A DNA stretch of 60,964 nt from a bacterium (GCA_026708055.1 JAPOVS010000047.1:1-60964), one strand, 5' to 3'; positions 1-60,964 are shown, numbered from the stretch's first letter. Notes: generated by a model from the letters alone, not told the origin. Translations and numbers: made by a program.

Positions 1-481
1 CCAGCCGCACATCGTTGATGGCACCGAGCCCGGCGCCGGCAACGAGCAGGACGCCGTCGGGCTGCAGGGCGCGCAACAGGTCGCGGCAGTCGCCGTCGGT
101 AGCGAGCGGCGACCGAACGCCGCCCACCGTTTCCACGAAGCCGAGGTCCGGCGCCGGCGACGGCCAGCGGAGCTCGACCAGCAGGTCGGCCAGCGTCGGC
201 GGCGCCGCACCGGCGAGGGTCGCCGCCAGCGGTGGGGCCATCGGCACGGGATACCAGCGGTGCACCGGGCAGACCGCCTGCGGGGCCTCGCCGGCGGCGG
301 CGGCCAGCACTTCGGCGTCGGTGGCGCCGAGTTCGTCGGCGTCGAAGGACTGCACGGGCTTGCGGGCGCTCACCGAGAGTCCCCGCCCGCGGAGCGTTTC
401 GACGACCCCGGCGGTGACCCAGGTCTTGCCGATCTCGGTGGCCGTGCCCGCGACGGCGATGAGCGTGGCGGGTCGGGTCAC
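1..481 (-). CDS. bioD: Dethiobiotin synthetase (partial, C-terminus beyond left edge)
   Basis: ATP-dependent closure of the ureido ring of dethiobiotin, the step before BioB. The first 160 residues are visible. They open with a P-loop GTATEIGKTW near residue 11, the family's GT-x-T-x-(V/I)-GKT nucleotide site, followed by the KPVQSF stretch that normally contains the diaminopelargonate-contacting lysine. The GTG start shares four bases (GTGA) with the bioF stop, so the two are probably translationally coupled. The frame is open to the window edge, so the protein is cut by the window and not broken. It is the last visible gene of the biotin operon. Confidence 0.9.
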   Translation of the reverse strand, partial: MTRPATLIAVAGTATEIGKTWVTAGVVETLRGRGLSVSARKPVQSFDADELGATDAEVLAAAAGEAPQAVCPVHRWYPVPMAPPLAATLAGAAPPTLADLLVELRWPSPAPDLGFVETVGGVRSPLATDGDCRDLLRALQPDGVLLVAGAGLGAINDVRL

Positions 482-1626
482 GGTCCCAGTCCGAGCGCCG
501 CCAGCGCCTCCAGAAGCCGCCCGACCATGTCGTCGGTGTGGGCGGCCGACACGGCCACCCGGAGCCGCGAGGTGCCCGGCGGCACGGTCGGCGGGCGGAT
601 GGCGGGAATGAGCAGGTTCCGCTGCATCAGGGCCTCGGCGGCTCGCAGCGCTTCCGCCTCGCCGCCCACGAGGATCGGCACGATCGGGGAGCCATGTCCG
701 GGCCGCAGGCGGTCGACGTGGCCCCGCAGGCGCGCCACGAGCGCGTCCCCCTCGGGGCCACGGACGATGCGGATGGCCTCGAGCGCGGCGGCGGAGTCGG
801 CCGGCGCCGGCCCGGTGGTGAAGATGAACGGGCGCGCCCGGTTGAGGAGCAGATCGATGAACGGACCCGGGCCGCACACCGCCCCGCCGACGGTGCCCAG
901 CGCCTTGGACAGGGTGACGACCCGCAGCACCCGCAGACCGTCGAAGCCGGTGAGCGGGGCCAGTGACGGGCCGAGGACCGCGTGGGCCTCGTCGATCACC
1001 AGCAGCGCCCCGCGGCGGGCGCAGCACTCCCCCAGCGCGGCCACGTCGGCTTCGTCGCCGTCCATCGAGAAGACCGCGTCGACGACGACCATCCTCCTCG
1101 GCAACGAGGTCTCGCTCAGCAGGCGGTCGACGTGGTCGATGTCGTTGTGCCGGGCGACCGCGATCGGCGAGCGGCTGAGGCGGCAGCCGTCGATGATCGA
1201 GGCGTGGTTCAGCTCGTCGCTCACGATCAGGCAGTCCGGGGCTCCCAGGCTGGCGAGGACGCCCAGATTGGCGGCGTAGCCCGTCGGGAAGACCAGCGCC
1301 CGCTCGGTCTGCTTCCAGTCGCAGAGCTCGGCCTCGAGTTCTGCGTGCACGGGGCGCGAGCCGACGACGAGCCGGCTGGCTGTGGCGCCGGCTCCCCAGC
1401 GGTCGAGCGCGGCGTGGGCCGCGGCGATCACGGCGGGATGGAACGACAGCCCGAGGTAATCGTTGGAGGCGAAGGAGACCACATCCCGGTCTCCGAGGCG
1501 CCCCACCGGCCCGCGGGCGTCGAAGGTGCGGACCTCTCGCCAGCGGTCGGCGGCGCACAGCGCGGCGATCTGCTCGCTCGCCCAGGCGTCGAAGCCCCCG
1601 CTGCCGGGGGCATCCGGCCCGGTCAC
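478..1626 (-). CDS. bioF: 8-amino-7-oxononanoate synthase
   Basis: PLP enzyme condensing pimeloyl thioester with alanine. 382 aa, normal for the family. Visible marks are SNDYLGL near residue 54, the glycine-rich PTGYAAN near 114, the IDEAH PLP-aspartate motif near 211 and the Schiff-base lysine K241 in TLSKALG. I chose the GTG start at 1626 because it overlaps the bioA stop as GTGA; a longer open frame upstream lies inside bioA and has no family-like sequence. No BioC/BioH or other pimeloyl-supply gene is present in this stretch of the operon. Confidence 0.93.
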
Positions 1627-2957
1627 GGCAGTGCCTCGGCGGCGGCCACCATGGCGCCGGTGATGCGTCGCAGCTCCTCGTCGCTGCTGATGTAGGGCGG
1701 CATCGCGTAGAGCAGCCGCCCGAAGGGCCGCAGCCACACGCCCCGGTCCACCAGCAGTTCCTGGGTTGCGGCCACCGGCACCGGATCCGTGGTCTCGATC
1801 ACCCCGATGGCCCCCAGAACCCGAACCTCGGCGACCCCGGCCAGGGCGGCGGCCGGTTCAAGTCCCGCCCGCAGCGACTGCTCGATCGCGGCGATCTCGG
1901 CCTCCCAGGGCCGCGACAGCAGCAGGCGGATCGAGGCCGTCGCGGTGGCCGCCGCCAGCGGGTTGCCCATGAAGGTGGGGCCGTGCGTCAGTGCACCGGA
2001 CTCCGCCGCGCTGACCCCGGCGGCCACCTCTGCGGTGCAGAGTGTCGCCGCCATGGACAGGTAGCCCCCGGTGAGTGCCTTGCCGACACACATGATGTCG
2101 GGGCTGATGGCGGCGTGGTCGCAGCCGAACAGCCTGCCGGTCCGCCCGAAGCCGGTGGCGATCTCATCGGCGATGAGCAGGACGTGATGCTCGTCGCAGA
2201 GCCTGCGCACCTCCGCCAGGTAGTCAGGCGAGTAGAACCGCATCCCGCCGGCGCCCTGCACGACCGGCTCGAGAATGACCGCGGCGATCTCGGACCGGTG
2301 GCGGGCCAGCAGATCGGCGAACCCGGCGATGTGCTCGGGACGCAACGGTTCCCCGTAGCGGGGCCCCGGCGCCGGGGCGAAGAGCTGGTCGGGCAGGATG
2401 CCGGCGAACATGCTGTGCATGCCGGTCACCGGGTCGCAGACCGACATGGCCGCCAGGGTGTCGCCGTGGTAGCCCGAGGCGACGGTCAGCAGCCGGGTGC
2501 GCTCGGGCTCTCCGGTGCCGCGGGCGTACTGCAGCGCCATCTTGATAGCGACCTCTACCGACACCGAGCCGGAGTCGGCGAGGAAGACGTGCTCGAGCCC
2601 CGGCGGGACGATCTCGACGAGCAGCTCGGCCAGCTCCACCGCTGCGGGGTGCGTGATGCCGCCGAACATGACGTGTGCGACCGTCTCCAGTTGCGTGCGG
2701 ACCGCCCGGTCCAGAACGGGATGGCCGTGGCCGTGGATCGCCGCCCACCACGACGACATGCCGTCGATCACCCGGCGCCCGTCGGCCAGCGTGAGGGTGG
2801 TCCCCGCAGCGGCCACCACGGGGACCGGCGGGATCGCCGCGGGCATCGGGGCGTAGGGATGCCAGAGGTGCCGGCGATCCCGCTCGACGAGGTCGCGGTA
2901 GTCCCACCTCTGGCCGCTGCGGCGCGCCCGCCCGGCACCCGGCCCGCCGCCGGCCAT
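1623..2957 (-). CDS. bioA: Adenosylmethionine-8-amino-7-oxononanoate aminotransferase
   Basis: Converts KAPA to DAPA using SAM as amino donor and PLP as cofactor. 444 aa. The SSWW motif (residues 68-71) and the preceding LWHPY (31-35) are BioA hallmarks that separate it from other class III aminotransferases. The PLP lysine is K293 in VGKALTGGY, and the [12 protein letters not shown] segment holds the PLP-aspartate. The ATG start overlaps the bsaP stop by one base (TGATG), and its stop overlaps bioF. The long in-frame extension upstream runs through bsaP and is arginine-rich shadow, so I exclude it. Confidence 0.94.
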
Positions 2958-3169
2958 CAGCCCCCCTCGGGCAGCCGCACCGTCTCCCGGACCTCGGCGG
3001 AACCGGTGCCCCTCTGGCAGCGGCGGCAGCGGGCCTCCCAGCCGGTCGGATGCACGGTCAACCGGAAGCGTTGCCCGCACTGCGCGCAGTAGCGGGGCGC
3101 CTCGAACGGGGGCCGCCGGCAACCGCCGCAGTCGCGGGTGCCGCACCACGGGCAGTACGCCCCGCTCAT
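2957..3169 (-). CDS. bsaP: Biotin synthase auxiliary protein, Cys-rich
   Basis: 70-aa protein between bioB and bioA. The core [12 protein letters not shown]...PTGWEARC matches the small actinobacterial protein next to bioB in mycobacteria (Rv1590 / BsaP), reported to be an iron-sulfur protein needed for biotin synthase turnover. Eight cysteines lie in four CxxC pairs: C6/C9, C14/C17, C28/C31 and C48/C51. The start is 5 nt after the bioB stop, and the stop overlaps bioA. Seen: Cys pattern and context. Known from the family: partnership with BioB. Inferred: a cluster that regenerates the sacrificial sulfur source of BioB. A plain zinc ribbon is the alternative reading. Confidence 0.8.
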
Positions 3170-3174
3170 GGCGC

Positions 3175-4206
3175 TCAGATCACGCCGGTGAGGGCGCCGA
3201 TGGGCATCTGCAGGTCCTCCAGCATCCGGAGGTCCTCGTCGGGGTGCCGCCCCAGCGTGGTGAGGTAGTTGCCCACGATCAGGGCGTTGATGCCGGCGGT
3301 CATGCCCATGGCCTGGAACTCCCGCAGCGTGATCTCCCGGCCGCCGGCGTAGCGGAGGATCACGCCCGGCAGCGCCAGGCGGAACAGCGCGATCCAGCGC
3401 AGCGCCGCCAGCGGCCGCAGCGGCCGGCGGATCTGCAGCGGCGTGCCGGGCCGGGGGTTCAGGAAGTTCAGCGGCACCTCGGTCGGGTCCAGCGACTGGA
3501 GCTGGCCCAGCAGTTCCACCCGGTGATCGAGGGTCTCCCCCATGCCCAGCAGCGCCCCGCAGCACAGCTCCATGCCGTGGCGTCGCACCAGCTGGCACGT
3601 CTCGTAGCGCTCGTCCCAGGTGTGGGTCGTGGCGATGTTGGGGAAGAAGCTGCGGGAGGTCTCCAGGTTGTGGTTGTAGCGGTGCACGCCGCCTTCCGCC
3701 AGGCGCCGGGCCTGGTCCTCGCTGAGGATCCCGGCGCTCACGGCCACGTTGAGCCCGGTCTCGGCTTCGATGAGCGGCACCAGGGAGATGAGCCGCTGCA
3801 GCGTGCGCTCGTCGGGTCCGCGGATCGCCAGCACCATGCAGAACTCGCTGGCGCCGGTGCGGGCGGTCTCCCGGGCCGCCGCCAGCACCTCGTCGACGTC
3901 CAGGAACGGCGTCGCCGGCAAGGTCTCGGAGAAGCGGGTCGACTGCGAGCAGAAGTGGCAGTCCTCGGGACAGCCTCCCGTCTTGACCGACAGGATGCCC
4001 TCGATCTCCACGGTCGGGCCGCACCACGCCAGGCGCACCGCATGCGCCAAGGCGGTGAGCGCCGGGACCTGCTCGTCGTCCAGGGTGGCCAGTGCCCGCA
4101 GCTCCCCCGGCTCCAGCAGCCGGCGCTCGTCGATGAGCGCCACCTCGGCGGAGCGCAGCAACGAGCGGGCGCCGCCGGCGGCACCGGCCGTCCCCGCAGC
4201 CGTCAT
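3175..4206 (-). CDS. bioB: Biotin synthase (radical SAM)
   Basis: Inserts sulfur into dethiobiotin. 343 aa. The radical-SAM CxxxCxxC is C79, C83, C86 in [10 protein letters not shown]. The downstream [17 protein letters not shown] and LNPRPGTP segments are characteristic of BioB, covering the [2Fe-2S] ligands and substrate contacts. Its ATG shares ATGA with the pxpC stop, so biotin synthesis appears coupled to the upstream carboxyltransferase-like genes. The frame has no other nearby start that fits. bsaP follows directly, as in mycobacteria. Confidence 0.96.
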
Positions 4207-5171
4207 GCCAGCGCCTCGCGGAGCGCCTCGAACCGGTCCGCCCGCCGGCGACGGGCCTCCAGGGCACCGTCGAGGTCGACCTCGACGAAGCGGGTGGTGT
4301 TGTTCGGCGCCGACTGGGCGACGTCGTCCATGTCGGCGCTGATGACGGTGGCCACCATCACGTAGCCGCCGCCGGACACGGCGTCGCGGTGCAGCACGAT
4401 CGGCTCGACACCGCCGGGGATCTGGATCGATCCGATGGGGTACGGGGCATCAACGATGTTGGAAGGATCGCTGCCGGCGCCGAAGGGCGCAACCCGCTCG
4501 CGGAACTCCAGGGTTGCCCCGCGGTAGCGGAACCCGGTCCGGTCGGCGAGCGTGGTGAGCCGCCAAGTGGCCCCGGCGAACGTCCGGCGGCCCTCGTCGG
4601 TGAGGCGGTGGTCGTAGAGGCCCATCATCACCCTGATCTCACGGTGGCGGGGATGGGTGCTGCGCAGGGCCTCGGGCACGCACCGTCCGGGGCCGACACC
4701 CTCGGCGTCACCGATCGGCAACTCGTCGCCGGCCGCGAGGGCGCGCCCCTCCAGCCCGCCGAGGGATCCGAGGGCGTACGTGGAGCGGCTGCCGAGCACC
4801 GCGGGGACGTCGAAACCGCCGCTCACGGCGACATAGGCGCGGGCCCCCGATCGGAGGTAGTCGAACGACAGGACCTCGCCCGCTGCCACGGCGAAGCTCT
4901 CCCAGGCCGGGCGCGGCTCGCCGCCGAGGAGGGGCGGCAGGTCGGCGCCCGTGACCGCCACCGTCGCCGGGCGGTCGAAGCGCAGTTCGGGCCCCATGTA
5001 GGTGCACTCCAGAACGGCCGCCTCCTCGCCGTTGCCGACCAGCAGGTTCGCCGCCAGTGACGAGTACTGGTCCAGCGATCCCGACGGCGGGATGCCCACG
5101 TTGTAGTAGCCGGGCCGGCCCGTGTCCTGGATGGTGGTGGCGAGGCCGGGCTGCAGGACGCTAACGACCAT
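4203..5171 (-). CDS. pxpC: 5-oxoprolinase subunit C / biotin-dependent carboxyltransferase-like
   Basis: 322-aa member of the YbgK/allophanate-hydrolase subunit 2 family. Hallmarks are the N-terminal VLQPGLATTIQDTGRPG, PPSGSLD near residue 30 and GADLPP near 75. In E. coli PxpABC cleaves 5-oxoproline using ATP. The same fold forms the cyclophilin-like half of urea-carboxylase carboxyltransferase domains, hence the alternative name. Its start overlaps pxpB by 11 nt and its stop overlaps bioB by 4 nt. With a biotin carrier gene two positions upstream, a biotin-dependent role is possible but not proven. Confidence 0.88.
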   Translation of the reverse strand: MVVSVLQPGLATTIQDTGRPGYYNVGIPPSGSLDQYSSLAANLLVGNGEEAAVLECTYMGPELRFDRPATVAVTGADLPPLLGGEPRPAWESFAVAAGEVLSFDYLRSGARAYVAVSGGFDVPAVLGSRSTYALGSLGGLEGRALAAGDELPIGDAEGVGPGRCVPEALRSTHPRHREIRVMMGLYDHRLTDEGRRTFAGATWRLTTLADRTGFRYRGATLEFRERVAPFGAGSDPSNIVDAPYPIGSIQIPGGVEPIVLHRDAVSGGGYVMVATVISADMDDVAQSAPNNTTRFVEVDLDGALEARRRRADRFEALREALA

Positions 5172-6048
5172 CGAGAGCCTCGGTGAGCCCGCGGTTGTAG
5201 CCGTCGGGATCGGCCAGGAAGCGCCCCAGCGAGAACTCCACGGGCGCCTGGCGGAGGCGGAACCGCCGGGTCTCCACCTGCGCCGTCAACTCGTCGTAGG
5301 TCTCCCGATCGATGGGCGCGTACTTGACGATGAACCCCGGCTCGAAGAACACCAGGGAGTCCGCGAAGTCGGGATGGGTCTGCGTCGGATCGTAGATCGG
5401 CGCCGGCGTGATGCCCAGCATCTGGTACCCGCCCGCGCCCCGCACCGAGTAGATGCTCCCGAAGCAGCCGCCGTGGCCGATCGTCTGGCGGGGGGTGTCG
5501 GTGCGCGGCGAGAGGTACTTGGGGACCTCCAGCTGGCGCGCACGCGGGACCATCTGGAACAGGAACGGCAGCCCGGCCACGAATCCCACCATCGAGGCGA
5601 TCCACGGAGAGGTCGAGTGGGCGGCGACGAAACCCTCCGTGGAGTCGAAGCCGTTGACCCGGGCGGCGTACTCCAGGTCGGTGGCGTCGGGATCCTGGCG
5701 GTTGGCCCGGAACCGCGAAGCGGTCTCCCGGGTCCACGGGTCGCCATAGAGGATCGGCACCTCGACGATGCGGGTCCGCAGATCGAAGCCCGTGCCGTCG
5801 CCGACGGCGGTCTCGATCGATTCCAGCTCGGCCACGAGGTCCTGCGGCGCCAGGCGGTCGGGATCGAAGCGGACCTGGTAGGAGACGTTGGCCGGGCAGA
5901 TGTCGATCACGCCGTCGATCCGCCGCTCGGCCAGGGTCGCGGTGACCGCCATGGCCCGGAAGTTGGCGGCGAGGTTCATCTCCTCGTCGAACTCGACGAA
6001 GATGTGGTCGTCCCCGCCGAAGCTGCGCCGCACGGCGCGGCCGCTCAC
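5161..6048 (-). CDS. pxpB: 5-oxoprolinase subunit B / allophanate hydrolase subunit 1-like
   Basis: YbgJ/PxpB family partner of PxpC. 295 aa from the chosen GTG, longer than the roughly 220 aa of E. coli PxpB. The core includes the FVEFD...NL opening, the IGHGGCFGSIYSVRGAGGYQ region and a GYQMLGITP stretch; about 60 extra C-terminal residues follow (KYAPIDRETYDELT onwards). GTG 6048 was chosen for a GGGAG 9 nt upstream; GTGs at 6054 and 6078 are alternatives. It lies 67 nt after the carrier-protein stop, the only loose junction in the operon. PxpB and PxpC normally form one complex. Confidence 0.85.
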   Translation of the reverse strand: MSGRAVRRSFGGDDHIFVEFDEEMNLAANFRAMAVTATLAERRIDGVIDICPANVSYQVRFDPDRLAPQDLVAELESIETAVGDGTGFDLRTRIVEVPILYGDPWTRETASRFRANRQDPDATDLEYAARVNGFDSTEGFVAAHSTSPWIASMVGFVAGLPFLFQMVPRARQLEVPKYLSPRTDTPRQTIGHGGCFGSIYSVRGAGGYQMLGITPAPIYDPTQTHPDFADSLVFFEPGFIVKYAPIDRETYDELTAQVETRRFRLRQAPVEFSLGRFLADPDGYNRGLTEALDGR

Positions 6049-6115
6049 TTGCACCTGCTCCCGCGTTCCGGGCTGCACTCGCCGGTCCGCCGGCGCCGGC
6101 CGAACGCTGCCCGGC

Positions 6116-6376
6116 TCATGGCAGGACGGTGAAGAGCACCTGGCCGGCATCCACCATCTCGGCGTCGGCGACCGCCACGGCTGCGATCGTCCCCGTCGTG
6201 CCCGCCTTCACCTCGAAGAACTGCTTCATCACCTCGACGAGGGCGACGGTCGTGTCGGGCTCGACGGGGCTGCCGACCTCGACGAAGGGGTCGAAGTCCG
6301 GCGACGGCCGGCGGTAGAAGACGCCGGGCAGCGGGGACCGTATGTCCGCGGTCAGAGCTCGCTCGGCGCCGCTCAC
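6116..6376 (-). CDS. Biotin carboxyl carrier (biotinyl-lipoyl attachment) protein
   Basis: 86-aa single-domain biotinyl/lipoyl carrier. The attachment motif is VEVMKQF with K51 as the predicted biotinyl lysine. The flanking half-motifs SPLPGVF and GTTGTIAAV form the two symmetric hairpins of the fold. GTG start shares GTGA with the pxpA stop. No biotin carboxylase (AccC) gene is next to it here, so carboxyl loading would need an AccC encoded elsewhere. It sits in one operon with complete biotin biosynthesis genes, which favours biotin over lipoate. The symbol accB is used for similar genes, but its partner enzyme is unknown. Confidence 0.88.
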   Translation of the reverse strand: MSGAERALTADIRSPLPGVFYRRPSPDFDPFVEVGSPVEPDTTVALVEVMKQFFEVKAGTTGTIAAVAVADAEMVDAGQVLFTVLP

Positions 6377-7095
6377 GAGAGGTACGGGGCGAGGGCGGAC
6401 CGCACCGCGGCGGCCACCTCGACCGCGCCCGGGGTGTCGGAGTGGACGCAGACGATGTCGGCCCGCATCGGGATCTCGCTGCCGTCGACGGCGATGGCCA
6501 CGTTCTCGGTGACGGCCCGCACGGCGCCGGCGGCGGCCCCCGCGGGGTCGACGGCGGCGTGGTGCCGGGTGATGATGAGGCTGCCGTCGGGTCCGTACTC
6601 CAGATCGGAGTAGTACTCGGCGAAGAAGCCCTGGGGCCGGTCGCCCCAGACCTCCTCATGTGTCGTGTTGGCCATGCCCAGCAGGGCGGTGTCCAGGGCG
6701 TCGGCGGCGGCGGCGATCGCCGCGGCCACGTCACGGTCGCCCGCGGCCTGGCCGTAGAGGGCGCCGTGGGCTTTGATGTAGCCCAGTCGCATGCCCTCGG
6801 CGGTCAGGAACCCGCTGAGCGCCCCGGCCTGGTAGATGATCGAGGCGGTGATCTCCTCGGGGTCCATGGCCATCGCCCGGCGGCCGAAGCCCTGGCGGTC
6901 CGGGTACGAGGGATGCGCCCCCACCTGCACGCCGTGGCGCTTGGCCAGCCGCACGGTCTGCTGCATGACGCTGGGGTCCGAGGCGTGGAACCCGCAGGCC
7001 ACGTTGGCCATGTCGACGTAGGGCATGATGGCCTCGTCGTCGCCGCAGCGGTAGATGCCGTAGCCCTCACCCATGTCGCAGTTGATGGCAACCAT
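6373..7095 (-). CDS. pxpA: 5-oxoprolinase subunit A (LamB/YcsF family)
   Basis: 240 aa, typical for PxpA. The family opening INCDMGEGYG (residues 4-13), ACGFHASDP near 33 and GAHPSYPDRQGFGRR near 59 are all intact, as is the KAHGALY motif near 110. In E. coli PxpA acts with PxpB and PxpC to hydrolyse 5-oxoproline to glutamate. This is the first gene of the nine-gene run ending in bioD. A GGAGGG ribosome site lies close upstream of the ATG, and a TAGCGT hexamer is found on the same strand at 7134-7139. Confidence 0.92.
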   Translation of the reverse strand: MVAINCDMGEGYGIYRCGDDEAIMPYVDMANVACGFHASDPSVMQQTVRLAKRHGVQVGAHPSYPDRQGFGRRAMAMDPEEITASIIYQAGALSGFLTAEGMRLGYIKAHGALYGQAAGDRDVAAAIAAAADALDTALLGMANTTHEEVWGDRPQGFFAEYYSDLEYGPDGSLIITRHHAAVDPAGAAAGAVRAVTENVAIAVDGSEIPMRADIVCVHSDTPGAVEVAAAVRSALAPYLS

Positions 7096-7133
7096 GCCCT
7101 CCCTCGACCTTTCCCTGCTCGCCCGCGTGTCCC

Positions 7134-7139
7134 ACGCTA
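7134..7139 (-). promoter_or_regulatory. Candidate -10 element (TAGCGT) for the pxpA-bioD operon
   Basis: A TAnnnT hexamer in the 58-nt gap before pxpA, 38 nt from its ATG, leaving room for a GGAGGG ribosome site. No convincing -35 is visible. The same hexamer precedes the gene at 56590-58332. Confidence 0.35.
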
Positions 7140-7153
7140 GACGGCGCAGCCGA

Positions 7154-7957
7154 TCAGGGCCCGGGCAGCTCGGGCAGTCCTTCGGCGGGCATCCGGCGAT
7201 GGCGCTCGGTGGTGGCTCGGGTCATGACGGGGTCCACGCCGAGCGATTCCAGCAGTTCGATCGCCGCCTCCATCTCGGCGGTGCGACGGGCACTGTGCGT
7301 GGCCGTGCCCTCCAGGAGCGTGCGGATGAACCGCTCGTCGGCGGAGCCGATCTGATCGATGAGGTTGTCCCAGGTCTCCGGCGCCAGGCCGGCCGCCTCG
7401 GCGGCGCGCAGCGACTCGATCATCAGGGCCGGCACGCCCTTCATCACCACGCTGCGCAGCAGCTTGCGCGTCGCCGCGGTGCCCGGCTCCTCGCCGACCC
7501 ACTCCACCGGCACGCCGATGGGGGCGAGCAGCTCCACGTAGCGCGCCGCGCCCGGACCGGAGGCCAGCGAAGCCCCGAACAGGCCGTTGCCGGGCACCAT
7601 GGCCATCAGGGCCACGTCGACGAACCGCAGCGATCGGCCCACCGCCACCTCGGCCAGGTCCCGCTTCCGCTGCGCCGAGGCGGTCGCCAGGTCGGCGTAG
7701 ACGGCGCCGGCGGGGATGGCGTCGAGCGCCTGGGTGAGCGCCGTCAGGGAGTCCGCCGCCGCGGTCACCGCCAGGACCAACTCCGCACCGGTAACCGCCG
7801 CCCGCGGCTCGGCGACGCGCAGCACCCCCGCCGGCGTGTCCTGCGGGGCGGGGTCGTAGCCGGTGACGGCGGCGCCGGCAGAGGCCAGATCGGCGGAAAT
7901 CAGCGAACCGGCTTCGCCGAGGCCGAAGACTCCGACGGTCAGATCCAGCGCAGCCAC
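7154..7957 (-). CDS. DUF1932 / 6-phosphogluconate-dehydrogenase-like NAD(P)-binding protein
   Basis: 267 aa. An N-terminal Rossmann fold is shown by GVFGLGEAGS (residues 8-17) and a following acidic residue in GYDP. A helical C-terminal half of the DUF1932 type carries KLLRSVVMKG, comparable to the lysine helix of beta-hydroxyacid dehydrogenases. GTG 7957 is the only start fitting the Rossmann motif; it lies 16 nt after the aldolase stop. Family members are predicted beta-hydroxyacid dehydrogenases and often neighbour LigK/RraA-like aldolases in aromatic-acid catabolism. The substrate here cannot be read from sequence. Confidence 0.75.
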   Translation of the reverse strand: MAALDLTVGVFGLGEAGSLISADLASAGAAVTGYDPAPQDTPAGVLRVAEPRAAVTGAELVLAVTAAADSLTALTQALDAIPAGAVYADLATASAQRKRDLAEVAVGRSLRFVDVALMAMVPGNGLFGASLASGPGAARYVELLAPIGVPVEWVGEEPGTAATRKLLRSVVMKGVPALMIESLRAAEAAGLAPETWDNLIDQIGSADERFIRTLLEGTATHSARRTAEMEAAIELLESLGVDPVMTRATTERHRRMPAEGLPELPGP

Positions 7958-7973
7958 GGGCCGATCCGGCGGA

Positions 7974-8678
7974 TCAGCCGCCGCTGAGGTCCTCGAGGCT
8001 CTCGACGTGGACAACCCCGAGTTCGGCCAGCTTGGCGCCGAGGCCGGCGACGTCCAGGGAGAGCTCCCCGGCGGCGAATCGCTCGCGGACGACCTCCTCG
8101 GCGGCCATCCGCTTGCGGGCGCCCTCCAGCACCTCGGCGGCCTGCAGCCGCGGCACCACCACCACACCGGTATCGTCGGCACAGACCACGTCGCCGGGAT
8201 GGACGGCCTGCTCGCCGAGGGTGATCGGCACGTTCACCCAGCCGGGCGTGGTCTTCATGGGGCCCTGGCAGCCGATGTGCTGCGACCACACGGGGAATCC
8301 CATGTCGCGGATGGCGTCGACGTCGCGCACCGCCCCGTCGGTGATCAGCCCCACCCCGCCACGGGCGACCGTCGAGGTGGCCATGAGCTCCCCGTACAGA
8401 GCGTTGGTGGAGGGCGCGGTGCTGGCCACCACCAGCACGTCGCCCGGCTCGAGGAGTGCGATGGCGGCGTGGATCATGATGTTGTCGCCGGGATGGACCA
8501 GCACGGTGATGGCCGAGCCAGCTATCCGGGCGCCCTGCTGGACGGGGCGGATATGGGCCCCTGCGAAGCCGAACCGGCCCATGGCCTCATGCACGGTGGA
8601 GGTATCGACCTCCAGGAATCCCTCGAGCAAGTCGCGGGGAGCCCGCTCGACGTTGCGGACGACGACGGTGGGGTTCAT
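7974..8678 (-). CDS. RraA-family aldolase/decarboxylase (LigK/HMG aldolase-like)
   Basis: 234 aa. The signature GLITDGAVRD (about residues 122-131), with its catalytic Arg and Asp, and the VCADDTGVVVVP segment place it in the RraA / 4-hydroxy-4-methyl-2-oxoglutarate aldolase family. These are divalent-metal class II pyruvate aldolases that often also decarboxylate oxaloacetate. Its length exceeds the 160-aa RNase E regulator RraA, which favours the catabolic aldolase. The ATG overlaps the hydrolase stop as ATGA. The next gene is a DUF1932 dehydrogenase, a pairing typical of protocatechuate 4,5-cleavage and similar routes. No ring-cleavage dioxygenase is nearby. Confidence 0.8.
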   Translation of the reverse strand: MNPTVVVRNVERAPRDLLEGFLEVDTSTVHEAMGRFGFAGAHIRPVQQGARIAGSAITVLVHPGDNIMIHAAIALLEPGDVLVVASTAPSTNALYGELMATSTVARGGVGLITDGAVRDVDAIRDMGFPVWSQHIGCQGPMKTTPGWVNVPITLGEQAVHPGDVVCADDTGVVVVPRLQAAEVLEGARKRMAAEEVVRERFAAGELSLDVAGLGAKLAELGVVHVESLEDLSGG

Positions 8679-9352
8679 GGCCGATCCTCCGAGGGGCGCA
8701 CACCGGCGTCGGCGAGGAAGGCCAGGGTGCGCTCCAGGGCCTGCGCCGCGGCCTCGGGGTGGTAGGAGTCGCGGGCGTCGCAGTTGAAGCCGTGGTCGGC
8801 GCCCGGGTAGACGTGCACCGGCACGGCGGGGTGGGCCCGCATGATCTCCTCCACGTCGCTCAGGGGGATCATGTAGTCCACCTCGCCGAAGTGCAGCAGC
8901 ACCGGGGCCTGCGGGGCGCGGTCGGTGAACTGGATGATCTGCCCGCCGTAGTAGCCCACGGCGGCGGCCACCGGCAGGGCGTTCGCCGCCAGCCAGGCCA
9001 GGCTGCCGCCGTAGCAGTAGCCCACCACGCCGACGGGCCCGTTGGATGCGAGGCAATCGACCGCTGCGCCCACGTCGCGCACCGTGTCGTCCCAGTCGAT
9101 GGCGCCGCGCATCGCCCGGCCCTGGGCGACGGTCTCCTCCGTGTAGCCCAACTCCACCCCCCGCTCGAGGCGGTCGAACAGGGCGGGGGCCACGGCCCGG
9201 TAGCCCAGCGCCGCGTAGCGGTCCACCACGTCGCGGATGTGGGCGTTCACCCCGAAGATCTCCTGGACGACCACGATGCCGGCCGCAGCGTCGGCGGGTC
9301 CGGCCTCGTAGGCGTCGAGTTCGTGGCCGTCGTCGGCGGTGAGTCTGATCAT
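8675..9352 (-). CDS. Dienelactone hydrolase family protein
   Basis: 225-aa cytosolic alpha/beta-hydrolase. The catalytic triad fits dienelactone hydrolase: Cys in GYCYGG (near residue 117), Asp in GEVDYMIP and His in GADHGF. VVVQEIFGVN near residue 27 is the conserved strand and oxyanion segment. The family opens lactones such as dienelactone in ring-cleavage pathways but is broad. It overlaps the aldolase start by 4 nt and lies 58 nt after ahcY, suggesting a three-gene catabolic group cotranscribed with or just behind ahcY. Confidence 0.85.
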   Translation of the reverse strand: MIRLTADDGHELDAYEAGPADAAAGIVVVQEIFGVNAHIRDVVDRYAALGYRAVAPALFDRLERGVELGYTEETVAQGRAMRGAIDWDDTVRDVGAAVDCLASNGPVGVVGYCYGGSLAWLAANALPVAAAVGYYGGQIIQFTDRAPQAPVLLHFGEVDYMIPLSDVEEIMRAHPAVPVHVYPGADHGFNCDARDSYHPEAAAQALERTLAFLADAGVRPSEDRP

Positions 9353-9410
9353 GGCTGCTGCCTCCTGGGCTCGTCGGGACGGCGGTCCGGCTCTGCGGTC
9401 CGGCCCGCGG

Positions 9411-10871
9411 TCAGTACTTGTAGTGGTCGGGCTTGTAGGGGCCTTCCGGCGACACGTCGAGGTAGTCGGCCTGCTCGTCGGTGAGGCGGCTGAGCCGGAT
9501 GCCCAGGGCGTCGAGGTGCAGCCGGGCCACCTCCTCGTCGAGGTGCTTCGGCAACCTCACCACCTGCGGGCGCCCGGCGGCGTCCCGGTAGGCCTCCGCG
9601 TTGGCGTGCAGTTCCATCTGCGCCAGAACCTGGTTGGTGAAGCTGAAGGACATCACGAAGCTGGGGTGCCCGGTGGCGTTGCCCAGGTTCAGCAGGCGCC
9701 CCTCCGACAGCAGGATCACCGAGTGCCCGTCGGGGAAGACGTACTCGTCCACCTGGTCCTTGACGCGCACCCGCTGCACGTCCGACAGCCGCTCGAGGCC
9801 CGCCACGTCCACCTCGTTGTCGAAGTGGCCGATGTTGCCGACGATGGCCTGGTGCTTCATCCGCCCCATGTGCTCGGCACCGATCACGTCGCGGCAGCCG
9901 GTTGCGGTGACGAAGATGTCGCCCGTGCTCATGACGTCCTCGAGGCGGGCGACCTGGTAGCCCTCCATGGCGGCCTGCAGGGCGCAGATGGGGTCGACCT
10001 CGGTCACGACGACACGTGCCCCCTGGCCGGCCAGAGCCGCGGCGCAGCCCTTGCCCACGTCGCCGTAGCCGCAGACGACCGCCAGCTTGCCGCCGAGCAT
10101 CACGTCGGTGGCCCGCTTGAGGCCGTCGATGAGCGAGTGGCGGCACCCGTAGAGGTTGTCGAACTTGGACTTGGTGACCGAGTCGTTGACGTTTATGGCG
10201 GGGAACAGCAGCGTGCCCTCCCGCTGCATGCGGTACAGCCGGTGCACACCGGTGGTCGTCTCCTCGCTGACGCCGCGCACCGCGGCCGCGGCCGTCCCCC
10301 AGGCGCCGGGATCCTCCTCGAGGATCCGGCGCAACGTGGCGAGGACCACCGAGCGGTCCTCGCTGTCGTCGGGATCCGGCCGGGGCACGGCGCCGGCCCG
10401 CTCGCACGCCAGGCCCTCGTGAAGCAGCAGCGTGGCATCCCCGCCGTCGTCCAGGATCAGCGTCGGCCCGCCGCCGTCGGGCCAGCGCAGCACCCGCTCG
10501 GTGCAGCGCCAGTACTCCTCCAGCGTCTCGCCCTTCCAGGCGAACACCGGCACGCCGCGGGGATCGGCGACGGTGCCGGTGGGCCCCACCGCGACCGCGG
10601 CGGCGGCGTGATCCTGGGTGGAGAAGATGTTGCACGACGCCCAACGCACCTCGGCGCCGAGTTCGCAGAGCGTCTCGATGAGCACCGCCGTCTGCACCGT
10701 CATGTGCAGCGAGCCGGCGATGCGGGCGCCCGCCAGCGGCTTGGCGTCGCTGTGGCGGGCCCGCAGGGCCATGAGCCCCGGCATCTCGTGGGTGGCGAGC
10801 TGGATCTCCTTGCGCCCGAACGACGCCAGCGACAGGTCGGCGACCGCGAAGTCGCCGCCGGCGGGCGTCAC
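9411..10871 (-). CDS. ahcY: S-adenosyl-L-homocysteine hydrolase
   Basis: NAD-dependent reversible hydrolysis of SAH to adenosine and homocysteine, removing the product inhibitor of methyltransferases. 486 aa, matching bacterial SAHH. Visible are [15 protein letters not shown], the NAD site [10 protein letters not shown] near residue 265, the EVDP acidic end of that fold, NIGHFDNE, and the conserved C-terminal tail ending KPDHYKY that reaches into the partner subunit's cofactor site. The GTG start overlaps the SIS gene stop as GTGA. Two DNA methylases in the window would generate its substrate. Confidence 0.96.
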
Positions 10872-11932
10872 GCCCCCACTCCCCCCGTTCCGCTGAGTGC
10901 CGCCTTCAGCTCGGCGATGGCGGGTATCGGGCCGGGATCCATGCCCCGCAGCGCGGCGAGGTGCAGCGACACGTAGTCGCCGAACAGCATCAGGTCCATG
11001 ATCTGGGCGATCGGCCCGTCGCCGCCGGCGCGCACCTCGTAGACCTCGCGCACGGCGTCGGTCAGATGATCGTCGAGGAAGTCGAACGTGGTCGCCACCT
11101 GGGGGGGCTCGAAGTCGTGACGGAGCTGGACGGCACTGAAGGCGGGCGCCGTGAGCTCGTCGAAGGCGCCCCAGCCGGCGATCTCGTTGTGGGTCATCTC
11201 GGGCAGGGCGGCACTGAACGCCGGCGTCTTGGCGTTCTCGTTGAACTGCGCCTTCCAGCGCCGGGCCGCCACCTCGCCGATCCCGCCGGGTCCGTAGACC
11301 ACGGGGATGGTACCTTCGATCTCGCGCGCCAGCCGCAGCGCCGGGTTGGAGTCCTCGCCGAGTTGGCTGCGGCGCCGGCGCAGTTGCTCGGCCGCCCGCG
11401 CCAGCCACTCGCTGGCGCCCGGGAAGAAGCCCAGGTCCTCCAGCAGCGCCAGCACCGGCGCAGCCATGGCGGCGAAACCCGCACGCGGCATGGGGATCGA
11501 CGGATCGACCGCCAGCACCGGGGCTCCCCACGACTCGGCCAGGGCGCGTAGGCGGCCTCCGGTGCAGACGGCCACCATCTGCCCGCCCCGCTCGGCGGCG
11601 ATGCCGGCGGCCGACAGTGTCTCCTCGGTCTCGCCGGAGAACGACACCGCCAGCACGAGGGTGCGGCGGTCGACGTAGCTGGGCGGCACGTAGTTCTTGA
11701 CGACCACCACCGGCAGGGACATGAACGGGCCCGCCGTCACGGCCAGGAAGTCCCCGACCAGGCCGCTGCCTCCCATGCCCAGAACCAGCACGCTGGTGAT
11801 GGCGTCGGGGTCGGCGATCCCGGTTGCCAACCCGGTGTCGGCGACGGCCTCCACCCCGGCGGCGATCTGCTCGGGCATTGACGCCGTGGCGGCGAACATG
11901 CCGAGGGTGTCAGCAGGAGTGCGCTCGCTCAC
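10868..11932 (-). CDS. Bifunctional phosphoglucose/phosphomannose isomerase-type SIS protein
   Basis: 354 aa with two SIS-type sugar-phosphate folds. The first contains [12 protein letters not shown] and the phospho-sugar-binding SFSGETEET. The second half carries [23 protein letters not shown] and the PEMTHNE motif holding the catalytic Glu and His. This matches archaeal/actinobacterial PGI/PMI enzymes and the mycobacterial gene beside manB (Rv3256c region). It likely feeds mannose-6-phosphate to the phosphomannomutase upstream. GTG start overlaps the Trm112 stop, and the stop overlaps ahcY. Confidence 0.85.
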
Positions 11933-12165
11933 GGCGTGAAGTTCTCCGTGATGCCGGCCTCGGCGGCCCGCTCCATGACGAGCGCATGCTCGCTCTCGTC
12001 CAGCGTGGTCGCCTCGTCGATCAGCATGATCGGGATGCCGTCTTCGACCTCGTAGCGCCGCCGCAGGCGGGAGTTGTAGAAGAAGCCGTCCGCCTCGAAG
12101 TACAGCAGGGGGCCCTTGTCCTCGGGACAGGCCAGGATTTCCACAAGTCGGGGATCGAGCACCAT
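11929..12165 (-). CDS. Trm112-family small protein
   Basis: 78 aa. The N-terminal LVEILACPEDKGPLLY and IPIMLIDEA near residue 44 are the Trm112/YcaR (UPF0434) signature. Only one cysteine remains of the zinc ligands present in eukaryotic Trm112, as usual for bacterial members. In eukaryotes and archaea the family activates methyltransferases; the bacterial role is unclear. It is cotranscribed (GTGA) with the SIS isomerase, an arrangement conserved in actinobacteria. A longer in-frame start at 12210 adds residues without family resemblance, so I use ATG 12165. Confidence 0.85.
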   Translation of the reverse strand: MVLDPRLVEILACPEDKGPLLYFEADGFFYNSRLRRRYEVEDGIPIMLIDEATTLDESEHALVMERAAEAGITENFTP

Positions 12166-12219
12166 CGCTCCAGTGGGTTGGCTCTCTGCGCCGGGCGACC
12201 CCGGCCGCAACGTCGCAGC

Positions 12220-14538
12220 CTACGTCGTGTGGTGCGGCAGCAGTTCTCTCACGAGTTCGTCGATGCGTCGGGTCAGCTCGATCCGGCCCAGTTCGGCGCG
12301 GATCTCCGCGCACACCTTGACCTGGCCGGCCCCATGGAGCGGTAGTCCGTCGCGTACGGTGCCGGCCGCTTCCTCAACGCGCTGTCCCAGCCTCGCCAGC
12401 TTGCGGTGCAGTCCGACCTGATCCTCGTAGCGGGGAATGGGAATCTCGTGCCAGAAGTGCGTGTGGAAGTCCCTGTCGGAGCGGCGCGTTGCCTGGTAGG
12501 CCGGCTGCAGCGCCTCGGCGTTCAGAACCGCCACGAGGTAGGCGGCCTCCGCCGCCGTCGACACGCTCATCCAATAGCAGGCGTCGTTCACGATGAGCGG
12601 GCCTCGCTGACGCGCCGCGCGCAGGTACGAACCGGACTTGTTGTAGACGACGGTCCATGCGGCAGTGTCCGCCTCGGTCAGCTGCGCCGTCAGCCGCCCC
12701 TGGTAGTCCAGCATTCCGGTCAGCCTTGTGGGGGTTGTGCTGCCGCGTCCGGCGAAGTCCGAGTAGCGAGCCTGCGCCTCCTCCCAGAACGCTCCGCCGG
12801 GGTCGGGGTCGAATTCGCCCGTCTCGGCTATCGGGACGACGCACTGCGCGCGATCCCGCGTGAGGCAGCCGACCAGGACATTCTGGGAGAAGACGGCGTC
12901 GTGGCGCCATTGTTCAGGCACGTCTCCGCTCAGGGTGCCCGCGTTCCGCCACGGCTTCTGCTTGGACGCCCGCGTGGTGATCCGCACACGCCCCGCCCGC
13001 GCAAGCTCTGCCTCCCCAATGACTACCAGGCAGTGCGGACGCAGGTTGGCCCCCGCCCGTGCTTTTGCAACGCCCGCCTCATCCACGTACCCCGATGGCT
13101 CCGCTGCGCCGGTGGACTCAGCGGCGACCTCGTGCAGTCTCGTCCGAACATCATCCCAGCGGTCGGACGCGCTCACCGGAAGCTCCGGTCTCGTGGCGAG
13201 GACCGCCTGGGTGCCGTCCCCTGCGTCACCGGTGAACCAGACGGCCGCGTGCGCCCCGGAGAACGGCGCCGCCCTCACTGGCGATAGGTCGACGGTCGCG
13301 GCATCGGCCCGACGTTCGCGGAATCGAATCCAGTTGTCGGCGGTGAGCGAGGCCCGGTTCAGCACCCAACCTGCGGCCCGGCCGACCGAACCCTCGCCGT
13401 TTCCGTCGGCAAGGTACAACTCCTCGCAGCGGGTCACGAACAGGGCGGCGACATCAAATCCACCGCTGACCGCCACCGGTGAGCGCGAGGCGCCGCCCGC
13501 GTAGAGCCCCGCCTCGCGAATCAACCCATCGAGGGCCGCCCTCCGCTCCGCCACTTGTATCTCCGACATCCTGACCCACGGAGGATTGGCCACGATCCTG
13601 TCCACTTTGTTATCCACAAGCAGTGTCGTGGCCATGTGGTTCCCCATGAACCTTCCGCCGGCGTCCTCGGGCGCCGGGGTGGCCAAGCCGTCGCCCTGAT
13701 GGACGCGCAGACCGTCGACGCCCTCCGAAGGCGTTGCCGGCAGGGCTCGCAGGAGCGTGGCCCGGGCGATCTCGACAGCGACGGGATGGACGTCGATGCC
13801 GTACACGAGCCGCGCTGCTATGTCGGCCTGTCGCTGCGGGGTCCAGGCGCTCGCCGCCTCGCAGATCCGCCGGGCCGCATGGAACAGGAACGTGCCCGAC
13901 CCGCAGGCGGGATCCAGCACGCCGACCCCGCTGAGCGAGTCCTCGGCTCGGCGCGCCCGGGCGACCGCGGCCTCACACCAGTCGGCGTCGCAGACTCGCT
14001 CGGTGACCATCTCGGCCAGCCAGTCCGGCGTGTAGTACTCGCCGAAGGACTTGCGATGGCTGGCCTCTATCACCGACTCGTACATCTGGCGCAACACGTC
14101 GCGTGGCTGCGCCCGCCAATCGAAGCCGTCGGCGGCACCGAAGAGATCCTCGGCCCACCGCTGGCCCCGGTCGGTCAGGGTCGCCCACGACACGAACCCA
14201 TCGCCGAGGACCTCGCGGACGTCGGTTCGACGGGCCTCGCCTGGCCTGACCGGAGTCCGGGCGCCGTCGAGGGTGAGAACCACCGCTCGGGCCACCGCCA
14301 CGAGGAAGGTGTGACGGACGAAGAGCTCCGCCGCCTCGGCCTCGGCGGGAACCATGCCGGAGCCCTCGAGCATGTCGTACCAGAGCGACCGCTGGGTCTG
14401 CCGTGCCCGCACCGCGGCGGCGCCGGCCTCACCGGCACCCATCTCGGCGATCAGCCGGAGCCGGATGAGGTACGGCTCGAACACCGTCCTGTAGGGGTCG
14501 GTCGGCACGGGCGGCTTGGCCCCGAAGTGGTCGGTCAT
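12220..14538 (-). CDS. N6-adenine DNA methylase, Eco57I/type IIG-like, orphan
   Basis: 772 aa. Methyltransferase core: motif X-like SFGEYYTP (residues 164-171), SAM-binding motif I DPACGSGTF (209-217), a YGIDVHPVAVEIAR acidic motif II, and catalytic motif IV as NPPW (318-321). The C-terminal half (about 400 residues), with YLVAVLNAEALQPAYQ and IPIPRY near the end, resembles the target-recognition region of type IIG and type I specificity proteins. The N-terminal ~160 residues show no PD-(D/E)XK pattern I can point to, so it looks modification-only. It interrupts the usual phosphomannomutase-Trm112-SIS order, with 43- and 54-nt flanking gaps. Confidence 0.82.
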   Translation of the reverse strand: MTDHFGAKPPVPTDPYRTVFEPYLIRLRLIAEMGAGEAGAAAVRARQTQRSLWYDMLEGSGMVPAEAEAAELFVRHTFLVAVARAVVLTLDGARTPVRPGEARRTDVREVLGDGFVSWATLTDRGQRWAEDLFGAADGFDWRAQPRDVLRQMYESVIEASHRKSFGEYYTPDWLAEMVTERVCDADWCEAAVARARRAEDSLSGVGVLDPACGSGTFLFHAARRICEAASAWTPQRQADIAARLVYGIDVHPVAVEIARATLLRALPATPSEGVDGLRVHQGDGLATPAPEDAGGRFMGNHMATTLLVDNKVDRIVANPPWVRMSEIQVAERRAALDGLIREAGLYAGGASRSPVAVSGGFDVAALFVTRCEELYLADGNGEGSVGRAAGWVLNRASLTADNWIRFRERRADAATVDLSPVRAAPFSGAHAAVWFTGDAGDGTQAVLATRPELPVSASDRWDDVRTRLHEVAAESTGAAEPSGYVDEAGVAKARAGANLRPHCLVVIGEAELARAGRVRITTRASKQKPWRNAGTLSGDVPEQWRHDAVFSQNVLVGCLTRDRAQCVVPIAETGEFDPDPGGAFWEEAQARYSDFAGRGSTTPTRLTGMLDYQGRLTAQLTEADTAAWTVVYNKSGSYLRAARQRGPLIVNDACYWMSVSTAAEAAYLVAVLNAEALQPAYQATRRSDRDFHTHFWHEIPIPRYEDQVGLHRKLARLGQRVEEAAGTVRDGLPLHGAGQVKVCAEIRAELGRIELTRRIDELVRELLPHHTT

Positions 14539-14581
14539 GCTCGTGCCCGAATGTTGACCGGGCCTGAGACACCGCCGGGGA

Positions 14582-15985
14582 TCAACCGAGCGACCGCACC
14601 GCGGCGCGCACCTCGGCTAGACGGCGGGTGCAATCGCCGACACTGCTGGCCTCCAGGTTGAGGCGCAGCAGCGGCTCGGTGTTGGAGGGGCGCAGGTTGA
14701 ACCACCAGTCGCCGCAGTCGACGGTGAGGCCGTCGAGGCGGTCCTGAGGGCGGTCCCGGTAGCGGTGCGCCAGGGCCTCGGTGACCGCCCGGGGATCGTC
14801 GACCGTGAAGTTCACCTCACCGGAGGCGGCGTAGCGGTCGAACGGGCGGCGCAGCTCGCTGAGGGGCACGCCGGCGCGGGACAACTCCTCCAGCAGCGCC
14901 ACGGCCGCCAGCACCCCCGAGTCCGAGCAGTGGTTCTCGGCGAAGTAGTAGTGACCGGAGTGCTCGCCGGCGAACGCCGCCCCCGTCTCGGCCATGCGTT
15001 CCTTGATGAGCGAATGCCCGACGCGGGTGCGCAGGGCGCGACCGCCGGCCTCGGCGATCGCCTCGGGCACCATCCGGGAGCAGGCGGCGTTGTAGAGCAC
15101 CAGCGCGCCGGGATGGCGGCGCAGCACCGCCCTCGCCAGCAGCGCCGCGGTCACCGAACCCGACAGCGGCTGCGCCCGGTCGTCCACGAAGAACACCCGG
15201 TCGGCGTCACCGTCGAACGCCAACCCGACGTCGGCCCCGGTCTCGATGACACGGCGGCACACGTCGGTCAGGTTGGCCTCCTGCAGGGGGTCGGGAGGAT
15301 GGTTGGGGAAGTTGCCGTCCAACTCCCCGTAGAGCAGTTCCAGGACCGGCGGCAGCCCCTCGAAGACCGCCGGCACGACCAGCGCACCCATGCCGTTGGC
15401 GACGTCGGCCACCACCCGCAGGGGCTGCAGGCGCTCGACATCGGTGAACGATTGCACATGGGTCGCGAAGCGCTCCAGCAGGTCCACCCGCCGACGCTCC
15501 CCCTGCCGCCCGGCCGGCGCCGGCAGCGCCCCCAGCGCCAACCGGCGCACCCGGGCCAGACCACCTTCGGCGCTGAGCGGGCGCCCGCCCGCACGGCAGG
15601 CCTTGATGCCGTTGTAGTCGGCGGGGTTGTGCGAGGCGGTGAACACCACGCCGGGAGCGTCGAAGTGCGCCGCGGCGAAGTAGAGCATGTCGGTGGAGGC
15701 CAGGCCCAGATCCACGACATCCAGCCCGGCCGCCTGCAGGCCGGCGCAGAACCCCTCGGACAGCCGGGGGCCCGACAGCCGCATGTCCCGCCCGACGACG
15801 ACCTCGGCGGTGCGCGGGTCGTCCTCGCCGAAGAACCCGGCGAAGGCGACGCCGAGGCGGCGCGCCAGCGCCGCGTCGAGCTGGTCCGGGACCCGGCCCC
15901 TGATGTCGTTGGCCCGGACGATGGCGTGGAGGCGTGCCGGGACGGAGCCCTCCCCGCCGGACGGCGCGCCCGCGGGCTCAGCCAT
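14582..15985 (-). CDS. manB: Phosphomannomutase / phosphoglucomutase
   Basis: Interconverts mannose-6- and mannose-1-phosphate for GDP-mannose, and hence mannosylated lipids and glycans. 467 aa with the four domain marks of the alpha-D-phosphohexomutase family: active-site serine in FTASHNPADYNG, magnesium loop AFDGDADRVFFVD, sugar-binding GEHSGHYYF, and the phosphate-binding RPSNTEPLLRLN near the end. The ATG at 15985 overlaps the glycosyltransferase stop by 8 nt; the longer upstream frame lies inside that gene. It sits next to the SIS isomerase and a glycosyltransferase. Confidence 0.93.
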   Translation of the reverse strand: MAEPAGAPSGGEGSVPARLHAIVRANDIRGRVPDQLDAALARRLGVAFAGFFGEDDPRTAEVVVGRDMRLSGPRLSEGFCAGLQAAGLDVVDLGLASTDMLYFAAAHFDAPGVVFTASHNPADYNGIKACRAGGRPLSAEGGLARVRRLALGALPAPAGRQGERRRVDLLERFATHVQSFTDVERLQPLRVVADVANGMGALVVPAVFEGLPPVLELLYGELDGNFPNHPPDPLQEANLTDVCRRVIETGADVGLAFDGDADRVFFVDDRAQPLSGSVTAALLARAVLRRHPGALVLYNAACSRMVPEAIAEAGGRALRTRVGHSLIKERMAETGAAFAGEHSGHYYFAENHCSDSGVLAAVALLEELSRAGVPLSELRRPFDRYAASGEVNFTVDDPRAVTEALAHRYRDRPQDRLDGLTVDCGDWWFNLRPSNTEPLLRLNLEASSVGDCTRRLAEVRAAVRSLG

Positions 15986-16757
15986 CGCTTCCGGAGGCGC
16001 CGCCGTAGGCACCCCGGCGCAGCCATCGACGGATCCGCAGCAGGTCCCGCAGGATCGCTGCGCCGTCGCGCAGCACCCGCACGCTCGAGCGGCGCGGCGC
16101 GGCGGTGGCGGCCACGCTCTCGACGGCCACCGGCACGCCGAGCAACGCCAGCAGCAGCAGCACCTCCACGTCGAAGCCGAACCGGTCCACCCGGCAGCGG
16201 CCGAACACCTCCTGCGCCACCGGGCGGCGGAAGGCCTTCAACCCGCACTGCGTGTCAGCGCCCAGATGCTTGGCGGCGCCCGCCGGGTTCAGCACCAGGA
16301 TCCTGGCGAGGTGCGAGACGGTGTAGGTCCCCAGCCGGCGCAGCGGCGCCGCCCCGGACCGCTCTCGCCTGGCGATCACCGCCCCTGTGTCTCCCTCCAG
16401 GCGAGCCAGCACCGCCACGATCCGATCCGGCGGGTACTGCAGGTCGGCGTCTGTGAACACCACCACCTCGCCGGCAGCCGCCAGCATCCCGGTACGCACC
16501 GCAGCTCCCTTGCCGCGGTTCCCACCGAGCGCGATGACCTGGTCGGCCCCGGCGGCACGGGCGCGTTCGGCCGTCGCGTCGTCGGACCCGTCGTCCACCA
16601 CGATCAGCTCCAGGACGTCCCCCGGCGCCACCCCGGACAGACCGTCCCGCAGCGCCGCCAGGGTGTCGCCGATGACGCCGGCCTCCCGGAAGGCGGGCAG
16701 CACGACCGACAGGCGCACACCGCCCTGCGCCCCGCCACTAGGACGCCCACCGGTCAC
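15978..16757 (-). CDS. Family 2 glycosyltransferase (polyprenyl-phosphate sugar synthase-like)
   Basis: 259 aa. GT-A fold with VVDDGSDD (residues 53-60) for nucleotide binding, GGNRGKGAAVRTG (78-90) and the metal-binding TDADLQYPP (from 102). Overall layout is that of dolichyl/polyprenyl-phosphate glucose or mannose synthases. No C-terminal transmembrane pair is visible. GTG start overlaps the preceding membrane-protein stop as GTGA. The neighbouring phosphomannomutase and polytopic membrane protein suggest it makes a lipid-linked sugar used at the cell surface; donor and acceptor are inferred. Confidence 0.85.
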   Translation of the reverse strand: MTGGRPSGGAQGGVRLSVVLPAFREAGVIGDTLAALRDGLSGVAPGDVLELIVVDDGSDDATAERARAAGADQVIALGGNRGKGAAVRTGMLAAAGEVVVFTDADLQYPPDRIVAVLARLEGDTGAVIARRERSGAAPLRRLGTYTVSHLARILVLNPAGAAKHLGADTQCGLKAFRRPVAQEVFGRCRVDRFGFDVEVLLLLALLGVPVAVESVAATAAPRRSSVRVLRDGAAILRDLLRIRRWLRRGAYGGASGSDG

Positions 16758-19543
16758 TCCCACGGGGCGCGCCGGTCGGCCTCGGCGGTCCAGATGTGTG
16801 GGTTGCGCCACAGCACCAGGGCGGCGATCACACCGACGGCGGTGATCACCCACGCCAGCACGTCAACCGGCGTCCAGCCGTAGCTGAGGGTGACCCGGGT
16901 CTCGTCGGGGACGACGACCATGAAGTTGGGCGCCGCCCGGTAGGGGCCGCCGGCGCCGTCGACCTGCCAGTTGGGGAAGTACGAGGCCTTCACCAGGACC
17001 GGGATGCCGGTGCGGTCGACCCTGAAGCTGATGGAGTTCTGCGTGGTGGAGACACCGTGGATCTCCACCTCCTCCAGGCTGCGCACCGGCCGCGCGTCCC
17101 CCGGCGAGACCTCGGCCCATCCGTCCGGCCCGCCGGCGGCCGGGAACACCGCCGCGGTCGGCAGGAACCCCGCCTCGGGCTCGGTGCCGCCGGAGCCCGG
17201 ATAGGCGCCGTAGAAGTCCAAGGCGACGTTCAGCCAGCGCGCCGGATCCTCCGCGGCGCCGCGGACGATCACGGGCTCGGCGGCCAGCGGCGACACGAGG
17301 GGCGCGTCGGCCAGTTCGAACATCACCCACGGGGGCTCGGCGGCCACCTCCGTGAGATCCTCGTGGGCGCGGGCCTCAGCGATCAGGGACTCCGAGAACG
17401 CCATGTAGTAGCGAACGCCGAAGAGCTGCATGTGCGCAACCCCGTCGGCCACGTCGACACCGCCGTAGGGCACGGCGCGCACCGGCCGTGACGGCTCGGT
17501 CGAGAGTTCGTCCTGGTTGATGAAGTGGAACGGCACGGTCTGGGTGGACTCGAAGAAGAGCCCCTCCATGGAGGCCAGGCAGCCGTCGGTCCAGTGCGGC
17601 AGCAGCATCAGAGACATCGGCGAGCCGTAACTGTCCAGGCGCTTCAGGCCGTATTCCCACATGACCCGGCCGCAACCCCGCTCGCCGGCGACCGCCGCCA
17701 TCGTGGTGACGACCCGGTAGTACTCGTCGTAGCCCCCGATGCCCTCGCGAGGCTCCTTGGACTCGTAGCCGGAGAAGTTCCAGTACACCCAGAAGGGCAG
17801 GAAGCTCTCGGCGGTCGTGCCCGCCAGCACGACGTTCGGGGCGACCCGAAGGCCGTAGCGACCGTCGGCGACTTCCCGGCCGGCGGGTCCCAGCGCCCGC
17901 AGCGGGTAGGCCACGGCCGCCACGACGGCCAAGGTGAGCGCCACGGTGGCCAGCAGCAGCACCACGCCGGAGCGAGAGGAGGGCCGGGTCGCGGCCCCCA
18001 GCGGCCGGATCACCCCGGTCGGGGGCGTCGGGTCCGCGCCGGCGGGGCGCAGCGCTCCGGCGGCGGCAGTGGCCGCGGGGCGGCCGAGCACCACGGTGCC
18101 GCCGGCTCTGGGCCGGAGGCCCTGCGCCCGCACGGATCGGAGAATCTCGGTGACGGCCACGACGGCGGCGGCGATGAGCACCAGCAGGGCCAGGTGCGCC
18201 ACATCCGCCGCCCTGGCGGGCGCCGTGGCCGGATCAACCCCCGGCAGCACTTCCAAGAGCGCCCGCAGGGTCGCCCTGCCCGCAACCAGGTCGTCGATCG
18301 CCACCGCCACCGCTCCCACCGGCACGATCGCCGCCAGCGCGATCCGCAGAGGCAGCGAGTCCTCGGGAAGCCAACGCCGCCGCTTTCGCTCCTCGCCGAG
18401 CCCGAGGCCGCCGCCCGCGCCGGTCGGCGGTTCCCGCAGCGAGCCTCCGGCCACCAGCGTGGACAGCATGGTCGAGACACCGATCCCCGCCAGCAGCAGC
18501 ATCGCCAGGTAGTAGAAGGGCAGCAGCCGGGCGTTCCACAGCACCCCCTGTGGGAGCCAGCGGTACCCGGCCGCCGCCAGCACCGCCAGCGCCGCCACGT
18601 ACAGCACCAAGCGCCGGCGGCGGAGGATGCCGACCAGCAGGGCTGCCCAGGCCCCCACCAGCACCCAGTTCCAATCCTCGCGCACCAGGTTCGGCCAGTA
18701 CTCGGTGAGGTTCACCCAGTCGATGTTGTGGTAGTAGTCCCGCCGCCACCAGAACGGCAGCAACCAGAACGCCGCCAGCGCCGCCGCCAGCGCGCCCGTC
18801 GCCGTCACCCAGCGCATGCCTCGCCGGCCCGGCTGCATTGCCAGCGCAACCCCGGTCGCGGCCACCGCGAAGATCGCCGGTATGAGGTGCGTGAGGCCCA
18901 CCAGCGCCAGCAGCGCACCGGCCAGCACCCGGTGCCGGCCCGTGCGCAGCCCTCGCAACAGCACGCCCAGGTAGACCAGCATCAGCGACAGGCTGATGGA
19001 GAACGCGAACTCCCCCGCCAGCGTGGAGGCAACGTTGCCGCCGTAGATGCTGAACGAGGTGTCGAACAGGAACGGCAGCGTGAACAGCGCCGCGATCGTC
19101 GGTGTCGGGAACCGCAGACCCGCCAGGCGCACGAACGTCGCCGCCGCCAACGGCAGTGCCACCAGCCCGGCGACCGCCACGAGCTTGAACGCCACCCCGT
19201 AGGGGATCACGAACGAAGCCAGCGCGATGACCAGCGACGGCAGCACCATGTAGAAGTGGTAGGCGGGGAAGCCCGCATACCAGTCCGGAGCCCAGCCGCT
19301 CAGACGCCCCAGCGGCAGGAGGTGGTCGCGCAGGTACGCCGGTCCCCAGACGTGGGCGGCCATGTCCCCCCCGGCGGGCGTGGTCGCCGAGAACAGCAGG
19401 TCGGGTCGCATCTGCCAGAACACGAACAGGCACACCCCGATGACGCAGGCGATTCCTGTGCGGCGCTGCAGGACCGTCACGTCACGGCGCGGCCGGCGAG
19501 TGACCTCCATCTGCCGGGACGGTTCTTCGACGGGCGGTTTCAT
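16754..19543 (-). CDS. Large polytopic membrane protein, 6-pyruvoyl-tetrahydropterin-synthase-related/YfhO-like
   Basis: 929 aa. A basic N-terminus is followed by a first membrane helix near residues 30-46, an acidic loop with TTPAGGDMAAHVWGP, and about a dozen further hydrophobic helices to roughly residue 560. A large extracytoplasmic domain comes next, and a final helix lies near 895-915. The aromatic-rich loop WAPDWYAGFPAYHFY resembles the DxD/aromatic loop of lipid-linked sugar transferases (GT-C fold). Homologues carry the misleading name PTPS-related. Together with the overlapping glycosyltransferase it probably glycosylates an envelope component. Its start is 3 nt from the CPBP stop. 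Confidence 0.7.
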   Translation of the reverse strand: MKPPVEEPSRQMEVTRRPRRDVTVLQRRTGIACVIGVCLFVFWQMRPDLLFSATTPAGGDMAAHVWGPAYLRDHLLPLGRLSGWAPDWYAGFPAYHFYMVLPSLVIALASFVIPYGVAFKLVAVAGLVALPLAAATFVRLAGLRFPTPTIAALFTLPFLFDTSFSIYGGNVASTLAGEFAFSISLSLMLVYLGVLLRGLRTGRHRVLAGALLALVGLTHLIPAIFAVAATGVALAMQPGRRGMRWVTATGALAAALAAFWLLPFWWRRDYYHNIDWVNLTEYWPNLVREDWNWVLVGAWAALLVGILRRRRLVLYVAALAVLAAAGYRWLPQGVLWNARLLPFYYLAMLLLAGIGVSTMLSTLVAGGSLREPPTGAGGGLGLGEERKRRRWLPEDSLPLRIALAAIVPVGAVAVAIDDLVAGRATLRALLEVLPGVDPATAPARAADVAHLALLVLIAAAVVAVTEILRSVRAQGLRPRAGGTVVLGRPAATAAAGALRPAGADPTPPTGVIRPLGAATRPSSRSGVVLLLATVALTLAVVAAVAYPLRALGPAGREVADGRYGLRVAPNVVLAGTTAESFLPFWVYWNFSGYESKEPREGIGGYDEYYRVVTTMAAVAGERGCGRVMWEYGLKRLDSYGSPMSLMLLPHWTDGCLASMEGLFFESTQTVPFHFINQDELSTEPSRPVRAVPYGGVDVADGVAHMQLFGVRYYMAFSESLIAEARAHEDLTEVAAEPPWVMFELADAPLVSPLAAEPVIVRGAAEDPARWLNVALDFYGAYPGSGGTEPEAGFLPTAAVFPAAGGPDGWAEVSPGDARPVRSLEEVEIHGVSTTQNSISFRVDRTGIPVLVKASYFPNWQVDGAGGPYRAAPNFMVVVPDETRVTLSYGWTPVDVLAWVITAVGVIAALVLWRNPHIWTAEADRRAPWE

Positions 19544-19546
19544 CGG

Positions 19547-20311
19547 TCAGCGGAGCAGCTGCACGACCGTGACGCCGTTGAAGGCGGCGTGCGCCCACAT
19601 CGCGGGGGCGAGGCGTCTCGTGGCCACGACCAGCGTGCCGGCCACGAGCCCGAAGACCACCAGCGCCGGCAGTTGGAGGATCTGCGCGTGCGCCAGCCCG
19701 AACAGCACTGCCGAGAGCGCCACGGTGAGAACGCGCCCCATCCGCCCCCACAGGGCCCGGAGCAACAAGCCGCGGAAGTACAGCTCCTCCACGAACGGCG
19801 CGACCAGGACGACGGCGACCACCACGACCGTGGCAGCCGTGGCGTCGTCCGCGATGGCCATGATGCGGCGGGCCGGCTCCTCGATCTCCTGGCGGTCGAT
19901 GTGCGGCGTCAGCGGCAGGTACACCAGCGGGATGATCAGGAACTGCGCCGCCAGTCCGCAGACCAGTCCGACGGGCACGTCGTACCAGCGCTGCTCGAGG
20001 CCCACAGCGCTGCGCAGCCCGACGCCGTGGCGGCGGACGATCGCCCAGGTGACCGCCGCCAGCGTCAGCCACAGGGGCAACTGTCGCAGCGTGAACTGCC
20101 AGTAGCTGAGATTGAGATGGTCCGGCTCGGCTCCGCCGGCGACCTGCGCGCCGGCTCGGGCTGCAGCGGCACCGACACCGGTCGGCACCGCCCAGAACGA
20201 CTCCAGCACCAGCTGCACCACGATGGTGACGGCGGCAGCCGCGATCCATCCCAGAATCGCCGCCGACACGGACCAGCGGGGCGGCGGCCGCAGGCGGCCC
20301 CTCTGCGACAT
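19547..20311 (-). CDS. CPBP-family intramembrane glutamic protease
   Basis: 254 aa, about six to seven membrane helices. CPBP/Abi motifs are intact: E175-E176-x3-R180 in PFVEELYFRG, a histidine in FGLAHAQ (H208), and H241/N245 in the last helix. These are the catalytic residues of Rce1-type proteases. Bacterial members act in bacteriocin immunity or membrane quality control; the substrate here is unknown. The ATG at 20311 gives a clean first helix from about residue 15. Divergent from ftsH across 159 bp, which must hold both promoters. Confidence 0.82.
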   Translation of the reverse strand: MSQRGRLRPPPRWSVSAAILGWIAAAAVTIVVQLVLESFWAVPTGVGAAAARAGAQVAGGAEPDHLNLSYWQFTLRQLPLWLTLAAVTWAIVRRHGVGLRSAVGLEQRWYDVPVGLVCGLAAQFLIIPLVYLPLTPHIDRQEIEEPARRIMAIADDATAATVVVVAVVLVAPFVEELYFRGLLLRALWGRMGRVLTVALSAVLFGLAHAQILQLPALVVFGLVAGTLVVATRRLAPAMWAHAAFNGVTVVQLLR

Positions 20312-20458
20312 CAGCGGCCCGCGGTCGCACACGCACAACAACGGACCACGACCAGCGATCCTACCCGTGGGCATCCGGGACCTCGGTGACGCGCCCCGAC
20401 GGGGCCCCGGTATCGAGACGCCTCGGGAGATGGCCCGCAGAATCACCCGGCTGCCTCC

Positions 20459-20464
20459 TAGCAT
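20459..20464 (+). promoter_or_regulatory. Candidate -10 element (TAGCAT) for ftsH, leaderless
   Basis: TAGCAT ends 6 nt before the ftsH ATG, so transcription would begin at or next to the start codon. No Shine-Dalgarno sequence precedes this ATG, which fits a leaderless message. Confidence 0.45.
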
Positions 20465-20470
20465 GAACCT

Positions 20471-22408
20471 ATGGCGCAGTCGCCTCCGCCCCCGCAGCCG
20501 CCACAAGAGCCCGGCGGTCCGGGGGACGCGCCCCGCGCCAGTGGCCCGCACTGGACCCGCTGGCTGGCCTGGGTGGCACTGCTGGTCATCCTCGGAACGC
20601 TCATCCTGCCGGGGCTGTTCAGCGACGACACCGGCGAAGCCATCACCTACGCCGAGTTCCTGGATCAGGTGGCCGCCGGCGCGGTCGTCACCGTGGAGAT
20701 CAACAACAACAACGGCGACATCAGCGGGGAGCTCGTCGACGGCGGCACCTTCCGCACCACCGGCCCCACCGAGCTGCCGCCCGAGGACTACGCCCTGCTG
20801 CGGGACCGGCTGGGGGCCGGCGTGGAGTTCACGAGACCCACCTCGAGCATCTGGGGCACGCTGCTGCCCCTGCTGCTGCCGGTGGGGCTGCTGATCCTGT
20901 TCTTCTGGTGGATGCAGCGGCGCGCCCAGGGGCAGATGGGCGGGATCATGTCCATCGGCCGCTCCCGGGCCAAGACGTACTCCACCGAGCGGCCGGCGAC
21001 GACCTTCGACGACGTGGCCGGCTACGAAGGCGTCAAGCGGGAGATCACCGAGGTGGTGGACTTCCTGCGGGAGCCCGAGAAGTTCGCCCGCATCGGCGCC
21101 CGCATCCCCAAGGGCATCCTGCTGGTCGGACCGCCGGGAACCGGCAAGACGCTCATCGCCCGGGCCGTCGCCGGCGAGGCGGGGGTGCCGTTCCTATCGG
21201 TCACCGGCTCGGACTTCATGGAGATGTTCGTGGGCGTCGGCGCCAGCCGCGTGCGCGACCTGTTCAACTCCGCCCGCAAGATGGGGAGCGCCATCATCTT
21301 CATCGACGAGATCGACTCCATCGGCCGCAAGCGCGGCGCCGGCCTCGGCGGCGGCCACGACGAGCGCGAGCAGACCCTCAACCAGATGCTCTCGGAGATG
21401 GACGGCTTCGAGGCCACCGAGGGCATCGTGATGATGGCCGCCACGAACCGCCCCGACATCCTGGATCCGGCGCTGCTGCGCCCGGGCCGCTTCGACCGCC
21501 AGGTGGTGGTGCCGCTGCCCGAGCTCGACGACCGGGTGAAGATCCTCGAGGTGCACGTCAAGGGCAAGCGGATGGCCGAGGACCTGGACCTGGCGCTCGT
21601 GGCCCGCGGCACGCCCGGCATGAGCGGCGCCGACCTCTCCAACGTCGTCAACGAGGCCGCCCTCGCGGCGGTCCGGGCCGGCGAGGAGACCATCGCGATG
21701 GCCCACTTCGAGCACGCCCGCGACCGGGTGCTGATCGGCCAGAAGCGGGAGTCGCTGGCGCTCTCGGAGGACGAGAGGACGGCGGTGGCCTATCACGAGG
21801 CCGGCCACGCCGTCTGCGCCGCCACGCTGCCCAGCGCCGACCCGCTGCACAAGGTGACCGTCATCCCCAGCGGCATGGCCCTCGGCGTGACGATGCAGCT
21901 CCCGGAGCAAGAGCGCCACATCTACCGCCAGAACTACATCGAGGACTCCCTGGTGGTGCGGATGGGCGGGCGCATCGCCGAGGAGCTGGTCTTCGGGGTG
22001 ATCTCCACCGGCGCCAACGACGACCTCGTGGGCGCCACGCAACTGGCCCGCAAGATGGTCCGCGAGTGGGGCATGAGCGATCGGCTCGGACCGATGGCCT
22101 GGGGTTCGCAGGGGGAGGTCTTCCTGGGCGAGGAGATCGTCAGCGCGCGCGAGTACAGCGACGAGACGGCGCGCCTGATCGACGAGGAGGTGGAACGGAT
22201 CCTGCGGGTGCAGGAGCAGCGATGCCGGGCGCTGCTGACCGAGCACCGTGATGCTCTCGACCTGGTGGCGCGAGCGCTGCTGGAGCACGAGACCATCCCC
22301 GGCAGCGAGGTGCAGCGGCTCGTGGACGTCGCCGGCACGAACGGCTCGGCGGTGACCGGGAGCGCCGCGGTGGCGGCCGCGACGGGACTCGACGAGCCGG
22401 CGGTCTGA
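20471..22408 (+). CDS. ftsH: ATP-dependent zinc metalloprotease FtsH
   Basis: Hexameric membrane AAA+ protease degrading unassembled or damaged membrane and regulatory proteins. 645 aa: a proline-rich N-terminus, first helix near residues 34-53, a short extracytoplasmic domain, and a second helix near 135-152. AAA domain: Walker A GPPGTGKT (220-227), Walker [12 protein letters not shown], arginine fingers in RPGRFDRQ. Peptidase domain: zinc site HEAGH (442-446), third ligand Asp in the ANDDLVGAT region. All key residues are intact. The C-terminus lacks the long Pro/Gln tail of mycobacterial FtsH. Confidence 0.97.
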
Positions 22409-22435
22409 AGCCGCCGGCGCCAACTCCCCACGCCG

Positions 22436-22870
22436 GTGCGCACTGCCCCTCTGGCGCTGATCCTGGGGGCCGTGGCCTGCCTGGTGGCTCTCGTGGCTTC
22501 CCGCAGGCGCGGTCGCTGGCGCGGCGTGCTGGCCTCGCCGGACGTCCCTTCGTCGCTGGATCGAGCCGCATTCGATCACCTGGGCACGGGAGCGCACCGG
22601 AAGCTCTGGCTCGTCGCCGTCCTCACCGACAGCGCCTGCGGTACGTGCCCCTCGACGCTGGAACGGCTCGAGCCCCTGGCCGGTCCCGAGGTGGAGGTGG
22701 TCGAGGTGGACGCCGGCAGGCACCGGCAGCTGCACGACTCCTACGGGATGGACGCCGTCCCGTTCACGCTGGTGGCCGACGGTGACGGGGCCGTGCAGGC
22801 CTGGATTCTCGGACCGCCGACAGCCGGCGACATCGCCGCGGTCCAGCGCGTCGTGGCCGAGCAGGATTGA
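22436..22870 (+). CDS. Membrane-anchored thioredoxin-like protein
   Basis: 144 aa. One N-terminal membrane helix (about residues 5-21) is followed by a basic stretch and a thioredoxin-fold domain. The redox pair is C68-G-T-C71 in SACGTCPST, and the cis-proline loop is DAVPFTLV. GTG start, 27 nt after the ftsH stop, same strand. The topology (basic residues after the helix) suggests the domain may face the cytoplasm, which is unusual for ResA/DsbE-like proteins. A role in thiol exchange near the membrane is inferred from fold and CxxC only. Confidence 0.65.
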   Translation: MRTAPLALILGAVACLVALVASRRRGRWRGVLASPDVPSSLDRAAFDHLGTGAHRKLWLVAVLTDSACGTCPSTLERLEPLAGPEVEVVEVDAGRHRQLHDSYGMDAVPFTLVADGDGAVQAWILGPPTAGDIAAVQRVVAEQD

Positions 22871-23000
22871 CCGGAGCGGCGCCCAAGCAGCAGTGGCCGA
22901 CGCCACAAAGACGGCACGGGCACCCGACTCGGACGGGAACGGGTTCACCGCCGCCGGCGGGCGGGCGCCAGAGATCACCCAGGCCTGTCACACCCTTCCG

Positions 23001-23006
23001 TAGGAT
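23001..23006 (+). promoter_or_regulatory. Candidate -10 element (TAGGAT) for the N4-cytosine methyltransferase
   Basis: TAGGAT lies 35 nt before the methyltransferase ATG, leaving a short leader with GAAGGG about 11 nt from the start. The 171-nt gap after the thioredoxin-like gene also contains a CCGCC/GGCGG hairpin near 22950-22967 that could end ftsH transcription. Confidence 0.35.
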
Positions 23007-23041
23007 GCAGGTACAGCCCCCGCCCGAAGGGAACTCCCGCG

Positions 23042-24283
23042 ATGATCACCGGCGCCAACGGCAGCAACCCGCCGGACATCAAGCCACGCACACCCGTGGC
23101 GGCACTGCGACCCGAGCGCTATGGCACACTCCGGAGCCGTTATCCCCTGGACTCGGTGGCGAAGGCCGTGGGCATGTCGCCGACCTTCGTCCGCAAGGTC
23201 GTCGGGAAGCGGACCGATCTAGCCGCTGACGACGTACTCACCCTCCTCGACCAGGACTCGTTCAACGAAACCTTCGCACCACGATCCCGGGTCATCGACC
23301 ATCTCGAGAGTCACACTGCGGTGACCGACGAGCGGGATTTCACTGCGAATCCTCCCGACTGCGAGTTGCGTCGGGGCAGTGCGCTCGACCTGCTGGAGTC
23401 GGTCCCGAGTTCGAGCGTCCAGTGCGTCGTCACCTCCACGCCGTATTGGGGTATGCGTCTCTACGAATGCTCCCACGACGTGACTTGGGCCGATGGCGAG
23501 CACTGTGCGTTCGGTCACGAACAAACGCCGGAGGGCTTCGTTCGGCACACTGTTCAGGTGCTCGACGCACTCTCCCGGGTCCTGACCGACGACGGCTCCA
23601 TATGGTGGAACGTCATGGACAGCTTCAACACCCGCACCCAAGTGCGCGGCTCCGCGCTCGAAGCCCTCCGGGCGATGGAAGGCAAGGACGGCAGAAAATG
23701 GCGCGAGCACGACGTGCGCCGCTACTCCGCCGGTCACTCGTATCTGAAGGACGGCGAGCAGTGCCTGATCCCGGCCCTGATCGCCCAGCGGGCCAGCGCC
23801 ATCGGACTCTACGTCAAGACGGTCATCACATGGGCCAAGCGGGGTTCGCTGCCCGAGCCGCAGCATTCGCGAGTCAGTCGGAATCTGGAGTACATCATCC
23901 ACATCACGAAGAACCGGACGCCGAAGTTCTCCCGCGACCCCTACCACGTCTGTGACCCGGTGTTCGGGGGCCGCAACCCCGAATGCGAATCGGAGAAGTT
24001 GTCCGACGTGTGGGTTCTTGCCACATCGGGCGGCGGGAACGGGCACGGGGCGCAATTCCCCGTCGCACTGCCCGGCCGCTGCATCGCGCTCAGCACCGAG
24101 CCGGGGGACCTGGTGCTGGATCCGTTCGTGGGAACCGGCAACTCGGGGATCGCGGCCAGGCACCACCGGTGCGCATTCCTCGGATTTGACGTGTCGGAGA
24201 ATTACCTGTCGGTTGCCGAGGAACGGCTAGGCCAGCAGGGCCCGAAGTCAGCTCTCTCCGGGAGGTACCGGCTCGTCGGCTAA
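23042..24283 (+). CDS. N4-cytosine (beta-class) DNA methyltransferase with N-terminal helix-turn-helix
   Basis: 413 aa. Motif order is beta class: catalytic motif IV near the N-side as TSTPYWG (131-137) and SAM-binding motif I at the C-side as DPFVGTGNSG (from 360). Motif IV is normally TSPPY; the first proline is threonine here (codon ACG). Residues about 33-58 (LDSVAKAVGMSPTFVRKVVG) look like a helix-turn-helix, so the enzyme may also bind an operator, as M.SsoII-type methylases do. The last 36 nt overlap the convergent nuclease gene. Base composition is lower in GC than neighbours. Probable role: protecting the host from the adjacent McrB-like/nuclease pair. Confidence 0.85.
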   Translation: MITGANGSNPPDIKPRTPVAALRPERYGTLRSRYPLDSVAKAVGMSPTFVRKVVGKRTDLAADDVLTLLDQDSFNETFAPRSRVIDHLESHTAVTDERDFTANPPDCELRRGSALDLLESVPSSSVQCVVTSTPYWGMRLYECSHDVTWADGEHCAFGHEQTPEGFVRHTVQVLDALSRVLTDDGSIWWNVMDSFNTRTQVRGSALEALRAMEGKDGRKWREHDVRRYSAGHSYLKDGEQCLIPALIAQRASAIGLYVKTVITWAKRGSLPEPQHSRVSRNLEYIIHITKNRTPKFSRDPYHVCDPVFGGRNPECESEKLSDVWVLATSGGGNGHGAQFPVALPGRCIALSTEPGDLVLDPFVGTGNSGIAARHHRCAFLGFDVSENYLSVAEERLGQQGPKSALSGRYRLVG

Positions 24284-25474
24284 GAACCTCCTCACCAGAG
24301 CCGGCACCGCCGATGCATGGGTCGAACCGAGAACGATCTTCATGGACCGCCACGCCTCCAATCCGAAGCTCGTCGCCGGAACCACCTCCTCCGGGCCGAC
24401 GACGAATCCCCAGACCTGCTGTGCGAGCCCATTGAGCGTGTCAAGAACGTAGCTCGATACTTGGTGATAGCCGTCACGGCCAACGTAGGTTGCGTCCGCG
24501 CTCCATTTGCACTCGAGAAGAAGCGCGCGCTCGCCGGGACGGATCAGAAGAATGTCGGACCCAATGGCTCCACCGGTATCCGGGACGCCGGCCAGAGCCG
24601 ACGCATACGTGGACGGGCCAAGCTCGTAGTGCGAGCGGGCGCCCGCCGACTCGAACCACAGATCCCACGATCGGCCATCCGGTTCGACTGCACTCAACTG
24701 GGGGCCGGTTCGCAGGCCGCGCACTGGCATATTCCAACGCATGTTGCACTGCGCCGATCGAAGACCTGCGACGGCGAATCCGAATGCGCTGACGTGAAAC
24801 AGCCTCCACCGCAGTTCGGCGTCGGGTTCAAGCAGGCCGAAAGCCAGGAACCCCGGATCCTGGGCGGCTCGAACCGTCAGACGGGCGGCCTGCGCGACGG
24901 CGCGCCAAGGAGGACCGGAGGCCTCCAACGAGCGCAGTTCAACGTGACTCGGTCGAACCGGCTCAACGTCGTGGGCGAATCGCTCGGTCACTGTGCGCAG
25001 AAGACGAGCTGGCGGGGCGATGCGATCGATCAGCAGCGGCGCATCGCGAGGATCGAGCCGATCGAGCGCGTCGCTGAGTTCCGCGGAGAGCCACGCCAGC
25101 GTCCTCATCGCCACCCCGCCGACGACCCGGTGTCGCGCCCGCACGACATACCGGCGCGGCGGCCAGCCGTGCTCCCGGACCGACGCGATCCAGTCGATCC
25201 TGCTCTGGAGCGTGGACAGCACCATTCGCTCGGTCGCCGTGGCCGTCGGCAGACATTGCTCCCAGTGCCGCAGCGACGCAGGCCACTGCGCGACACACGG
25301 TTCGAGTAGGCCGAGGAGGACGCGGCGAGCTCGATTCCGAACCTCGTCCGGCGTCCAGGCACCCAACGCGTCAGGCTCGGTGACCGCGGACACCAATTCG
25401 ATCACCTTCCCGTCACCGGTCCAGACGGAAGTGATCTCCTTCAGCCCCTCTCGGGGGATACTAAGCGTGTTCAA
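24248..25474 (-). CDS. PD-(D/E)XK nuclease, probable McrC-like restriction subunit
   Basis: 408 aa, no close relative recognised. The C-terminal third has a PD-(D/E)XK core: D307 in GSDILL, E321-x-K323 in LLECKW, and a RecB/McrC-type QxxxY helix Q338-Y342. The N-terminal ~300 residues are mostly alpha-helical, with WLSAELSDALDRL near 128-140. They may correspond to the DUF2357 region of McrC proteins, but the resemblance is weak. It starts with TTG, which overlaps the ATPase stop as TTGA, so the two are almost certainly made together. It reads toward the methyltransferase and overlaps its 3' end by 36 nt. Confidence 0.7.
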   Translation of the reverse strand: MNTLSIPREGLKEITSVWTGDGKVIELVSAVTEPDALGAWTPDEVRNRARRVLLGLLEPCVAQWPASLRHWEQCLPTATATERMVLSTLQSRIDWIASVREHGWPPRRYVVRARHRVVGGVAMRTLAWLSAELSDALDRLDPRDAPLLIDRIAPPARLLRTVTERFAHDVEPVRPSHVELRSLEASGPPWRAVAQAARLTVRAAQDPGFLAFGLLEPDAELRWRLFHVSAFGFAVAGLRSAQCNMRWNMPVRGLRTGPQLSAVEPDGRSWDLWFESAGARSHYELGPSTYASALAGVPDTGGAIGSDILLIRPGERALLLECKWSADATYVGRDGYHQVSSYVLDTLNGLAQQVWGFVVGPEEVVPATSFGLEAWRSMKIVLGSTHASAVPALVRRFLADEPVPPGES

Positions 25475-26433
25475 CTAAGCATATGGCGTTGCGATAGAAT
25501 CCACTGCCACTGGACCTCGGTATAGACCTCTTCATCGTCCAGTATCCGATGGCCCAGCATCTGCAATGTCTCATCACTGTAGGTGGCGAGGTATTTTCCG
25601 ACGTTCAAGACGTAACCCTCTGCCAACTGTTCAGCCAGTGAGTTCGATTCAGCGCTGGGTTCGAGGTATCGCGCGATCCGCAAGAAGACCGCTGGGCCAA
25701 GGGAAGTCTCCGGTTCTGAGCAATGGGCTGAGTAGAGCCCGAGAATCGCCACAAGCACAGGATCCTCAATCCCGGGATGGTGTGTTCGCATCAGTTCTTC
25801 GAACTGGCCTGGAGTTATCGTCGGCACCGGGACGACAACGAAGCGACGAGACAGGGCGAGACCGAATCTGAAGACCCTCATGGCGTCCTGGGGGTTGTAA
25901 GTGCCGATCATCCGCCAGTCTTGTCCAGCAAGAAAGCGCATCGACCCTCCAGCGTCGTCCGACTCCGCCATGCTCGACGCCGACTGGCTCCAGCCCAGGA
26001 GTACCGGGACACCCGTGTGCGGATCCGTGCGTCCGATCTGAACCTCCTCGTCCGCGAGCCACGTCAGGAGAGGACCCATGATTCTGTCCAAGTCCGCCCT
26101 GTTGGCTTCGTCGAGGACGAGCCAGCGATTCTGACGCAGCGCATCGAGGATGAACCCATTCGACCATCGGAGCGTGCCATCAGCAGCGGGAGCGAGACCA
26201 CCGATCAACTCGAACGCACTCCAAGTGTCATCCGGTGTCACCCACACCGGATCGGGGCGGAAGCCCGCTTCGAATCCGAGCGCTGTCGGGTCATCGGCCA
26301 CCTGATCCGCTATCCATCGAACCAGCCGTCCCTTGCCGGTGCCCGGAGGCCCGACGAGCATGACGAATGAGTAGCTCGTCACCGCGCGACGCAGCATGCG
26401 CTCGACGCGCCGATCGAGGATCACCGGTTCCAA
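25471..26433 (-). CDS. McrB-like AAA+ (AAA_5) ATPase/GTPase
   Basis: 320 aa, a bare motor domain. Walker A GPPGTGKG (28-35), Walker B WLVLDEANRAD (104-114), sensor-1 IGTYNP (176-181) and arginine finger in LSRRF (194-198). The spacing and the DEANRAD and sensor patterns match the McrB/MoxR branch that drives McrC nucleases. No N-terminal DNA-reading domain (DUF3578, EVE or B3-like) precedes the motor, unlike E. coli McrB, so target recognition must come from elsewhere. TTG start: no ATG or GTG precedes the Walker A motif at a sensible distance apart from a GTG three codons downstream. Lower GC than flanking genes. Confidence 0.78.
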   Translation of the reverse strand: MEPVILDRRVERMLRRAVTSYSFVMLVGPPGTGKGRLVRWIADQVADDPTALGFEAGFRPDPVWVTPDDTWSAFELIGGLAPAADGTLRWSNGFILDALRQNRWLVLDEANRADLDRIMGPLLTWLADEEVQIGRTDPHTGVPVLLGWSQSASSMAESDDAGGSMRFLAGQDWRMIGTYNPQDAMRVFRFGLALSRRFVVVPVPTITPGQFEELMRTHHPGIEDPVLVAILGLYSAHCSEPETSLGPAVFLRIARYLEPSAESNSLAEQLAEGYVLNVGKYLATYSDETLQMLGHRILDDEEVYTEVQWQWILSQRHMLS

Positions 26434-26470
26434 CTCGTCCGTGGGAGTCGTCGCCGCTGTCTGCCGGGCG

Positions 26471-26476
26471 ACAGTA
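26471..26476 (-). promoter_or_regulatory. Candidate -10 element (TACTGT) for the ATPase-nuclease unit
   Basis: TACTGT 37 nt before the ATPase start on the same strand. The same hexamer precedes the alcohol dehydrogenase at 54747. Confidence 0.3.
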
Positions 26477-26510
26477 GCGCTGCGAGCCTCTGCCGGAAGT
26501 GCGAGAGGAG

Positions 26511-26527
26511 ACCGGCCAAAGGCCGGT
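26511..26527. terminator. Short perfect hairpin between two minus-strand genes
   Basis: ACCGGCC-AAA-GGCCGGT, a 7-bp perfect stem with a 3-nt loop, 31 nt downstream of the flavoenzyme stop and 78 nt upstream of the ATPase start. There is no T-run; a U-less terminator or an operator are both possible. Confidence 0.4.
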
Positions 26528-26557
26528 TCGCTCCGCGGCGGCGAGCGGCCTGGCGGC

Positions 26558-28582
26558 TCAGAGTTTGCGGGCTTGGCGGTGGCCTTCGTAGACGGCTTCG
26601 TAGGTGGTGCGCGGGGCGATGGCGTCGCCGATCATCTCGGTGCTGACCCCGCGGCTCCGCACCGCGTGGTAGAGGCCGTTGTCTGACTGGCGGCCCGTGG
26701 CCATCACGATCCAGTCGGCAGGCAGGGTTGTGGTCAGGTCGTTCACATAGACGTTCAGGAACTCCACCGCGTCGCCCTTGATCTCCTTCACGAACAGATC
26801 CGGCAACACCTCGACGCCCGACTCGTAGAGGTGCTGGCGCACCCACAGGTAGTACACCTCGGGGATCGTCTCCATGCCGATCATCGGCCAGCGGGTCACA
26901 AGCTTCGTGTCGCAGCCGGCGTTGGCCAGCTTGACCGCCGTGAGCGGAGCCATGGCGTCCTGCAGGTCGTCGATGACGATCACCGAGCCCGACGGCTCCA
27001 CGGTGCCGGTCGCCACGTCCACCCACGTCACGCAGTTCCCCGTCTCCCAACCGGGTAGCGGCGAGGCCGTCTGGCCCTGCCACCCGTCCCGCCGGTAGTG
27101 CGAGCCGGTGGCGATGACCACATGGTCGGGCGCCTCGGCCGCCAGCAGCGCGTCGAGGTTGTCCTCGTCCACGTTCTCGCCGGTGCGGATGACGGCGCCG
27201 TTGCCCGCGGCCTGGGCGGCCAGCCACACGGCGATCTGCCCGTACTCGGACCGCTTGGGCAGTTGGGCGTGCCAGCGCACATGCCCGCCGGTCTCGATCT
27301 CCCGCTCCACGACGACCACGTCGTGGCCGCGAGCGGCGGCGATCCGGGCGTACTCCAGGCCGGCCGGGCCCCCGCCGATGACGAGGGCCTTCTTGCCGGC
27401 GGGGACGGCGGTGAGGCTGCCCTCGCCCCACTGGCGCTCGCGGCCCACGACGGGGTTGTAGACGCACTGCACGCGCCCGCCGGTGATGACGCTGCGCCAG
27501 CAGTAGTTGGCGGCCACGCAGCGGCGGATGTCGTCCTCGCGGCCCTCGCGGACCTTCTGCACCCAGTGCTCGTCGGCGAAGAGCTGGCGGGCCAGCAGGA
27601 TGGCGTCGGCCTCGTCCGCCTCCAGGATCTCCTCGGCGATCCCGGGGTTCGTGATACGCCCCACGAGCAGGACCGGCGTGTCGGTGACCTCCTTGACGGC
27701 CTTGGTGTAACCGCGTTCCCAACCGGGCTCGTAGGTCATCGGGGTGTGGATGAACGAGTGGTGGACGCCCGCGGAGATGTTGATGTAGTCGATGTCGGCG
27801 CGCTCGTCGAGGTCCACCACGATCCGCTTGACGTCGTCCATCTCCAGGTCGCCGGGCCAGAACGAAGCCGAATTGATGCGGTAGCCCACGATCTTCTCGT
27901 CACCGGCCGCGGCGCGGATGCTGGCGAGGGCCTCCAGCGAGAAGCGCAGGCGGTTCTCGTAGGAGCCGCCCCAGTCGTCGCTGCGGTGGTTGTACAGCGG
28001 CGAGAGGAACTGCCACGGCAGGTAGCCGTGCGCCATGTGGAACTCCACGCCGTCCAGCCCGGCCTCGAACGCCCGCCGCGCCGCGCTGCCGTAGGCCTCG
28101 ATTATCTCGTGGATCTCGTGGGGCTCGATCTCCTTGGGCATGGGGGCGTTGGGATACTCCCCCGGCGGCACCTGACTGGGCGCCACGTGCCACCACTCGG
28201 CATCGAGGTCGGCGGCGGGGTCCTTGTTGAGGACGTTCATGGCCCGCAGCCCGGGGTGCAGCAGCTGGGTCACGAGCCGGGTGCCGTGGCGTTGCACGGC
28301 TTCGGCCACCCGGGCGAGACTCTCGATCTGGTCGTCGGTCCACAGGCCCGGGAAGTTCAGCTCCGAGTACAGCGCCTCGGGGTGGATGATCGTGCCGCCG
28401 ATGATGATCATGCCGAGTCCCGAGCGGGCGCGCTCCTCGTAGTAGGCCACCGCCTGGTCGGTGAAGATGCCCTCGAGCGGGTCGGCCACCCACGTCGGGC
28501 AGGTGGGCGCGAAGACGACACGGTTGGGGACCGTCGTGTGCCGGACCTGCCATTCGCTGAAGAGTTTGGGATACGCGGTCAT
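26558..28582 (-). CDS. FMN/FAD oxidoreductase, trimethylamine-dehydrogenase / 2,4-dienoyl-CoA-reductase-like
   Basis: 674 aa, three parts: an old-yellow-enzyme TIM barrel (to about residue 345), an Fe-S loop, and a pyridine-nucleotide-disulfide fold with FAD site VIGGGPAGLE near 392. Barrel landmarks are GVEFHMAHGYLPWQF (178-192) and DDWGGSYENRLRF. The Fe-S loop normally reads CxxCxxC-x11/12-C; here it is C355, A358, C361, C373, so the second ligand is alanine. The substrate is unknown; family members demethylate amines, reduce enoyl-CoAs or act on steroids and aromatics. A lone transcription unit behind a TAGTTT hexamer at 28655-28660. Confidence 0.85.
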   Translation of the reverse strand: MTAYPKLFSEWQVRHTTVPNRVVFAPTCPTWVADPLEGIFTDQAVAYYEERARSGLGMIIIGGTIIHPEALYSELNFPGLWTDDQIESLARVAEAVQRHGTRLVTQLLHPGLRAMNVLNKDPAADLDAEWWHVAPSQVPPGEYPNAPMPKEIEPHEIHEIIEAYGSAARRAFEAGLDGVEFHMAHGYLPWQFLSPLYNHRSDDWGGSYENRLRFSLEALASIRAAAGDEKIVGYRINSASFWPGDLEMDDVKRIVVDLDERADIDYINISAGVHHSFIHTPMTYEPGWERGYTKAVKEVTDTPVLLVGRITNPGIAEEILEADEADAILLARQLFADEHWVQKVREGREDDIRRCVAANYCWRSVITGGRVQCVYNPVVGRERQWGEGSLTAVPAGKKALVIGGGPAGLEYARIAAARGHDVVVVEREIETGGHVRWHAQLPKRSEYGQIAVWLAAQAAGNGAVIRTGENVDEDNLDALLAAEAPDHVVIATGSHYRRDGWQGQTASPLPGWETGNCVTWVDVATGTVEPSGSVIVIDDLQDAMAPLTAVKLANAGCDTKLVTRWPMIGMETIPEVYYLWVRQHLYESGVEVLPDLFVKEIKGDAVEFLNVYVNDLTTTLPADWIVMATGRQSDNGLYHAVRSRGVSTEMIGDAIAPRTTYEAVYEGHRQARKL

Positions 28583-28707
28583 TGGCCTGCCTTCCGGTCC
28601 GATCGAGCGCGACGGGGCGACCCTGGGCCGGGGACAAGGGGCACCCGACTGCGAAAACTAGTCACCGAGACCGAGCCGGGCGAACCGGGCCGCCGGAGCC
28701 GGGCGAT

Positions 28708-30258
28708 CTAGAAGAGAAGCTGCTCGAGTTCGGAAATGGACTCCGATTCGGGCACTGCCCCGAGTGCGCCGGAACCTCCGGGGCGAGCGTGGGATGCCAC
28801 GAGCGGCTCGGTGGCGCTGAAGCGCAGCGCGGAGGCTCCCGGCGGCAGGCTGATCGAGAGATCCAGCAGCAGCCTCTGGCGGGGCCGGATCTCCACGTCG
28901 TTGAATCCTCCGAGCGCCACCCAGCCGCTGCCGGTGAGCGCCTCCAGGGACAGCCGGCTGATCGTCTCGAGGGAGGGGTTCACGATGGACACCGCATGCC
29001 GGCCACTCCCAGCACCTCCAAGCATGAAGGTGCCGCGCCGTGCGCCCACGGCCCGCCCGGGGAGGAGCGAGACCTCGCCCTGCAAGCCCGCCTCGACGGT
29101 GCGCAGCCGCTCAGCCACCACGGCCACACCGTTGAAGGAGCGAACGCTCACCCAGTACCTCTCGCTGGGCGGGACGCGACTCGTGGCCGCCACCACGTCA
29201 ACACCGGAGACGGGATGCGCCCCGCCGGTCAGCGGCGGGAAGAAGGTGACCTCGACACGCTGTCCCGGTGGGACGGTGAGCTCGAACGGCGGCACACCCC
29301 GAGCCTGCAGCGCGGCGTCCAGCTCGACCGCCACGTCGACCCTCGCCTCGGCCACATCGGGGTTGTACACCACGAACGAATTGGCCGCCCCGGCTCCGGC
29401 CCCCGCCACCCCCAGCGGGAACAGCCACTGCTCCTGAGGGCGCGGCGAACCCGCACGCAGGGACACTCCGGAGAGGCCCAAGTCGCCGTTGAACGTCTGC
29501 AGCGCGGACGCCAGCAGGTTGCCACTGCGGGCCACCACCGAGAACGCGACCTGCGGCCGCCGGGTCACCTCGCTGCCGAGGTCGAGGATCAGCAGCGTGC
29601 CGGCAGGCACCACGACACCCTGATAGGCCACCGGCTCGCGGCGGCCCTCGTCGGTTGCGAAGCCGATATCGGCGACTGCGTCATCGGAGAACGGGTTCAA
29701 CAGCGACAACCGCACCTGGGCGTCTCGCCTCGTACTGGCCGCGGCGAAGTGCCACTCCGGCGACGCGGCGGTCAGGCACGCCCCGGCATCGCCGGCTCCC
29801 GCCACCGTGGCCTCGTGCATCACGACGCCGCCGGCGCCGTCCAGACGCACCTCGGCGGCCACGAACAACTCTGCGAAACTCGCCAGTTCGGGCGACAGTT
29901 GCATGACCGTTGCCGCCGGGTCGATGTCGAGTTGGGCGTACGGCGCCACGACGAGTTCGAATCGAGCCGCGGGCCACGGCTGGGACCGGCCGCCCAACGG
30001 GACCGCCGGGAACAGGCGCACCATTCCCCGGAGTTCGCTCCCGGAAGTGTTCAGGATGCTCACCTGCTGGCGGGATCCGCCGGCACCGCCCACGCCGCCG
30101 ACGCAGAACCAGGTCTCGCCGCCGGCAGCGGAGTAGCCCGAGTAGGCGCCCGCCGCCTCAGCCGGGGGCGGGTCGTCGGCGGCGGCCCGCGCCGCCCAAT
30201 CGGCCACCGCCAGAGCCGCCACGGCTGCCATCAGGGCGAGGATCGCCGGCCGGCGCAC
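28708..30258 (-). CDS. Secreted DUF5719-like protein
   Basis: 516 aa with an N-terminal signal peptide (GTG start, hydrophobic residues about 5-20, Ala-rich cleavage region near 26). The rest is beta-rich and repetitive: segments such as SRQQVSILNTSG, VRLSLLNPFSDD and NSFVVYNPD recur as jelly-roll-like units separated by Gly/Ala linkers. This pattern matches actinobacterial DUF5719 proteins, which are encoded beside a WbbL-like glycosyltransferase and F420/mannose genes, as here. It starts 1 nt after the glycosyltransferase stop. Role unknown; probably exported and envelope-associated. Confidence 0.65.
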   Translation of the reverse strand: MRRPAILALMAAVAALAVADWAARAAADDPPPAEAAGAYSGYSAAGGETWFCVGGVGGAGGSRQQVSILNTSGSELRGMVRLFPAVPLGGRSQPWPAARFELVVAPYAQLDIDPAATVMQLSPELASFAELFVAAEVRLDGAGGVVMHEATVAGAGDAGACLTAASPEWHFAAASTRRDAQVRLSLLNPFSDDAVADIGFATDEGRREPVAYQGVVVPAGTLLILDLGSEVTRRPQVAFSVVARSGNLLASALQTFNGDLGLSGVSLRAGSPRPQEQWLFPLGVAGAGAGAANSFVVYNPDVAEARVDVAVELDAALQARGVPPFELTVPPGQRVEVTFFPPLTGGAHPVSGVDVVAATSRVPPSERYWVSVRSFNGVAVVAERLRTVEAGLQGEVSLLPGRAVGARRGTFMLGGAGSGRHAVSIVNPSLETISRLSLEALTGSGWVALGGFNDVEIRPRQRLLLDLSISLPPGASALRFSATEPLVASHARPGGSGALGAVPESESISELEQLLF

Positions 30259-30259
30259 G

Positions 30260-33200
30260 TCAGGACTCCCGGCGTGCCCGGGCCAGCAGCGCCGAGACCA
30301 CGTTGTCGGGTACCCGGCGGTCCCCGACGAGTTCGGGCGCCACGCCGCTCCGGAACCTCAGCGACCTGCGGCGCAGGAGCGCCAGCGGAACCAGGACCAC
30401 CGCAAGTGTCCAGAGGACGAGGCGCGTCACGTTGGCAGCACCCGGCTCGTGGCGGAGCGTCGCTTCGCCGCCCCCGCCGGTCGGGAAGCTCTGCGCCCAG
30501 CCGAGCGCCGGTCGGGGATCGACCCTCGTCCCCCCGACGTGGAGCACCCAACCGTCCGAAGCGTCCGCGAGATAGAGGGTGCTGTCGGGCGGTAGGACTC
30601 CGCGGGCCTCCGCCGGCGGGTCGAAGGCCGGCAGCGCCAGGTTCGGCGGGGCCGCGAACGCCTCGCGGGTCACCTCGCCCGTGCCCGCCAGGAGCGTCCG
30701 TGACGGGCGCCAGGCGATGTTGCGGTACACCGCCACGCCGGCGCGGGACTCCTGGCGCTCGAGGTCGAACTGCGCGCCGAGACGCGCCTGCACCAACGGG
30801 GGCGCCGGTTCGGCGAGGTCTCCGAACGGTTCCGGGGCGATCCGCTCCATGACGACCAGGTAGCGGACTCCCAGGGGGGCCAATAGCTCCCCCATGCGGT
30901 CGGTCTCCCCGGACATCACGTCCCGCCAGGCATCTCGCAGCCGGTCGGCCTCGGGAGGTCGCGAGCCGGGCCACTGCAGGCCGACGTCGGGCGGCACCGC
31001 GGCGGAGGTGGCGAACACAAGGCGATCGTCGAGTTCCCAGCCGCCGAGGGGAAGCACGTCGGGATGGCCGACCCAGAGAATCCGGAAGGCGCCCAGACGG
31101 GACTCTTCCTCCACTGTCGCCAGCGGCGTCGTGAAATCCCCCCGGGGCGTGCCCCAACGACCGTCGAGGGTCAGCGTCAGCGCGGGGATGCCGCCGACGA
31201 TCAGGGCTGCCAGGCCGACCCCGGCCGGCACCCACCGCCCCCGGCGGCGGGCGACAGCGCCGCCGGCTGTCTCCGCTGCCCCGAAAGCGGCGGCCAGTGC
31301 CAGCCCGAACCCCGCGGGCGCCAGCAGAACCTCCGGGCGCGGCAGGTCCCAGGGGCTCCAGCGGTGCTCGGCGGCCAGAGCCGCCAGCACGGAGACGACG
31401 ACCAGGCACCACGCCCGAACCACCCACACGAACCTGCTCTCCCGCGCCACCGCCAGCGCCAGTGCCGCCACGACCAGCAACCCCCAGACCAGTGAACTCT
31501 CAACCGCCGAGCCGGTTGCGAAGCGCAGCAACTCCGCCAGGGTGAGGTCGCCGGCGGAATCCGGCCGCGCTCCCGCGGCGCTGAAGGCATCCCGGAACGA
31601 GGTGGGCCCTGCCGGGAAGTTGAGCAACCAACCCGCCACCAGCCCGCCCACGGCGCAGCCGAGCAGGTGCGGCAATCGCTGGGCCGATCCGGCCAGGAGC
31701 CCCCCTACTGCCAGCGCCGCCACGAGCATCACCAGCATCAGGGGCGTGGCGGGGACGAACGCCCAGATCAGCGCCACGAGAACTCCTACCAGCACCGTCG
31801 CCAGCCAGAAACCCGTCACCGGGGGCGCCGGCGAGGCGCTCGGCGGATCCATGGCCCGTGCCAGCCAGAGACAGATCCACGGCAGGGTTCCGTAGATCGC
31901 CAGTGCGCTCCAGACCCCGTTGGCCATGGCGTTGTACGGCAGCGGCACGGCGAAGAAGGTCAGCAGGCCGACGATCTGAGCCCGGCGGCTTCCCGTCCTG
32001 GCCAGCAGGCGCCAGAGTCCGACGGCACCGAACGGGACGAGTCCCAGCAGGAGCACGGTGCGCGTCAGGCCCATCGCCCCTCCCAGCACCGAACCGGCCA
32101 CGCCGAGGATCCCGTAGGCGGTCGGGGCGGGCCCCTCCGAGCCCAATCCCGCCTCCCGCCAGTTGCTGAAGAAGGCACTGAACAACTCGCCGGGCGAGTC
32201 TCCGAGCCAGGCGATCTCGCCGAAGATCGGTATCCCCCGTGTCAGCAGGTGCCGGCTCCCGAAGATGAAGAGCACTCCGACGGCGGTCCAGCCGGCAGCC
32301 GCGGCCTGGCTCGATGTGTCGCGCGCGACGTCCCGGAGACGGTGGCGGCGCCCCCAGAGCACGCCGGCGCCCTCGACCCCGGCGTCGCCCCGCGCCAGAC
32401 CGGCGGCGAACCGCGCCAGCGAGACGTACCCGCGGTGCGTCAGGTGCCCGAGGCGGTCGTCGTCGGACGCGGTGGCGATCAGGCGCCGCCTGTTGAGGAT
32501 CTCCGTCACCCCCAGCAGGTTCCACAGCCAGGCTCCCACCAGCCCCCCGGCACGCCGCATGTGTCCCGTCAGCACGGCGAGAGCCGCCTCGGTCGCCGAC
32601 AGCACCAGCATCGGCACCAACTCGGCCGCCAGGCGAGAGGCGCGGCTGCACATCAGCACCGATCGGAGTTGGTGCCGGTAGGAGAGCCACTCGTGGTCGC
32701 GACGCTGCCGGCGCGCCGGCAGGCGTCCCAGATGGCGAGCGCTCGCCCCGGGCACAACCAGAACCGTCCCGCCGTCCAGACCTGCCCGGCGGCACAGGTC
32801 CAGATCCTCGCCGTAGAAGGTCATGGCACCGTCGAACCCGCCGAGCCGGTCGAACACCTCGGCCCGGACGAGCATGCACGCACTGGGCACGGCAAGCACC
32901 TCGGCGACCGCATCGTGCTGCCCCTGGTCGTACTCGCCGGCAGTGACCAGCGGCACCGGAACCCCCATCCGATCCGACGAGAGACCCACACACTGCAGGA
33001 ACCCGGGGTTGTCCCAATCCACGAGCTTCGGGCCCACCACGGCGGCCTCCCGGCGCACCGCTTCGTCCACCAGACGCGTGACCGCATCCGGAGCCGGCGC
33101 CACGTCGTCGTGACAGATCAGCAGGAATGTGGTGTCGCCCGTCTCGGCGGCCTCGCCGACGACGCCCGGCACGGACCCCTCCGCCGAGTCCGGCTCGTCG

Positions 33201-33526
33201 ATCCGGTCCTTGCCGGCGAGCATGCGAGCGGCCGCATTGACAGCCGGACCGAACCCGGGGTTCCCCGGCACGACCATGACGGTGGCATCGGGCATCACCG
33301 CCGCCACCCTGGCGGCCACGTCCGGGACAGCACCGGCGGTGATCTCCTCCTCGCCCGAGACGTCCACCACCGTGACCGACAGAGCGGCGTAGTCCTGGTC
33401 CCGAAGCGACTGCAGGGTCTCGTCGAACCAGTCCCCGGGATCGTGAGCGACCACGATGGCGCGAACCGGTGGGCCGATCCTGCCGAGGCGCTCGGTCGGC
33501 ACAGCGGTGGCGTCCGGGGATTCCAC
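30260..33526 (-). CDS. Giant membrane glycosyltransferase (GT2 head plus polytopic tail)
   Basis: 1088 aa. Residues about 20-300 form a GT2 domain: IVVAHDPGDWFDETLQSL, NPGFGPAVNAA, the metal-binding ICHDD (139-141) and the acceptor-side TFYGEDLDLCRR. About fifteen membrane helices follow (roughly 320-830), then an extracytoplasmic domain and a last helix near 1045-1062. Such fusions are typical of actinobacterial cell-wall glycosyltransferases next to DUF5719. GTG 33526 was chosen because longer frames run into the divergent cofD. TACTCT at 33536-33541 would give an almost leaderless message. Confidence 0.78.
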   Translation of the reverse strand: MESPDATAVPTERLGRIGPPVRAIVVAHDPGDWFDETLQSLRDQDYAALSVTVVDVSGEEEITAGAVPDVAARVAAVMPDATVMVVPGNPGFGPAVNAAARMLAGKDRIDEPDSAEGSVPGVVGEAAETGDTTFLLICHDDVAPAPDAVTRLVDEAVRREAAVVGPKLVDWDNPGFLQCVGLSSDRMGVPVPLVTAGEYDQGQHDAVAEVLAVPSACMLVRAEVFDRLGGFDGAMTFYGEDLDLCRRAGLDGGTVLVVPGASARHLGRLPARRQRRDHEWLSYRHQLRSVLMCSRASRLAAELVPMLVLSATEAALAVLTGHMRRAGGLVGAWLWNLLGVTEILNRRRLIATASDDDRLGHLTHRGYVSLARFAAGLARGDAGVEGAGVLWGRRHRLRDVARDTSSQAAAAGWTAVGVLFIFGSRHLLTRGIPIFGEIAWLGDSPGELFSAFFSNWREAGLGSEGPAPTAYGILGVAGSVLGGAMGLTRTVLLLGLVPFGAVGLWRLLARTGSRRAQIVGLLTFFAVPLPYNAMANGVWSALAIYGTLPWICLWLARAMDPPSASPAPPVTGFWLATVLVGVLVALIWAFVPATPLMLVMLVAALAVGGLLAGSAQRLPHLLGCAVGGLVAGWLLNFPAGPTSFRDAFSAAGARPDSAGDLTLAELLRFATGSAVESSLVWGLLVVAALALAVARESRFVWVVRAWCLVVVSVLAALAAEHRWSPWDLPRPEVLLAPAGFGLALAAAFGAAETAGGAVARRRGRWVPAGVGLAALIVGGIPALTLTLDGRWGTPRGDFTTPLATVEEESRLGAFRILWVGHPDVLPLGGWELDDRLVFATSAAVPPDVGLQWPGSRPPEADRLRDAWRDVMSGETDRMGELLAPLGVRYLVVMERIAPEPFGDLAEPAPPLVQARLGAQFDLERQESRAGVAVYRNIAWRPSRTLLAGTGEVTREAFAAPPNLALPAFDPPAEARGVLPPDSTLYLADASDGWVLHVGGTRVDPRPALGWAQSFPTGGGGEATLRHEPGAANVTRLVLWTLAVVLVPLALLRRRSLRFRSGVAPELVGDRRVPDNVVSALLARARRES

Positions 33527-33527
33527 T

Positions 33528-33533
33528 AGGGTG
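33528..33533 (+). promoter_or_regulatory. Candidate -10 element (TAGGGT) for cofD
   Basis: TAGGGT 34 nt before cofD, followed by an AGGAGGG ribosome site 3 nt from the ATG. A minus-strand TACTCT (33536-33541) for the divergent glycosyltransferase lies right beside it, so the two promoters would compete for polymerase. Confidence 0.4.
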
Positions 33534-33567
33534 CGAGAGTATCCCCGGCGCGTCGGACAGGAGGGCC

Positions 33568-34548
33568 ATGCCGCCACCAGAGAGGCCGGCCCCGCGGGTA
33601 ACAGTCCTGGCCGGCGGATTCGGGGCGGCACGCCTGCTGGACGGTCTCGTACGGATCTGCGAACCGCGTGCGGTGACGGCGGTCGTGAACTGCGGCGACG
33701 ACTTCCGGTTGCACGGCCTGGACATCAGCCCCGACCTCGACACCATCACGTATTGCCTGGCCGGCGAGTTGAATCCCGAGACGGGCTGGGGCCTGAAGGA
33801 CGATTCCTGGCGGGCGCTGGAGATGCTGCGGAACCTCGGCGGCCAGAGCTGGTTCGGGCTCGGCGACCGTGACCTGGGAACGCACCTGTACCGCACGCAG
33901 CGCCTCTCCGAGGGTGCCCCGCTGTCGGCCGTCACCGCCGAACTGGCGAGCCGCTGGGGTGTCGAGGTACGGCTGCTGCCGGTGACCGACGACCGGTTGC
34001 GGACGCGCCTGGTGGTCGATGACGGCGCCGGCACCGAGATCGGGTTCCAGGAGTACTTCGTGCGTCTACGTCACGCGGTGGCGGTCCGATCGGTGTGGTT
34101 CGTCGGCGCCGAGCAGGCGCGGCCGGCGCCGGGCGTCCTCGACGCCATCGCCGACGCCGCTGCCGTGATCATCGCTCCGTCCAACCCGATCGTGTCCATC
34201 GGGCCGGTTCTGGCGCTGGCGCGGGTGCGCCGCGCCGTGGCGGAGCGGCGCGAGGCAACGGTGGCGATCTCGCCGATCGTGGCGGGCGCGGCGCTGCGGG
34301 GACCGGCCGGCCGGCTCATGGCCGAACTCGGCCACGAGTCATCGGTCGTCGGGGTGGCGCGCCTGTACGCCCCGGTGGCGGGGACCCTCGTGATCGACGA
34401 GGCCGACGCCTCCCTGGCGCCGGCAGTGGAGAGCGAGGGGGTGCGCTGCGTCGTGGCGCCGTCGATCATGCATACGCCGGCGGAGGCCGCGGCATTGGCC
34501 CGGACGGCGCTGTCGGCGGTCGAGCAGGCGGCTGTGCCCAGCCGTTGA
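33568..34548 (+). CDS. cofD: 2-phospho-L-lactate transferase (F420 biosynthesis)
   Basis: Joins the phospholactyl (or phosphoenolpyruvyl) group to Fo to form the F420 precursor. 326 aa. The opening VTVLAGGFGAARLLDGL and the substrate loop CGDDFRLHGLDISPDLDTITY are the CofD/FbiA signature, with the metal-binding Asp pair intact. IIAPSNPIVSIGPVL later in the protein is also conserved. AGGAGGG immediately precedes the ATG. cofE follows with a TTGA overlap. The Fo synthase and CofC/FbiD genes are not in the window. Presence implies F420-dependent redox enzymes in this organism. Confidence 0.93.
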   Translation: MPPPERPAPRVTVLAGGFGAARLLDGLVRICEPRAVTAVVNCGDDFRLHGLDISPDLDTITYCLAGELNPETGWGLKDDSWRALEMLRNLGGQSWFGLGDRDLGTHLYRTQRLSEGAPLSAVTAELASRWGVEVRLLPVTDDRLRTRLVVDDGAGTEIGFQEYFVRLRHAVAVRSVWFVGAEQARPAPGVLDAIADAAAVIIAPSNPIVSIGPVLALARVRRAVAERREATVAISPIVAGAALRGPAGRLMAELGHESSVVGVARLYAPVAGTLVIDEADASLAPAVESEGVRCVVAPSIMHTPAEAAALARTALSAVEQAAVPSR

Positions 34549-35267
34549 GACCGACCGTGCACGCCGGCCCGAACACGCTGTCGATCTCGGGGATCACCGG
34601 CGTCGGGGAGGTTCGGCCCGGCGACGACTTGGGCGCCCTGATCTCCGGCGCCGCCGACCTGCAGGAGCGCGACATCGTGGTGGTGACCCAGAAGGTCGTC
34701 TCCAAGGCCGAAGGGCGCCTGGTGGAGGTGGACCACGGCGACACCGGTGCCCGCCGGCGCGTGGTCGAGCGCGAGGCGGTCCGCGTGCTGCGCCGCCGGG
34801 GGGAGCTCATCATCGCCGAGACCCCGCACGGGTTCGTGTGCGCCAACGCCGGCGTGGACTTCTCCAACGTGCCCGAGGGGCAGGCGGCGCTGCTGCCCCG
34901 TGACCCCGACCGGTCGGCGCAGCGGATCCGCGACGGCATCGCCGCCGCCGGTGGGCCGCCGGTGGGCGTTGTCGTGTCGGACACCTTCGGACGCCCCTGG
35001 CGACGCGGTCTGACCGACGTCGCCATCGGCTGTGCCGGGGTCCTGGCGGTGCTGGACCTGCGCGGCACCGCCGATGCCGGCGGCCGCCGGCTCCAGGTCA
35101 CCGAGGTGGCCATCGCCGATGAACTCGCCGCCGCCGCCGAACTGGTGATGGGCAAGGACCGCGGCATCCCCGCCGCAGTCGTCCGCGGCGCCCCGCGCGC
35201 CTGGTTCGGGGACGGCCGGGCGCTGCGGGACCTGCCGCGTGCGGCCGGCGAGGACCTGTTCCGCTGA
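34545..35267 (+). CDS. cofE: Coenzyme F420-0:L-glutamate ligase
   Basis: GTP-dependent addition of glutamates to F420-0. 240 aa, the size of archaeal CofE and without the nitroreductase-like C-terminal half found in mycobacterial FbiB. Key segments are the N-terminal GVGEVRPGDDL, VVTQKVVSKAEGR, ETPHGFVCANAGVDFSN and SDTFGRPWRRGLTDVAIG (GTP and metal binding). The start is read as TTG overlapping the cofD stop (TTGA); GTG at 34557 is an alternative that would shorten it by four residues. The dehydro-F420 reductase step would need a separate gene. Confidence 0.9.
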   Translation: MRPTVHAGPNTLSISGITGVGEVRPGDDLGALISGAADLQERDIVVVTQKVVSKAEGRLVEVDHGDTGARRRVVEREAVRVLRRRGELIIAETPHGFVCANAGVDFSNVPEGQAALLPRDPDRSAQRIRDGIAAAGGPPVGVVVSDTFGRPWRRGLTDVAIGCAGVLAVLDLRGTADAGGRRLQVTEVAIADELAAAAELVMGKDRGIPAAVVRGAPRAWFGDGRALRDLPRAAGEDLFR

Positions 35268-35287
35268 GCCCGGCGCCCCGGGTCGCC

Positions 35288-36322
35288 CTAGCGGCGACCG
35301 CCGAGCAGAGACTCCCCGGCCGCCACGGTCTCACCGTCGCCCAGCAGCGTGAAGCCGGCCAGGCGCGCCCCCGGACCCACCACTGCGTCGTGGCCGACCA
35401 CGGAGTCGGCAACGACGGCGCCGGCGCCGATCCTCCCCCCGGGCAGCACGACCGAGCCCCGCAGGCACGCGCCGGCCTCGACGACGGCCCGCTCCATGAC
35501 GACGCTGCCGGCGACGTCGGCGCCGGGTGAGACCACTGCTTCGGAGCTCACCGCGTCGAGGGTGACCTCCCGGCATCCCGAGACGAGATCGATGTTGGCC
35601 TGCAGGTACGAAGCGGGTGTGCCCGCGTCGATCCAGTAGGCGTCGGAGCGCAGCGTGTACAACGCGCCGTCGGCGGCCACGGCCGCGAACGTCTCGCGCT
35701 CCATGGAGACCGGGCGGCCGGGAGGGATCCTCGCCAGCACGGACGGCTCGAGAACGTAGACGCCGGCGTTGATCCAGCCGCTCGCCGCCCCGCCGGTCGC
35801 CGGTTTCTCGACGAATCGTGAGACACGACCCGAGTCGTCCGATTCGACCAGCCCGTAGCGCGAGGCGTCGGCCATCGGGATCGTCAGGATGGTGGCTTCG
35901 GCGCCCCGCGCCCGGTGCAGCGCCAGCAACTCGCTGAGCGGCGCATCGGTCAGCACGTCGCCGTTGAGCGCCCAGAACGTCTCGCAGAACGGATCGCCGT
36001 CGACGGCCATGCCGTTGTCCGCAGCCGTCCGGCGGGCCGCGAACAACAACGCGCCGGCGGTCCCGAGCGGCTCGGGTTCGGTGGCGTAGCGGAGCCCGGC
36101 GCCCCCGCAGCGCCCCGACGGGTAGGCCACGCCGAAGGCATCCGGTCGGTAGCCGAGCGACAACACCACGTCGTCGGTGCCCTCGGCGGCCAACTTGGCC
36201 ACCACGTGCTCGATCATCGGACGATCCACGATCGGCAGCATCTGCTTGGGGCGCATCTCGGTCAGCGGCCGCAGCCGAGTCCCCAAGCCGCCGGCGAGCA
36301 CGATGGCGGAGCGGGGGCTCAT
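35288..36322 (-). CDS. Sugar-phosphate nucleotidylyltransferase (mannose-1-phosphate guanylyltransferase-like)
   Basis: 344 aa. N-terminal Rossmann-like transferase domain: LAGGLGTRLRPLT (9-21) with the catalytic Arg, K26 in PKQMLP, the WALNGDVL metal aspartate and FVEKP. The last ~80 residues are a left-handed beta-helix of hexapeptide repeats (VVSPGADVAGSVVMERAVVEAGA). It is equivalent in position to the mycobacterial GDP-mannose pyrophosphorylase near fbiA/fbiB, and a phosphomannomutase is encoded at 14582. The nucleotide (GTP or another NTP) cannot be fixed from sequence. Convergent with cofE. Confidence 0.85.
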   Translation of the reverse strand: MSPRSAIVLAGGLGTRLRPLTEMRPKQMLPIVDRPMIEHVVAKLAAEGTDDVVLSLGYRPDAFGVAYPSGRCGGAGLRYATEPEPLGTAGALLFAARRTAADNGMAVDGDPFCETFWALNGDVLTDAPLSELLALHRARGAEATILTIPMADASRYGLVESDDSGRVSRFVEKPATGGAASGWINAGVYVLEPSVLARIPPGRPVSMERETFAAVAADGALYTLRSDAYWIDAGTPASYLQANIDLVSGCREVTLDAVSSEAVVSPGADVAGSVVMERAVVEAGACLRGSVVLPGGRIGAGAVVADSVVGHDAVVGPGARLAGFTLLGDGETVAAGESLLGGRR

Positions 36323-36400
36323 CGGGACTCTCGCGGGCCGGGTCGGTGTGCGGTCAGCGCTGTGCCCGCATCGTCGGGGGGATTCTCCGGCGCCGGCCGC

Positions 36401-37132
36401 TCACTCGTCCGCCGGCTCGGTGACCAGGGGCGTGGACTCCTCGCCGGCGCGCAGGGCGAACGGATCGATCTGTCCCAGCCAGGCGATGCTCGGCGGCGGC
36501 GGCAGTTCGGCACCCTCGGGGGCCCGTGCGATGGTCCAGGCCTCGCCGTTGTTGAGGAAACGGATGTCCCCCATGTTCTCGGTGAAGACCTCCGGCGCCT
36601 CGTCGACAGAGCCGGCGAACTCCCAGCGGTGCACCTGGATGATCGCCGGCTCCCCGCCGCAGGTGACGTCCTCGGCCAGCACCCTGCCGTCGTCGAGGGT
36701 GATGGCGTCGTCGGAGATCTCCGCCCGCATGGCGGTCATGAAGTCCTCCAGCGTGGCGTTCTCGCCCGAGGCGGCCTCGAAGTACGGGTGGATGTGGATG
36801 ATGGCGTCGTCGTGGGAGTGGATGCCGAGCCCGTCGTCGGTGCTCGTGAAGTGCGGCAGGAAGTCTCCTTCGGTGCCCTCGGCGCAGTCCCACAGCACGT
36901 ACGGCGAGTGCCAGTGGTCCTCGTTCTGCACGGGTCGGGCCTGCACGTCGCGGGTGGTGTAGGCGAACGCCACGAGCGCGGTGCCCGCCACGATGATGAG
37001 CACCACCAGCGCGGGGAAGCTCGGCCGCAGGATGCGGCTCCACCTGCTGCCACCGCCGCCGGTGCGCGCCGCCCGCTCGATGTTGCGGACGGCATCGGCG
37101 AGGGAGGTACGGCTCCGGGAGTCTCGCGCCAT
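36401..37132 (-). CDS. Membrane-anchored His-rich protein, function unknown
   Basis: 243 aa. A cytoplasmic N-terminus (about 38 residues) is followed by one helix (39-58) and an outside domain. That domain contains closely spaced histidine pairs: H73-W-H75, H105-S-H107 followed by two Asp, and H113-I-H115, plus H94. Two cysteines (C83 and one in the VTCGGEP segment) could pair. The HxH clusters suggest a metal site (copper, zinc or iron), but I recognise no named family. ATG 37132 is preferred over a GTG four codons upstream. TAGTGT at 37143-37148 would give a near-leaderless message. Confidence 0.6.
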   Translation of the reverse strand: MARDSRSRTSLADAVRNIERAARTGGGGSRWSRILRPSFPALVVLIIVAGTALVAFAYTTRDVQARPVQNEDHWHSPYVLWDCAEGTEGDFLPHFTSTDDGLGIHSHDDAIIHIHPYFEAASGENATLEDFMTAMRAEISDDAITLDDGRVLAEDVTCGGEPAIIQVHRWEFAGSVDEAPEVFTENMGDIRFLNNGEAWTIARAPEGAELPPPPSIAWLGQIDPFALRAGEESTPLVTEPADE

Positions 37133-37142
37133 AGCGACAGGC

Positions 37143-37148
37143 ACACTA
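37143..37148 (-). promoter_or_regulatory. Candidate -10 element (TAGTGT) for the His-rich protein
   Basis: TAGTGT ends 10 nt before ATG 37132 on the same strand, in the 110-bp divergent gap shared with the aminotransferase. Confidence 0.35.
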
Positions 37149-37229
37149 CCGCCGGTTCAGGGTGATGACGCCCGTCGCCGGCCGCTGCAGCGACCCGCCG
37201 AGCCGCCCCGGGGTCCCCGCCCCCACGGC

Positions 37230-37235
37230 TAGCCT
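37230..37235 (+). promoter_or_regulatory. Candidate -10 element (TAGCCT), leaderless aminotransferase
   Basis: TAGCCT ends 7 nt before GTG 37243. No ribosome-binding sequence precedes that start, consistent with a leaderless transcript. Confidence 0.45.
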
Positions 37236-37242
37236 GCGGCGC

Positions 37243-38073
37243 GTGGAGGGGCCTGTCGTCTGGCTGAACGGTGCGATCGTTCCGGAGTCGGCGGCATGCA
37301 TCTCCCACCGGGATCACGGCCTGCTGGTGGGCGACGGCGTCTTCGAGAGCGTCCGGATCACCGCCGGGCAGGCCTTCGCCGTTGGGCGCCACCTGGCGCG
37401 CCTGGCGCGCTCCGCGGGGGCTCTGGGGCTGGAACTGCCGCCGGCGGGCGAATTGCGCCAGGCGGTCGGCGCCGTTCTGGCCGCCACGGGCGTGGTCGAG
37501 GGTCGCCTGCGGATCACGGCCACCAGCGGTCCCGGCGGGTTCTCCTCGGCTCGGCCGCCCGCGGGGACGACCGTGGTCGTGGCGGCCGAGGAGGCCCCGC
37601 CCTGGTCACCGCACGTGGCGGTGATCACCGTGCCGTGGCCCCGCAACGAGCGGGGCGCCACGGCCGGCATCAAGACGATCTCCTACGCCGAGAACGTCCT
37701 GGCTCTCCGGCGGGCGCACGCCGCGGGAGCCGGCGAGGCCGTCTTCGCCAACACCCGGGGGGAACTGTGCGAGGGCACGGGCACCAACGTGTTCCTGGTG
37801 TTCGGCGGGCGGCTGCTGACGCCCCCGCTGTCGGTGGGCTGCCTGGCCGGCGTCACCCGCGACCTGGCATTGGAGATCACCGATGCGACAACCGAGCCCG
37901 TGCCGCTGGGCGCCCTCGCTGAGGCGTCGGAGGCTTTCCTGACCTCCACGACGCGCAACGTGCACCCCGTCTCGGCCGTCGACGGCGTGTCGCTGCCCGC
38001 CTGTCCCGGGCCCGCGACCGTCGCCGCCCAGCAGGCTTTCGCCGCCCTCATGGCCGAGACCCTGGACCCCTAG
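37243..38073 (+). CDS. Class IV PLP aminotransferase (BCAT / ADC-lyase type)
   Basis: 276 aa. Fold-type IV marks: ISHRDHGLLVGDGVFESVRI (the D-x-G-x-x-x-G-x-x-x-F-E pattern near residue 24-36), the PLP lysine K144 in GIKTISYAENVLA, and GTGTNVFLV near residue 177 contacting PLP phosphate. The family includes branched-chain and D-amino-acid aminotransferases and 4-amino-4-deoxychorismate lyase (PabC); the sequence alone does not choose among them, although the short length leans toward PabC or D-amino-acid types. GTG start without a ribosome site. Confidence 0.82.
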   Translation: MEGPVVWLNGAIVPESAACISHRDHGLLVGDGVFESVRITAGQAFAVGRHLARLARSAGALGLELPPAGELRQAVGAVLAATGVVEGRLRITATSGPGGFSSARPPAGTTVVVAAEEAPPWSPHVAVITVPWPRNERGATAGIKTISYAENVLALRRAHAAGAGEAVFANTRGELCEGTGTNVFLVFGGRLLTPPLSVGCLAGVTRDLALEITDATTEPVPLGALAEASEAFLTSTTRNVHPVSAVDGVSLPACPGPATVAAQQAFAALMAETLDP

Positions 38074-38075
38074 CC

Positions 38076-38108
38076 CCCGGAGGCCGCCGCCGCACCGGGA
38101 CCTCCGGG
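38076..38108. terminator. Possible bidirectional terminator between convergent genes
   Basis: 8-bp perfect stem CCCGGAGG / CCTCCGGG (38076-38083 and 38101-38108) in the 38-nt gap between the aminotransferase stop and the M23 peptidase stop. The loop is 17 nt and there is no T-run. Confidence 0.35.
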
Positions 38109-38111
38109 CTC

Positions 38112-39458
38112 TCAGAAGCAGGCCTCGTGAACGATGGGGTACGGGTTGATGTGGTTGCCCCGCCCCCCGAGGTGGTACTCGAAGTGCAGGTGCGGGAGCC
38201 CGGCGGCGTTGCCCGAGTCGCCCACGTAGCCGATCACGGCGCCCGCAGGCACCCAGCCCACGCCGACGTTCTCGTACGCCGACAGGTGCGTGTTGTAGTA
38301 GTAGTTGCCCGAGTCGGCGAAGAGGTAGGCCGAGTTCCCGCCGATGCGGTTGGCCCGGTGCTCCACGCGCCCGCTCTCGACGGCCAGCACCGGTGTCCCG
38401 GTCGGTGCGATGAGATCGTTGCCCTTGTGCCAGCCGCCGTAGTGGCGGGGATCCCCGAAGTCGTCGAAGTGGCTGAACGGTCCGGCCAGCGGGCACACCC
38501 AACCGCTCGCAGCCGCCAGCACCGGCAGGCCGGCGACCGGCGCCGCCGCGTCGCCCGGCTCGCCCGGCCTGACCGGCGGGATCGCACCGGCGCCCGGCTC
38601 CGCCTGCGGGGCGTCCGGCGCCGCCGCGGCTGCCCGGGCGACCTCCTCCCCGGCGACCCGGGCGGCCTCCTGCCTCGCGACCTCCGCGGCGGCCGCCGCG
38701 GCCGCCGCGGCGCGTGCCGCCTCCAGGCGGCGCGCCTCCTCGGCCTGCCTGCGGCGCAACTCCTCCGCCAGGCGCCGGCGCTCCTCCCCCTCGAGCGCAT
38801 CCAGCAACCTGTCCTGCTCATAGAGGCGCGGCGCTATTTCCAGGTACACCGACCCGATGGCGTTCAACTCCGCCTGCACCTCGGCGGCGGCGGCGGCGGC
38901 CTGGCTGATCAACTCCTGCTGGTGCCGGGCGCGCTCGGCGAGCAGCGCCTGCGCCTGATCCAGGTCGTCGCGGGCCCTGCGGTAGTCGTCGATGATGTCG
39001 AGGGACCCTTCGCTCACGAAGCGGGCCAGGGCATCCACCGCGGCCTGGCGGTTGATGTCGTCGCCGGCCAGGATCGACGGGGGCGTCGTGGAGTCGATGT
39101 AGCGCTGCACGGCGATCTCGATCATCTGCTGGCGCAGCGCGGCCACTTCGGCGTCGATCCCGGCGACGCGCTGGGACAGCTCCACGATCTCGACGTTCAG
39201 CTCGTACAGGGCCAGATCGGCCTCCCAGTAGCGGGCGCCGGCTGCGTCGGCGCGCGCCTGGGTGGCGATCATCTGATCGAGGTACTCGTCGATCTCGTCC
39301 TGCAGCGCGGACACGGTGGCGCGCACCTGGTCCAATTCGCTCTGCGCGCCGGACGCCGAACTCATCACCAGCACCAGAACGACCGGCAGCGCCCACAGCA
39401 CCTTCCGGCGCACGACGTTCAGCCGGGAGGCGCTCAACCTAGAGAACGTCGCTCTCAT
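38112..39458 (-). CDS. M23/LytM peptidoglycan peptidase with coiled coil (EnvC/RipA-activator type)
   Basis: 448 aa. Signal peptide or anchor with hydrophobic residues about 21-34 and SGAQS cleavage-like end, then a long coiled coil (roughly 42-260) ending in an Ala/Arg/Glu-rich segment, a Pro/Ala linker, and a C-terminal LytM domain. Zinc site residues are present: HKGNDL (H-x3-D) and PHLHFEYH (H-x-H). The domain therefore looks catalytically competent, unlike many EnvC activators. ATG 39458 overlaps the upstream CNNM gene by 20 nt; GTG 39413, starting right at the signal peptide, is an alternative. Confidence 0.85.
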   Translation of the reverse strand: MRATFSRLSASRLNVVRRKVLWALPVVLVLVMSSASGAQSELDQVRATVSALQDEIDEYLDQMIATQARADAAGARYWEADLALYELNVEIVELSQRVAGIDAEVAALRQQMIEIAVQRYIDSTTPPSILAGDDINRQAAVDALARFVSEGSLDIIDDYRRARDDLDQAQALLAERARHQQELISQAAAAAAEVQAELNAIGSVYLEIAPRLYEQDRLLDALEGEERRRLAEELRRRQAEEARRLEAARAAAAAAAAAEVARQEAARVAGEEVARAAAAAPDAPQAEPGAGAIPPVRPGEPGDAAAPVAGLPVLAAASGWVCPLAGPFSHFDDFGDPRHYGGWHKGNDLIAPTGTPVLAVESGRVEHRANRIGGNSAYLFADSGNYYYNTHLSAYENVGVGWVPAGAVIGYVGDSGNAAGLPHLHFEYHLGGRGNHINPYPIVHEACF

Positions 39459-40452
39459 CCCTGATGTCACCCACGAGGGACTCCAGCACGTCCTCAAGGG
39501 TCACGAGACCCACCGTAACGGTCCCCTCGCGAACCAGGGCCACGTGCACCCGGTGCCGCCGCATCAATCGCAGGAGATCCTCCAGCGGCAGGTCGCGGCG
39601 CACCATGAGAGCCCGCCGGACGCAAACGGCGGGAACCGCCTGGGACCAGCGCTCGGGCGGGACCGTCAGCAGGTCCTTGGCATGCACGAACCCCTCGGGA
39701 CGGTCGGGATCGCCCAGCAGCAGCCGGGAGTGCCCGCTGGCCACCACCGTCGCCTCCGCCTCGGCCACGCTGGCGGCCCGCGGGATGGCACAGATCCGCT
39801 CCCGGGGCACCATGATCGACGCCACCGGGCGCTCGCCCAGCTCCAGCGCAGAGGCCAGCAGCGTGTGCTCGAACTCTGTGAGCAGGCCGCCGGTGCGCGA
39901 CTCGGCCAGCAGCTCGGACAGCTCAGCGGGCGTGCGGGCGCTGGACGTGCGATCCACCGGGACCACGCCGCACAGGCGCGAGAGCACCGCCACGAGCCAC
40001 TCGAGAGCCCGGATCACCGGCCGGAACGCCCCGACGAACAGCCGGTGCACCGGCGCCAGCCACATGGCCAGGCCATCGGGATTGCACAGGGCGGCGTTCT
40101 TGGGGACCATCTCACCGATCAGCACGTGGGCGAAGACCACGATGGCGATCGCCACCGCCACGCTGACGCCGTGGCCGAATCCCCCGAGGACACCGTCGAG
40201 CAGGCGCGCCACGGCCGGTTCGACCACGTAGCCGAGCCCCAGGGCGGTCATCGTCAGCCCGAGCTGCGCGCCGGCGAGCTGCATGCCCAGATCCCCCATT
40301 GCCCGCACCGCCACCCGGGCGCGCCGGTTGCCGGACTCGGCCAACACCTCCAGGCGGCTGCGTGACGCCGCCACGAGCGCGAACTCCACGGCGGTGAAGA
40401 AGGCGTTGCCCGCCAGCAGCACGACCGCCACCAGCAGCGCCAGGACGGTCAC
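39439..40452 (-). CDS. CNNM/HlyC-CorC-like membrane protein (second copy)
   Basis: 337 aa. A DUF21 membrane domain with GNAFFTAVEFALVAASRSRLE (residues 15-35), the NPDGLAM and GEMVPKNAAL motifs and three helices is followed by a CBS pair (VPRERICAIP... and ...VHVALVREG). It stops at the end of the CBS pair and lacks the C-terminal CorC/HlyC domain that the neighbouring copy has. CNNM proteins are linked to magnesium and sodium transport. GTG start overlaps the first copy's stop by 4 nt, so the two are a tandem pair that may form a heterodimer. Confidence 0.85.
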   Translation of the reverse strand: MTVLALLVAVVLLAGNAFFTAVEFALVAASRSRLEVLAESGNRRARVAVRAMGDLGMQLAGAQLGLTMTALGLGYVVEPAVARLLDGVLGGFGHGVSVAVAIAIVVFAHVLIGEMVPKNAALCNPDGLAMWLAPVHRLFVGAFRPVIRALEWLVAVLSRLCGVVPVDRTSSARTPAELSELLAESRTGGLLTEFEHTLLASALELGERPVASIMVPRERICAIPRAASVAEAEATVVASGHSRLLLGDPDRPEGFVHAKDLLTVPPERWSQAVPAVCVRRALMVRRDLPLEDLLRLMRRHRVHVALVREGTVTVGLVTLEDVLESLVGDIRDESDVL

Positions 40453-41834
40453 GGCCGTCGCCGCCCGGTCTCGGCGACCCGCACGGTCACGATCCGCCGC
40501 CGCACCATCTCGGCGACCTCGAAGCGCCAACCCTCCCAGGAGAACGAGTCGCCGACCACCGGGATCCGCCCGAGCCGGTACAGCACGAACCCGGCGAGGG
40601 TCTCGTAGGGGCCATCGGGCGTGCGCAGGCCGCAGGCCTCCTCGATGCCGTCGGCGCGCAGGTCGCCGGCCAGCAGCCATTCGCCCGGCGGAGCCGGCGG
40701 GGTGAGCTCCGCGACCGGGTCGTGCTCGTCGTCGATCTCCCCGACGATCTCCTCGGTGATGTCCTCGGCGGTGATGATCCCCGCGGTGCCGCCGTGCTCG
40801 TCCACGACGACCGCCAGGGACTGGCGCCTGCGACTCATCTCGCTCAGCAGGCTCCGCAGGTCGGCGCTCTCGGGCACCGCCCACACGTCGACCATCATCT
40901 CCTCCACCGTGATCGTGTGACGCTCGGCGGGCGGGACGCGGTGGACCGCCTTCACGTGCACCACGCCCCGCACGTCGTCCAGGTCGGCGTCGGCGACCGG
41001 GAAGCGCGAGTGACCGCTGGTGACCGTGGCGTCCACCAGATCGGCCATCGTGTCGGTGGCGCCGACGGTGATCACCTCCACACGCGGCACCAGGGCGTCG
41101 GCGGCGGTCTTGGCGCCGAAGCGGATCGAGCGCGTCAGCAGCGTCACATCCTCCGGGTCCAACTCGCCGCTGCTCCCCGCCGAGCGGATGACGTGCTCGA
41201 GCTCCCGCAGGGTCCGCACCGACCGGAGTTCGCCGATGGGTTCGAGTCCGGCGAGGCGCACGATCCGGTCGGCGGTGCCGTTGAACAGCGTCACGAACGG
41301 CCACGTGAGGTAGCCGTACAGGCGCAGCGGCCTGGCACACAGCAATCCCACCGGCAGAGGCCGCGAGATGGCCAGCATCTTGGGCAACTGCTCCCCCGCC
41401 ACGAGGTGCACCACCGTCGCCAGCGCCAGGGCCACGGCCACGGCCACGGCGTGAGCCGAGGACTCGCTCAGCACCGCTCCGAAGGCCCCCAGCAACAGCT
41501 CCGCGATCAGCGGTTCGGCAACCCAGCCCAGCAGCAGGGACATGACCGTGATCCCCAACTGCGCAGCCGAGAGATGGAACGTGAGTCGCTCGGTCACCCG
41601 CAGCAGGCTCTGGGCCGACCGGCGCCGGGCGCGCCGGGCGCCGCGCGCCGCCTCGGTGAGCGGACCGCGCGACACGGAAACAGCAGAAAACTCCGCCGCG
41701 ACGAAGAAGGCGTTGGCGCCGATCAGCGCGACGACCGCAAGAAGTCCGAGTGCGACTCTGATCGCCCGGCAGTCTATCGGCGGGGGGCCATCGGCCCGGG
41801 GAGCAGGAGGGTCGGCGGTAGCATCCGGTGCCAT
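40449..41834 (-). CDS. CNNM/HlyC-CorC-like membrane protein (first copy)
   Basis: 461 aa. DUF21 membrane domain (GANAFFVAAEFSAVSVSRGPLTE near residue 37-59, GEQLPKML), two CBS motifs (VPRVEVITVGATD and DEHGGTAGIITAEDI), and the C-terminal CorC_HlyC domain (GEWLLAGDLRADGIEEACG, YETLAGFVLYRLGRIP). It probably acts in divalent-cation homeostasis. Start: ATG 41834 (or ATG 41852, six codons longer). Either way its 5' end collides with the divergent ABC transporter, whose reading frame lacks an ordinary start in the same place. Confidence 0.88.
   Translation of the reverse strand: MAPDATADPPAPRADGPPPIDCRAIRVALGLLAVVALIGANAFFVAAEFSAVSVSRGPLTEAARGARRARRRSAQSLLRVTERLTFHLSAAQLGITVMSLLLGWVAEPLIAELLLGAFGAVLSESSAHAVAVAVALALATVVHLVAGEQLPKMLAISRPLPVGLLCARPLRLYGYLTWPFVTLFNGTADRIVRLAGLEPIGELRSVRTLRELEHVIRSAGSSGELDPEDVTLLTRSIRFGAKTAADALVPRVEVITVGATDTMADLVDATVTSGHSRFPVADADLDDVRGVVHVKAVHRVPPAERHTITVEEMMVDVWAVPESADLRSLLSEMSRRRQSLAVVVDEHGGTAGIITAEDITEEIVGEIDDEHDPVAELTPPAPPGEWLLAGDLRADGIEEACGLRTPDGPYETLAGFVLYRLGRIPVVGDSFSWEGWRFEVAEMVRRRIVTVRVAETGRRRP
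41819..41824 (+). promoter_or_regulatory. Candidate -10 element (TAGCAT) for the ABC exporter operon
   Basis: Identical to the ftsH hexamer. It lies 8 nt before the in-frame ATC at 41833, inside the 5' end of the divergent CNNM gene. Confidence 0.4.
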
Positions 41835-43704
41835 CACCGCTGCCGTCGACATCGACCCGGACACCAGCAAGGGTTGGCTGCGGCGCCTGTGGCCGATCGT
41901 CTCCGCACACCGCTCGCTCCTGGCGTTCGGCGCCGCTTGCGGAATCGTCGCCCTCGTCACGCAGGTGGCCGTCCCCGCGGTGGCCCGCGAGGCCATCGAC
42001 GCCGCCGGCGACGGTTTCGGCGACCGGCTGCGGACCCTCTGCATCCTGCTGGGCGCCCTGGCGGTCGCCCGCGGGCTCACCGGCGGCGCCTACCGCTACC
42101 TGCTGTTCAAGCTGTCGCTGCGGATCGACAGCGAGCTGCGGATGATCATCCAGCGCCACCTCGGCCGGCTGTCCTTCTCGTTCTACGACCGCAGCAGCTC
42201 CGGCGACATCATCTCCCGCGCCAACACCGACATCCGGTCCATCCAGATCCTGTTCGCCTTCGCCCCGATGCTGGGCATGGCGGTGCTGACGTTCTTCCTG
42301 GCCTTCGGCCTCATGCTCTGGATCCACGTGCCGCTCACGTTCGTGGCGCTCGCCACGCTGCCGGTGGCCACGCTGGTGGGGAACCGGTTCCGGAACAGGT
42401 TCCTGCCGCTGTCGTGGATCATCCAGGGTCGCAGCGCCGAGGTTGCGGCGGTGGTGGACGAGAACGTAAACGGCACCCGGGTCGTGAAGTCCTTCGCCGC
42501 CGAGCGGGCCGAGATCGCCAAACTGGCCCGGGCCGCCCGGCGGCTGCAGTGGGCCTCGGCCACGAGCGTGGACATCCGGGCCCGCTACAACCCGGTGCTG
42601 GAGGCGCTGCCGCGGATCGCCATGGGGCTGGTGCTGCTGTACGGCGGCTGGCTGGCGATCGACGGCCGGGTCTCGATCGGCACGCTGTTCGCCTTCGGCG
42701 CCTACATCATCATGCTGCAGTTGCCGTTCCGGATGTTCGGCTTCATCGTCATGCAGAGCCAGCGGGCGGCGGCCTCGGCGGAGCGGATCTTCCAGGTGCT
42801 GGACACCCCGCCGGAGATCATCTCGGCGCCCGGCGCGCGGGCCCTCGAGCGCGCCGAGGGCCGCCTGGAATTCGACGACGTGACCTTCGCCTACGGGCGG
42901 GGGGAGGGCCGCTCGGCGGTGCCGGTGCTGGACGGCTTCAGCGTGCGGATCCACCCGGGCGAGACGGTGGCGCTGGTCGGCCCGACCGGCGGCGGCAAGT
43001 CGACGGTGGCGCGCCTCGCCGCCCGCTTCTACGACGCCGGCGGCGGGACGGTGCGCCTCGACGGCCACGACGTGCGCGACCTGGACCTGGAGTCGCTGCG
43101 CCGCAACGTGGTGGTGGCTTTCGACGAGCCGTTCCTGTTCTCGGTCAGCCTGCGGGACAACATCGCCTTCGGCCGCCCCGACGCCCCGCTCGACGAGGTG
43201 ATCAGCGCCGCACAGGTCGCGCAGATCCACGACACCGTGGCGAGCCTGCCGGAGGGCTACGACACGATCGTCGGCGAGCGGGGCTACACCCTGTCGGGTG
43301 GGCAGCGCCAGCGGATCGCCCTCGCCCGGGCGCTGCTGCTGGAGCCCGGCGTGCTGATCCTCGACGACGCGCTGAGCGCCGTGGACATGGGGGTGGAGGC
43401 GGCCATCGGGGCCGCGCTGGCTCACCGGCGCGCCGGCGGCGCCACGCTGCTGATCGCCCACCGGCTGTCGACGATCAGCCTGGCCGACCGGGTCGTGTTC
43501 ACCGAGGGCGGACGGGTCGTCGCCACCGGAACGCACGCCGAGTTGATGGCCACGCAGACGAGCTACGTGCAGGTCCTGGCGGACGCCGAGGCCCGCGAGG
43601 CCGAGAGCCGTGAGGCTGAGACCCACGCAGCCGGGAGCCGGCGCCGCGGGGACATGGACTTGGCCGCCGGCGGTCTGAGCATCATCGAGGGGCCGGCGCC
43701 GTGA
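41833..43704 (+). CDS. ABC exporter half-transporter A (degenerate-site subunit)
   Basis: About 623 aa: six-helix exporter domain then ATPase. Walker A GPTGGGKST (from ~383), signature LSGGQRQR, Walker B LILDDALSAVD. The catalytic Glu after Walker B is Asp, and the Q-loop residue is also Asp (VAFDEPFLF for the usual Q-x-PFLF). This is the pattern of the catalytically weak subunit of heterodimeric exporters such as TM287/288. No ATG, GTG or TTG lies in frame between GTG 41656 (deep in the divergent gene) and the first helix; I place the start at ATC 41833 with low confidence. The stop overlaps subunit B (GTGA). Confidence 0.88.
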   Translation: MTAAVDIDPDTSKGWLRRLWPIVSAHRSLLAFGAACGIVALVTQVAVPAVAREAIDAAGDGFGDRLRTLCILLGALAVARGLTGGAYRYLLFKLSLRIDSELRMIIQRHLGRLSFSFYDRSSSGDIISRANTDIRSIQILFAFAPMLGMAVLTFFLAFGLMLWIHVPLTFVALATLPVATLVGNRFRNRFLPLSWIIQGRSAEVAAVVDENVNGTRVVKSFAAERAEIAKLARAARRLQWASATSVDIRARYNPVLEALPRIAMGLVLLYGGWLAIDGRVSIGTLFAFGAYIIMLQLPFRMFGFIVMQSQRAAASAERIFQVLDTPPEIISAPGARALERAEGRLEFDDVTFAYGRGEGRSAVPVLDGFSVRIHPGETVALVGPTGGGKSTVARLAARFYDAGGGTVRLDGHDVRDLDLESLRRNVVVAFDEPFLFSVSLRDNIAFGRPDAPLDEVISAAQVAQIHDTVASLPEGYDTIVGERGYTLSGGQRQRIALARALLLEPGVLILDDALSAVDMGVEAAIGAALAHRRAGGATLLIAHRLSTISLADRVVFTEGGRVVATGTHAELMATQTSYVQVLADAEAREAESREAETHAAGSRRRGDMDLAAGGLSIIEGPAP

Positions 43705-45674
43705 GCTTCATGGGAGGCTCGTATGTGGCCGGGCCGCAGGGCCCGTCCTCGTCGCAGGCCAACGCCGCCGCCGGCCTGCCGTTCGCGGGTATCCCCGACG
43801 AGATGATCGACCGGGCGGCGGACATCCTGGACGCCGAACCCACCCATCCCGAGCCGGACGTGGACTTCGCGCACCGCCCGCCGGCGGCCGCGCCGCTGTC
43901 GCTGCGCGCGCTGCTGCGTCCCCACTGGCGGCGCGTGCTGCTGGTGGTGGCTCTCGTGGTCGTGGAGGCCGCCGCCACCCAGGCGGGGCCGCTGCTGACC
44001 CAGATCGGCATCGACGACGGCGTGGCGCCGCGCCGCTTCGGCGTCCTGGGAATCGTGGTGGCGGTCTACTTCGCCACGGTGGCGGTCCACGTGGTCGCGG
44101 GCCGCTTCCGCACCGCCCTCGGGGGGCGTCTCGGCGAGCGCCTCATGTACGGCCTGCGGGTGCGCGTGTTCAGCCATTTCCAGCGGATGTCGCTGAGCTT
44201 CTACACCTCCGAGAAGGCGGGCGTGCTGATGTCCCGCATGACCAGCGACATCGAGATGCTCACGATGCTGCTGCAGGAAGGGCTCGTGATGATGGTCGTG
44301 CAGGGGTTGACCCTGGCGGTCATCACCGGCGTCCTGTTCTACCTGCACGTCCCCCTGGCGGCGCTGACGGTGGGCGTCGTGGTGCCGGTCACGCTGCTGC
44401 TGTCGCTGTGGTTCCGGCGCGCCTCGGAGTCGGGCTACAACCGGGTGCGGGACCGGATCGCCATCGTCCTGGCCGACCTTTCGGAGAACCTGGCCGGCAT
44501 CCGCACCATCACCGCCTACAACCGCCGGCGCCGCAACATCGCCCAGCACCAGGTCGTGGTGACCGACCACGAGGACGCCAACGTCTACACGTCCAAGGTG
44601 TCGTCGCTGTACGGCTCCGCGGCCGAGGGCGTCGGCATCATCGGCCAGGCGGTCGTGCTGGGCGTGGGCGGCTGGCTGGTGGTCGACGGCCGGCTCACGC
44701 TGGGCGCCCTCACCGCCTTCGCCCTCTACCTGACGGCGTTCTTCGCCCCCATCGGCCAGCTGGTGGTGCTCTACAACGCCTACCAGCAGGGCCAGTCCGC
44801 CACCGCCAAGCTGCGGGAGCTGCTCGCCCGCGAGCCCGACGTGACCGAGGCGCCCGACGCCGTACCGCTGGGCCCGATCGAGGGCCGGATCACCTTCGAG
44901 GGGGTGTCGTTCTCCTACGGCGGCGGCGAGTCGGTGCTGCGGGACGTCGACCTCGACATCCCCGCGGGCGGGAGCCTCTCCATCGTCGGGGCCACCGGGG
45001 CCGGCAAGTCCACGATCGCCAAGCTGGCGGTGCGGTTCTACGACCCCGACGAGGGCACGGTGCGCATCGACGGCGCCGACCTGCGCACCGTGCAGCTCGA
45101 ATCGCTGCGCCGGCAGTTCGGCGTGGTGCCCCAGGAGCCGTTCCTGTTCAACGGCACCATCGGGGACAACATCCGCTTCGCCCGCTCCGACGCCGGCGAC
45201 ACCGAGGTGGCCGAGGCCTGCCGGGTGGTGGGCCTGGAGGCGTTCGTGGCGTCGCTCCCCGACGGCCTGGACACGCCCTGCCACGAGCGCGGCGCCTCCC
45301 TGTCGGCGGGCGAGCGCCAGCTGCTGGCCCTGGCCCGCGCCTTCCTGGCGCGACCGCGCGTGCTCATCCTCGACGAGGCCACCTCCAACCTGGACCTGCG
45401 CTCGGAAGCCCAGGTGGAGCGGGCACTGGACGCCCTGCTGGAGGGGCGCACCGCCGTGATCGTGGCGCACCGCCTGGCCACGGCCATGCGCGCCGACCGG
45501 ATCGCCGTGGTGGACAATGGGCGGATCGCCGAGATCGGAAGCCACGACGAGCTCGTCGCCGCCGGCGGCCTGTACGCTGCCATGTACGCCGCCTGGGAGG
45601 CCCACGCCGCCGGCAACGGAGCGGCGCCGACAGCCCCGGGAAGCGGCGCCGCGCCGCGAGGCGACCCCCGATGA
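43701..45674 (+). CDS. ABC exporter half-transporter B (catalytic subunit)
   Basis: 657 aa: an N-terminal cytoplasmic stretch of about 60 residues, a six-helix exporter domain, then the ATPase. Walker A GATGAGKST (430-438), Q-loop VPQEPFLF, Walker B with catalytic Glu LILDEATSNLD. The signature is changed to LSAGERQ from LSGGQ, as expected for the partner that completes the degenerate site with subunit A's Asp. The two therefore complement each other and form one heterodimer. GTG start overlaps A by 4 nt. The substrate is unknown: drugs, lipids or peptides. Confidence 0.9.
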   Translation: MSFMGGSYVAGPQGPSSSQANAAAGLPFAGIPDEMIDRAADILDAEPTHPEPDVDFAHRPPAAAPLSLRALLRPHWRRVLLVVALVVVEAAATQAGPLLTQIGIDDGVAPRRFGVLGIVVAVYFATVAVHVVAGRFRTALGGRLGERLMYGLRVRVFSHFQRMSLSFYTSEKAGVLMSRMTSDIEMLTMLLQEGLVMMVVQGLTLAVITGVLFYLHVPLAALTVGVVVPVTLLLSLWFRRASESGYNRVRDRIAIVLADLSENLAGIRTITAYNRRRRNIAQHQVVVTDHEDANVYTSKVSSLYGSAAEGVGIIGQAVVLGVGGWLVVDGRLTLGALTAFALYLTAFFAPIGQLVVLYNAYQQGQSATAKLRELLAREPDVTEAPDAVPLGPIEGRITFEGVSFSYGGGESVLRDVDLDIPAGGSLSIVGATGAGKSTIAKLAVRFYDPDEGTVRIDGADLRTVQLESLRRQFGVVPQEPFLFNGTIGDNIRFARSDAGDTEVAEACRVVGLEAFVASLPDGLDTPCHERGASLSAGERQLLALARAFLARPRVLILDEATSNLDLRSEAQVERALDALLEGRTAVIVAHRLATAMRADRIAVVDNGRIAEIGSHDELVAAGGLYAAMYAAWEAHAAGNGAAPTAPGSGAAPRGDPR

Positions 45675-46528
45675 GTGCAGGGCGAACGAGCACCGGCCCG
45701 GCGCGTGCCGGCCCGGCGGGTACAGGTCCGGTGGGTTCCGACCCGAGCCCGGCCCTGCGACTCAGCGGCGTCGGTGTGGTGCGCGACCGCCGGCAACTGC
45801 TCGCCGGCGTGAACTGGACGGTGCAGCAGGGCGAGCGCTGGGTGATGCTGGGCCCCAACGGGGCGGGCAAGTCCACGCTGCTGCGGGTGGCGGCCCTGTA
45901 CCTGCATCCCACCGAGGGCACCGTGGAGGTCCTGGGCCGGCGCCTGGGCCGTGTCGACGTGCGCCGCATGCGCCACCGGGTGGGCTACGCCTCGGCGATG
46001 CTCTCGGATCGCATCCGCCCCACCCTCAGCGCCCTGGACGCGGTGATGACCGCCCGCCACGGCGCCCTCGAGCCGTGGTGGCACAGCTACAGCGACGCCG
46101 ACCGGCAGCGGGCCGCCGACCTGCTGGAGCGGCTGGGCTGCGGCCACCTCGGCGCCCAGCAGTTCGGCCTGCTGTCCTCCGGTGAGCGTCAGCGGGTGCA
46201 GATCGCCCGGACGCTCATGACCGAGCCCGGCCTGGTACTGCTCGACGAGCCCACGGCCGCGCTGGACCTCGCCGGCCGGGAGGAACTGGTGCGCTCCCTG
46301 GACGCCCTCAGCGCCGACCCGACGACGCCGCCGACTGTCCTCGTGACCCACCACGTCGAGGAGATCCCCGCCGGCTTCGACCACGCACTGCTGCTGCGCG
46401 AGGGCCGAGTGGTCGCCGCGGGCCCCATCAACGAGGTCCTCACCGCGGAGCGCCTCAGCGCGTGCTTCGCCATGGACCTGGAACTGGAGCACAACCGCGG
46501 CCGCTGGTGGGCCCACGCAGCCGGCTAG
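45671..46528 (+). CDS. Soluble ABC ATPase, ModF/COG1119-like
   Basis: 285 aa, a lone nucleotide-binding domain with no membrane helices. Walker A LGPNGAGKSTLLR near residue 60, signature LLSSGERQRVQIAR, Walker B LVLLDEPTAALDL, H-loop VLVTHHVEEIP. The SSGERQ signature and overall layout resemble the PhrA/ModF group, whose role is unclear (soluble DNA-related or molybdenum-associated ATPases). The first ~27 residues are a Gly/Pro/Ala linker. Its ATG overlaps subunit B as ATGA, so it belongs to the exporter operon although it has no obvious permease of its own. Confidence 0.8.
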   Translation: MSAGRTSTGPARAGPAGTGPVGSDPSPALRLSGVGVVRDRRQLLAGVNWTVQQGERWVMLGPNGAGKSTLLRVAALYLHPTEGTVEVLGRRLGRVDVRRMRHRVGYASAMLSDRIRPTLSALDAVMTARHGALEPWWHSYSDADRQRAADLLERLGCGHLGAQQFGLLSSGERQRVQIARTLMTEPGLVLLDEPTAALDLAGREELVRSLDALSADPTTPPTVLVTHHVEEIPAGFDHALLLREGRVVAAGPINEVLTAERLSACFAMDLELEHNRGRWWAHAAG

Positions 46529-46662
46529 CGCCGCGATCGGGCCGAGCGCGTCCACGGGCAGGCACCGCGAGAGGCCCGGGATCGCTCGGGGCCGCCGCTG
46601 TTCGACTTGCAGGGGGTCCGTGTGTCACGCGGGAGGCCGAGACGGGTGGTGACCGGTGCGGG

Positions 46663-48639
46663 TCAGTTCCGGACTGCGACCTTGAAGGTCTGCATGGCTA
46701 CACCGCCGGCGTTCGTGGCAGAGACCGAGACGGACGTCGCGCCGGGCGTGAGACCGGTCAGCGATAGGTTCGATCCGGAGACCGCCACGGTCACCAGCCG
46801 GGGGTCGTCGGACAGCGCTCGGTACGTCGCCCCGACAGCGCGGCCGAACAGCGGCGCAAGGTCGAGCACTGTGGGCGGGTCGCCGACTGTCACGGCGCGG
46901 TCGCCCAGCAGCGTCACAATTGTCGGCGCGGCCCGCTCGATGGCCGTGACGCTCAACGACTCGACCGGCGGGCTCCCGCTGCTGGCCGGGGTGACCGTGA
47001 CGCGGAACGACAGGAGTGCCGAGCCTTTGGTGTTGCCGGCGGTGACCGACACCGTGGTCACCCCCGGTGCCACCGGGATCAACGTCATCCCCGATCCCGA
47101 CACCACGACGGTGACGACACGAGGGTCGGCGGCGAGCGCCCGATAGCTGTCGGTGGACGCGCCGAGGACGGTGGCCAGGTCGAGTTCGACGGGCGGCCCC
47201 CCGATCTGCAGCACCGCATCGTTCACGAGCGCCCTGATCCGAGGCGCGATCGTCACTCGAGTCGCTGTGAGGCCGCCGCCGCCGATACTCGAACCGCTGT
47301 CCGGGCCGCCGCTGCCGGGGCCGCCGCTGCCGGGGCCGCCGCTGTCCGGGCCGCCGCTGTCCGGGCCGCCGCTGCCGGGGCCGGCACCGACAATGCGGCT
47401 GTTCTGGGTGTCGGGAGGTGCGCCGGGCTCCTCGTTGTCGACAATGGTTCCGTAGCCTCCGGGCCCCCCGAAATCGCGGTAGGCGTTCGTGACCGAGAGC
47501 AGTTCCAGCGTGAATACCTCGGCGACGTGCTCGAGTTCACCGTCGTTCCGGGTCGGCACCGAGACCGTCCGCTCGGTGACTCCCGGCGGGAATCTCAGCG
47601 TGCCGCTCTTGGCGCTGTAGTCACTGCCCGCAATGGCACTGCCGTCGAATGTCGCATACCTGGCGGTGACCTCCCGGCCGCTGGGCTCGTCCAGTCTGAC
47701 CGTGAACGTGAAGGTCTTGCCCTCCTCCCCCTCGACATCGGAGACCGACAGGCCCGGCGTCGAGTTCTGGTCCCGGATGAGGCCGGTGGCGGCGTCACGC
47801 GGCGCCGAGGCGTTCGATGCACTGCTCAGCCTGAGCCCGAAGGTCTCATAGTCCTCCTCGTCGATGTCGTCGGGGAGGAGCCTCACGTCCACATACTGCG
47901 TCCCGGCGCTCCCGTTGAGGAACTCCAGCGTCCCCGACGCCGGCTCGTAGTCGCCCGGCGCACCGGATCTGCTCGCCACGGCCGTACCGTTCACCGTCTG
48001 GTAGTTCACGGTGACCGTGCTGCCCCGGTCCGTGAGCAGCGTCACAGCGAAGGTGGCGTACGCACCCTCGTCAGCCTCGACGTTCTCGACCAGCAGATCG
48101 GTCACAGGATCGGTGTCGTCAGTGATGGTGCCGGTTGCCTCGAGGGTGCCGACGCCCCCCGCCAGTGTGGCGCCGGCCGGGTTGTGCACCTGCAGCGTGA
48201 ACGTCTCGGTGTCCTCGTCGAGGGTGTCCTCCAGCACCCGCACGGCGATCCGAGCGGTTCGCTGGCCGGCGGGGATCGCCTGGCCGGGGTACTCCCACGT
48301 CCCCGCTTCGAGGAAGTCCAAATTGACAGTCGCCGTGCCCGAGTGGGTCGAGGCGTGGAAATGGACGTCCTCGGCGCTCGTCTTGTCCAGGCTGACCGTG
48401 AACACCATGGTCGTGTCGCCCTCGGTCACGGTGACGTTCGGGGTGACGCTCAGTACCGGCAGGCTCGGCTCCTGTGCGACAGCGGCGGTCGTGCCCAACA
48501 TCGCGCCGAGCAGCAGCGAGACCCCGACGAGCGCGGCGGCGCGCCGGGGAGCCGTCAGCGAGCCCAGGGGACCGGAGCGGCAGGCTGAACGAGAGGGTTC
48601 CGCCCCACCGCTATGAGATTGAAGCATTGAATTGCGCAT
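46663..48639 (-). CDS. Secreted Calx-beta repeat surface protein
   Basis: 658 aa. Signal peptide (hydrophobic residues about 37-53 ending TTAAVAQ), three Calx-beta domains (about 60-175, 180-285, 290-395) with the usual EGDTTMVFTVSLD, EDTETFTLQVHN and calcium-type Asp/Glu clusters. A flexible linker of GGP(D/G)S repeats follows, then two ~85-residue beta repeats resembling each other (DLATVLGAS...YRALAADPRVVTV and DLAPLFGRA...YRALSDDPRLVTV). No LPxTG or C-terminal helix is present, so attachment is unexplained. It may be a calcium-dependent adhesin. GGGGGTGG precedes the ATG, and a TATCGT hexamer lies at 48671-48676. Confidence 0.75.
   Translation of the reverse strand: MRNSMLQSHSGGAEPSRSACRSGPLGSLTAPRRAAALVGVSLLLGAMLGTTAAVAQEPSLPVLSVTPNVTVTEGDTTMVFTVSLDKTSAEDVHFHASTHSGTATVNLDFLEAGTWEYPGQAIPAGQRTARIAVRVLEDTLDEDTETFTLQVHNPAGATLAGGVGTLEATGTITDDTDPVTDLLVENVEADEGAYATFAVTLLTDRGSTVTVNYQTVNGTAVASRSGAPGDYEPASGTLEFLNGSAGTQYVDVRLLPDDIDEEDYETFGLRLSSASNASAPRDAATGLIRDQNSTPGLSVSDVEGEEGKTFTFTVRLDEPSGREVTARYATFDGSAIAGSDYSAKSGTLRFPPGVTERTVSVPTRNDGELEHVAEVFTLELLSVTNAYRDFGGPGGYGTIVDNEEPGAPPDTQNSRIVGAGPGSGGPDSGGPDSGGPGSGGPGSGGPDSGSSIGGGGLTATRVTIAPRIRALVNDAVLQIGGPPVELDLATVLGASTDSYRALAADPRVVTVVVSGSGMTLIPVAPGVTTVSVTAGNTKGSALLSFRVTVTPASSGSPPVESLSVTAIERAAPTIVTLLGDRAVTVGDPPTVLDLAPLFGRAVGATYRALSDDPRLVTVAVSGSNLSLTGLTPGATSVSVSATNAGGVAMQTFKVAVRN
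47294..47383 (-). repeat. Six tandem 15-nt units encoding the Gly-rich linker
   Basis: Six consecutive 15-base units of two kinds (plus-strand forms ccgctgtccgggccg and ccgctgccggggccg), in order T, C, C, T, T, C at the variable base. They encode GGP(D/G)S pentapeptides, so unit identity switches Asp and Gly. Copy number could vary by slippage. Confidence 0.85.
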
Positions 48640-48670
48640 ATTCCGCCCACCCCCGTGAAGACGTGCCGAC

Positions 48671-48676
48671 ACGATA
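48671..48676 (-). promoter_or_regulatory. Candidate -10 element (TATCGT) for the Calx-beta protein
   Basis: TATCGT in the 205-nt gap, leaving a leader of about 26 nt with a GGGGGTGG ribosome site. The rest of this gap shows nothing I recognise. Confidence 0.35.
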
Positions 48677-48844
48677 GTCAGGCAGTCCGGCAGCGCCGAA
48701 TCGGCTCCCAGGACACAGAAACGGACCCGTCGAGTCCTTCCGGAGTCGCCGAGGCGAGCGACCGAGAGGAGGCCGGCGACCCGGATTCCCAGGGCCGCGG
48801 GGTCACCTGCGCGCTCGACGAGGAGGCCGACTGAATCGCCCTGT

Positions 48845-50053
48845 TCAAGTCCTCCGCAGGCGCTCGGAGGTCTTGTAGCCGCAGCGGGAGGCCGTCGAGA
48901 AGGCCCACGACGGGCCGAAGAGCTGGCGGCGGGCGGGCAGGAACTCCTCGGACTCCAGGTCCTCCAGGGCCGCCAGCGTGCGGTCCAGGCCGAGCCCCAG
49001 GAGGCGGACGCTGCGCTCGTTGGAGATGTCGAGGCCCCCGGCGCTGACGACGATGACGAGCATCCGCCCGAGCATGTTCTGGCGGTAGAGCCGCCAGCAG
49101 TCCTCGGGGCCGATCCCCTCGACGCCCTCCTGGCGGAGGGTCTCGTGGTACTCGCCGACGGCGTCCCGCTCGATGCTGCGCCGCAGTTCGACCGGCAGGC
49201 TGCCACCCAGGAAGTAGGCCACGTCGCCGAGGGGGTTGTTGCCGCCGCAGACCTGCCAGTCGATCACGGCCAGGTCGTCGGCGCCGGGACCGAAGAACAT
49301 GTTGTCCAACCGGTAGTCGCCGTGCCCGAAGGCCCGGGGGCCCCTCGCCAGGTCGCCCATGTAGTCCGCCGCCCTCCAGCCGAGGGTCTCGGTGATGCGC
49401 CGCATGTCGCCGGAGAAATGGTCCCTGAACACCTCGAACGTGCGCCGTAACGACGCCAGGTAGATGAGTTGCACCGGCGGCCGCCACTTCGGGTTGAGCG
49501 AATCGAAGATGTCGATGTACGGCGAGGTGTGGGTCTTGCCCCACGAGTAGGCGTGGAACCTGGCGATCGCCCGCACCACGCTGCGCGCCTGCTTTGCGTC
49601 GGCCCCTTCGATCTCGTCGACCCGGTCCATCCCGCCGAGGTCCTCCAGCACGAGCACGAGCCTGTTGCTGCGGCGGTCGTAGTCGCCGTAGTAGAGGATC
49701 GGCGACCTGATCGGGGCGTGGTGCGACAGGAGCCGGTAGAAGGCGCACTCCCGCCTGTACAACCGCACCCGCCGGGCCAGCTTGTCGGTCTCGGGATGCG
49801 AGGAGTGCAGTTTGACGACGACGGTCGCCGGGGCGCCGGGGGCGGCACCGGCATATCTCAGGCGGCAGCGCAGCGACTCCCCCACGTGGCCGATCCCCAC
49901 ACCCACCTTCTCCACCTCGACATCCTCCACGGCGGGGACATCGGCATGCCCGCCCGCGGCGAATGCCTGCCGCACCCAGCCCGGCGTGACCTCGGCACTA
50001 CCTGCGGGAATGGCGGGTACGGGATCCACGCCGACACCTCCGCCCGGGATCAC
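48845..50053 (-). CDS. Phosphotransferase of the ecdysteroid-kinase-like / APH fold
   Basis: 402 aa. Kinase-like marks: ATP lysine K81 in VVVKLHS, catalytic loop HGDYRLDN (244-251) and metal aspartate in VIDWQ (263-267). Layout and the AFYRLLSHHAP and DNMFFGP segments match the DUF1679/EcKinase-like and acyl-CoA-dehydrogenase-associated phosphotransferases common in actinobacteria. Substrate unknown: a sterol-like, choline-like or antibiotic alcohol is possible. The GTG start overlaps the YceI stop as GTGA. Confidence 0.78.
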   Translation of the reverse strand: MIPGGGVGVDPVPAIPAGSAEVTPGWVRQAFAAGGHADVPAVEDVEVEKVGVGIGHVGESLRCRLRYAGAAPGAPATVVVKLHSSHPETDKLARRVRLYRRECAFYRLLSHHAPIRSPILYYGDYDRRSNRLVLVLEDLGGMDRVDEIEGADAKQARSVVRAIARFHAYSWGKTHTSPYIDIFDSLNPKWRPPVQLIYLASLRRTFEVFRDHFSGDMRRITETLGWRAADYMGDLARGPRAFGHGDYRLDNMFFGPGADDLAVIDWQVCGGNNPLGDVAYFLGGSLPVELRRSIERDAVGEYHETLRQEGVEGIGPEDCWRLYRQNMLGRMLVIVVSAGGLDISNERSVRLLGLGLDRTLAALEDLESEEFLPARRQLFGPSWAFSTASRCGYKTSERLRRT

Positions 50054-50646
50054 TCCTGCTCGGGGAGAGGGAGATCGGCTTCCACGTCGAGACGGATCTC
50101 CACCTCCCGGCCGACCAGCACCACATCGGGCAGGCCCGGGGCGTGCACGTCCATGTAGCCCGCCACACCGAAGTCGTCACGCCGGAGACAGGCTGTGGCC
50201 TCGAAGGACATCTTCGCCAACCGCAGATGCGGGTGGCGCACCGCGCCCAGGAACCGGGTCGACAGCACCAGAGGCAGTGTCATGTCCCGCACCGTCAGCT
50301 CGCCGGGCAACTCCCAGCGGTCGGCGCCGGTGGGTCGCGCCCCGCTGCCGCTGAACGTGAGCACGGGATAGCGCTCGACGTCCAGGAAGAGTGGGCCGCG
50401 GAGATGCTCGTCGGCCTGCGGATGCGCCGTGTCGATGCTCGCCGCGGCGATGCGCACCTCGGCCCGCGATTTCTCCGGCTCCTCGGCGACCGTGACCGTC
50501 CCGGAGACCTCCCGGAAGCGCCCGCGCATGGCGGTCAGCAGGTGGCGGGCGGCAAAGGCCACCGAGGAATGCGGCCCGTCGATCACCCACTCCCCGGCAA
50601 CCGGCACGACGCGACCGTCGACGACCCGCGTGTACTGCGCCTCCAC
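50050..50646 (-). CDS. YceI-family lipocalin-like protein
   Basis: 198 aa, GTG start. The YceI pattern is clear: WVIDGPHSSVAFAARHLLT near residue 20, the MRGRFREVSGTV strand, SIDTAHPQADEHLRG near 90, and a KMSFEATACLRRDDFGV strand toward the end. The family binds isoprenoid chains in a beta-barrel pocket. No signal peptide is visible, so it is probably cytosolic here, as in many actinobacteria. It is followed at once by the kinase-like phosphotransferase, which may act on a ligand it carries (inference). Confidence 0.87.
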   Translation of the reverse strand: MEAQYTRVVDGRVVPVAGEWVIDGPHSSVAFAARHLLTAMRGRFREVSGTVTVAEEPEKSRAEVRIAAASIDTAHPQADEHLRGPLFLDVERYPVLTFSGSGARPTGADRWELPGELTVRDMTLPLVLSTRFLGAVRHPHLRLAKMSFEATACLRRDDFGVAGYMDVHAPGLPDVVLVGREVEIRLDVEADLPLPEQE

Positions 50647-50709
50647 TGCCGGCGATGCTAGTGACTGGGGTGGTTCCGCTGCCGGGCTGGGTGCGGGCAG
50701 GGCCGTCCG

Positions 50710-51711
50710 CTAGTTGCCGGCGAACTCGGCCACGGCGACCGCTTCGCCGCGTTCGACCGAGGCCATGGCGGCCTCCAGCACCGCGATGACGGCCAGGCCC
50801 ACCGCGCCGTCGGTCTCGACGGGGCCCTGTCCCCTGATGGCGCCGGCGAACTCCGCGAGTTGCTCGGCGAGGGGATCGGTCTCCTCCAGCGGCACCTCGT
50901 CGCGCTGCATCTCGCCCCGCTGCTGGGTGAACAGCCGCGTCCCCTCGTCCTGGCTGGAGGCCGACGCCGACGAGCCGAAGATGCAGAACTCCTCGGTGAA
51001 CGGGTTGTAGTGGGAGGTGACCAGATTCCCGACGGCGCCCGAGGCGAACTCGAACAGCAGCCCCGTGGCGTGGTCGAGGGGCTCGCCATCCAGGACGCCG
51101 TTGCTGAACGCACTCACCCGCTGGATCGGGCCCACGAGGTAGTGGAACGTGTCGATCATGTGGACGCCCAATCCGGTCATGCCGCCCAGAGGGCTCTCGT
51201 TCCGGGAGGAACGCCAGGTGGCTGGGAAACCGCGGTGCACGACGAAGACCGACGTGGCCAGCAGCGGCGTTCCGAGGGCCCCCTCGTCGAGAAGCGCCCG
51301 GATGCGACGCACCGCGGCGAGGCGCCGCCGCTGGTGGCCCACCATCAGCACCGTGCCGGCATCCCGCGCCGCGGTCACGGCGCGCCGGCCGTCGGCAACC
51401 GTCAGCGTGAACGGCTTGTCGACCAGCACACCCTTGCCGGCAGCCGCCACCTCGCCGACCTGGTCGCCATGGGTGGTGTGCGGCGTGGCCAGGACGACGC
51501 CCTCCACGTCGTCGGCGCTGATCAGGTCGTTGAACGACGTCGCCGCCCGGCAGCCGCGCTCATCGGCGAAGGCCAGCCGAGCCGACTCGGTGCGCGCATA
51601 GCACGCCACCACCTCGGCTGCGCCGCTGCGGGTGGCGGCGTCGGCCAGTTCGCCGCCCCACCAGCCGAGCCCCACGACTCCCAGACGCACCGGCTCGTTC
51701 GCGCTCGTCAT
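50710..51711 (-). CDS. Gfo/Idh/MocA-family NAD(P)-dependent oxidoreductase
   Basis: 333 aa. N-terminal Rossmann fold with LGVVGLGWWGGELA (residues 9-22) and the EKP-type motif as VDKPFTLT near 113. The catalytic-domain helix carries GLGVHMIDTFHYLVG, with the conserved H-x-x-D pair. The family oxidises sugars, inositols and related polyols or biliverdin-like substrates. The start shares ATGA with the M24 peptidase stop, and the pair sits behind a PhyH dioxygenase, suggesting one catabolic route of unknown substrate. Confidence 0.88.
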   Translation of the reverse strand: MTSANEPVRLGVVGLGWWGGELADAATRSGAAEVVACYARTESARLAFADERGCRAATSFNDLISADDVEGVVLATPHTTHGDQVGEVAAAGKGVLVDKPFTLTVADGRRAVTAARDAGTVLMVGHQRRRLAAVRRIRALLDEGALGTPLLATSVFVVHRGFPATWRSSRNESPLGGMTGLGVHMIDTFHYLVGPIQRVSAFSNGVLDGEPLDHATGLLFEFASGAVGNLVTSHYNPFTEEFCIFGSSASASSQDEGTRLFTQQRGEMQRDEVPLEETDPLAEQLAEFAGAIRGQGPVETDGAVGLAVIAVLEAAMASVERGEAVAVAEFAGN

Positions 51712-52988
51712 AGCAGCAGCCTTTCCTCGTACTCCACACGGGACAGGACGACCGGCTCGTCGGCGGTCACCAGCACCATGTCCTCGATCCGCACCCCGCC
51801 GCCGCCCGGTACGTCCGGCACCCACACCAGGGGCTCCACCGCGAACACCATGCCCGGGCGGAACTCGGTGTCGGTGGCGCCGGGCATGTTCTCCCCGATG
51901 TAGGGCGGCTCGTTGGCCCCGACGCCGATGCCGTGGCCGATGAACAGGCTGAACAGGTTCTCCGCCAAACCGAACTCGCCGATCACTTCCACGATGGCGT
52001 CGGTGGCGTCGGCGGTGGTGCAGCCAGGCCGCATCCTGTCGATCCCGGCCATCAGCCCCCGGTGGACGGCGGTGTAGATCTCCTGCTGGCGGCGGTTGGG
52101 GCGGCCGATGATCGTGGTGCGGCCGATGTCGGCGAAGTAGCCGTTCCACATGGCACCGATGTCGATGAAGCAGAGGTCGCTGTTGCGCATCAGCTTGTCG
52201 GTGGCGAGGCGGTGCGGGGGCGACATGTGCTCGCCGGAGGCCACGAACGGCGTGATGACGTGCGCCATCTCGCCGCCGAGGTGGAAGAGCGTCTGCATGG
52301 CGTCGCCGGCGACCTCCAGCTCGCGCCGGCCCGCCCTCGTCTCGTCGAGCGCTCGCTGCGTGACGGCGTCGCCGACGGCGCAGGCCTCGGCGATGATGGC
52401 GATCTCGACGTCGGTCTTGATGAGCCGCGCCCGTTGCATCACGGTGTCGCCGTCGACGAGTTCCAGGTCGGGCAGGTGGCGGCGCATGGCGTCGATGAAC
52501 GACACGTTGCCGGCGTCCACCCCCAGGCGCCCGCTGCCGAGGCCCCGCTCGGCCAGGATCGGGCGCAGGATGCTCGCCACGAACCCGTCCACGAGCTCGG
52601 CCTGCTCCATGATGGGGATGGCGTGCGCCTCGGCGATCCACGGCATGTTTGCGCGGGCCTTGTCGATCTCCCCGCCCGAGCACAGCAGCACCGGTTCGCC
52701 CGCCGGCGTCAGCAGGGCGCCGTTCAGCGCCATCGTCTTGCCGGCGATGAGTTGCGCCCGCAGCGACGTGAGGTAGCGGACGTTCTCGTCCTTCCACACC
52801 ATCAGGGCGTCGACACCCGCCGCGACGACTTCACGTTGCGCGGCGGCGACCCGCTCCCGCCGCAGCCGCGGCATGTCGTAGCGCTCCTCCCAGTCCACCG
52901 CGAAGGGGCCCTTGGCGTGGCCGGAGGCGGGACCGGGGGACTGGGACATCGGACCGGGCGGATCGGTCGGGCCCACCGGGAGACTCAC
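51708..52988 (-). CDS. M24-family metallopeptidase (Xaa-Pro peptidase-like)
   Basis: 426 aa. Creatinase-like N-terminal half and pita-bread C-terminal half. Dinuclear-metal ligands are all visible: Asp in FIDIGAMW, Asp in ADIGRTT, His in FIGHGIGVG, Glu in FAVEPLVW and Glu in VRIEDMVLV. The family includes aminopeptidase P, creatinase, ectoine hydrolase and DMSP lyase DddP. Nothing in the N-terminal half singles out one of these. GTG 52988 is the first start; ATG 52949 is also possible and would drop 13 residues. Confidence 0.88.
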   Translation of the reverse strand: MSLPVGPTDPPGPMSQSPGPASGHAKGPFAVDWEERYDMPRLRRERVAAAQREVVAAGVDALMVWKDENVRYLTSLRAQLIAGKTMALNGALLTPAGEPVLLCSGGEIDKARANMPWIAEAHAIPIMEQAELVDGFVASILRPILAERGLGSGRLGVDAGNVSFIDAMRRHLPDLELVDGDTVMQRARLIKTDVEIAIIAEACAVGDAVTQRALDETRAGRRELEVAGDAMQTLFHLGGEMAHVITPFVASGEHMSPPHRLATDKLMRNSDLCFIDIGAMWNGYFADIGRTTIIGRPNRRQQEIYTAVHRGLMAGIDRMRPGCTTADATDAIVEVIGEFGLAENLFSLFIGHGIGVGANEPPYIGENMPGATDTEFRPGMVFAVEPLVWVPDVPGGGGVRIEDMVLVTADEPVVLSRVEYEERLLL

Positions 52989-53003
52989 TGGCGGGCTCTG
53001 CCC

Positions 53004-53882
53004 CTACGAGGCCGCCTCGGCGAAGTGCGACTCCTCCATCATGGCCTGCAGCTTGAACAGCCCGAAGGCCGGCGGATCGGGCAGCGGAATCGCCACGGGA
53101 CACTGCTCCAGGCGGGCGTGGGTGGTCGGGCTGCCGCGCAGGATCTGGGCGTCCCACTCGGGCCAGTCCGACGGCTGGCTGCGGGCCATGATCGGCCAGG
53201 CGTCGGCCGCGGTGTAGCCGTGCAGCAGGAGTCGCCGCTGCTGGTCGGTGTGGTTCTGGGCCGAGCCGTGCAGCAGCCGGACGTGGTGCAGCGAGATGTC
53301 GCCGGGCTGCAACTCCACCGGCACCACGTCGGCGGGGTCGAACTCGCCGGGCCGCACGCCACCCACGAAGCGCCCGTTCTGGCTGTGGTCGTAGGCGCGG
53401 CCTGCGTGAGTGCCGGGCACCACCAGCATGCAGCCGCTGGCCTCGGTGCACGGATCGATGGCGATGCCGACCTCGAGGACCGAGTCGTTGGTGTGCGGGT
53501 AGTAGCCCCAGTCGGTGTGCCACTCGCCGATCCCGCCGCCACCGGGCTGCTTGGCGTTGAGCTTGGAGTGCATCCAGCGGATGTCACCGCCGATGAGGTC
53601 CTCGGTGACGTCCAGGATCCCGGGATGCGCCAGCATCTTGGCGAACGTCTCGTGGTTGGTGTGCGGGCTCTTGATCCGGCGGATCAGCGGCGGCCCGTCC
53701 GCCAGGTGCGGGGCGTCGTCGAGTTCGATGACGTCGGAGTCCTCGGTCAGCTCGAGGGCCTGACGGGCGAAGAAATCGCAGGTGTCGCGCAACTCCGCCA
53801 ACTCCGCGGCTGTGAGCGCGTCGCGCACGATCAGGTAGCCGTCGCGCTCGTAGGCATCGATCTGGGTTGCGGTCAGAGCCAT
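53004..53882 (-). CDS. Phytanoyl-CoA dioxygenase (PhyH) family protein
   Basis: 292-aa Fe(II)/2-oxoglutarate oxygenase. Iron triad: H-x-D in EWHTDWGYY (near residue 126) and the distal His in LHHVRLLHGSAQN; an Arg about ten residues on (QQRRLLLHGY) can bind 2OG. N-terminal YERDGYLIVRDALT is the family opening. It lacks the ectoine hydroxylase signature. It starts the PhyH, M24, Gfo/Idh run and probably hydroxylates the substrate that the next two enzymes process (inference). ATG 53882 follows GGGAGGCACC, a fair ribosome site. Confidence 0.87.
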   Translation of the reverse strand: MALTATQIDAYERDGYLIVRDALTAAELAELRDTCDFFARQALELTEDSDVIELDDAPHLADGPPLIRRIKSPHTNHETFAKMLAHPGILDVTEDLIGGDIRWMHSKLNAKQPGGGGIGEWHTDWGYYPHTNDSVLEVGIAIDPCTEASGCMLVVPGTHAGRAYDHSQNGRFVGGVRPGEFDPADVVPVELQPGDISLHHVRLLHGSAQNHTDQQRRLLLHGYTAADAWPIMARSQPSDWPEWDAQILRGSPTTHARLEQCPVAIPLPDPPAFGLFKLQAMMEESHFAEAAS

Positions 53883-53981
53883 GGTGCCTCCCGGTGGTGT
53901 CGTCTCCACGATAGGCCGGCGGCCACGGCTGCGGCCACGTCCCGGGTCTCCCGCGGGCAACTCCGCCCGCCGCCGGAGCCG

Positions 53982-54602
53982 TCAGGGCCGGATCGCCAGG
54001 ACCACCCCCGTCTCGAGCGTCACAGTGGCCTCGGGAGCCGTGAAGACGTTGCTGACGCCGCGGGTGGAGCCCGCCTCCAGGGTCTCGCCTTCCAGGGCCC
54101 ATGCCAGGCCCGTGGTGCGCACCCCGGTTGCGGGACCCCCGCAGGCCAGGAGGGTGACGACCCGGCCCACCTTCCCGCTGACGGTCTGCCGCCCCCGCAC
54201 GACCCACAGCCGGGCCGGCCCCATGAGGGCGTCCACCCGCACCGGGGCCAGATCATCGCACGTCAGCGCCGCCACGTTGGCCAGGAAGTGATCGAGGCGC
54301 CCGCCGGAACCGCCCACGACGGTGATGCTCCCCGCACCCCTGTGATGGGCCTCGGCAAGGGCCAGAGCCAGGTCGGTGGCATCCTTGTCGACCGGGAAGC
54401 GGCACTGCTCGGCGACCGCGGCAGCCGCTGCCGGCGTGACCGAGTCGAAGTCGCCCACGATCACGTCGGGGAGCACCCCGAGGCCCCGGGCCACATCGGC
54501 ACCCGAGTCGGCCGCCACGACCAACTGCGGGGGCGCCAACTCGCCGAGCAGGTCGGGATCGGGTGGCTCACCCCCGGTGACGATCCAGGCGTGCAGGCTC
54601 AC
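53982..54602 (-). CDS. Thiamine pyrophosphokinase
   Basis: Makes thiamine diphosphate from thiamine and ATP. 206 aa from GTG 54602. Key motifs: AWIVTGGEPPDP at the N-terminus, VAADSGADVA, the metal/pyrophosphate site VGDFDSVTP (near residue 65) and DKDATDLALAL (near 90), GGSGGRLDHFLAN, and a C-terminal small beta domain with GSTRGVSNVF. A GTG at 54677 would add 25 residues without family resemblance. Divergent from the alcohol dehydrogenase. No TPP riboswitch-like sequence is seen. Confidence 0.85.
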   Translation of the reverse strand: MSLHAWIVTGGEPPDPDLLGELAPPQLVVAADSGADVARGLGVLPDVIVGDFDSVTPAAAAAVAEQCRFPVDKDATDLALALAEAHHRGAGSITVVGGSGGRLDHFLANVAALTCDDLAPVRVDALMGPARLWVVRGRQTVSGKVGRVVTLLACGGPATGVRTTGLAWALEGETLEAGSTRGVSNVFTAPEATVTLETGVVLAIRP

Positions 54603-54702
54603 GGCGGCGAGGCCGGTTCGGGGGAGCAGGCCGGCGGGCGCGCCGCGGTGGTTACGGCGCACCGACGGCGCTGGCACATGAGGCGGCTCCGGGGCACACT
54701 GT

Positions 54703-54708
54703 TACTGT
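54703..54708 (+). promoter_or_regulatory. Candidate -10 element (TACTGT) for the alcohol dehydrogenase
   Basis: TACTGT 38 nt before the ATG, with a GGGGAGGGA ribosome site next to the start. Confidence 0.35.
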
Positions 54709-54746
54709 CCACTGCGCAGGCGCTCTGAGCCAAATCGGGGGAGGGA

Positions 54747-55757
54747 ATGAAGGCCGTACAGGTGACCGCCCCGGGCCGGTTGGCCTACACCGAGGTCGCC
54801 GAACCTGCCGACGGCGCAGCCGGTTCCGAGGCGCTGGTCCGCGTCGAGACAGTCGGCATCTGCGGCACCGACGTGAAGATACTCTCGGGCGGCATCCCGG
54901 TCAGCTACCCGCGGGTCATGGGCCACGAGATGGTCGGCGAGGTCGTCGACGGCGGCGCAACGGGGGTGCCCACCGGCCAGCGGGTCATGATCGATCCGGC
55001 CATCTCCTGCGGCTCGTGCGCGCTCTGCCGGGCGGGCCGGACGAATCTGTGCCTGCACGGCGGGCTGCTGGGACGCGACGCCGACGGGGTCTGGGCCGAA
55101 CTCGCGACGGCGCCGGCGAACCGGCTGCTCCCGGTGCCAGCACACCTGGGAGCCGAGGCGGCGGCGATGGTGCAGGTGGCCGGCACGTGCGTGCACGCCC
55201 AGCGGGCCGCACCGGTCTTCCCCGGCGACACCGCCCTCGTCATCGGGCTGGGCGTGAGCGGCCTCATCTTCACCCAGTTGCTGCGGGCGGCGGGGGCAGA
55301 GGTGATCGGTGTGACCCGCTCAGCGTTCAAGCGAGAGTTGGCGACGGCGTTCGGGGCGGTGGCGACGGCCGCGCCCGGCGAGGCCGCCGCGGTGATCGCG
55401 GAGGTCACCGACGGCCAGGGCGTGGACTTGGCGGTCGAGGCCGTCGGGACCGAGGGCACGGTCACTCTCGCCATCGAGTCGGCCCGCATCGGCGGCGAGA
55501 TCCTGGTGTTCGGCACGGTGACCGGCGGCGGCACCGCCGGCCTGCCCTACTACCAGCTCTACTTCAAGGAGCTGACTGTCCGGAACCCCCGCGCGGCCAT
55601 CGCCGACGACTACGCCCGCGCCATCGAGCTCGCCGCCTCCGGGGTGCTCGACCTCGAGCCGATCGTCAGCGACCGGGTCGGTCTGTCCGACGTCTCCCAC
55701 GCCTTCGAGCGGGTGCAGAGCCCTGACTCGCTGAAGGTGTTGATGCCCGTCGGCTGA
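54747..55757 (+). CDS. Zinc-dependent medium-chain alcohol/polyol dehydrogenase
   Basis: 336 aa. Catalytic zinc ligands C39 (GICGTD) and H60-E61 (GHE). The structural zinc site C88, C91, C94, C102 is complete (SCGSCALCRAGRTNLC). Coenzyme fold VIGLGVSGLIFTQLLRAAGA near 170. The layout matches threonine/sorbitol/polyol dehydrogenases acting with NAD(P). A strong ribosome site (GAGGGA) precedes the ATG. It is followed 9 nt later by an alpha/beta-hydrolase-fold gene on the same strand, likely one operon. Substrate not assignable. Confidence 0.9.
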   Translation: MKAVQVTAPGRLAYTEVAEPADGAAGSEALVRVETVGICGTDVKILSGGIPVSYPRVMGHEMVGEVVDGGATGVPTGQRVMIDPAISCGSCALCRAGRTNLCLHGGLLGRDADGVWAELATAPANRLLPVPAHLGAEAAAMVQVAGTCVHAQRAAPVFPGDTALVIGLGVSGLIFTQLLRAAGAEVIGVTRSAFKRELATAFGAVATAAPGEAAAVIAEVTDGQGVDLAVEAVGTEGTVTLAIESARIGGEILVFGTVTGGGTAGLPYYQLYFKELTVRNPRAAIADDYARAIELAASGVLDLEPIVSDRVGLSDVSHAFERVQSPDSLKVLMPVG

Positions 55758-55766
55758 CGCCGGCGG

Positions 55767-56576
55767 GTGCAAGATCGGACGGAAATCCTCGACGTGTCAC
55801 GCATCCGGATCGACCGGGAGGGAACCGGACCGCCACTCGTGCTGGTCCACTCGTTGCTGACCGATGCCCGCGCCTTCGACCCTGTCGCGCCGCGACTGGG
55901 CGGCCGGTTCGAACTCCACCGGGTCTGGCTACCGGGCTTCGGCGCCTCCGAGCCGCTCGCCGATCCCTCACCGACGCTGTTCGACATCTCCGAGTCCCTC
56001 GCCGAGGCTCTGGAGGCTGCCGGCCTCACCGGTCCCGAGGTGGCGGTGCTGGGCAACGGCTTCGGGAGCTTCGTGTGCGTGGCGCTCGCCGCTGCCCACG
56101 GTGACCTCTTCGGACCGCTGATCGTGGCGAACGGCGGCGCCGCCTTCTCCGAGCCGCGCCGCGCCGCCTTCACGACCATGAGCGACCTGGTCAGCGACTC
56201 GGGCATGGAGGCCGTCGTGGAGACGGCGGTGCGGCGCATCTTCACCGCCGAGTACCTCCAGGCGCATCCCGAGGCCGTGGCGGAACGGCGCGGCGTGCTC
56301 CTGGAGATCGATCCGGGCTCGTTCGCCGCCTCCTGCCGGGCGCTGCGCGACATGGACCTGCGCCCGCGGCTCGGCGCCATCGGCAACCCGACCCTGGTGA
56401 TCGCAGGCGCCGCTGACGCCACCACCCCGCCGGAAATGGGCGCCGAACTGGCCGCCGGCCTGCGCGACGCCGAGTTCGTCGTACTGGAGAACTGCGGGCA
56501 CTGCCCCCCGCTGGAGAGCCCCACGGCGTTCTGCGAGGCGCTGGAGGACTTCCTGGCGCGGAGGAGTGCGTCCTGA
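55767..56576 (+). CDS. Alpha/beta-hydrolase fold protein lacking the nucleophile
   Basis: 269 aa from GTG 55767 (GTG 55794 is possible). Typical fold: oxyanion segment LVLVHSLLTD (24-33), nucleophile elbow VLGNGFGS (94-101), acid in GAADATTPP and histidine in NCGHCPP near the end. The elbow should read G-x-S-x-G; here it is G96-N-G98-F-G100, so the nucleophile position is Gly (codon GGC, one base from Ser AGC). Either it is a non-hydrolytic member (binding protein or cofactor-free enzyme) or S101 substitutes. Probably cotranscribed with the dehydrogenase. Confidence 0.75.
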   Translation: MQDRTEILDVSRIRIDREGTGPPLVLVHSLLTDARAFDPVAPRLGGRFELHRVWLPGFGASEPLADPSPTLFDISESLAEALEAAGLTGPEVAVLGNGFGSFVCVALAAAHGDLFGPLIVANGGAAFSEPRRAAFTTMSDLVSDSGMEAVVETAVRRIFTAEYLQAHPEAVAERRGVLLEIDPGSFAASCRALRDMDLRPRLGAIGNPTLVIAGAADATTPPEMGAELAAGLRDAEFVVLENCGHCPPLESPTAFCEALEDFLARRSAS

Positions 56577-56589
56577 TGACGGGGATGGC

Positions 56590-58332
56590 TCAGACAGGCC
56601 GGTATTCGATGAGCGACGAGCGGCCGGAGATCGCTGCCACCCGCACCTGGGACTCGGCTCCAGCGGCGTCCATCAGATGCATCTCCTCGTCGCCCGGGCG
56701 AAAGGGAACGGGCTGCTGCCGACCACCGTCTATGGCAATGTTGGACGCGTAGAGGTACGTCCGGTCGCTCGTGTCGAGAATCGGATTGAGGCGGCCGGCA
56801 AGGCCGGGGATGTGTCCCGTCCCCTCGGCGAAGACGATCGAGCCGCCGCCGGGCAACGGGGCCAGTTCAATGGCGAGCCCCCGCTCCGCCGGGATCCAGT
56901 GGCGCTCCACACTCGCGGCACACCCCTCGGCGGCGGCGAACACCGTCATCGGCAGGTGAACCGAGTGCAGGTCGAGGCACGCTTCGCCGGCGTCGTCGGT
57001 GCCGGCGCGCCGCCACGTATTGTTCGGGAACAGCGCCAGCACATCGGCGCCCGCGAGCGGAGCGCCGTCCCGGCGGACCGTGATGACGACGCTCGCCGGA
57101 TCGGAGTCGGGCTCGGCCGCCGGCACCGTGAGGCACAGTTCCGAGCTGTCGATGAGCCGGAACTCGGGTTCCCGACCGGTGAGTTCGCGAGTGCAGCGGC
57201 GGATGAGCGGCACGCCATCACCGCGCCGCTCCATGAAGTACCGCCTGCCTTCCGATCCCTCGACGGCCCGCGCCTCCATTCGGCCGAGCACCGAGGCGAG
57301 GACCTCGTTCCGGGTCGACTGCCGCTCGCCCATGCTCTCGATCGTGAGGTTGTTCGGCAGCGAGCCAGGCGAGCAGAGCTCCAGCCGGTCCGAGAACATC
57401 GACAGCCGGATGCGGCTGCCGCGGATCGAGTAGTCGCGGTGCACCACCGCGTTCACGAGCGCCTCGAACAACGCCTGCGCGCTGTACTCGGGCAGGTCCT
57501 CGCGGGCGGGCGACTTGCGAGCGCCGACACGCATATTGCGCACGGCGAAGGCAAGCGCCCCGGTGATCTGGCGGTCTATCGGCCCAGTAATCTCCTGCGC
57601 GTCGAGCGGCCGCGAGGCTCGATCCTCACCCCGGTAACGGACGGCGGTGACGACGGCGTTGGGGAGGTATTCCTCGGGGTGTTCGGCGCAAAGAAGGACA
57701 CCGGCCACGGTTGACCGGGTGGCACCGTGTTCGTCGGTCGCGAGCAGACCGAGCTTCTCCAAGGCAAGTTCGGGGTCGGCAAGACCCTCGGCGCTCAGCA
57801 ACGGCCTCCAACGCTGCTCGTCTAGGGTGGCGAACCCCGTCCCGACGACGGTCTGCCGGTCGAAACCGCCGAATCGGGCCTGGCCGCGCCGCTGCGCCAG
57901 CCGCATCCGCTCGTCGGGTGTCATCGGCTGCTTCGAACTCCCGGCTCTGATGTAGCTGCCACCGGGGCTGTCGTGCTGGGCGTGTCCTTCGGGGACCGCG
58001 ACAGCCAGCAGGAAGCGTCCGTCCAACTCCCAGCGGTGCGTCTCGGTGCGGATGGTCGGCTTGATAGCGTCCCTCGTGATCTCTCCTATGAGGCGTTCCA
58101 CCGCGTCAAGCTGATCGCGGGTCATCCCCTGCACCTCGCCGTCGTCGGTGACACCGAGCAGCACCACGCCGCCGCTTGCGTTCGCGAAGGCGGCGATCTC
58201 GTCGGCCCAGTCGTCGCGCTGACGGCGGACAGGCCGGCTGCCTCGGAACTCGACCTGCTTGAACTCCCAGCCGCTGTCCTCGCCCAGCCGCAGCCGGCTC
58301 CGGATGTCGTCATCTGTGTAGGACATCGTCAT
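56590..58332 (-). CDS. AlbA_2/Schlafen-like DNA-binding ATPase with beta-rich C-terminal extension
   Basis: 580 aa. Residues about 15-125 form the AlbA_2 domain (SGWEFKQVEF, DEIAAFANASGGVVLLGVTDDG, GSYIRAGSS). A GHKL-like ATP-binding region of the RecG-C-terminal type follows, with LFEALVNAVVHRDYSIRGS near 295 and NNLTIESM near 335. The last ~190 residues are different: a carboxypeptidase-regulatory-like stretch (VRRDGAPLAGADVLALFPN) and then an unrecognised beta-rich tail. Such proteins act as transcription regulators or in phage defence. ATG 58332 has GAGGGG 10 nt upstream. It sits just past the 3' end of tRNA-Val. Confidence 0.75.
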   Translation of the reverse strand: MTMSYTDDDIRSRLRLGEDSGWEFKQVEFRGSRPVRRQRDDWADEIAAFANASGGVVLLGVTDDGEVQGMTRDQLDAVERLIGEITRDAIKPTIRTETHRWELDGRFLLAVAVPEGHAQHDSPGGSYIRAGSSKQPMTPDERMRLAQRRGQARFGGFDRQTVVGTGFATLDEQRWRPLLSAEGLADPELALEKLGLLATDEHGATRSTVAGVLLCAEHPEEYLPNAVVTAVRYRGEDRASRPLDAQEITGPIDRQITGALAFAVRNMRVGARKSPAREDLPEYSAQALFEALVNAVVHRDYSIRGSRIRLSMFSDRLELCSPGSLPNNLTIESMGERQSTRNEVLASVLGRMEARAVEGSEGRRYFMERRGDGVPLIRRCTRELTGREPEFRLIDSSELCLTVPAAEPDSDPASVVITVRRDGAPLAGADVLALFPNNTWRRAGTDDAGEACLDLHSVHLPMTVFAAAEGCAASVERHWIPAERGLAIELAPLPGGGSIVFAEGTGHIPGLAGRLNPILDTSDRTYLYASNIAIDGGRQQPVPFRPGDEEMHLMDAAGAESQVRVAAISGRSSLIEYRPV

Positions 58333-58354
58333 CGCTATCACGCCCCTCGTGGCA

Positions 58355-58360
58355 ACGCTA
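58355..58360 (-). promoter_or_regulatory. Candidate -10 element (TAGCGT) for the AlbA-ATPase gene
   Basis: TAGCGT 22 nt before ATG 58332 on the same strand, identical to the hexamer before pxpA. Together with the hairpin at 58385-58417 it suggests the gene is not read through from the tRNA. Confidence 0.4.
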
Positions 58361-58384
58361 GCTGCGGTGTCGGGGCCGGTCGTC

Positions 58385-58417
58385 CTCCCGGGGCGACTGG
58401 CCTAGTCGCCCCGGGAG
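58385..58417. terminator. Perfect 14-bp hairpin downstream of tRNA-Val
   Basis: Left arm 58385-58398, loop GGCCT at 58399-58403, right arm 58404-58417; all 14 pairs are perfect and GC-rich. It lies 95 nt past the 3' end of the tRNA and before the AlbA-ATPase promoter. No T-run on either strand, typical of U-less actinobacterial terminators. Confidence 0.7.
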
Positions 58418-58511
58418 AGAGCCGCCCGCTCCTCAGGGGGCTCGCTGCCGGCCCGTTGAGCCGCTCCCCGACCTCGAGCCCGGAGACGGGCCGCCAGCAA
58501 GGGTGTCGGGG

Positions 58512-58585
58512 TGGACCGTACTGGACTTGAACCAGTGACCTCTCGCGTGTGAAGCGAGCGCTCTACCAGTCTGAGCTAACGGTCC
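58512..58585 (-). tRNA. tRNA-Val (anticodon CAC)
   Basis: 74 nt on the minus strand. The 7-bp acceptor stem GGACCGT/ACGGTCC is perfect, discriminator A. The D-arm GCTC...GAGC, anticodon stem CTCGC/GCGAG with loop TTCACAC (anticodon CAC, reading GUG), and T-arm ACTGG-TTCAAGT-CCAGT are all well formed. The 3' CCA is not encoded. TAGAAT at 58598-58603, overlapping the 2OG oxygenase stop codon, is a likely -10 element. Confidence 0.95.
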
Positions 58586-58597
58586 GGGAGATGCAGG

Positions 58598-58603
58598 ATT
58601 CTA
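58598..58603 (-). promoter_or_regulatory. Candidate -10 element (TAGAAT) for tRNA-Val
   Basis: TAGAAT 12 nt before the mature tRNA 5' end; its first three bases are the stop codon of the 2OG oxygenase gene. No clear -35. Confidence 0.4.
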
Positions 58604-59671
58604 CGGCCGTGCACCCGCACGGGCCACCCCGTAGTGGTGATCCACGATCTCGGGGTAGCTGCGGGAGAAGTAGTTCCAGAGCTGCTCGCCGTAGGTGGCC
58701 GGCCGGTAGTCGCTGGCCATGTCCCCGACGCCGGCCTGCAGTTCCTCCCTGCGGGCCATGAAGCCGGCGTTGGCATGGTGGGCGCTGGCGGCCACCGCCT
58801 CGGCGAAGCGGGCATCCAGCGGGAGCGGATCCAGGGACGCCTCCAGCGACGGGCCGTAGAAGTGGCCGCTGGCATAGCGCTCAGCCGTCGAGATCACCCG
58901 GTGGGGGGTGGCCACGAGGTAGTTGCCGGTCATGGCCTGCAGGCTCTCGCCGAGGTTGACCACCAGCGAGCCCCCCACGAGCGGCACGTCGATCCACTGC
59001 CCGGCCGGGTTCTGCACCTGCAGCCCGGACGTGCCGCCGGTCGACAGGATCGTGAGGAACCCGGTGTCGTGGTGGGCGTTGACCCCGGCCGCACCCGGCG
59101 GCGTGGCCGGGTAGTGGATGAACTTCGTGAGCGACATGGGCTCGTCGCCGATGAACCGGTGGAGATGGTCCGGCGGCAGCCCTAGGCCGCTCCAGAGAGC
59201 TCCCAGCAGCCGCGCGGCGACCCCGCCGAGGGCCGCGGACCAGCGGTTGCTGAGGGCCTCGTGGCCGGCGAGCACATCGGCGGGGAGCCACTGGTTGGGC
59301 CCCAGCAGCCGCAGGTAGTCGGGCGCCACGTCTCGGCTGCGGGCCGGCCATTCGGACCAGCAGTCGATCTGCTCGCGGATGTCGGGGCGGTTGTTGGTGT
59401 ATTCCGTCCCGACCGGCTCCCAGCCCCTGAAGTGGCGCGACGCCCGCTTGTCGATCAGCCGCTTGGCGTGTTCGGGGAGGCTGAAGAAGCGGCGCATCAT
59501 CTCGAAGACGGCACCGTGCAGCTCCTCGTCGACACCGTGGTTGACGACGAGGACGAAGCCGACCTGATGGCAGGCCGTCGTCAGTTCTTCGGCGAGCGCG
59601 CGCGGCGGAGCGCCGGTGGCGAGGGGCGCCACGTCGATTACGGGGATGCTCTCGAACGCCGCCGCGGCCAT
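58601..59671 (-). CDS. Fe(II)/2-oxoglutarate oxygenase, isopenicillin-N-synthase-like
   Basis: 356 aa. The N-terminal DIOX_N domain starts IPVIDVAPL (9-17) and contains GFVLVVNHGVDEE. The C-terminal double-stranded beta-helix has the iron ligands H200-x-D202 (NAHHDTG) and H257 (TPHRV), with R267 in ERYASGHFY available for 2OG. The family covers flavonoid, gibberellin and ethylene-forming-type oxygenases and bacterial relatives of unknown substrate. ATG 59671 is preferred over the adjacent GTG 59674. It lies 16 nt past the murF stop (59688), so it may be transcribed with murF. Confidence 0.87.
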   Translation of the reverse strand: MAAAAFESIPVIDVAPLATGAPPRALAEELTTACHQVGFVLVVNHGVDEELHGAVFEMMRRFFSLPEHAKRLIDKRASRHFRGWEPVGTEYTNNRPDIREQIDCWSEWPARSRDVAPDYLRLLGPNQWLPADVLAGHEALSNRWSAALGGVAARLLGALWSGLGLPPDHLHRFIGDEPMSLTKFIHYPATPPGAAGVNAHHDTGFLTILSTGGTSGLQVQNPAGQWIDVPLVGGSLVVNLGESLQAMTGNYLVATPHRVISTAERYASGHFYGPSLEASLDPLPLDARFAEAVAASAHHANAGFMARREELQAGVGDMASDYRPATYGEQLWNYFSRSYPEIVDHHYGVARAGARP

Positions 59672-59687
59672 CACACGAGTCTAGGGA

Positions 59688-60964
59688 TCAGGAGGGTCGG
59701 GCGTCCCCGGATTCCTCCATGAGCGCCAGCGCCAGGCGTTCCAGGCCGGCCACGCGGCTGGCCTTGACGAGCACCGCATCGCCCCGGCTCAGCGGCCCGA
59801 GCGCCGCGAGTGCCTCCGCAGCATCGGCCAAAGGCGGCGTACCGTAGGCCGCCTCGTTCACCGCCAGGAGTTCGATGCCCAGCGCGGCGGCCAGGTCGGC
59901 GACCCCGGCATGCTCGGCTGCGTGGCGCTCGCCCAGTTCGGCCATCACACCGAGGACGGCCACGCGCCGACGCGCCGGCGCGGCCGCCAGGGAGTGGAGC
60001 GCCGCGGCCACGGACGCGGGATTGGCGTTGTAGGCGTCGTTGATGATCAGCGCGCCGGTCGCGCTCGTGCCGACCGCCATCCGCCACGGGGACAGTTCGG
60101 CCCGCCCCAGACCAGCCGCCACGGCCTCGATGCTGACCCCCAGGACCAGGGCCGCCGCCGCCGCCCCCAGGGCGTTGTGCGCGTTGTGCAGACCGGCGGC
60201 GCGCAGCCGCACCGGCGCCCGGCCCCACGGCGTCACCATCACGAAGGAGGGCCGGAGCGCGCCGTCGAGGGTCGAATCGGCGGCCCGCACGTCGCCGGCA
60301 CCGAACCCGTAGCCGACGACCCGCGCCCCGGTCCGGGCCGACATGGCCGCCACCCGGTGGTCGTCGGCGTTGAGAACGGCGGTGCCCGTCGCCGGGAGGG
60401 CGGCCACCAGGTCGGACTTCTCACAGGCGACCGCCTCGAGGGTGCCGAACGCCTCGGTGTGGGCGGCGCTCACAGCGGTCACCACCGCCACGTCGGGCCG
60501 GGCGAGCGCCGCCAGGTCTGCGATCTCGCCGGGCGCGTTGGTGCCGATCTCGGCGATCAGCGCCCGCTCGGTGCCCGTGGCGCCCAGCAGCGTGAGAGGC
60601 ACGCCGATGCTGTTGTTGAACGAGGCCGGGCTGGCGTACACGGTGCCCGCCACACCGAGCGCCGCCGCCAGCAGATCCTTCGTGGACGTCTTGCCGACCG
60701 AGCCGGTGATGCCCACAACCGTCCCGGCGAAGCGATCCCGGGCCGCGGCGCCGAGCTGCCCCAGCGCCACCTCGGTGTCGGCAACCGCCACCAGCGGCGC
60801 GGCGACGGTCCCCAGCCCGTCCAGGCGGTCCCGGCGCGCCAGGCAGGCGGTCGCGCCCGCCGTCACGGCGTCACCGATGAAGTCGTGACCGTCACGCTCA
60901 GCAACGAGCGGCACGAAAAGCTCCCCCGCTCGCAGAGTCCGGGAATCCACCGAGACCCCGTCAA
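59688..60964 (-). CDS. murF: UDP-N-acetylmuramoyl-tripeptide--D-Ala-D-Ala ligase (partial, N-terminus beyond right edge)
   Basis: Adds D-Ala-D-Ala to the peptidoglycan precursor. The frame is open to the window edge: codons before the internal GTG at 60950 read DGVS, continuing the conserved DGVSVDSRTL of MurF, so the true start lies outside. Visible: N-terminal substrate loop DSRTLRAGELFVPL, P-loop GITGSVGKTSTKD, central-domain INDAYNANPASVAAAL and the C-terminal VLGVMAELGERHAAEH. All are intact. About 425 residues are present. Confidence 0.94.
   Translation of the reverse strand, partial: DGVSVDSRTLRAGELFVPLVAERDGHDFIGDAVTAGATACLARRDRLDGLGTVAAPLVAVADTEVALGQLGAAARDRFAGTVVGITGSVGKTSTKDLLAAALGVAGTVYASPASFNNSIGVPLTLLGATGTERALIAEIGTNAPGEIADLAALARPDVAVVTAVSAAHTEAFGTLEAVACEKSDLVAALPATGTAVLNADDHRVAAMSARTGARVVGYGFGAGDVRAADSTLDGALRPSFVMVTPWGRAPVRLRAAGLHNAHNALGAAAAALVLGVSIEAVAAGLGRAELSPWRMAVGTSATGALIINDAYNANPASVAAALHSLAAAPARRRVAVLGVMAELGERHAAEHAGVADLAAALGIELLAVNEAAYGTPPLADAAEALAALGPLSRGDAVLVKASRVAGLERLALALMEESGDARPS

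What the first reader, a model, noticed from the sequence alone, without database searches (positions are those of the whole stretch)
23042..26433. Compact McrBC-like restriction-modification cassette: HTH-N4C methyltransferase facing a bare McrB-type motor and a PD-(D/E)XK nuclease
Three genes lie between housekeeping blocks, with visibly lower GC than neighbours. The ATPase and nuclease are coupled by TTGA, and their unit converges on the methyltransferase with a 36-nt overlap. McrB-like motors paired with separate nucleases and cognate methylases are known (LlaJI, BsuMI), but those use C5 methylases and a McrB with a DNA-reading domain. Here the motor is bare, the nuclease has a long helical N-terminus that may hold recognition, and the methylase is N4-cytosine type. 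I infer a restriction-modification system of an undescribed subtype.
Basis: partly seen in the sequence, partly recalled or inferred. Interest (0 to 1): 0.82.

Follow-up and report, generated by a model that had tools for sequence, protein, structure and literature searches.

The report
Truncated McrBC-like restriction-modification cassette
A three-gene anti-virus cassette (a DNA methylase plus a motor and a DNA-cutting enzyme) in an uncultured actinobacterium; its odd 'bare motor' is not a new design but a gene that has lost its front end, which in intact relatives carries the domain that most likely reads the DNA target.

Summary
The three genes are real and form a McrBC-like restriction-modification (RM) cassette: β-class DNA methyltransferase (MTase), McrB-type AAA+ motor (NxxD motif), and a PD-(D/E)XK nuclease whose D307/E321/K323 are invariant across nine divergent homologues. 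The same three-gene convergent set occurs in four other Acidimicrobiia genomes and two viral-collection contigs. The cassette sits between a thioredoxin-like gene and fadH; five same-genus genomes lack it there.

The headline 'bare motor' is wrong as a subtype. In every intact relative the motor carries a ~205-230-residue N-terminal domain (NTD). Against a same-genus copy the window has lost ~727 bp (replaced by 47 bp): the start codon, upstream region and first ~204 codons. The NTD is nowhere else in the genome.

The NTD is inherited with the MTase, not with the motor and nuclease. The same MTase+NTD pair occurs on canonical McrBC (G056) and on an unrelated motor (Rhodococcus plasmid), while the window's motor type occurs with other NTDs and MTases, or with none. 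So the NTD is the best candidate for target recognition, and the window copy is predicted to modify but not restrict normally. An assembly artefact is not excluded. LlaJI, PcaI and BsuMI are the known kind.

The parts
23042..24283 (+). DNA methyltransferase (β-class, probably m4C), 413 aa; motif IV TSTPYWG 23432-23452, motif I DPFVGTGN 24119-24142, HTH-like segment 23147-23206 (by eye)
24248..25474 (-). PD-(D/E)XK nuclease, McrC-like, 408 aa; D307 = 24554-24556, E321 = 24512-24514, K323 = 24506-24508; conserved W95 = 25190-25192
25471..26433 (-). McrB-type AAA+ motor, 5'-truncated gene (320 aa from a TTG); Walker A 26329-26352, Walker B 26092-26124, NxxD (GTYNPQD) 25885-25905
26434..26505 (-). 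in-frame relic of the linker between the lost N-terminal domain and the motor (aligns with G382 codons from about residue 204); no start codon in frame up to the stop at 26632-26634
26506..26552 (.). 47-bp filler at the deletion junction, with a GC-rich hairpin; replaces about 727 bp present in G382
22885..26538 (.). cassette insertion, absent from the same place in five same-genus genomes
22436..22870 (+). left flank: thioredoxin-like gene
26558..28582 (-). right flank: FadH-type reductase gene

Best explanation
This is a copy of a McrBC-like (LlaJI/PcaI-type) restriction-modification cassette whose motor gene has lost its 5' end. In the intact lineage the MTase marks a short target (probably N4-methylcytosine). 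The N-terminal domain of the McrB-like motor reads the same target when it is unmethylated, the AAA+ ring translocates DNA using NTP, and the partner McrC-like PD-(D/E)XK nuclease cuts. In the window the MTase and nuclease genes are intact, but the motor gene has lost its start codon, upstream region and first ~204 codons, so modification should persist while restriction is impaired or lost. Shown: gene content, homology, catalytic residues, conserved three-gene synteny, empty sites, the truncation as assembled, co-inheritance of NTD and MTase. Inferred: the chemistry and target of the MTase, recognition by the NTD, the McrBC-like mechanism, and loss of restriction.
For: Convergent three-gene set in four further Acidimicrobiia genomes (G382/L009, G263/L010, L011, G769) and in L056 and L058. 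Full-length motors of 536-553 aa with an NTD in G382, G779, G263, L011 and G769. Window-G382 homology stops at 26505 and resumes in fadH at 26553; NTD not found elsewhere in G000. Empty sites in G343, G461, G437, G779 and G778. NTD leave-one-out hhalign: Rhodococcus 1.4e-20, L056 1.2e-9, L058 1.2e-9; G056 1.8e-4 against the other eight; unrelated McrB NTDs at 0.034 or worse. MTases 50-68% identical between these systems. Motors with this MTase held as one clade including G056: AU p = 0.005 and 0.011; G056's nuclease is PF10117 McrC. Nuclease: D307/E321/K323 invariant; Foldseek rank 2 is McrC 6ut6_G. LlaJI precedent: R1 alone binds the target, R2 is required for restriction (PMC1459862).
Against: The truncated motor shows no relaxed constraint: changes on the window branch are 11 N / 28 S, against 15/25 (G382) and 11/29 (G779). 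So the loss is recent, or the product is still used, or the assembly is wrong; reads were not available. Both AF2 models are weak (pLDDT 56 and 52). The NTD has no Pfam or PDB match, so its DNA-binding role rests on co-inheritance and on the LlaJI analogy. Grouping L058's motor with the Acidimicrobiia motors is not rejected (p = 0.31), so effector exchange rests on G056 and Rhodococcus.
Confidence: 0.72

Rival explanations
1. Assembly artefact: the window's genome has the complete motor gene, but the draft assembly skipped about 700 bp or joined two strain variants, so the cassette is an ordinary intact system.
For: The contig belongs to an 87-contig draft genome, and the motor keeps normal constraint.
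Against: A 47-bp filler with its own hairpin, unlike G382, stands at the junction; fadH and the reading-frame relic on either side are clean. No NTD fragment is found on any other contig of the genome.
Confidence: 0.2
2. One reading: a working bare-motor RM system in which the nuclease N-terminus (or the MTase) supplies target recognition.
For: Bare McrB-like motors exist (LlaIB 337 aa, BsuMIB 343 aa; PMC1459862), and the motor shows no sign of decay.
Against: Those bare motors come with a third restriction ORF, which is absent here. Every sister copy with the motor gene complete has an NTD. The nuclease N-terminal core is shared with systems that have other MTases. The only in-frame start at the 5' end is a TTG with no evident ribosome-binding site.
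Confidence: 0.07
3. Domesticated or decaying system in which the retained MTase now acts as a regulatory or anti-restriction methylase and the motor and nuclease are remnants.
For: Loss of the restriction half with the MTase kept is a common route of RM decay (general knowledge). An orphan MTase of the same subfamily lies on a phage contig (L057).
Against: The nuclease ORF is intact with all catalytic residues and the motor domain is not decaying, so any such state is recent.
Confidence: 0.25

Closest known systems
LlaJI (Lactococcus lactis pNP40; PMC1459862)
   Same: McrB-like motor with a unique N-terminal half plus a separate PD-(D/E)XK subunit and cognate MTase activity; restricts unmethylated DNA
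   Different: two C5 MTases, all genes in one orientation; R1 keeps its N-terminal half, which the window motor has lost
PcaI (PMC8989522)
   Same: three genes: MTase, AAA+ subunit, PD-(D/E)XK subunit; described as mobile
   Different: Dcm-like C5 MTase (CCNGG); nuclease annotated DUF2357
BsuMI / LlaI
   Same: small bare McrB-like motor (343 / 337 aa, PMC1459862)
   Different: three-ORF restriction cassettes; the window has no third restriction ORF and its motor became bare by deletion
Type IV McrBC (PF10117)
   Same: NxxD AAA+ motor and PD-(D/E)XK partner
   Different: canonical McrBC has no MTase and cuts modified DNA; the window nuclease gives no PF10117 hit; G000 has a separate true McrBC on contig C39
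MTase-associated branches of the McrB census (PMC11090510)
   Same: that paper reports widespread McrB-MTase association in NxxD, NxD and NxxxD branches
   Different: no details given there (deferred to a later publication); whether this lineage is included is unknown

Membership tests
LlaJI/PcaI-type McrBC-like Type II RM | McrB-type AAA+ motor with Walker A/B and NxxD | tested here: met
   AAA_5 4.5e-12; GPPGTGKG, LDEANRAD, GTYNPQD
LlaJI/PcaI-type McrBC-like Type II RM | adjacent McrC-like PD-(D/E)XK nuclease | tested here: met
   D307/E321/K323 invariant in 9; hhalign to the Paenarthrobacter nuclease 3e-7 over 289 columns; McrC is Foldseek rank 2, E 0.01, on a low-confidence model
LlaJI/PcaI-type McrBC-like Type II RM | cognate DNA MTase next to the pair | tested here: met
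   window, L009, L010, L011, L018, L056, L058
LlaJI/PcaI-type McrBC-like Type II RM | specificity domain at the N-terminus of the motor (two-subunit form) | tested here: not met
   absent in the window copy by 5' truncation; present in all intact relatives. The window is therefore filed as a truncated copy of a member lineage, not as a complete member
LlaJI/PcaI-type McrBC-like Type II RM | restricts unmethylated DNA at the MTase's target | not testable with these tools
   needs a phage plating or cleavage assay
BsuMI/LlaI bare-motor cassettes | third restriction ORF accompanying the bare motor | tested here: not met
   no further plausible gene between the flanking genes
Type IV McrBC | nuclease subunit matches PF10117 | tested here: not met
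   no Pfam hit up to E = 1, whereas the G056 and G000 C39 nucleases match
Type IV McrBC | no cognate MTase | tested here: not met
   the MTase overlaps the nuclease gene by 36 nt, in a conserved arrangement
CoCoNuT | shortened NxD GTPase motif | tested here: not met
   window has NPQD, i.e. NxxD
β-class N4-cytosine MTase | PF01555 with motif IV before motif I and S-x-P-Y-W | tested here: met
   PF01555 6.8e-34; STPYW at 132-136 before DPFVG at 360-364
β-class N4-cytosine MTase | methylates N4 of cytosine | not testable with these tools
   closest solved chain is annotated DNA cytosine-N4 methyltransferase (8s9m, 1.3e-18), but adenine enzymes also match

The most novel reading that the evidence does not exclude
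The MTase and the motor's N-terminal domain form an exchangeable recognition module, a new family of sequence-reading domain that evolution has mounted on at least three McrBC-type effectors (the window's type, canonical McrBC in G056, and an unrelated motor/nuclease in Rhodococcus). Swapping the NTD together with the MTase should re-target McrBC-like nucleases.
Probability: 0.55. Interest if true: 0.62.

Novelty: new member of a known kind. Interest (0 to 1): 0.45.

Why it matters
It corrects an attractive false lead (a bare-motor subtype), and it yields a cleaner idea: for McrBC-like enzymes that cut unmethylated DNA, the domain that reads the target can be found by asking which part of the motor is inherited with the methylase. 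That makes the open question of how LlaJI-like enzymes choose their sites testable by domain swaps.

Tried and rejected
Nuclease searches in plasmids and two viral-contig scans found nothing; profile searches of the NTD and of the nuclease family against PDB found nothing useful. The AF2 models are too weak for fold assignment (nuclease 56, NTD 52), so the NTD model was not searched. The G153 nuclease hit (7e-4, inside an 879-aa frame) was judged chance. The G096 NTD hit (9e-5) lies in a DUF262-like ORF (named by eye) with no motor or MTase ORF in the 3.3 kb read, and was judged chance. CoCoNuT was rejected on the NxxD motif. No flanking tRNA or obvious long terminal repeat marks an integration mechanism. 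The idea that the window motor is an old pseudogene was rejected because its substitutions look constrained.

Full report
What is there. The cassette has 64.6% GC against 72.0% for the rest of the window, and no other 3.65-kb stretch falls below 69.5%. Pfam gives N6_N4_Mtase (6.8e-34) and AAA_5 (4.5e-12) and nothing for the nuclease; PADLOC's strong matches are Type II MTase models only. The motor has Walker A and B and the McrB-type NxxD motif, GTYNPQD.

Where it sits. In the same genus, G343, G461, G437, G779 and G778 have the thioredoxin-like gene next to fadH with nothing between, while the window and G382 carry the cassette there. G779 has a copy elsewhere, at a contig end. Copies also occur in G263 (= L010), L011 and G769 at other chromosomal places, in two viral-collection contigs with recombinase genes (L056, L058), and a related MTase-motor pair lies on a Rhodococcus plasmid. 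The family is rare: 3 of 296, 3 of 198 and 3 of 395 genomes in phylum, order and class samples, the query genome included and one weak chance hit in the first. So this is a mobile cassette. Named relatives are Acidimicrobiia metagenome-assembled genomes.

The bare motor is a truncation. The G382 and G263 motors extend far upstream of the window's start. Aligning window and G382 DNA, homology runs through the motor to window 26505, then breaks; it resumes at 26553 in the end of fadH. About 727 bp of G382 (the intergenic region, start codon and first ~204 codons) is replaced by 47 bp that fold into a GC-rich hairpin. The in-frame relic upstream of the TTG (...ATTPTDEL-EPVILDRR) still matches G382 (...ATTPADEP-EPAILDRR), and there is no ATG, GTG or TTG in the 66 codons back to the stop. 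The missing domain is not found elsewhere in the genome. G779, the third same-genus copy, is full length.

Is it dead? By codon changes on the trio window/G382/G779, the window motor has 11 amino-acid-changing and 28 silent codon differences of its own, against 15/25 and 11/29 in the others. There is no relaxed constraint, so the loss is recent, or the product still works, or the assembly is wrong. I cannot separate these without reads.

The nuclease. Across nine homologues, down to 12% identity, D307, E321 and K323 are invariant, with W95, P217, L225 and Y342. The AF2 model is weak (pLDDT 56), but it places D307 and E321 on successive strands (306-312, 316-322; K323 just after) followed by a helix and a strand. 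Foldseek ranks E. coli McrC second (E 0.01), and VIA-align matches McrC over 220-234 residues covering both the helical and the nuclease part, with large rmsd (about 15 Å); most other good rows are PD-(D/E)XK enzymes. The W95 region is shared with Paenarthrobacter and Priestia nucleases that accompany different MTases, which speaks against the nuclease N-terminus being the specificity element.

Which part reads the target? I split motor proteins at the P-loop and compared the pieces by hhalign. NTDs from systems with this MTase find one another (leave-one-out: Rhodococcus 1.4e-20, L056 1.2e-9, L058 1.2e-9; G056 1.8e-4, co-linear over 171 columns). NTDs of McrB-type proteins without this MTase do not (0.034 or worse in the combined-profile test). 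The motors behave differently. The Acidimicrobiia motors match Priestia (6.6e-28) and Paenarthrobacter (3.3e-27), whose NTDs are unrelated, but match Rhodococcus only around the P-loop (5e-4). G056's motor and nuclease belong with canonical McrBC (its nuclease is PF10117, 2.5e-20). In the motor tree {window, Acidimicrobiia, L056} has support 97/99 and {G056, G000 McrB} 98/91. Holding MTase-carrying motors including G056 together is rejected (AU p 0.005 and 0.011), whereas including only L058 is not (p 0.31); the groups were named after the hhalign result was seen, so these p-values are somewhat optimistic. MTases across these systems are 50-68% identical. Thus NTD and MTase travel together while motor and nuclease are exchanged: what one expects if NTD and MTase read the same site. 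For LlaJI, the motor subunit was shown to be the DNA-binding one (PMC1459862).

Mechanism. Most likely: the MTase marks the site (N4-cytosine by motif and nearest structure, unproven); the NTD of the intact motor recognises the unmarked site; the AAA+ ring moves DNA; and the McrC-like subunit cuts. In the window the recognition domain is gone, so I predict modification without normal restriction.

Comparison with the known. LlaJI, PcaI and BsuMI are the same kind of machine (PMC1459862, PMC8989522), and the McrB census reports widespread MTase association (PMC11090510). The lineage is a new member with an amino-methylating type MTase and an NTD absent from Pfam; the window copy is a truncated one.

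Noticed in passing
L057:659-1927 (IMGVR_UViG_3300044790_000009): A phage contig with a portal-like gene carries an orphan MTase of the same subfamily (56% identical, canonical SPPYW) with no motor or nuclease beside it; it may protect the phage against this RM system.
   Followed up: partly
L024:1714-5006 (G000 contig C39): The same genome has a separate canonical McrBC pair (PF10117 nuclease, GTMNTADR motor), a possible conflict partner for acquired methylases.
   Followed up: partly
L081:2619-6800 (Ensifer adhaerens plasmid pCTYH.Ch1_3): Same convergent motor-nuclease-MTase layout with a related motor but an unrelated NTD and a different MTase.
   Followed up: partly
L080, L083, L084, L086 (haloarchaeal plasmids): Motors of this type with very different N-termini (193-886 aa) and a ~450-aa partner (hypothetical protein), with no MTase annotated within the ~7.6-kb stretches read.
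   Followed up: no
L015:4590-5957 (Rhodococcus fascians A21d2 plasmid): A 455-aa ORF downstream of the motor, only partly annotated, has a PD-x(n)-DxK-like motif (PDLMI...ILDAK) and is a candidate divergent nuclease.
   Followed up: partly
window 26506-26552: The junction filler has one other partial match in the genome (C23:44904-44954, 80% over 51 bp) and forms a strong hairpin; origin unknown.
   Followed up: partly
L104:859-1860 (G096): A DUF262-like ORF (named by eye) shows a weak match (9e-5) to the NTD's GRKTVWNNTTR...SIF motif; chance, or a distant link to ParB-like domains of other restriction enzymes.
   Followed up: no
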